A stretch of DNA of 20,555 bases from a virus. A program made the translations under genes and the position numbers. Below, one piece after another: positions 1 to 20,555 of this stretch. The stretch is taken from the IMG/VR virus record IMGVR_UViG_3300011116_000607, positions 1 through 20,555 of that record, one strand, 5' to 3'. Positions within the stretch are counted from its first letter, which is position 1. Every line of letters starts with the position of its first letter. A model generated the notes under the pieces. That model ran no database searches. It was not told the origin of the DNA and saw nothing but the letters and a program-made list of their open reading frames with translations.

Positions 1-85
1 TCAAGCTGAAGTGTCACATACCAGCGTCAATCAAACGATTATTCTGTTGACAACACCATCCAGCGGTTTTGCCCGACTGACCTGA
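1..85 (+). CDS. C-terminal end of an upstream tail-region protein (partial)
   Basis: An open frame enters from the left edge and stops with TGA at 83-85, one base before the ATG of the next gene. Only 27 residues are visible, ending GFARLT. The start lies outside the window, so no family can be named. The one-base gap to the tail-fibre gene at 87 and the shared strand suggest it belongs to the same tail operon. Confidence 0.6.
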   Translation, partial: QAEVSHTSVNQTIILLTTPSSGFARLT

Positions 86-86
86 C

Positions 87-875
87 ATGGCAAAGAAAAT
101 CTTTACCGACTTTGATTTTCAGTCGGTCTCCAAGGTCGTCAACCTGCCAACGCCATCCAATAGTGGTGACGCCGCCTCAAAGTCCTACGTGGACTCGTTG
201 GTGGAGGGTCTGGCGTGGAAAGATAGTTGCCGCGTTGCGACCCAAAGCAACCTGAATCTTTCCAGCCCTGGTGCCACGATTGATGGCATCACGATGGCGT
301 CGCAAGACCGTGTGCTGGTGCGGTCCCAAACGACTACCGCCGATAACGGCATCTATGTGTGGAACGGATCTGCCGTTGCCATGACTCGGGCGCTGGACGC
401 CAGCACGTTCGCTCAGCTAGAGCAGGCCGTCACCACGGTGGAGGAAGGTACCAGCGCCAGCACCAGTTACCGTCAGGATCAGGTCAACGGCACGCTTGGC
501 AGCAGCACGATCAGTTGGGTGACGTTTGGCACCGCTGCGCCTGCAGCCAGTGAAACGACCGCCGGTATTGCTGAACTTGCGACACAAGCTGAAGTTGACG
601 CTGGCACTGATGACCTTCGCATCATCACGCCGCTGAAGCTGGCCACTTGGTCTGGTCGCATCAAGAAATACTCGGTGAGCATCGGTGACGGCAGCGCGAC
701 CAGCTATACGGTCACGCACAACCTCGCCAGCCGCGACGTGCATGTGACTGTTTACAACAACAGCAGCTACGACGAGGTAATTGCTGATGTTACGCATACC
801 ACAACTAATACGCTGACCATTGTGTTTGCCACTGCCCCGGCTTCTAATGCTTACCGCGTAGTGGTCGTTGGCTGA
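87..875 (+). CDS. Tail fibre-like protein
   Basis: A 262-residue protein, probably a virion tail-fibre or adhesion component. Residues about 15-70 (VVNLPTPSNSGDAASKSYVD, then AWKDS, then TIDG) and 73-105 (DRVLV, NGIYVWNG, RALDAS) form a module I know from cyanophage and other phage tail fibres, where it links the fibre to a host-recognition region. The last 70 residues are Ser/Thr/Val-rich with alternating hydrophobic residues (SYTVTHNL, VHVTVYN, YRVVVVG), typical of a beta-structured fibre domain. No transmembrane segment is seen. The TGA overlaps the next ATG (TGATG), so the two fibre genes are probably translationally coupled. The family is fairly sure; the receptor target cannot be read. 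Confidence 0.85.
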   Translation: MAKKIFTDFDFQSVSKVVNLPTPSNSGDAASKSYVDSLVEGLAWKDSCRVATQSNLNLSSPGATIDGITMASQDRVLVRSQTTTADNGIYVWNGSAVAMTRALDASTFAQLEQAVTTVEEGTSASTSYRQDQVNGTLGSSTISWVTFGTAAPAASETTAGIAELATQAEVDAGTDDLRIITPLKLATWSGRIKKYSVSIGDGSATSYTVTHNLASRDVHVTVYNNSSYDEVIADVTHTTTNTLTIVFATAPASNAYRVVVVG

Positions 876-1696
876 TGACCAGACGGATTGAAAACGGCAT
901 TGACCTTCGCGGCGCCCTGCAACTTGCGGGGTCTGCCGGAACATCGGGTCAAGTCCTAACCTCTGCTGGTTCTGGTGCGACTCCTACGTGGTCGGCTGCT
1001 GGCGGTTTTACGGGTGGAACATTGACCAGCAATTTGACGCTGGCAGCCGGCACCACATCACTGTCACCGTTGACCATGCAGTCAGGCACAAACCTGACAA
1101 CGGCCACGGCCGGCGCGGTCGAGTACGACGGCAAGGTGCTTTACTCCACGCCAGCAAGCCGTGGCGTCTCACCATCGATGATGTTTTATCGGTTGAACAG
1201 CAACTACGCCGGAAACAATGCGACCGGGGCGCAGTCATTGCTTGGTGTTGGCGTAACAGTCAATGCAGATACCGTCTACGCCTTTGAAGGTCATTTCACT
1301 ATCCAAAAAACTGCAGGCACCACATCTCACACCATTGGCATCTCACTTGGCGGAACTGCAACCACCAACACCATAAGCTACTTTGCAACTAGCATACGCT
1401 TCGACACGGCTGGTACATTTGGCGGAGCCGCTACTGGCACTGGTTTTAACACGGTAGTGGCGTACAACACCACAACCTCAAACGTAGTGATGACAGGTGC
1501 AACCACTTCGGCAAACCATACATTTACATGCCTGGTGCGAGGCACGGTTAGTATCAGTGCAGGCGGTACATTTATACCGCGTTATCAGCTCAGCGCAGCA
1601 CCCGGCGGCGCTTATTCCACGTTGGCTGGTTCGGCCTTCTACATCTGGCCGATCGGTGCCGCAGGCGCCAACACCTCAGTTGGTCCTTGGGCTTGA
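875..1696 (+). CDS. Probable tail fibre/adhesin protein
   Basis: A 273-residue protein rich in Gly, Thr, Ser and Ala, without a catalytic motif or membrane segment. The N-terminus carries phrases common in phage fibre proteins: a GQVLTSAGSGATPTWSAAGG stretch at about residues 26-45, then repeats such as GGTLTSNLTLAAG. The rest looks like a beta-sandwich virion domain (ALLGVGVTVNADTVYAFEG-like). Its start overlaps the previous stop (TGATG) and its stop overlaps the next start, so it sits in a coupled tail operon. The role as distal fibre or receptor-binding tip is inferred from composition and position. Confidence 0.75.
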   Translation: MTRRIENGIDLRGALQLAGSAGTSGQVLTSAGSGATPTWSAAGGFTGGTLTSNLTLAAGTTSLSPLTMQSGTNLTTATAGAVEYDGKVLYSTPASRGVSPSMMFYRLNSNYAGNNATGAQSLLGVGVTVNADTVYAFEGHFTIQKTAGTTSHTIGISLGGTATTNTISYFATSIRFDTAGTFGGAATGTGFNTVVAYNTTTSNVVMTGATTSANHTFTCLVRGTVSISAGGTFIPRYQLSAAPGGAYSTLAGSAFYIWPIGAAGANTSVGPWA

Positions 1697-1851
1697 TGGA
1701 TCAACAAACCCGTGATAACTGGCTGAAGGTAAAACAAGCCTTGGAGGCAGCGGGTAAAACTGACAATCACTATTACCGTCGTGCGGTAGAAATTACGCGT
1801 GGCAAGGCCGATCCTTTCGATAAGGAAGATTGGGGACGGACGCTAGGCTAA
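1696..1851 (+). CDS. Small conserved-looking protein of the tail/lysis operon
   Basis: A 51-residue protein beginning MDQQTRDNWLKVKQALEAAG and ending WGRTLG. The start overlaps the TGA of the fibre gene (TGATG), which decides the start. It is charged and probably helical with no membrane segment. Small proteins with a similar DNWLKVK...YYRRAV pattern look familiar from cyanophage genomes, but I know of no function. Confidence 0.6.
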   Translation: MDQQTRDNWLKVKQALEAAGKTDNHYYRRAVEITRGKADPFDKEDWGRTLG

Positions 1852-1876
1852 TTAGAGGGTTGGCGCTGGCCTTGCA

Positions 1877-2125
1877 ATGGATGGGCATGACGACGGGCAC
1901 GTAGCGCCAGCAGCGCCGAACGCATTTAGCCAAGCTGTACCTGCATTACTTGCCGCCGCCGTATTGGGCCTTGGCGGTTTATTTATCCAAGTGGCCAAGC
2001 TGGATCAATCGGTGAGCACTGTTGCCCAGGACATTCAGGAGTTGAAGAACGACTCAAAGGAGCGGTTGGCGGACCTTGAAGATCGGGTAAGGCAAATTGA
2101 AATGACCATTGGCAGTGGTAAATAA
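1877..2125 (+). CDS. Membrane-anchored coiled-coil protein, holin-like candidate
   Basis: An 82-residue protein. Residues 1-17 are a polar His/Asp-rich head. Residues about 18-40 (AVPALLAAAVLGLGGLFIQV) are one transmembrane segment. Residues about 42-78 are a charged heptad-like helix (VSTVAQDIQELKNDSKERLA and onward) that should form a coiled coil. One membrane helix plus a coiled coil, two genes before the endolysin, fits a holin, antiholin or spanin-like helper. The order is the reverse of the XhlA type, where the coiled coil comes first. Function is inferred from position and topology. Confidence 0.6.
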   Translation: MDGHDDGHVAPAAPNAFSQAVPALLAAAVLGLGGLFIQVAKLDQSVSTVAQDIQELKNDSKERLADLEDRVRQIEMTIGSGK

Positions 2126-2157
2126 GGCCATAGACTTGGTTGAAAGCACTGCTTTTT

Positions 2158-2298
2158 ATGGAACCCACTACCGCTGCCGTGATCGCCATTGGCGTTGCCG
2201 CTGTGTCTGAGGCGCTGAGCCTGTACCCGAAAATCAAAGCCAACGGGATCATTCAGTTGGTGATGATGGTGGCCAAAGCAATTTTCCCGAAGCGATGA
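2158..2298 (+). CDS. Small hydrophobic protein, holin-like candidate
   Basis: A 46-residue protein with two hydrophobic stretches: residues 5-16 (TAAVIAIGVAAV) and 31-43 (IIQLVMMVAKAIF), separated by SEALSLYPKIKANG and ending in a basic PKR tail. The stop overlaps the endolysin start (ATGA at 2295-2298), a strong sign of a real coupled gene. Small cyanophage proteins with this VSEALSL...KANGIIQL pattern beside lysins look familiar to me. A holin or pinholin role is inferred; the helices are short for a classical holin. Confidence 0.6.
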   Translation: MEPTTAAVIAIGVAAVSEALSLYPKIKANGIIQLVMMVAKAIFPKR

Positions 2299-3350
2299 GC
2301 CAAAACCAAATCAGGTTGTTTGACCTCTTTCGGTATTACCAACGCGGGTTGCCGCATCAGATGGCCGCGATCAGTGAGCTTGAGGAGGCAATTAACAAAG
2401 CCAATCCGAACATCCTTGGCCGCGACCAAAGCTGGTTCAAGACGTGGAGCCAAAGCGGCAAACAACCTGAGCGTGATCTGCAACCCGCTGTTGACCTAAT
2501 CAAAAAGTGGGAGGGACTACGGCTGGAAAGTTATATCTGTCCGGCTGGTGTACCCACGATTGGTTATGGCCATACGGGTCAAAATGTCCAGATGGGCATG
2601 AAGATCACAGAGGCTGACGCCGAGGCGCTGTTGCTGTCTGATCTTGAGAAATTTGCCCGTGCTGTTGATACGCAAATTCGTGTACCGCTGACCAATAACC
2701 AGCGTTGTGCGTTGATCAGTTTTGCGTTCAATGTGGGCACTGGTGCATTGATGGAGAGCACGCTGCGTAAGCGGCTGAACAATGGCGAAGACCCGCAGAA
2801 AGTGGCAATGGAGGAGCTGCCACGGTGGAATAAAGGCGATGGCAAAGTTCTGGAAGGGCTGGTACGTCGCCGTCGTGATGAGCTGGATTTGTTCTTAAAT
2901 GGCGCCAAGCCTGTGACCACGGACGTAGTTTTTACACCCGATAAACCATTTAGCTTTGCTGTAACGCCAAACGTTAAATATGGCGAGCTGGCATTAAACG
3001 AAGAGGCGCGTCGTTTTAATAAGCAATTTCAGTGCGATACCGCCATGGTTCTTTGTCAGTTCCTTGAGCGGGCACGGAAGGCATTTGGCGACAAACCCAT
3101 CGTGATCACGAGCGGATATCGCCCTCCGAAAATTAATGCCAGTGTTGGCGGCTCTCCAATGAGCGAACATCTTTTTGATTTACCGGATACAGGGGCTATT
3201 GACTGGCTTATTGAAGGCGTTGATATTTACACGCTTCAAAATTGGTGTTTAACTCATTGGCCTTACAGTACCGGGAAAGGCGCGCCAAAAGGTTTTATAC
3301 ATACCGGAGTGCGTCCGGGCAGGCCAAAAGTGGTGTGGAATTACGGTTGA
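2295..3350 (+). CDS. Endolysin: GH24 lysozyme fused to M15-type peptidase domain
   Basis: A 351-residue, probably bifunctional peptidoglycan hydrolase. Residues 1-60 are an unrecognised N-terminal region. Residues about 62-202 are a T4/P22-type lysozyme: the catalytic spacing E73-8-C82-5-T88 is present in KKWEGL...YICPAGVPTIGYGHTG, followed by NQRCALISFAFNVGTG and a basic RRRRDELDLF end. Residues about 208-351 look like a zinc D-Ala-D-Ala carboxypeptidase (M15): SGYR at 273-276, SEH with H292, D303 in AIDW, and H336 in FIHTGVR give the expected H...D...H zinc set. There is an insertion between H292 and D303 relative to the usual SxHxxGxAxD. It follows two small membrane proteins, as in a lysis cassette. 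There is no signal peptide, so it would need a holin. Confidence 0.88.
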   Translation: MSQNQIRLFDLFRYYQRGLPHQMAAISELEEAINKANPNILGRDQSWFKTWSQSGKQPERDLQPAVDLIKKWEGLRLESYICPAGVPTIGYGHTGQNVQMGMKITEADAEALLLSDLEKFARAVDTQIRVPLTNNQRCALISFAFNVGTGALMESTLRKRLNNGEDPQKVAMEELPRWNKGDGKVLEGLVRRRRDELDLFLNGAKPVTTDVVFTPDKPFSFAVTPNVKYGELALNEEARRFNKQFQCDTAMVLCQFLERARKAFGDKPIVITSGYRPPKINASVGGSPMSEHLFDLPDTGAIDWLIEGVDIYTLQNWCLTHWPYSTGKGAPKGFIHTGVRPGRPKVVWNYG

Positions 3351-3793
3351 CGCCATCGCTTGTAATTAGTCTCTCGGCAACGTTCGCGCTGGGCTTCAAG
3401 TTTTGCTGGATCCAAAAACCAAGCCGTGCCGTGTTTTACCAAATCTTTGATGTTTTCTTTTCTGCTATCCCATCGAAGATTATTAAGACTATTGTTGGCC
3501 GGATTGCCGTCGTTGTGGCAGGCGTCGTGTTGTGGACTTGGCCTGTTTCCTATAAATGTTTCCAAAACAAGGACATGAACCCTTTTATGGGTGATTCGCC
3601 CGACATCGTAAAAAGATACCAAAAAATATCCGCCGGATCCCTGACGCGGCTTCATCAACTTGCCCTTGAGTTTATACAAACCTCTTGAGTTTTTAATTGT
3701 TCGATCAAGACTCCTAACGCGTCCCATATTGGACACTTCATACAAGCCCTCGTAACCGACAACGGGGCGCCAAAGCTCTACGATGCTTGTCAT
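3341..3793 (-). CDS. HNH homing-type endonuclease with NUMOD4 domain
   Basis: A 150-residue free-standing nuclease. The N-terminus has the NUMOD4 signature: W8, then VVGYEGLYEVSNMGRVRSLD. It is followed by a HNH core of the phage type: HKRVHVLVLETFIG, then HDACHNDGNPANNSLNNLRW, in which H and N residues form the beta-beta-alpha metal site, and then SRKENIKDLVKHG. Such genes are mobile and insert between phage genes. It lies on the strand opposite to the lysin and deaminase genes and its 3' end overlaps the lysin stop by 10 bases, in keeping with insertion. The C-terminal RERCRETNYKRWRQP is basic and may bind DNA. Confidence 0.9.
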   Translation of the reverse strand: MTSIVELWRPVVGYEGLYEVSNMGRVRSLDRTIKNSRGLYKLKGKLMKPRQGSGGYFLVSFYDVGRITHKRVHVLVLETFIGNRPSPQHDACHNDGNPANNSLNNLRWDSRKENIKDLVKHGTAWFLDPAKLEAQRERCRETNYKRWRQP

Positions 3794-3798
3794 CGCCT

Positions 3799-3851
3799 AT
3801 TTGGGTAGGTGGTCACGCCTCAGGGACTGGCATCCGCTGGGGCACCCAAAT
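3799..3851. repeat. 8-bp inverted repeat in the HNH/deaminase divergent spacer
   Basis: ATTTGGGT at 3799-3806 is matched by ACCCAAAT at 3844-3851, separated by 37 bases, within the 75-base spacer between the divergent HNH and deaminase genes. It could be a transcript hairpin, an operator or the edge of an inserted segment. The arms are short and may be chance. Confidence 0.3.
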
Positions 3852-3868
3852 TGTAACGTCATCCGTCG

Positions 3869-4420
3869 ATGCTGCTGCCTGATTCGGAGATTCGCGCCCT
3901 TTGCCAAAGCCATGCGCTGATTCAGCCTTTTGATCCTGAACGGCTTGGGCCCGCGTCGTATGACGTGGCATTGGGCGACAACATCATGATTGAAGTATCA
4001 GAAACCATTGATTTGATCCGCCATAGCATCAGCACGCATAGCAAGGACGATCCTTACTGGCTGGCGCCTGGTGAATTTATCCTTGCTGAAACGCAGGAGA
4101 TTTTTAATCTTCCTGATAGCCCTGCGATTGCTGCACAGTTTGTGCTGAAGTCAAGCCGTGCTCGCAGTGGCTTTCAACATATGCTTGCTGGATTTTGTGA
4201 TCCCGGATGGCATGGAAGTCGGCTTACTTTGGAGCTAAAAAATGTACGTCAACGGCATCGACTTGGCATCTGGCCTGGCATGTTGATTGGCCAAATGGTG
4301 TTTACGCCTCTGGCCAATGATCCCGAGCGGTCTTACGCCGAAATCGGCCATTACAACCGGCACGAAACCGTAATGCCATCTTGGGAAACTTTTAAGGCCA
4401 ACCAGTCTCCAACCAGTTAG
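3869..4420 (+). CDS. dcd: dCTP deaminase family protein (Dcd/dUTPase fold)
   Basis: A 183-residue protein, close to the usual 175-195 of dCTP deaminases. It probably deaminates dCTP to dUTP, feeding dTTP synthesis during phage replication; some relatives instead hydrolyse dUTP. Motifs seen: RLGPASYDVALGD (25-37), LAPGEFILAETQE (65-77), KSSRARSGF (94-102, the trimer active-site arginine motif), GFCDPGWHG (108-116) and LTLELKN with the catalytic-type E122. WPGMLIGQMVF at 135-145 is the conserved hydrophobic core. The gene is flanked by HNH genes and followed by a terminator, so it may be its own transcription unit. Deaminase and dUTPase activity cannot be separated by eye. Confidence 0.87.
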   Translation: MLLPDSEIRALCQSHALIQPFDPERLGPASYDVALGDNIMIEVSETIDLIRHSISTHSKDDPYWLAPGEFILAETQEIFNLPDSPAIAAQFVLKSSRARSGFQHMLAGFCDPGWHGSRLTLELKNVRQRHRLGIWPGMLIGQMVFTPLANDPERSYAEIGHYNRHETVMPSWETFKANQSPTS

Positions 4421-4443
4421 CTTTATTGAGGACGAGACCCCGG

Positions 4444-4475
4444 ACCGCCTGCTTGTGGGAGTGGGCGGTTTTTTA
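4444..4475 (+). terminator. Rho-independent terminator after the deaminase gene
   Basis: ACCGCC (4444-4449) can pair with GGCGGT (4464-4469), leaving a 14-base loop, followed by a T-run at 4469-4474. It lies about 24 bases after the deaminase stop and reads on the plus strand, so it probably ends the tail/lysis/deaminase transcripts. The opposite strand lacks a U-run, so it should act one way. Confidence 0.65.
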
Positions 4476-4479
4476 TTGG

Positions 4480-4650
4480 CTAGTGATCAGGGCCTTGTTT
4501 CACCCATTGCTCGGGCGGCCCCAACGGGTTCTGCAGCATGTGAATGGAATACTTGCCATAGTCGCGTACCAAGCACCAGTGTTGCGCGGCACCAACGGTC
4601 AGAAACGGCCCGATCCGAACGCCAGTCGGCAGCTTCACGTAATAGTTCAT
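4480..4650 (-). CDS. Small protein of unknown function
   Basis: 56 residues when started at the internal ATG (MNYYVKLPTGVRIGPFLTVG...), which avoids overlap with the divergent HNH gene at 4694; a longer frame runs to 4743. It contains the phrase GPFLTVGAAQHW, like the GP-x-x-T...A turn seen in many small phage proteins and in two neighbours (the genes at 6015 and 6657). No membrane segment or catalytic motif is seen. It may be a member of the microprotein group downstream. Moderate doubt remains that it is expressed. Confidence 0.45.
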   Translation of the reverse strand: MNYYVKLPTGVRIGPFLTVGAAQHWCLVRDYGKYSIHMLQNPLGPPEQWVKQGPDH

Positions 4651-4693
4651 CTGGTGTGGGTCGCTACCGTTTAAGGAACCAAGCGGGCGCCTG

Positions 4694-5014
4694 GTGGTTG
4701 AACACATTGACGGTTCCGAACTTGTCCCTAAGCACGAGGCCAAGCGACGATTCCGAGATCAGGTTCTGGTCCATTTTGGCTATCACTGTGCGTATTGCTT
4801 TGAACCGTTAGGCAGATCGCCAACGCTGGATCATGTGGTGCCCAAGGCCAAGGGCGGTTCAAGCAAAATGAATAACCTTGTGGCCTGCTGTTTTGGCTGC
4901 AATATGAGTAAAGGGCACAAGGATTGGCGTGTGTGGTACAGGGGTTTACCGTTTTGGTCCGAAATAGGCGAAGCCAGAATTATGGATTGGATAACCAAGG
5001 AAGATCAGGGCTAG
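4694..5014 (+). CDS. HNH endonuclease (small Cys4 type)
   Basis: A 106-residue protein starting with GTG. It has a complete HNH core with a zinc site: CAYC (about 33-36), LDHVVPKAKGGSSKMNNLVA (catalytic DH at about 47-48 and the Asn of the motif), then CCFGCNMSKGH. The N-terminus, VEHIDGSELVPKHEAKRRFR, is a pattern I associate with small cyanobacterial and cyanophage HNH proteins. It may be a homing nuclease or a packaging-linked nickase; its position away from the terminase genes favours the former. It is plus-stranded in a minus-strand region, and its 3' end overlaps the convergent gene at 4980 by 35 bases. Confidence 0.88.
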   Translation: MVEHIDGSELVPKHEAKRRFRDQVLVHFGYHCAYCFEPLGRSPTLDHVVPKAKGGSSKMNNLVACCFGCNMSKGHKDWRVWYRGLPFWSEIGEARIMDWITKEDQG

Positions 5015-5177
5015 TCATCTGGTGTTGATAAACCTGAGCCTGCCAAAGATCACTGGAATATCTACAAATACCCTTGTAACAAGTGCGATAATACATTTCA
5101 CCGCCGCCAATGGGTTCTAGTGTTTCGATGTAACTGCCGCCGTCGTAGTCAGTCCGGCTCAAGATTTTTGGTTCCAT
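4980..5177 (-). CDS. Small protein of unknown function
   Basis: 65 residues from the ATG at 5177 (MEPKILSRTDYDGGSYIETL...), which overlaps the upstream gene's end by 29 bases; a longer frame reaches 5264 but overlaps much more. It is polar, rich in Tyr and Gly, with two Cys (TCYKGIC) that could form a small metal or disulfide site. No family is recognised. It ends the run of minus-strand microproteins and overlaps the HNH gene tail to tail. Confidence 0.5.
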   Translation of the reverse strand: MEPKILSRTDYDGGSYIETLEPIGGGEMYYRTCYKGICRYSSDLWQAQVYQHQMTSPDLPWLSNP

Positions 5178-5529
5178 CGTCGTAAAGGTGGCATTGAGCT
5201 GCGAATTTGCCATATGCAGTCTGGCGCGCTTCGGGGAATTGGAACTCACAGCCATTACCTCCATTGTTGACGCGCAACACTGACCAATGCACGCAATCCC
5301 AGCATGTGAGGTGATTGGTTGGCGGTGGGTCTAAATCCGTAAAGGCTTCGCCCTTCCTCAAACATCTGTAAATGTTCTGCGCCCGCACAAAGGCCAGTTT
5401 TAACTCTGTTGTTTGAAGGTCAATAACAACAAAGGCACCGCTTTGTTTGGGCAGTTTTACTTTGGCGCGCCAATTTTCAACGAGCGTTCGTCGTTCCAAA
5501 ACAACCCTGCCGTTGAAAAGGTTGATCAC
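5149..5529 (-). CDS. Small protein with C-terminal four-Cys module
   Basis: 126 residues from a GTG one base after the upstream stop. The C-terminal part, from about residue 76, reads TCWDCVHW, a short variable stretch, GNGCEF-FPEA, then a Y and C-x-LY. The CxxC...C...C spacing suggests a zinc-binding module. The same module ends the protein at 6335-6670, so the two are probably related. The N-terminal half has ELKLAFVRAQNIYRCLRKGE, a likely helical segment that resembles the end of a helix-turn-helix. A nucleic-acid-binding role is inferred. Its own family is unknown to me. Confidence 0.65.
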   Translation of the reverse strand: MINLFNGRVVLERRTLVENWRAKVKLPKQSGAFVVIDLQTTELKLAFVRAQNIYRCLRKGEAFTDLDPPPTNHLTCWDCVHWSVLRVNNGGNGCEFQFPEARQTAYGKFAAQCHLYDDGTKNLEPD

Positions 5530-5530
5530 G

Positions 5531-5764
5531 TCAATCCTCTTCCCCGTAAGACGGCATGTGAAAGATGCGTTCTAGGTCAAACGAGGCTGGTGGCATTTCC
5601 TCGGCCTGGCGCGGCTCAACACAAGGGTCGTTTAGATCACGAACAATGTATGTGGCCGGTGTACCGCGAAACCGTACTTGGATGGTGCCAACACGGGGGC
5701 TACGCGCCAAGACCCAAAAACACCAGTTTTCAAAGCGATTCAGAAATGGGCAACGTTGAGCCAT
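5531..5764 (-). CDS. Small protein of unknown function
   Basis: 77 residues from ATG at 5764, three bases after the stop of the upstream gene. Residues about 25-45 (GTIQVRFRGTPATYIVRDLN) look like paired beta strands; the C-terminal end is acidic (YGEED). No family is recognised. Tight packing on both sides supports it as a real gene of the minus-strand early cluster. Confidence 0.5.
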   Translation of the reverse strand: MAQRCPFLNRFENWCFWVLARSPRVGTIQVRFRGTPATYIVRDLNDPCVEPRQAEEMPPASFDLERIFHMPSYGEED

Positions 5765-5767
5765 GAT

Positions 5768-6031
5768 TTAGGGTCGCTTCGGGAGAATGTGGCTGATCAG
5801 AACGGCAATAGCAGTATCAGCGTACCGGTTAGCCAGCTCACTGTCAGTATTGCCAAAAGCGCGAATGAGATCAGAGCGCAAAATGTTGTAATCCAAATCA
5901 CGAAGATTGGCTGCCGATTCATAGGCAAAACGTTCCCATAATCCAGTCAGAAGATTTTTGGCTTCATAGTGCTGATGCAGCATTTCCATAAAGTCGGCGC
6001 GGCGTTGGTCAAGTTCAACAGAGGTCAGCAT
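5768..6031 (-). CDS. Small helical protein of unknown function
   Basis: 87 residues from the internal ATG at 6031 (MLTSVELDQRRADFMEMLHQ...), chosen because it overlaps the upstream gene by only 17 bases; the longest frame reaches 6100. It is strongly helical, with heptad-like LDQRRADFMEMLHQHYEAKN and RDLDYNILRSDLIRAFG. No Cys or membrane segment. No family is recognised. Confidence 0.55.
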   Translation of the reverse strand: MLTSVELDQRRADFMEMLHQHYEAKNLLTGLWERFAYESAANLRDLDYNILRSDLIRAFGNTDSELANRYADTAIAVLISHILPKRP

Positions 6032-6212
6032 GACTTTTGGCGATTTCAAGGGCTTCAGATCGGGTGTCGCAAAGTGGGCCGTACCAAACGGCGGTGCCAT
6101 CCCAACACCATGGCTGGAAGGCGGACATCACACCGTAACCAACCCAATCAGCTCCGTAACAGAGGTGACGCGGGCTGTCGTAAAACTCACGGGTGGCCTT
6201 GATTGGCGTCAT
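6015..6212 (-). CDS. Small protein of unknown function
   Basis: 65 residues, rich in Trp, Tyr and Cys (FQPWCWDGTAVWYGP). The end, GPLCDTRSEALEIAKSH, matches the common small-protein turn GP-x-x-T-x-x-EA seen in many phage microproteins and, more loosely, in the neighbours at 4480 and 6657. The start codon lies 26 bases inside the upstream gene. Function unknown. Confidence 0.55.
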   Translation of the reverse strand: MTPIKATREFYDSPRHLCYGADWVGYGVMSAFQPWCWDGTAVWYGPLCDTRSEALEIAKSHADLC

Positions 6213-6342
6213 TAACTATCGGGCAGTTGCTTTGTTGATAGCGAATAAACGGCTGCAGCGCAGCGTACATACGGGCACAGTGGTCAATCGTGTGGTCGTT
6301 AAATCGCGGCGCCCAGTATTCGGCCAGGCACGATTCAAGCAC
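6187..6342 (-). CDS. Small protein of unknown function
   Basis: 51 residues from GTG at 6342 (VLESCLAEYWAPRFNDHTID...), which overlaps the upstream stop by 8 bases. A TTG at 6396 gives 69 residues but overlaps by 62 bases. It has a helical core with CLAEYW and HCARMYAALQPFIRYQQ. It overlaps the next gene by 26 bases. No family is recognised; the start is uncertain. Confidence 0.45.
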   Translation of the reverse strand: MLESCLAEYWAPRFNDHTIDHCARMYAALQPFIRYQQSNCPIVNDANQGHP

Positions 6343-6670
6343 GCTCTTGATTTCGCCTAAACAGGCTGCATTCGGTGGCGTAGGTTGGCTCGTCAATGGC
6401 TTCAGGGAATCCGTAAAAACATTCCTGACCGTCCCATTCCACGCAACTTTGGCAAGTGGTTAGGTTGCGGTCAATGCGGCTGCCCCTGAGGCGTACAGGA
6501 ATACGCGGCAGGTCTGGGGCAACGTGCGTGTAGCTTTTGCCGTTGCGAACAAGAGAAATGGCCTGCCGAGTTACATTCAACTGCGCCGCTAGAACCGCAT
6601 TTGGCTCCTTTGATTGCAGGATAAAAAGAACGTCGGCAGGCGTAAGTTTGTGGCTGTTAGTTCGCGCCAT
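6335..6670 (-). CDS. HTH plus four-Cys module protein, putative DNA-binding
   Basis: 111 residues from ATG. Residues about 8-48 (LTPADVLFILQSKEPNAVLA, QLNVTRQAISLVRNGKSY) form a helix-turn-helix of the short type found beside HNH nucleases and in phage regulators. Residues about 70-105 read TCQSCVEWDGQECFYGFPEA, then Y and C-x-LF: a CxxC...C...C module shared with the protein at 5149-5529. This suggests an HTH plus zinc-finger DNA-binding protein, possibly a regulator. It overlaps the previous gene by 14 bases. Target unknown. Confidence 0.7.
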   Translation of the reverse strand: MARTNSHKLTPADVLFILQSKEPNAVLAAQLNVTRQAISLVRNGKSYTHVAPDLPRIPVRLRGSRIDRNLTTCQSCVEWDGQECFYGFPEAIDEPTYATECSLFRRNQERA

Positions 6671-6848
6671 TAAAGGTTGGAAGCCGAACCTCCTTTGCCT
6701 CCATCGGTTGCCGCCATTTCACAAAGCGGTAATACGGGCCCAGCTTGTCATATGCAATTTGCTTGGCGTCTGTCGGGCCGTAGGCGTCTACCCAGTTGTA
6801 GACATTGAGCTGTGGAATTTCAAAGTAAAAACGGCGAAGTTGCATCAT
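6657..6848 (-). CDS. Small protein of unknown function
   Basis: 63 residues, starting MMQLRRFYFEIPQLN; the second Met is also possible. It is aromatic-rich and probably beta-structured (VYNWVDAYGP, YYRFVKWRQP). The start overlaps the stop of the preceding gene as ATGA (6845-6848), a firm sign of coupled translation. No family is recognised. Confidence 0.55.
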   Translation of the reverse strand: MMQLRRFYFEIPQLNVYNWVDAYGPTDAKQIAYDKLGPYYRFVKWRQPMEAKEVRLPTFNGAN

Positions 6849-7144
6849 CGGTTTTCAATGGGTCGTTTGGAAAGGTAAAGCTGAGAAACCTTGTAAGTGG
6901 CACCGGTATCAAAACGTTGCACGAGGTAAGTCGGCCAAGTGCAGCCTTCAACCTTGTCAATGATGGTGACTTCATGTTGAGGCCAACCACGGACATAGCA
7001 GGGCATTCCGGGATTGAATCTCCAAAGTGTGCGCTCAACTCGGACGCCCCGACCATTGGGCGACATTTTGTAGGTCTTTTGGCCAGTGGGAATGGTTGAA
7101 ACCACAATGCCAGAGCACTGGGCGGTAAGGACGACGAGGCTCAT
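6845..7144 (-). CDS. Small protein of unknown function
   Basis: 99 residues, bounded by ATGA overlaps on both sides (7141-7144 and 6845-6848). The part from about residue 27 (MSPNGRGVRVERTLWRFNPG...) looks like a compact beta domain with VTIIDKVEG and TYLVQRFDTGATYKVSQLYL, reminiscent of small SH3-like or Tudor-like barrels. That resemblance is weak. Competing frames on both strands are less protein-like and lack the overlap signals. Confidence 0.6.
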   Translation of the reverse strand: MSLVVLTAQCSGIVVSTIPTGQKTYKMSPNGRGVRVERTLWRFNPGMPCYVRGWPQHEVTIIDKVEGCTWPTYLVQRFDTGATYKVSQLYLSKRPIENR

Positions 7145-7275
7145 TTCCGAATGATGTGGTGTTGTTGCGTGCCGCTGTGATGAGCGGTGCTGAGGGTGAG
7201 GCCATCGTGAATGATGGCGGCGAAAATCAGAACCGGAATGGCGAAGGTAACGGCTCCGAGAGTGCGGTCTTTCAT
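7141..7275 (-). CDS. Small single-pass membrane protein
   Basis: 44 residues from the ATG at 7275 (MKDRTLGAVTFAIPVLIFAA...); the longest frame reaches 7338. Residues 6-25 (LGAVTFAIPVLIFAAIIHDG) are one transmembrane segment, followed by a His-rich tail (AHHSGTQQHHIIRK). Its stop overlaps the next start by ATGA. It is the first gene of the minus-strand microprotein run. A host-membrane-directed early function is possible but only inferred. Confidence 0.55.
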   Translation of the reverse strand: MKDRTLGAVTFAIPVLIFAAIIHDGLTLSTAHHSGTQQHHIIRK

Positions 7276-7403
7276 GGTGTTGTGTGGTTGTCGGTTACCC
7301 AGATCGCTCCGGGTAGGCCAATGGTAACGAGGCTGCAAGCGAAAACAAGCTTAAAAAACGGCTTGTCGCAATTCTTGATGCCATCGCAGGCGGTAGCGTT
7401 GAT

Positions 7404-7649
7404 GTGCTATGCGCCAACCCAATGGACCATGACGCCTGGGAGTGGATGCAGTTAAAACCCGATCCCACCTCCGCCTTCAACATCGAGAAAGAAGCCCGAC
7501 GCCTGGAACAAACTCCAAACGCCGGGCCAATCGCCGCTCAACTTTTTAGGGCATGGAACATGCAGCAAACGCTGCTGCAGCAGGCCACCAACAGAATTGC
7601 AGCGTTAGAGCTGCAGGTGATGGAACACGAGCGTCAGGCGGGCACCTGA
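7404..7649 (+). CDS. Small coiled-coil protein; true start uncertain
   Basis: 81 residues from GTG 7404, but the same frame is open from 7317 and reads like protein before the GTG (KLKKRLVAILDAIAGGSVD), with no ATG, GTG or TTG. The real N-terminus is therefore unclear: a rare start codon, a frameshift from the ATG at 7321, or an indel. The visible part contains EKEARRLEQTP, FRAWNMQQTLLQQATNRIAA and LELQVMEHERQ, a likely C-terminal coiled coil. It is the only plus-strand gene between 5.0 and 14.4 kb. Its end overlaps the convergent HTH gene by 16 bases. Function unknown. Confidence 0.6.
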   Translation: MLCANPMDHDAWEWMQLKPDPTSAFNIEKEARRLEQTPNAGPIAAQLFRAWNMQQTLLQQATNRIAALELQVMEHERQAGT

Positions 7650-7966
7650 ATGTCTTTCCACGTCTTCCCGTATTTGATCAGGTTAACGGTGGTGACATGT
7701 ACGCCGTAATCTTTGGCGATGCGAGCGGCTGATTCATTGCCAGCGGCAAGACGCTTTTTGATTTCAGCCACTTGGCCGGCGTTGAGCATCACGCGACGTG
7801 CGCGACCCTTGCGTTTTTTGACCACCGGTTGAGGCGTTGCCGCTTCGGTCACGGTCTTGGGCTGCGCTGGGGTGGCCTTGATGACCTGGGCGCTGTCGAT
7901 GATGCGCTGAATCTGGCCGATGCGATTGGTCAGTTCAACGAGTTGGGAATCAGTAAGGATGATCAT
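7634..7966 (-). CDS. Helix-turn-helix DNA-binding protein
   Basis: 110 residues. Residues 1-28 form a charged helix (DSQLVELTNRIGQIQRIIDS); 30-60 are a Pro/Lys/Arg-rich linker with KKRKGRARR. Residues about 60-106 are a helix-turn-helix: LNAGQVAEIKKRLAAGNESA, RIAKDYGVHVTTVNLIKYGK, TWKDI. The TWKDI-type ending after the recognition helix is typical of HTH modules beside HNH nucleases and resembles the HTH at 6335-6670. Probably a regulator of early genes; the target is not visible. Confidence 0.7.
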   Translation of the reverse strand: MIILTDSQLVELTNRIGQIQRIIDSAQVIKATPAQPKTVTEAATPQPVVKKRKGRARRVMLNAGQVAEIKKRLAAGNESAARIAKDYGVHVTTVNLIKYGKTWKDIQVPA

Positions 7967-7974
7967 GAAACGAA

Positions 7975-8256
7975 TCAGAAAAGGTCAGTTTCGGCTTTGG
8001 GGCGTTGCTCGCTGATGGCCAACTTGAGATACTCACGACCAGAAGATTCAGCAGTGCGAGGCATCAGGTTGGCGCGAAGCTTTACGCAGGCTTCACCGCG
8101 TTGGTTTTGCACGGGGTCTTGCTTGAGCGCCCAGTTGTAGAGCTTCTCAAGTTCTTCCACCGGAATTTCGGCGGCAGCCCAGTAGTGCCCGTCTTTCTTT
8201 TGATCGGGCATACAGTTAAACCAAAGGGTAAACTCGTTCTTGGGATAATCAACCAT
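7975..8256 (-). CDS. Small protein of unknown function in recombination operon
   Basis: 93 residues from ATG 8256, which overlaps the upstream stop by 8 bases; a TTG at 8265 is also possible. The sequence alternates beta-like (NEFTLWFNCMP, ACVKLRANLMP, EYLKLAISEQ) and helical (PVEELEKLYNWALKQ) parts. A small ssDNA-binding OB-like fold is possible given the annealing protein upstream, but no clear motif supports it. Treated as unknown. Confidence 0.6.
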   Translation of the reverse strand: MVDYPKNEFTLWFNCMPDQKKDGHYWAAAEIPVEELEKLYNWALKQDPVQNQRGEACVKLRANLMPRTAESSGREYLKLAISEQRPKAETDLF

Positions 8257-8431
8257 GGGTGGCAAAGAAAGTGGTGATGATGTGGCGAAGAGCTTGATTG
8301 ATGTTCTGGCCTGATTTGGCGCAGTACGACCGAAGCTGTTGATGCAGATCAGCCGTAAGTTTTGCAGCTACAACGAACTGGTTTTTCCTACGGTTGATTT
8401 CAGCGGGTGATTTGGGCTTTCGCGCCCTCAT
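8249..8431 (-). CDS. Ribbon-helix-helix-like DNA-binding protein
   Basis: 60 residues. After a basic start (MRARKPKSPAEINRRKNQ) comes FVVAAKLTADLHQQLRSYCA, KSGQNINQALRHIITTFF: a beta strand, a helix, a turn and a second helix in the order of Arc/CopG ribbon-helix-helix repressors. The length fits. It is coupled by short overlaps to the annealing protein and to the next gene. It is a candidate to bind the palindromes in this window, which is speculation. Confidence 0.6.
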   Translation of the reverse strand: MRARKPKSPAEINRRKNQFVVAAKLTADLHQQLRSYCAKSGQNINQALRHIITTFFATHG

Positions 8432-9195
8432 GGGTTCTCAGCGATGTACTTGTCGATGAACTCCTTGTGTTCAGGGAACTGAATACGGTCAGCGATACGC
8501 GGGGCAATGATTTTGAAATGCTTTTTGAAAGCGGTGATCAATTCATCGCGTTTTTCGTATGCCTTGACCGCTGCCTTGACCTCATCCAGTTGGTCATCGG
8601 TCAGGAAAACGACCTTTGACTCTTTGGGTGCTGAGGTTTTGGCGGGTTTGGGCTTGGCTTCCGCCTGAACTTCCCGCAGTTGGGACACTGGCGCTTTGGG
8701 TTCCTCCTGTTGAATAGGCGGCTTGCCAGTTTCGCGGTACGGGTTCTCTAGCGGCTCCCGCGCCCAGAGTTGCCAGCCAAGGCCAAACTGAGCAGCAGCA
8801 GCAGTGCAGAGGCAGCGGCGATGCGCGTCTGTGAGATCACGGGCTGTGACCTTTTCAAACGGAATCGCGTTATTGCGGTTGTCCATAACCGCCTGAGGGA
8901 AATAGGGCGTGTCGCTGCCGTTGACGTGTTCAAAGCACCCGACCACATAAGCGGTTCCGTCGGGAGCCTTCCAAACGTGGCCTGTGTCTGGACTAATTTT
9001 GAGCGCAAATTGCCAGCCAGGCGCATGATCATGGAGGAGGTGAGATACACGGCACCAGTTGACGTAATCAGCGGCGTAAGAGCCAGCGCCCTTGGTTGAT
9101 ACGTCGGCCTGAGTGATCACACCCCCGAGGTTGGGGTAATCGGTCATGAAAGAGCGTGCGTGGGTAATCGGTTGAGGACGGGGCTTCGGACCCAT
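8428..9195 (-). CDS. Single-strand annealing protein, DUF1071/Rad52-like
   Basis: 255 residues from ATG 9195; ATG 9147 (MTDYPNLGG...) gives 239. It probably anneals complementary single strands in phage recombination. Conserved phrases of the DUF1071 family: SYAADYVNWCRVSHLLHD (39-56), GTAYVVGCFEH (80-90), QAVMDNRNNAI (101-111), TDAHRRCL (122-129), FGLGWQLWAREPLENPY (137-153). After a Pro/Glu/Lys-rich linker (about 155-190) comes a helical tail (LTDDQLDEVKAAVKAYEKRD) that may bind a partner such as SSB. The promoter just upstream puts transcription start at about the first ATG, so a leaderless start or the second Met are both possible. RusA and an exonuclease are in nearby minus-strand operons. 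Confidence 0.78.
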   Translation of the reverse strand: MGPKPRPQPITHARSFMTDYPNLGGVITQADVSTKGAGSYAADYVNWCRVSHLLHDHAPGWQFALKISPDTGHVWKAPDGTAYVVGCFEHVNGSDTPYFPQAVMDNRNNAIPFEKVTARDLTDAHRRCLCTAAAAQFGLGWQLWAREPLENPYRETGKPPIQQEEPKAPVSQLREVQAEAKPKPAKTSAPKESKVVFLTDDQLDEVKAAVKAYEKRDELITAFKKHFKIIAPRIADRIQFPEHKEFIDKYIAENP

Positions 9196-9228
9196 AGGGA
9201 GTATACCCCTAAATTCAAGGGACTGCAA
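9196..9228 (-). promoter_or_regulatory. Sigma70-type promoter with near-palindromic site (copy 1)
   Basis: On the minus strand TTGCAG (9223-9228), 17 bases, then TATACT (9200-9205). The -10 lies inside GGGGTATACTCCC, a near-palindrome. The 20-bp plus-strand form, AGGGAGTATACCCCTAAATT (9196-9215), matches the copy at 11032-11051 at 19 of 20 positions. It overlaps the 3' end of the gene at 9215 and should drive the annealing-protein operon. The palindrome over the -10 suggests repressor or activator control. Confidence 0.72.
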
Positions 9229-9958
9229 CCCAGTGGAATCCAGCGGCCTTAATGCCAAATTTCACGGCCTTGAAAATCCCAGACCGTGTGACATACACGC
9301 TTTTGCCGGCCTCACCCATGCTGTTGAACACCTTGCCCGTTTCTACGCACTTGACCCGTTGAGCGCCCTTGCCGCAACCGTACCAACGGTCGGGATATTG
9401 GCTCAAAATCTTGTCTACCCATTTCTCGTCTTCCAGCAGACAGAACAGACCAAAGCGATTTGTGCCGCCCAATACCTCTGGCCGCTTCCTTGCAAAACGC
9501 CGAAATGACCGCCGGCAAACGTAATGCCGTGAGCCTAGCTTGTTTGATTTGCGGTAGGTCTCAAGCCCAAGCTGGCGCCAGTTGTCCACCGCATCACGCG
9601 AGACGCCAAGCAAGTTGGCAATTTTTTGCATCGACAGGTATTCAATTTCAGGTTCCAAGCTGTAACCCAGCTCGTATGCTTTCAACCTGATTGCTGTATC
9701 AGATCGTTTTGGCAGGCCACGGGTGCTGGCCATGATCAAATACGTGTTGATGAATTGATTGGGCGGCATCGTTGAAATCAACTCGTGAATGATGCCAACC
9801 TCCTCATCACTCCATGTGGCACGGCGTTGAACGTGTAACCGGCGCTGGCAAGTATTGCCGCAGGTTTTGCGTGGGCTTTGTCTGCCCTGAGTCATGATCG
9901 GAATTTTGAATTTGGTGCCACAAACAATGCACTCGCGGAAATACTTGGATCCTTTCAC
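9215..9958 (-). CDS. Modular DNA-binding protein (zinc ribbon, HTH, NUMOD1-like), no nuclease core
   Basis: 247 residues. Residues 10-40 carry a Cys4 site (CIVCGTKF...KTCGNTCQRR) like that near phage HNH nucleases. Residues 46-105 (TWSDEEVGIIHELI...SDTAIRLKAYELGY) resemble a Myb/SANT-like helical domain. Residues 107-140 (LSMQKIANLLGVSRDAVDNW) are a MerR/XRE-like HTH. The end, CVETGKVFNSMGEAGKSVYV, TRSGIFKAV...AGFHW, is a NUMOD1-type DNA-binding repeat. There is no HNH or GIY-YIG motif, so it looks like homing-endonuclease DNA-binding modules without the nuclease, used as a regulator or left as a remnant. It overlaps the RusA gene by 4 bases. Confidence 0.65.
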   Translation of the reverse strand: MKGSKYFRECIVCGTKFKIPIMTQGRQSPRKTCGNTCQRRLHVQRRATWSDEEVGIIHELISTMPPNQFINTYLIMASTRGLPKRSDTAIRLKAYELGYSLEPEIEYLSMQKIANLLGVSRDAVDNWRQLGLETYRKSNKLGSRHYVCRRSFRRFARKRPEVLGGTNRFGLFCLLEDEKWVDKILSQYPDRWYGCGKGAQRVKCVETGKVFNSMGEAGKSVYVTRSGIFKAVKFGIKAAGFHWVAVP

Positions 9959-10365
9959 AGTGGGCTGATGTTGATGAGTGCTCCGGGGAGTTCGCCTTCG
10001 TTGGCGTATTGCTTACAGCAGATCAGATTGACAACCTGTGAGTCGTCTTTTATCAACACCATTGTCAACGCGTCAAGGGTGGAACGCACCAACTTGTCAA
10101 GGTCCGGTTTGGTTGACTTGTACAGCGGCGCAACGGGTTTGAGCTGACCTTTGCTGTTGTAGTGGGACTTCGGACGGGTGAACAAAAAAGTGATCTGGAT
10201 AAAGACCGGTCTATCGGTCATGGGCTTGTTCAGCTCCAACGCGGCCTGGCTGACGGCGTAGCGCCATGGCTTGACCTTCGTTGATGCCTCCACCATGCGG
10301 CCATTACCGACGTGGCGTTTACTGCCCTGCGGGGCTGGCTCAATTCCTAGGACGTTGAATTTCAT
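9955..10365 (-). CDS. rusA: RusA-family Holliday junction resolvase
   Basis: 136 residues from ATG 10365, which overlaps the upstream stop as ATGA; a TTG-led form reaches 10386. RusA cuts four-way DNA junctions with a dimer of small subunits. Conserved features: GIEPAPQGSKRH (7-18), the beta-strand FIQITFLFTRPK (55-66), KPDLDKLVRSTLDAL (86-100) with D88, D90 and D98, and LIKDDSQV (104-111) with D107/D108. These are the acidic metal-binding residues and the family length is right. It fits with the annealing protein and exonuclease as a recombination and branch-clearing set before packaging. Confidence 0.88.
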   Translation of the reverse strand: MKFNVLGIEPAPQGSKRHVGNGRMVEASTKVKPWRYAVSQAALELNKPMTDRPVFIQITFLFTRPKSHYNSKGQLKPVAPLYKSTKPDLDKLVRSTLDALTMVLIKDDSQVVNLICCKQYANEGELPGALINISPL

Positions 10366-10502
10366 TGGTATGAATTGCTGTAGCAACGCTCTAGGTAATT
10401 CACTGGCGAGCCGACATTGACCTTGACTACATCAGGTCGGGTTGACAGCAGCCAGAGCAAAAAGCGCGTGAACAGGCTCAGCTCATAGGGGTTGTGGGTC
10501 AT
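10362..10502 (-). CDS. 46-residue microprotein upstream of rusA
   Basis: ATG at 10502 to TGA 10362-10364. It starts MTHNPYELSLFTRFLLWLLS and ends NYLERCYSNSYQ. It fills what would otherwise be a 100-base gap between rusA and the gene at 10483. Its stop overlaps the rusA ATG as ATGA and its start lies 20 bases inside the previous gene, both in keeping with the spacing of this operon. Residues 9-19 are hydrophobic (LFTRFLLWLL) and may be an amphipathic helix. No family is recognised. Confidence 0.55.
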   Translation of the reverse strand: MTHNPYELSLFTRFLLWLLSTRPDVVKVNVGSPVNYLERCYSNSYQ

Positions 10503-10704
10503 CGGTTTCGTGGTTGAAGCATTTTTCAAGGTGGAGTTTTTCGGTCAGCCGTTGGTGGTACAGGCTGCGTTTGATTTGCCGGTTGCTCAAGGTCAACAGA
10601 TAAGTGGTGAGTTCGGCCACGGCGTCTCTGTATTGGTCGGGGTCCAGTAGGTCGTACTTGCCGAGGATGGCTTCAATACGATCGTCCACTGGAGTGCCGG
10701 CCAT
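10483..10704 (-). CDS. Small helical protein of unknown function
   Basis: 73 residues from ATG 10704 (MAGTPVDDRIEAILGKYDLL...), whose A follows directly from the upstream TGA (TGATG); a longer frame reaches 10737. Mostly helical (DPDQYRDAVAELTTYLLTLS, RQIKRSLYHQRLTEKLHLEK). No motif or family is recognised. Confidence 0.58.
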   Translation of the reverse strand: MAGTPVDDRIEAILGKYDLLDPDQYRDAVAELTTYLLTLSNRQIKRSLYHQRLTEKLHLEKCFNHETDDPQPL

Positions 10705-11012
10705 CAGAACTCTGCCTTTGGCAGCGAAATCCTCCAATATTCTGTTTCCTTCTTTGTGGCTACACCCTCAAACTGCTCTAGTTGCTGCAGCTCCTTGACG
10801 GCCTTGCTGTATTGCCAACTTGTGCGGGTGCAGCGTGTGATTTTGATGCCTTCGTGAGCAAGGTTGCCGTCTTCGTCCTTGATAGCGTCCAAATCGCCAG
10901 AGGCATAGAGCGCGGCCATGTCGTCCATGAGGGCGCGCAATTTTTCCTCTTGATAGGCAATTTCCAGCTTGACGCTGGCAATGTCAAACAGAACTCGTGC
11001 GTGGTCGGTCAT
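10704..11012 (-). CDS. Small coiled-coil protein of unknown function
   Basis: 102 residues. The N-terminal half is a long charged helix (ASVKLEIAYQEEKLRALMDD), the middle has EDGNLAHEGIKITRCTRTSW, and the end has AVKELQQLEQFEGVATKKE and WRISLPK. It resembles in layout small phage proteins whose N-terminal helix precedes a beta hairpin, but I cannot name the family. It is the first gene after promoter copy 2, with a leader of about 17 bases. Confidence 0.6.
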   Translation of the reverse strand: MTDHARVLFDIASVKLEIAYQEEKLRALMDDMAALYASGDLDAIKDEDGNLAHEGIKITRCTRTSWQYSKAVKELQQLEQFEGVATKKETEYWRISLPKAEF

Positions 11013-11031
11013 GCGTGGAGCATCGCTGCAC

Positions 11032-11065
11032 AGGGAGTATACCCCTAAGTTCTGGGCACCGTCAA
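11032..11065 (-). promoter_or_regulatory. Sigma70-type promoter with near-palindromic site (copy 2)
   Basis: On the minus strand TTGACG (11060-11065), 18 bases, then TATACT (11036-11041): five of six consensus positions in each box. The -10 lies in the same GGGGTATACTCCC near-palindrome as copy 1. The plus-strand form is AGGGAGTATACCCCTAAGTT (11032-11051). The TGA that ends the 30-residue gene at 11062 falls within the -35 box. It should drive the operon from 11012 downward, including rusA. Confidence 0.75.
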
Positions 11066-11154
11066 CCCCTTGTTCCGACCCAAGCCACCAGCACCATCAC
11101 GCCCAGCAACCCAACGCTGATCAGCACCATCACCGGCCACACCGGATCCGTCAC
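11062..11154 (-). CDS. 30-residue single-pass membrane microprotein
   Basis: Starts with GTG at 11154, which overlaps the methyltransferase TGA (GTGA), and ends with TGA at 11062-11064. After MTDPVWP the sequence VMVLISVGLLGVMVLVAWVG is a single transmembrane helix, then TRG. It is shorter than most gene finders report. The exact stop/start coupling and clean hydrophobic helix support it; a chance frame cannot be excluded. Function unknown. Confidence 0.45.
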   Translation of the reverse strand: MTDPVWPVMVLISVGLLGVMVLVAWVGTRG

Positions 11155-11894
11155 CTCAGCGCCTCCAGTTCCAGAACCCGCCGCAAAGGGATGGCGGCAA
11201 CCTGTGGTACTACCGAATTACCTAGGGCTCTAATGCGGTCCACCCGATTGGATAACCCATCATTTCCTCTATGAAGGACGGGTTTAGATATGTAGCCCCG
11301 CCATGCTGGGCTGAGCACTGCGTTACCAGGATTCCAGCGAGCCGGCTTTTCTTTGCCAGTTTTTCGTAATTCACCTTCTCCCCCGAATCCTTGTGGTCCC
11401 TCGCTGTTGGGGTAGGCAACAAGCCACCACCGGTCACGCTTATGGCAGGCTCCCAAATCCGAAGCGCGTATGCACGCCCATTCACAGTCGTACCCTGCTT
11501 CGGCCAATTCTCCGAGTACAACTCCGAGTCCATTAGCAACGATTGCTGCGACATTTTCCATGACGACGTATTTGGGTCGTACCAAGCGAATGACACGGAT
11601 GAGTTCATAAAAAAGTCCTGAGCGAGTTCCTTGTTTGATACCGGCTTGCTTACCGGCAAAGCTAATGTCTTGGCACGGAAAGCCGCCGCAAATAACATCA
11701 GCGCTAAACGGTGCGGGTGCGTAGTTTTGAATGTCTGAATGGATGGCCACGGCTGGCCAGTGTTGGTTCAAGATCCTTTGGCAATAAGGATCCCATTCAA
11801 CAAATTGAACCGTCTCAAATCCACCAACGATTTTTTCTGCGGCGTAAGAAAATCCACCGATACCGGAAAATGTATCTAAAAGTTTTAGTGTCAT
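11151..11894 (-). CDS. DNA (cytosine-5-)-methyltransferase
   Basis: 247 residues from ATG 11894, which shares a base with the upstream TAA (TAATG); a longer frame reaches 11927. It transfers a methyl group from SAM to C5 of cytosine. Motif I FSGIGG at 9-14, EWDP at 33-36, motif IV GGFPCQDIS with catalytic C74, motif VI ENV at 113-115, motif VIII-like CHKRDRWWLVA at 150-160, and motif X RIRALGNSVVPQVA at 220-233. The target-recognition region (about 165-215) is short, so the protein is small for this class, as in many phage enzymes. It is coupled to a PD-(D/E)XK-like gene. It may protect phage DNA from host restriction. Confidence 0.92.
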   Translation of the reverse strand: MTLKLLDTFSGIGGFSYAAEKIVGGFETVQFVEWDPYCQRILNQHWPAVAIHSDIQNYAPAPFSADVICGGFPCQDISFAGKQAGIKQGTRSGLFYELIRVIRLVRPKYVVMENVAAIVANGLGVVLGELAEAGYDCEWACIRASDLGACHKRDRWWLVAYPNSEGPQGFGGEGELRKTGKEKPARWNPGNAVLSPAWRGYISKPVLHRGNDGLSNRVDRIRALGNSVVPQVAAIPLRRVLELEALR

Positions 11895-12493
11895 TATCGG
11901 TTCATTGCATTTGATGCATACCGCCAAGGCATGTCCACGGTGCCCGCTTTTATTTGTTTGATATGAGGATTATTGCGTGGGACCAAATAAACAAGCTCTT
12001 TCCCGTTGTTTTTCTTTTCCTTAACTGAATACCCAAGGCCACCGTTTTCAATATCGCAAAGCCAAATTTGGGCTTCTTGAATATTGATGTAATAAAAGCT
12101 GTCGTTAAATCCCCAGCAATAAAACAAATTGGTGATCAACGGTTTTCCGTTTTCGGCTTGAAAGTGAATCCCGTAATGAACCAATGCGTCTAATTTTTCG
12201 CAGGGAATCCACCAACCACGCTTGTATTGGTAGTCGTCGTGATTTCCGCCGCGTTTCTTGAATTCAAACAACGCTGTGATTTCGCCATTTACAGACTTAG
12301 CAGCAAAATCAATTTTACAATGTGGATCATCGCTAAACACTTCAATTTTGGTCCTGAACTCTTGTGATAACAAATAAATTGCACGCTTTTCATTTTCTGC
12401 ATCAACCTCATTGCGAGTGGTTCGCTTGCCATTGACGAGCGGATGGTTGCGATTTTTGTAATCGCTCATTTGAGTTGGCACAAAAAACGGCAT
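11894..12493 (-). CDS. Putative PD-(D/E)XK nuclease-like protein coupled to methyltransferase
   Basis: 199 residues; its ATG overlaps the upstream TGA (TGATG) and its TAA overlaps the methyltransferase ATG. Residues 31-46 (DAENEKRAIYLLSQEF) form the acidic helix often found before the core, then D62 in CKIDFAAKSVNGEITALFEF and K79 in EFKKR: a D-(14)-ExK pattern of the PD-(D/E)XK fold. Residues 84-115 (DDYQYKRGWWIPCEKLDALV) may be a later conserved part. It could be a restriction-like endonuclease paired with the methylase, or a housekeeping phage nuclease. No known family is recognised. Its codon and A+T content is higher than that of its neighbours, hinting at separate acquisition. Confidence 0.6.
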   Translation of the reverse strand: MPFFVPTQMSDYKNRNHPLVNGKRTTRNEVDAENEKRAIYLLSQEFRTKIEVFSDDPHCKIDFAAKSVNGEITALFEFKKRGGNHDDYQYKRGWWIPCEKLDALVHYGIHFQAENGKPLITNLFYCWGFNDSFYYINIQEAQIWLCDIENGGLGYSVKEKKNNGKELVYLVPRNNPHIKQIKAGTVDMPWRYASNAMNR

Positions 12494-13173
12494 CAGAACT
12501 CCGGCGAATTCAGCATGAGGAACGCATCACGAGCGCCCTGCCACTCGATCACAGCCTCGTCCACGTTTACTTTTTGCAAGCTTGTGATCCCTGGACGCGC
12601 CCACAGCACACCGGCCTTCTGCACATACATTTGCGGCCAGTGCAAACCCAGCATCCCTAGGTAGCCACCTAACTGCGGGCTCACGTCATATGGACTGGCA
12701 TCGGCCTTGCTCTGGGTCTTCAGATCAACCAACACGAGCTGGGTGTGGTCATCCTTGCGTCGCAGTAGGCAATCAAAGCTCCCGGCAATGCTGCGCTCCA
12801 CATCGCACAACCTGTATTCACAGGCAATGGCCTCATAGCTCTGCCAAACCGAGTGTTCCAGCAGCGGCTCAACCCATTCGGCGTATTCCTCGGGAAACTT
12901 CCCAGGATCACCAGTCGTCAGGAAGTTCTCCAGCGCCAAGTGAACGGCCTTCCCACGGGGTTCCCAAATGTGCTTGGTCTCCATGATCCGTTTCATCGCC
13001 CACACATCCTTCCTGCCCTTGCACACCTGCGTCACTGAATGGTTCAGCCATGTCCCCGTTGGCTCGTGGTAATAGCGGTGCGCCTCCTCGTTGAACAGGA
13101 TCGGCAGGGGCTTCAACCACCGCGAAGTCTCGGGGGCTGACGATTTCAACTCGTTCTGTTGGTGTGGGCTCAT
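12493..13173 (-). CDS. RecB/Cas4-like PD-(D/E)XK exonuclease
   Basis: 226 residues from ATG 13173. Probably a 5'-3' or ssDNA-generating exonuclease that supplies substrate for the annealing protein. Signature residues: RGKAVH at 73-78 (the GxxxH motif), E119 in ACEYR, D134 in AGSFD, D150-L-K152 in VLVDLKTQ, and Q167-L-G-G-Y171 (QxxxY). These are the PDDEXK_1 set. An upstream extension to 13335 lies in a different frame from the 13348 gene and looks less protein-like. It overlaps that gene by up to 266 bases (see findings). With the annealing protein and RusA it completes a recombination set. Confidence 0.82.
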   Translation of the reverse strand: MSPHQQNELKSSAPETSRWLKPLPILFNEEAHRYYHEPTGTWLNHSVTQVCKGRKDVWAMKRIMETKHIWEPRGKAVHLALENFLTTGDPGKFPEEYAEWVEPLLEHSVWQSYEAIACEYRLCDVERSIAGSFDCLLRRKDDHTQLVLVDLKTQSKADASPYDVSPQLGGYLGMLGLHWPQMYVQKAGVLWARPGITSLQKVNVDEAVIEWQGARDAFLMLNSPEF

Positions 13174-13348
13174 CTCTGAGAAGGTTGCGGTAAGGGCGGG
13201 GCGTAAAACCGGGAATACGCTTGGCGTCTTCCATTGTGATGACCCAGCCCTGTGACGGGATATCAAGGTCTTGCAGTGTCCAGTGTTTTGCGTCAATGCC
13301 ACGGCGTAATAAACGGCGAACTTCAACAAGATCAAAGGCTTGGTGCAT
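12908..13348 (-). CDS. Small conserved-looking protein whose frame runs into the exonuclease gene
   Basis: From ATG 13348, whose T is shared with the upstream TGA (TGATG), the first ~85 residues look like real protein: FDLVEVRRLLRRGIDAKHWT, LQDLDIPSQGW, then FTPRPYRNLLRDEPTP and RVEIVSPRDF. The DLDxPSxGW...YRNLLR pattern is one I have seen in small cyanophage proteins. The frame has no stop until 12908, and its last ~60 residues (GGAPLLPRANGDMAEPFSDA and onward) look like out-of-frame reading of the exonuclease. So either the overlap is real or an ancestral stop was lost or frameshifted. Function unknown. Confidence 0.45.
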   Translation of the reverse strand: MHQAFDLVEVRRLLRRGIDAKHWTLQDLDIPSQGWVITMEDAKRIPGFTPRPYRNLLRDEPTPTERVEIVSPRDFAVVEAPADPVQRGGAPLLPRANGDMAEPFSDAGVQGQEGCVGDETDHGDQAHLGTPWEGRSLGAGELPDDW

Positions 13349-13635
13349 CAGAACTCCCGCCACATCCGCTCTTTGTCCGATCTGTCGCGTTCCGCCGTGG
13401 CCATCGGATGCACGACGTACCGAGCGGCTAGCGGGCTCTTCGGATCATCAGCGCCCACATTCGGGCAGAAGGTCAGGTATAGACCCTGATCGTCGTATTT
13501 GCCGATTGGATGGCCGTAGCAGGCATCTGGTGGGGCGGTACGGGTCGTCGTCAAGCTGTAACTGACCTGACGGGTCTTTGAATCAGCCACCTGCCAGACG
13601 TACTTGCCTTTGGCTTCTGGTGAATAAAGCTTCAT
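13348..13635 (-). CDS. Small protein of unknown function
   Basis: 95 residues, from ATG five bases after the initiator gene's stop. It has beta-like stretches (GKYVWQVADSKTRQVSYSLT) and two Cys in CYGHPIGKYDD...FCPNVG, and a polar, charged end (ERDRSDKERMWREF). It is coupled to the next gene by TGATG. No family is recognised. Confidence 0.6.
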   Translation of the reverse strand: MKLYSPEAKGKYVWQVADSKTRQVSYSLTTTRTAPPDACYGHPIGKYDDQGLYLTFCPNVGADDPKSPLAARYVVHPMATAERDRSDKERMWREF

Positions 13636-13640
13636 GGTGA

Positions 13641-14243
13641 TTAGTCGTCGTGGACCCAGCAGCCAAGCTCAGCGTTCCAGACCGGACCGGCCTGCTGCTG
13701 CGTATGGCCTTCTAGGTAAACCTCGTACTTGCCGTCGCGGAGCCAGCGAAACAGGTCAGGAAGGCTGCCCACGAACTCGCCGGCGGTCTTCTTACGCTTC
13801 TGCTCGTCAATCGCCCTTCTGGCGGCTTCTAGGAGGGTCTCCGTGCCTTCAAGGGCAACGATGGCTCGCCACTCGTCAAATGCCTTTGGCTTCGTCTGAG
13901 ATGAGACACGATCAGGAGCCGACTGATACAGCTTCCAGAACTCGTTGAACTCGTCGCTGTAGGCCGGTCGCTTGGCCTTTTTCGGCTTTTCGGATTTTGA
14001 TTTTCCGACCGTTCTATTTATATTAGAAGAAATAGTTTCTTTAATAATAGAAGTATCAATAATATTATTAGAAGAAATAGAGGCTTCGCTTCCCTTCGGT
14101 CGCTCCGCCAGCGTAACCGGCCTGTCAACCCCTAACTCGATCAAAAAGGCGCAGTACCCAGTTAGGGACATGGTTTTCGGCTTGTAACGCTCTAAGTCAC
14201 AAACCAAATCGTCGGGTAAACGCAGAAAAATGGCCTTTGCCAT
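13641..14243 (-). CDS. Replication initiator/helicase loader-like protein
   Basis: 200 residues from ATG 14243; a TTG-led form reaches 14282. Residues 3-42 (AIFLRLPDDLVCDLERYKPK, TGYCAFLIELGVDR) look like a ribbon-helix-helix DNA-binding domain. Residues 50-98 are a Ser/Asn/Lys linker (SEASISSNNIIDTSIIKETI..., then KSEKPKKAKRP). Residues about 99-185 (YSDEFNEFWKLYQSAP, KAFDEWRAIVAL, SLPDLFRWLRDGKYE) match the C-terminal domain of phage replication proteins that recruit or load helicase. No phage helicase is in the window, so host DnaB may be recruited. Its linker DNA is an AT-rich island (see feature at 14011). Confidence 0.62.
   Translation of the reverse strand: MAKAIFLRLPDDLVCDLERYKPKTMSLTGYCAFLIELGVDRPVTLAERPKGSEASISSNNIIDTSIIKETISSNINRTVGKSKSEKPKKAKRPAYSDEFNEFWKLYQSAPDRVSSQTKPKAFDEWRAIVALEGTETLLEAARRAIDEQKRKKTAGEFVGSLPDLFRWLRDGKYEVYLEGHTQQQAGPVWNAELGCWVHDD
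14011..14085. other. AT-rich repeat island inside the initiator gene: candidate replication origin
   Basis: A ~75-base block of very high A+T content lies in otherwise GC-rich DNA. It holds a perfect 15-bp direct repeat, TATTAGAAGAAATAG at 14021-14035 and 14066-14080 (45-bp step), and a 12-bp palindrome, AATAATATTATT at 14058-14069. Beside it, at about 13978-14007, are spaced TTTTCGG/TTTTCCG runs. It encodes only the linker of the initiator. In lambdoid phages the origin sits inside the initiator gene at the same place between domains. Origin function here is inferred. Confidence 0.5.
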
Positions 14244-14465
14244 GGCTTGCAGGAATTTGCTCCTTGCGAAGATTGCTTGCAAAGGCTAGCGGTTTTTAGC
14301 TAGGGCGCAAGTGCCGTTTGCCACACTGCCGAAAGTCTTTCGATTTGCTTTTCCACGGGCAACAATCCAGCCCAGACCCGTCCCATATGTCCCAATCTGA
14401 GACGCCAGCCGCTCCATTCTTTACCTTTTGGGTTTATCCTGTTCGTATCATTTTTTCCCGCAAAC
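14244..14465. promoter_or_regulatory. Divergent control region between replication and packaging genes
   Basis: This ~220-base stretch separates the minus-strand replication operon (start 14243) from the plus-strand terminase genes (start 14466). It holds GCTTGCA repeated near 14245 and 14274, the inverted repeat CTAGC...GCTAG (14286-14290/14299-14303) and a 13-base palindrome CGAAAGTCTTTCG (14330-14342). Promoters in both directions are expected but no clear -35/-10 pair stands out. A minus-strand frame (14300-14509) crosses it. Confidence 0.45.
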
Positions 14466-14509
14466 TTGGCACGCTCAACTGCTGCCGAAGTCAACTTCCG
14501 TGTTGACAC
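14300..14509 (-). CDS. Doubtful ORF resembling an integrase arm-binding N-terminus
   Basis: 69 residues from GTG 14509. The start, TRKLTSAAVERAKFAGKND, then INPKGKEWSGWRLRLGH, loosely follows the pattern of the N-terminal arm-type DNA-binding domain of tyrosine integrases (KLTxxAVxxAK...W-RLR). No catalytic domain follows and the frame ends after about 70 residues. It overlaps the small-terminase start by 44 bases on the other strand. It may be a remnant, a small regulator or a chance frame. Confidence 0.25.
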   Translation of the reverse strand: MSTRKLTSAAVERAKFAGKNDTNRINPKGKEWSGWRLRLGHMGRVWAGLLPVEKQIERLSAVWQTALAP

Positions 14510-14783
14510 TATTTACGGTCTTTTGACCGAAGGACAATCACGTGGGCAGATCGTTCAATTCGCAGCGAATCAGTGGAAATGCTCAGCGCGCCAGGCCGAT
14601 GAATACATCCAACGCGCTCGTATCCGCCTAGAAGAAGACGCCGCCATGACCCGCCCCGCTTGGATCGCGGAAGCCCTTGGCCGTCTTCGGACCTACGAAC
14701 AGTCCGCCTACCGTCGCGGTCAAACACAGGTCGCCATCAATGCCGTGCAGCTCCAAGCCAAACTGATCGGCCTTGAAACTTGA
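14466..14783 (+). CDS. Terminase small subunit-like protein
   Basis: 105 residues from TTG 14466; the open frame extends upstream but holds no usual start. It probably recognises phage DNA for packaging. An HTH-like segment covers residues 12-47 (RVDTIYGLLTEGQSRGQIVQ, FAANQWKCSARQADEYIQRA), followed by helices (IRLEEDAAMTRPAWIAEALG, TQVAINAVQLQAKLIGLE). It is immediately upstream of the large subunit with a TTGA overlap, the usual place of the small subunit. Family assignment rests on fold pattern and position. Confidence 0.75.
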   Translation: MARSTAAEVNFRVDTIYGLLTEGQSRGQIVQFAANQWKCSARQADEYIQRARIRLEEDAAMTRPAWIAEALGRLRTYEQSAYRRGQTQVAINAVQLQAKLIGLET

Positions 14784-16120
14784 GCCTCCTAGCCAATGCT
14801 CCTGGCGGCTTTCTCCTTGACCCGCCAACCTCACAACAGACCGGGCCCACCAGCGACCAAGCCTTAGCCCGTATCCGGGAAACGCTGCTGCCACATCAGC
14901 TCGCCTTCTGCGACGACACCCAACACCGCAAACTCGCTCTGGTCTGTGGCTTCGGTGCCGGCAAGACCCATGGCCTCGTTGCCAAGGCCGTTCACATGGC
15001 CGCACTCAACATCGGCTACGTCTCAGCCCTGTTTGAACCGGTCGCCCCAATGCTGCGCGACATTCTGCAGCGCACGATGGATGACCTATTGGAAGCCTGG
15101 GAAATACCTTTTGATTTCCGCGTCAGCCCGCTTCCTGAATACACCCTGCATTTCGCTGAGGGCAGCCACACAATCCTTCTTCGCACCATGGAGACGTGGA
15201 ACCGGATTCGCGGCCAGAACCTCTGTGCCATTGGTTTTGACGAAGCGGACACCGCCAACAAGCGCGTAGCAGAACAGGCCACACGCATGGCCCTGGCCCG
15301 TCTTCGTGCTGGCAATGTGCAGCAGTTCTACGCCGCCACTACGCCTGAGGGTTACGGCTGGGCGTTCGACACCTTTGACCGCAATGCCGGTGATGACACC
15401 GCTCTGATCCGTGCTCGCACCATGGATAACCCGTTTCTGCCTGACGGGTTTGTGGACAGCCTGATGGCGAACTACCCGCCGCAGCTCATCAAGTCGTACC
15501 TAGAAGGCCAGTGGGTGAACCTCAATACCGGTCAGGTGTACGACCGCTTTGACCGCAGCAAGCACGTCGTCGCCACCGTTGCTGACTTCAATAACGAACC
15601 GCTGCGTGTGGGGGTTGACTTCAACGTTGGCAACATGTCCGCTGTGATTGGTGTACGCAGTGGCAACAGACTGACCATCGTTGACGAGATCAGTGGCGCG
15701 CATGACACCGACGCACTGGCGCAGGAGATCAAACGTCGTTATCCCGATCACCGTATTTACGTTTACCCTGACGCCTCAGGCGGCAATCGCTCCACCAACG
15801 CCTCCCGCACCGACATTCAGATTTTGGAGTCCTACGGCTTCAGTAATCAATCTGGGCGGTCTAACCCTGCTGTTCGGGATCGGGTGTCTGCTGTTCAGGC
15901 GCTGTTGGAGAACGGCAAGGGCGAAATCAGATTGACCGTGGCGCAGTGCTGCACGCGGTTGATCGAGTGCCTTGAGCTGCAAAGCTGGACGGAGAAAGGC
16001 GAGCCGGATAAGGAGGCCGGACACGATCACATGGTTGACGCGCTCGGCTATGTGGTGTGGCGTGAGTTCAACCCGCTGCAGGCCAACGCTGGACGGGGCA
16101 CGGGCATCAGGCTGTATTGA
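14780..16120 (+). CDS. terL: Terminase large subunit
   Basis: 446 residues, TTG start overlapping the small subunit's TGA. It is the ATPase/nuclease motor that packages DNA into the prohead. Walker A GFGAGKT at 57-63, adenine/coupling parts ALFEPVAPMLRDILQ (83-97), Walker B AIGFDEAD at 150-157, and motif III-like FYAATTPEGYG at 183-193. The C-terminal RNase H-like nuclease has RVGVDFNV with D280, VYPDASG with D331, and HDHMVDALGY with D416/D420. The length fits TerL. It ends with TGATG into the next gene. Family is sure; packaging type (cos or pac) cannot be read. Confidence 0.93.
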   Translation: MSLLANAPGGFLLDPPTSQQTGPTSDQALARIRETLLPHQLAFCDDTQHRKLALVCGFGAGKTHGLVAKAVHMAALNIGYVSALFEPVAPMLRDILQRTMDDLLEAWEIPFDFRVSPLPEYTLHFAEGSHTILLRTMETWNRIRGQNLCAIGFDEADTANKRVAEQATRMALARLRAGNVQQFYAATTPEGYGWAFDTFDRNAGDDTALIRARTMDNPFLPDGFVDSLMANYPPQLIKSYLEGQWVNLNTGQVYDRFDRSKHVVATVADFNNEPLRVGVDFNVGNMSAVIGVRSGNRLTIVDEISGAHDTDALAQEIKRRYPDHRIYVYPDASGGNRSTNASRTDIQILESYGFSNQSGRSNPAVRDRVSAVQALLENGKGEIRLTVAQCCTRLIECLELQSWTEKGEPDKEAGHDHMVDALGYVVWREFNPLQANAGRGTGIRLY

Positions 16121-16356
16121 TGGACCTACGGCACTATCCCAGTTATGCCGGGACGTATACGCCGCGTACTCGCCTGCGGTTCATGACGGTTGGGGCCGTG
16201 CGCTTGGCGCTTCATCACCGTGGTGGCTGGCTTGAAACCATCCGCGACAGTGAGCTTCCCGAATACGCCCCGCACCTCAGCCAAGACGAAACAGGTTGGC
16301 CGCATGGCATCTGGATCAGATCGGAGCTGCTGGCTTGGGCACACGACAATTTGTGA
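16120..16356 (+). CDS. Small protein of unknown function between terminase and portal
   Basis: 78 residues from ATG 16120 (shared base with the TerL TGA); the longer TTG-led form starts at 16117. Rich in aromatic and His residues: MDLRHYPSYAGTYTPRTRLR, then GGWLETIRDSELPEYAPHLS and WIRSELLAWAHDNL. No family is recognised. Its place between TerL and portal suggests a packaging or head accessory role. Confidence 0.55.
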   Translation: MDLRHYPSYAGTYTPRTRLRFMTVGAVRLALHHRGGWLETIRDSELPEYAPHLSQDETGWPHGIWIRSELLAWAHDNL

Positions 16357-16455
16357 ACTGCCCACGCGGGGTCTTGCCAGATGGCAGGGATATACCCCAT
16401 AATTAAGAGGTCAGGGGGCGACCCCACCACTCCCGGCACGACGCCGGCTCTTCAA
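16357..16455. promoter_or_regulatory. Intergenic region with third near-palindromic site and a plus-strand promoter candidate
   Basis: AGGGATATACCCCATAATT at 16386-16404 is a variant of the two motif copies at 9196 and 11032, one base shorter in the centre. Here the minus strand has no gene to drive. On the plus strand TTGCCA (16374-16379), 18 bases, then CATAAT (16398-16403) could form a promoter for the gene at 16456. The site spans the promoter candidate, so it could act as an operator. Confidence 0.55.
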
Positions 16456-16707
16456 ATGTTGGTTCTCTCCAAAACCGGCACTCCTTTCACCGAGGCTCAG
16501 CTTGACGCTGCCTTCAAAAAGGTTGCTGATCCCTCCGATTGGCGTAATCCCATCAACTACGCCGTGGTTGATCGTGACGATGTGCATGTCACTGTCTGCG
16601 CCATTCAGTACTACACCGCCGCTCCGGTGCAGGTGAAGGATCTGCAGTGGAATGACGAGTACATGATTTTTTCTCCCGGTTATCGGCTTGGCCCTGCTGG
16701 ATGCTGA
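16456..16707 (+). CDS. Small protein of unknown function
   Basis: 83 residues from ATG 16456 (MLVLSKTGTPFTEAQLDAAF...); a longer frame from 16381 would cover the regulatory site and is less likely. It has a helical start and a beta-rich second half (PINYAVVDRDDVHVTVCAIQ, YYTAAPVQVKDLQWNDEYM). It has its own candidate promoter and terminator, so it may be a separately regulated single-gene unit. No family is recognised. Confidence 0.55.
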   Translation: MLVLSKTGTPFTEAQLDAAFKKVADPSDWRNPINYAVVDRDDVHVTVCAIQYYTAAPVQVKDLQWNDEYMIFSPGYRLGPAGC

Positions 16708-16714
16708 ATAGACC

Positions 16715-16736
16715 GCCCCCTCCGGGGGGCTTTTTT
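16715..16736 (+). terminator. Rho-independent terminator
   Basis: GCCCCC (16715-16720) pairs with GGGGGC (16725-16730) around a four-base loop, followed by six Ts (16731-16736). It lies eight bases after the stop of the gene at 16456. This is the clearest terminator in the window and separates the terminase-side unit from the portal unit. Confidence 0.85.
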
Positions 16737-16770
16737 CTTGCCGCTAATCTGAGGCCGCCGCACATATCCC

Positions 16771-16959
16771 ATGGCATCACACCTCTGGCGCGACCTTGAA
16801 GCCGCCTTTGATTCAGTTATTGATGACGGCGCCTACGAGTTCAATGAATCGGCTGCCGCCATGCTCGTTGCCGTACAAGAGTGGCTTTACGACGCTGGTT
16901 TTGACGAAGCTGGTGATGCCCTTGACGATGAAATCGAAGCTGCCGAACAGTCAGCCTGA
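16771..16959 (+). CDS. Small acidic protein
   Basis: 62 residues, strongly acidic: WRDLEAAFDSVIDDGAYEFN, then LYDAGFDEAGDALDDEIEAA. Mostly helical, with no membrane segment. It sits after a terminator and before the portal gene. Acidic small proteins in phages include DNA mimics, but no specific family is recognised and that idea is only an inference. Confidence 0.6.
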   Translation: MASHLWRDLEAAFDSVIDDGAYEFNESAAAMLVAVQEWLYDAGFDEAGDALDDEIEAAEQSA

Positions 16960-17093
16960 TCTGGCCTAAATTCACTTCGCTGGGTCGGTTCTACCCGTAA
17001 GGCTGAACGCCGTTGTGTGGCGGTATCGGAGGCCCAGCCATCATTTCGGCCTAACCTGTAGCCATAGAATTTGTGCATGGCTAGGCGCAAAAG
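16960..17093. promoter_or_regulatory. Structured leader region before the portal gene
   Basis: No coding frame is convincing here. Two hairpins are possible: GCTGGG (16979-16984) with CCCAGC (17033-17038), which encloses CGCC/GGCG (17008-17011/17019-17022), and TAGCCAT (17059-17065) with ATGGCTA (17077-17083). A -10-like TAGAAT lies at 17065-17070, 24 bases before the portal ATG, without a good -35. This may be the late head-operon promoter or a structured RNA leader. Confidence 0.45.
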
Positions 17094-18584
17094 ATGACTT
17101 ACACCGGTTTTAGGCATTACGACCGGAATTTGACGCGCACTACCACGCAGGTGCAGGATCCCAATAGTGCTTGGCAATCGCAGGAAGCGCATTGGATCCT
17201 GATTGAAGATTTGCTGGAAGGCACCTATGGGATGCGCCGTAAGCATCGCCGTTACCTTCCTCAGGAACCACGCGAACAAGACGAGTCATACGACAACCGC
17301 CTAGCCCGTAGCGTCTGCCCGCCTTACTACCAGCGCCTTGAGCGGATGCTGGCCGGCATGTTGACCCGTAAGCCTGTTCGTCTGGACGATGTACCTGACG
17401 TGCTGCGTGAACAGCTCTTTGATGTAGACCTGCAGGGCAACGATCTCAATATTTTTGTCTACGAACTGGCGCGCAAAATGGTGCGCTACGGTCACGCAGG
17501 TGTGCTCGTTGATTTTCCTTCTGATAACGGCGACGAGCTGCAGAACATCACCGATGCGGCCAACCTTCGCCCGTATTGGGTGACCTATACGCCACGCGAC
17601 ATTTTGGGTTGGCGTTCTGAAGTCAGCAATGGCGCTCAGCGGCTGACCATGTTGCGCCTGATGGAACGGGTAGTTGTGCCCGACGGCGACTTTGGCGAAA
17701 AGTACGTTGAGCAGATCCGCGTGCTGCGTCCTGGTTCCTATGAAGTCTTCCGTCAAGACGACACCAAGGGCAATTTTGAACAGGTGGCAGAAGGCACGAC
17801 GAGCCTTGATTACATCCCATTTTCTGTTGCCTATTCCAACCGCGTTGGCCTGCTGGAATCCCGCCCACCGCTGGAAGACATTGCCGAACTGAACTTGAAG
17901 ACCTACCAGATCCAAAGCGATCTGGACAACATGCTGCACATCAGCGCCGTGCCAATGCTGGCGTTGTTTGGCTTCCCCAGTTCTGCTGAGGAGATCAGCG
18001 CCGGTCCGTCCGAGGCTCTGGCCCTTCCTGCCGAAGGTCGCGCTGAGTACATCGAACCCGGTGGCCGCAGCTTTGAAGCTCAGTTCCGCCGCCTTGAGCA
18101 ACTTGCCGCGCAGATCAACGAACTGGGTCTGTCCGCCGTGCTGGGCCAGAAGCTAAGCGCCGAAACCGCCGAAGCCAAGCGCATTGATCGCAGCCAAGGC
18201 GACAGCACCATGATGGTGATTGCTCAGCAGGTGCAAGATCTAATTGATAACTGCCTGCGGTTCCACGCTGATTTCCTTGGCCTGCCGCAATCGGGCAGCA
18301 GCTTCGTCAATCGTGACTTCATTGCCGCACGCATGGAGCCCGCCGAAATTCTGGCGCTGCTGCAGACCTACACCGCTGGTGTGATTAGCCAAAAAACGCT
18401 GTTGGATCAGTTGGCCGAAGGCGAAGTCCTGGGCGATGACTTTGACGTTGAAGAGGAGCTGGAAGCCACCCAAACCGGCGGGTTGATCGAAATGGGCGGT
18501 CCTGAAAGCCTCGGCAGCGAAGACATTACCGGCGAGGAGATGATTCAGGAAGATGACCAAGAGCCCGTTGTCCTGCCTGAATAA
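17094..18584 (+). CDS. Portal protein (DUF4055-like)
   Basis: 496 residues, the usual size for portals. It should form the dodecameric ring at the head vertex through which DNA passes. The layout fits the DUF4055 portal family: the early SQEAHWILIEDLLEGTYGMR region, YYQRLERMLAGMLTRKP, VYELARKMVRYGHAGVLVDF, LRPYWVTYTPRDILGWR, then DIAELNLKTYQIQSDLDNML-like and VPMLALFGFPSS, and the helical RIDRSQGDSTMMVIAQQVQD. It follows the terminase block and precedes a gp7-like head protein with a TAATG overlap, as in the SPP1-type order. The C-terminal end is acidic. Confidence 0.85.
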   Translation: MTYTGFRHYDRNLTRTTTQVQDPNSAWQSQEAHWILIEDLLEGTYGMRRKHRRYLPQEPREQDESYDNRLARSVCPPYYQRLERMLAGMLTRKPVRLDDVPDVLREQLFDVDLQGNDLNIFVYELARKMVRYGHAGVLVDFPSDNGDELQNITDAANLRPYWVTYTPRDILGWRSEVSNGAQRLTMLRLMERVVVPDGDFGEKYVEQIRVLRPGSYEVFRQDDTKGNFEQVAEGTTSLDYIPFSVAYSNRVGLLESRPPLEDIAELNLKTYQIQSDLDNMLHISAVPMLALFGFPSSAEEISAGPSEALALPAEGRAEYIEPGGRSFEAQFRRLEQLAAQINELGLSAVLGQKLSAETAEAKRIDRSQGDSTMMVIAQQVQDLIDNCLRFHADFLGLPQSGSSFVNRDFIAARMEPAEILALLQTYTAGVISQKTLLDQLAEGEVLGDDFDVEEELEATQTGGLIEMGGPESLGSEDITGEEMIQEDDQEPVVLPE

Positions 18585-19897
18585 TGACCCAATCAGGCGT
18601 TACACCTCGCCTGCTCAACGTTGAGCAATTCAAGCGGCGCATTAACCGCAAAGATCCCGTTGCCAATATCTATCGGAACGCCATTGATCTAAACCGCTTC
18701 AGCAATGCTGTTGCCGGTCAAATAGTCCGTGATTACAACAACATCATCCTTAGCGCCGTTGATGATCTGAGGCGCATTGATATGGGCGTGCCGACAGCGG
18801 GCGCGGGCATTGTTAGCCCTGCCTCTGTTCAGGCGCAGCGTCTTCGCGTCATTCTTGCTCAACTGCGTGAATCATTAGACGGTTGGACTAATCGCAGCAC
18901 GGCTTACGTCACCGGCGAACTGCAGGGCTTGGCTGAACTGCAAACCGAATTTGTCACCGATCAAATCAAACTTGCCCTGAGTGGTGGTGTCGTTGATCAA
19001 CGCGAACTACTGCCGTCGCAGGTCAATGCCTTAGCCCAGGTCAACACCGTTGAGGTTGCGCCAAACTTTGCCGCCACGGTCGCCACTGTCGATCCGACCG
19101 ATTTGAATTTCACGCTGCCTGGCACTGGTGGCTTTAATTTGACCGCTGGCCAAGGCGCTGCAATCACCCTGCCCAATGGTGACGTTGTGGCCAAAGCCTT
19201 CCGTGGCCTTGCTGAATCACAGGCTCAACGCTTCAACGCCATCGTCAGAACAGGATTGCTGACCGGCGAACCAACACCGCAGATTGCCCGTCGTCTTGTC
19301 GGCAGCCTTGAATTTGGCGAGTTGGCCCGCACGGCAAAACAACAGGCGCTGGCCGGTGGCGAGCTAATCAAAATGGCTGACCATCAAATCATGACCGTCG
19401 TTCGCACGAGCGTTCAACAGGTGGCCAATGCTGCCAGCAATCAGGTTTATGAGGCAAACAGTGATATCACGAAAAAATACCGTTGGCTCGCTGCATTGGA
19501 GTCACGAACCTGTCCGATCTGCCGCAATCTTGACGGCAAAGAATTTAAGTACGGCAAAGGTCCAACACCACCGGCACATTTCAACTGCCGTTGCACAACC
19601 ATCGCCATCATTGATTACAAAGGTCTTAATATTCCTCCGCCTGATTGGGGCACTGGCCCGTCTGTTCGCGCTAGTTCAACTGGTCAGGTTCAGGGCAATG
19701 TGACTTTTGGCCAGTGGTTGCAAAAGCAATCTGCCGAAGTCAAACAAGAAACATTGGGTAAAAGCCGTGTTCCTTACTTCGACAAACTTTCCAAGAAATA
19801 CGGCCCGCAGGAAGCCTTGGCACGAATGGTGCGTGAAGACGGCAACGAAGTTACGCTGAAACAGTTGCAGCAGCGTTATGGATCTGCCGGTAATTAG
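18584..19897 (+). CDS. SPP1 gp7-like minor head / head morphogenesis protein
   Basis: 437 residues, a minor capsid protein that in SPP1-type phages binds the portal and affects DNA ejection. The diagnostic region lies at residues about 266-350: DHQIMTVVRTSVQQVANAAS, then WLAALESRTCPICRNLDGKE, and PPAHFNCRCTTIAI. The C-P-x-C...H-x-x-C-x-C pattern is the metal-binding-like core of the Mu gpF/SPP1 gp7 family. The N-terminal half is helical and the end (GNVTFGQWLQKQSAEVKQET) is shared by many members. It directly follows the portal. Confidence 0.87.
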   Translation: MTQSGVTPRLLNVEQFKRRINRKDPVANIYRNAIDLNRFSNAVAGQIVRDYNNIILSAVDDLRRIDMGVPTAGAGIVSPASVQAQRLRVILAQLRESLDGWTNRSTAYVTGELQGLAELQTEFVTDQIKLALSGGVVDQRELLPSQVNALAQVNTVEVAPNFAATVATVDPTDLNFTLPGTGGFNLTAGQGAAITLPNGDVVAKAFRGLAESQAQRFNAIVRTGLLTGEPTPQIARRLVGSLEFGELARTAKQQALAGGELIKMADHQIMTVVRTSVQQVANAASNQVYEANSDITKKYRWLAALESRTCPICRNLDGKEFKYGKGPTPPAHFNCRCTTIAIIDYKGLNIPPPDWGTGPSVRASSTGQVQGNVTFGQWLQKQSAEVKQETLGKSRVPYFDKLSKKYGPQEALARMVREDGNEVTLKQLQQRYGSAGN

Positions 19898-20168
19898 GCA
19901 CTACCTAGACGGTCGCGTTCAATCTGACTGGGTAGAAATACCTTACGGCGAGGCCGTTATTGAAGCCAGGCTGCAGAAGTTGGACGATGGCAATATCGGC
20001 TGGGTTGATCGGTCCGGCCTAAAGTTGGATCACTTGCCTTTGCCCAATGGCCAAGAAACCGACCAAAGCCGAAAAGAAGATCGGCAAAGTGATGAGCGAG
20101 TACAAAGCCGGCCAGCTGCACAGCGGCAAACCCGGAAAGGGCAAAGGTCCGGTCGTAAAAAGCCGTAA
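19878..20168 (+). CDS. Small protein of unknown function
   Basis: 96 residues from ATG 19878, which lies 20 bases inside the previous gene. Residues 1-56 look like a compact domain (IRHYLDGRVQSDWVEIPYGE, LDDGNIGWVDRSGLKL). The rest is Arg/Gln/Lys-rich (QSRKEDRQSDERVQSRPAAQ) and overlaps the next gene by 122 bases, so it is probably out-of-frame reading of that gene, or a genuine disordered basic tail. Family unknown. Confidence 0.5.
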   Translation: MDLPVIRHYLDGRVQSDWVEIPYGEAVIEARLQKLDDGNIGWVDRSGLKLDHLPLPNGQETDQSRKEDRQSDERVQSRPAAQRQTRKGQRSGRKKP

Positions 20169-20232
20169 GCAAGCCATTGCCATTGCCCTAGGCGAAGCCG
20201 GCAAGTCCCGCAAGCCCAAGGGTAAAAAGTGA
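20047..20232 (+). CDS. DUF6496-like small basic protein
   Basis: 61 residues: MAKKPTKAEKKIGKVMSEYK, then KGPVVKSRKQAIAIALGEAG and a Lys-rich end. The EKKIGKVM...KGPVVKSRKQAIAIAL pattern matches a small Lys-rich family (DUF6496) known from bacteria and phages, of unknown function. Its charge suggests nucleic-acid binding, perhaps inside the head given the neighbours. It is coupled to the next gene by a TGATG overlap. Confidence 0.72.
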   Translation: MAKKPTKAEKKIGKVMSEYKAGQLHSGKPGKGKGPVVKSRKQAIAIALGEAGKSRKPKGKK

Positions 20233-20465
20233 TGGCTATTGGCATCGGCTCTCGCGTTAGCTGGGTCTATCAAGGCGTTACGACCTACGGCGTTGTTACC
20301 GGCAAAGCTGGTAGGCGCGCCACCATCACCGGTCCATCTGGCGGCCAAGTCACCCGCGTCGGCACTGATGAAGATCCCGTGTTGCGGATTGAATCGGAAT
20401 CAACCGGCAACCCCGTTCTGAAAAAACGCTCCGAGTTGAAGGAAGCCCCGAAACGCAAATCATGA
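20232..20465 (+). CDS. Tudor/HVA1-like small protein
   Basis: 77 residues from ATG 20232; a GTG-led form starts at 20229. The sequence GSRVSWVYQGVTTYGVVTGK, ...GTDEDPVLRIESESTGNPVL, KKRSELKEA resembles the hypervirulence-associated Tudor-like family (DUF2945): a small barrel with a conserved D-P and a K-x-S-x-L-K end. The role is unknown in phages. It is in the head gene region next to a DUF6496-like gene. Its end overlaps the next start as ATGA. Confidence 0.62.
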   Translation: MAIGIGSRVSWVYQGVTTYGVVTGKAGRRATITGPSGGQVTRVGTDEDPVLRIESESTGNPVLKKRSELKEAPKRKS

Positions 20466-20555
20466 ACGGCAGGATCTGGAAAGGTGGTTGCACTTACCTC
20501 AAGTGCGCTGACGGCATGATTGAAGGTCGGTTCATCTTCCCAACGCCGAACAACC
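20462..20555 (+). CDS. Start of a further small gene (cut by the window edge)
   Basis: From ATG 20462, overlapping the previous TGA (ATGA), 31 residues are seen: MNGRIWKGGCTYLKCADGMI, then EGRFIFPTPNN. It continues past the window end. No family is recognised; the coupling supports a real gene. Confidence 0.55.
   Translation, partial: MNGRIWKGGCTYLKCADGMIEGRFIFPTPNN

Follow-up and report, generated by a model that had tools for sequence, protein, structure and literature searches.

A conserved palindrome on three sigma70-type promoters of a siphovirus group and its candidate ribbon-helix-helix repressor

Comparison with related phages indicates that three copies of a short palindrome in the window, that is, in the entire 20,555-base virus record analyzed here, form a real and conserved regulon of a phage group. 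We lean modestly toward the reading that the copies are operators on three sigma70-type promoters and that these promoters are repressed by a small ribbon-helix-helix (RHH) protein encoded just after the annealing gene sak. Operators on phage promoters are known as a kind; what is new is that a single operator in several promoter registers comes together with GNRA-type leaders and with slots for exchangeable genes. The papers retrieved for the site sequence were all unrelated, dealing, it seems, with primers and similar, and we found none that describes the site. With three sites and a named candidate repressor, the regulon opens the gene timing of the phage group to direct testing.

Among the phage records searched, the annealing protein and the terminase have their nearest relatives in Synechococcus/Prochlorococcus siphoviruses such as KBS-S-2A, S-H1, S-CBS1, S-CBS3, and MED4-184, at less than 60% identity, and judging from these phages, the host would be a cyanobacterium. 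Among annotated phages, neither the RHH protein nor the helix-turn-helix (HTH) protein at 7634 had a match, and no isolate among the phage records searched encodes the RHH protein.

Three sites and their conservation

The 20-mer occurs at 9196-9215 (site 1) and 11032-11051 (site 2), and the preliminary description was right that the two copies differ at one base; none of 100 dinucleotide shuffles produced a match. The minus-strand promoters read there, TTGCAG-17-TATACT and TTGACG-18-TATACT, are both present (Table 1), and the latter ranked top in our promoter scan. A variant had also been placed at the plus-strand promoter TTGCCA-18-CATAAT, and a site does lie across it; its best alignment, however, holds one substitution and no gap, with the 12-bp core GGGATATACCCC standing against GGGGTATACCCC in relatives. 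Within the window alone, the excess of sites is mild, a 14-mer with up to three mismatches being found three times against 0.71 expected. Any doubt over site 3 is removed because relatives keep it.

Table 1. Features of the three transcription units and neighboring genes in the window; transcription starts are predictions.
Feature	Position	Strand	Basis or remark
-35 of promoter 1, TTGCAG	9223..9228	-	Hexamers read from sequence; TATACT follows after 17 bp; in relatives, TTGNNN or TAGACA with equal spacing
Putative operator 1, GGGGTATACTCC on minus strand, includes -10	9198..9209		Kept upstream of sak in all near relatives
-10 of promoter 1, TATACT	9200..9205	-	Predicted start near 9193
5'-terminal leader hairpin 1, GGGTCCGAAGCCC	9181..9193	-	Stem varies, stays paired in relatives
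Sak-type single-strand annealing protein, unit 1 first gene	8428..9147	-	Pfam SSAP_Sak E 4e-8; phrog_659
Small RHH protein, unit 1 second gene, candidate repressor	8249..8431	-	Profile matches (see text)
-35 of promoter 2, TTGACG	11060..11065	-	Promoter scan and relatives
Putative operator 2, GGGGTATACTCC on minus strand, includes -10	11034..11045		Sequence and relatives
-10 of promoter 2, TATACT	11036..11041	-	Promoter scan; predicted start near 11029
5'-terminal GNRA hairpin 2, GCA-GCGA-TGC	11020..11029	-	Relatives
102-aa protein, unit 2 first gene	10704..11012	-	Start 11012; leads to rusA
rusA, unit 2	9955-10386		phrog_140 E 1e-32
-35 of promoter 3, TTGCCA	16374..16379	+	Promoter scan; all 26/26 unique sites of class B have a TTGNCA-like hexamer at this spacing of 18
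Putative operator 3, GGGATATACCCC (GGGGTATACCCC in relatives), within -35/-10 spacer	16387..16398		Relatives
-10 of promoter 3, CATAAT	16398..16403	+	Promoter scan and relatives; predicted start near 16410
Leader hairpin 3, GGGG-GCGA-CCCC, GNRA loop	16414..16425	+	Relatives
83-aa slot gene, unit 3	16456..16707	+	Start corrected; no Pfam match
Intrinsic terminator closing single-gene unit 3	16715..16736	+	Scan
HTH proteins	7634-7966 and 6335-6670		Two HTH candidates of the preliminary description
NUMOD/HTH-like protein	9215-9958		

Comparison with relatives also settled two gene starts. The annealing protein begins at the ATG at 9147 because the stretch before it is leader in relatives, its length breaking the reading frame, and the slot gene downstream of site 3 begins at 16456 and not at 16381.

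The pattern GGGTATACYC was found in 25/25 related viral records, nearly all at three places, variants such as GGGATATACTCC being counted, and the reversed control pattern had no match in the same 25 records. The three places are constant, namely before the Sak annealing operon, before the 102-aa/rusA operon, and between terminase and portal, and all coincide with sigma70-type promoters. From the window alone, it had been proposed that a recurring element overlapping promoters may define a regulon, and a scan of relatives had been put forward as the check; the element proved to be conserved in every near relative, as the proposal predicts. In IMG/VR, every near relative of the annealing gene has TTTARGGGTATACTCC or a close form directly upstream, with TAGACA or TTGNNN 17 bp before TATACT. 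About 17 relatives of the 102-aa gene have the same promoter directly before them; in most of the others, another gene, often small and with a terminator, lies between promoter and gene. The terminase-portal interval of relatives contains either TTGNCA-18-CATAAT with GGGGTATACCCC in its spacer or TTGACN-17-TATACT, a promoter of the class called A below.

A de novo search for 12-bp palindromes common to the clade loci ranked GGGGTATACTCC first, with 15/15 loci, and among the top 25 palindromes, it alone repeats within one contig (twice in 7/15). More than 40 further contigs fetched with the 16-mer GGGTATACCCCATAAT have the class B arrangement described below. Carriers of this 16-mer outside the clade were considered as further promoters and set aside, most of the matches belonging to a repeat within the coding sequence of a tail-type gene. 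Ten loci from outside the clade, of which eight came from the 16-mer scan and two have a shorter core in a coding stretch, lack the gene arrangement of the clade beside the match, and we took them for chance.

Short conserved elements with inverted repeats, SAS and ESAS, stand before subsets of nonstructural genes in cluster K mycobacteriophages and are kept across phages before different gene families (PMC3203893). SAS is the 13-bp GGGATAGGAGCCC beside start codons, its 11-19 copies tied to translation starts, and ESAS consists of 17-bp inverted repeats with a variable spacer (PMC3203893). The element described here is likewise short, conserved, and placed before differing gene families, but it differs in sequence, has about three copies, takes the form of a 12-bp palindrome tied to a sigma70-type promoter, and is accompanied by a separate RNA hairpin.

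Promoter registers and the putative binding protein

The position of the palindrome relative to the promoter is not constant. In class A, to which sites 1 and 2 belong, it includes the -10 and is centered at about -10.5; in class B, represented by site 3, it lies in the spacer, 7 bp upstream of the class A register, with its center at about -17.5, and here the -10 is CATAAT and a TTGNCA-like -35 stands exactly 18 bp upstream in 26/26 unique sites. A distant phage group (contigs L036, L041, L045, and L047) has a perfect GGGTATACCC before the rusA-sak region. A second copy, in an opposite promoter-like place, is present in three of these contigs; the centers, at about -21.5 and -23.5 by our own assignment of the -10, represent further registers. 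Exact copies of the first place of this group were found only in these four contigs. Because the register differs between class A, class B, and the distant group, we take the palindrome for a putative binding site and not just a -10, and because its distance from the -10 shifts by amounts that are not helical turns, it would be an operator whose bound protein stands in the way of RNA polymerase. As far as sequence can tell, the shifting register suits steric repression better than contact activation.

The same observations weigh on the explanations that dispense with a repressor. Sites 1 and 2, whose palindrome includes TATACT with a -35-like hexamer 17-18 bp away, would be equally at home in a scheme without any regulator, GGGGTATACTCC being only the -10 region of strong promoters, a sequence that the host RNA polymerase favors and that descent has preserved. 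We regard this as improbable: the perfect palindrome of class B is not a -10 and is yet held constant while the spacer bases beside it vary, the distant group has the palindrome in two further positions, and the reversed control was never found. An activator site, for example, for a MerR-like regulator that distorts an over-long spacer, is suggested by class B, where the palindrome sits in an 18-bp spacer between near-consensus hexamers; spacers of the MerR type are, however, 19-20 bp long, class A has the same palindrome on the -10 itself, and promoters so near consensus should need no help, which leaves activation very unlikely. A role confined to lysogeny was dropped, as an integrase is present in only 4/16 clade records and HTH_3 is rare, while the site is present in all.

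As to the protein, the preliminary description had named three candidates, the RHH protein and the two HTH proteins. The RHH gene lies directly downstream of sak; no clade contig that spans this region is without it, and it was found in 37 viral loci; a scan of a genome collection with the RHH alignment gave no match in any cyanobacterial genome, and its sole hit, a 25-residue stretch in a Clostridia MAG, was judged chance. The motif is present in 84/85 loci with RHH, a count of co-occurrence among clade contigs that are related to each other and thus not independent, and the single exception has GGGATATACTCC. In the distant palindrome-bearing group, a diverged RHH homologue occupies the same place (hhalign probability 96%, E 2e-9), and neither HTH protein has a homologue there. 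Of the three candidates, the RHH protein is therefore favored over the other two because it alone is common to both palindrome-bearing groups.

For the RHH protein, the best profile match among solved structures is the SvtR-like 2kel (E 9e-5); phrog_582, Arc-like, is matched with E 0.0035 and Pfam Omega_Repress with E 0.0012 at 19.5 bits, below the curated cut-off of 33.3. The AlphaFold monomer, of modest confidence (pLDDT 71.5), has two helices and no strand, and its structural matches are weak, the best, Arc and PutA among them, reaching Z 4.8. SvtR (2kel) is the RHH autorepressor of the archaeal virus SIRV1 and also binds a few other viral sites (PMC5569661). The window's protein resembles it as a small viral RHH protein and in that profile match; on the other hand, SvtR has another operator consensus and acts on an archaeal promoter, and the protein studied here is only a candidate binder. 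Omega_Repress, phrog_582, and the weak structure matches suggest the fold class of the Arc and Omega repressors, with the difference that the Pfam matches stay below curated cut-offs. To our knowledge, the phage operator found here is unlike Arc or Omega sites.

Two observations count against the RHH protein as the binder. An RHH homologue also occurs in phages without the palindrome, and its beta-strand is almost that of the distant group with the palindrome, so that having RHH is no predictor of the site. In addition, the residues predicted to face the DNA are not the same in the two palindrome-bearing groups (V-A-A-K-L versus Q-C-R-L), which we would not expect of proteins reading the same operator. 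The sites may instead be true repressor operators of another protein, one of the HTH proteins, the NUMOD/HTH-like protein, or a borrowed host factor, and we consider this possible, if on balance doubtful. All three phage proteins occur in every motif-bearing clade contig covering their region and are absent from phages without the motif. The two phage groups in which the palindrome recurs may have hosts in common, and a host regulator may be the binder; yet the second of these groups has none of these HTH proteins and shares only RHH. Small palindromes of such size suit RHH dimers, as with MetJ and MatP, and would fit them at least as well as other binders.

If the RHH protein is indeed the repressor, the host RNA polymerase would by default fire all three sigma70-type promoters on entry, expressing the annealing operon together with RHH, the 102-aa/rusA recombination operon, and one exchangeable small gene. 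The accumulating RHH protein would bind GGGGTATAC(C/T)CC as a dimer or a pair of dimers and exclude RNA polymerase, and the three units, RHH's own operon included, would be turned down later in infection.

Leader hairpins

From about +1, each predicted transcript begins with a small hairpin, often GNRA-capped and with covarying stems. Leader windows have mean folding energies of -5.8 to -9.2 kcal/mol; windows further downstream reach only -0.2 to -1.6, and mononucleotide shuffles of the leader windows give -3.2 to -5.3 kcal/mol. At least three flanking pairs, G-U counted, are present in 81/82 GNRA-type leaders, and their stems include GCA/TGC, GGCA/TGCC, GGGCA/TGCCC, GGGG/CCCC, and GGGA/TCCC. 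Among 23 distinct leader sequences, selected by loop and not by stem and with one row without pairing omitted from the alignment, 91% of the cells are paired and the covariation is 0.53, compared with 0.21 in shuffles, none of 500 being as high. Downstream of the hairpin follows a C/A-rich leader without a Shine-Dalgarno sequence. 5' stem-loops can act in mRNA stability or translation, and our guess is that the leader hairpin, too, is an element of this kind.

Exchangeable gene slots

The first genes behind these promoters fall into 27 protein clusters, comprising sak, the 102-aa protein, a 54-aa protein (usually with a terminator), and about 20 unrelated small families, the last mostly between terminase and portal and in many cases followed at once by a terminator. 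Two of the three promoters serve as insertion places for these small-gene families. The slots, like the two registers and the 5' hairpins, go beyond what the preliminary description covered.

In the mechanism we propose, the conserved block of promoter and leader would be a landing place behind which phages exchange different small genes, often together with a terminator belonging to the gene. More broadly, and only as a tentative suggestion that we would put at somewhat less than an even chance, operator, promoter, and hairpin leader may form a standard expression socket common to several cyanophage-like siphovirus lineages: any small gene inserted there would fall under the timing of the phage repressor, and the whole would be a plug-in exchange system for small, probably host-directed genes. 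The finding of unrelated small genes behind the same block in different phages could also be taken to mean that the sites are recombination signals marking cassette junctions, their overlap with promoters being secondary, but the element flanks the cassette on one side only, the gene driven by promoter 1 is always the same sak, and the homology of promoter and leader suffices for exchange; we give this explanation hardly any credence. The sockets point to about 20 small-gene families, exchanged among the phages and presumably under common control, as good candidates for host-acting proteins.

Unit 3 has the makeup of a phage moron, its own promoter, a single small gene, and a terminator, all between structural genes, and the genes in this position differ among phages. 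The difference is that here the promoters share operator and leader with recombination operons; morons appear, then, to join the phage's own regulon. In several phages, the same slot lies behind a different terminase (30% identity), and some phages carry two cassettes in tandem.

Genes flanking the first two promoters

In all clade members, a gene for a 247-residue protein lies between rusA and sak, the annealing protein gene. The window copy shares only about 40% identity with the other clade copies, and a divergence of this size suggests that the gene was replaced recently in the window. In many relatives (loci L054, L055, L064, L068, and others), promoter 2 and the 102-residue gene are separated by an inserted gene for a 54-residue protein with a hydrophobic stretch at its end (WIAAVSFCLGLLF); a terminator usually follows this inserted gene.

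Features in the window and in an example contig
Feature	Location	Remarks
NUMOD4/HNH homing-endonuclease-like gene	window 3341-3793	adjoins lysis gene
247-residue protein	window 9215-9958	zinc-knuckle-like cysteines, HTH region, NUMOD-like C-terminus
C5 cytosine methyltransferase and adjoining 199-residue gene	window 11151-12493
GGGTATACCC copies	contig L041, 1289-1298 and 4549-4558	distant phage group

The palindrome outside the clade

A perfect GGGTATACCC is found upstream of the rusA region in four contigs of a distant phage group (L036, L041, L045, and L047); three of the four have it at a second, opposite, promoter-like place, and a small leader hairpin follows each occurrence. In other phages (L281, L284, L293, L302, L306, L315-L317, L319, and L320), GGGTATACCCCATAAT is located inside a coding repeat of tail-type genes, apparently a coincidence of codons.

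Sporadic genes and terminase exchange

Of the loci compared, just four have the homing-endonuclease-like gene. Only a few relatives have the methyltransferase and its 199-residue neighbor, possibly a restriction-modification or protection pair; at the DNA level, the methyltransferase gene shares 76% identity with the siphovirus S-H1. In several loci (L009, L014, L016, and others), the large terminase has been swapped for one of about 30% identity, with the flanking genes still 64-87% identical. A tyrosine integrase is encoded by 4 of the 16 clade records (G004, G009, G010, and G011; loci L009, L014, L015, and L016), which are perhaps temperate members of the clade and, where compared, carry the exchanged terminase.
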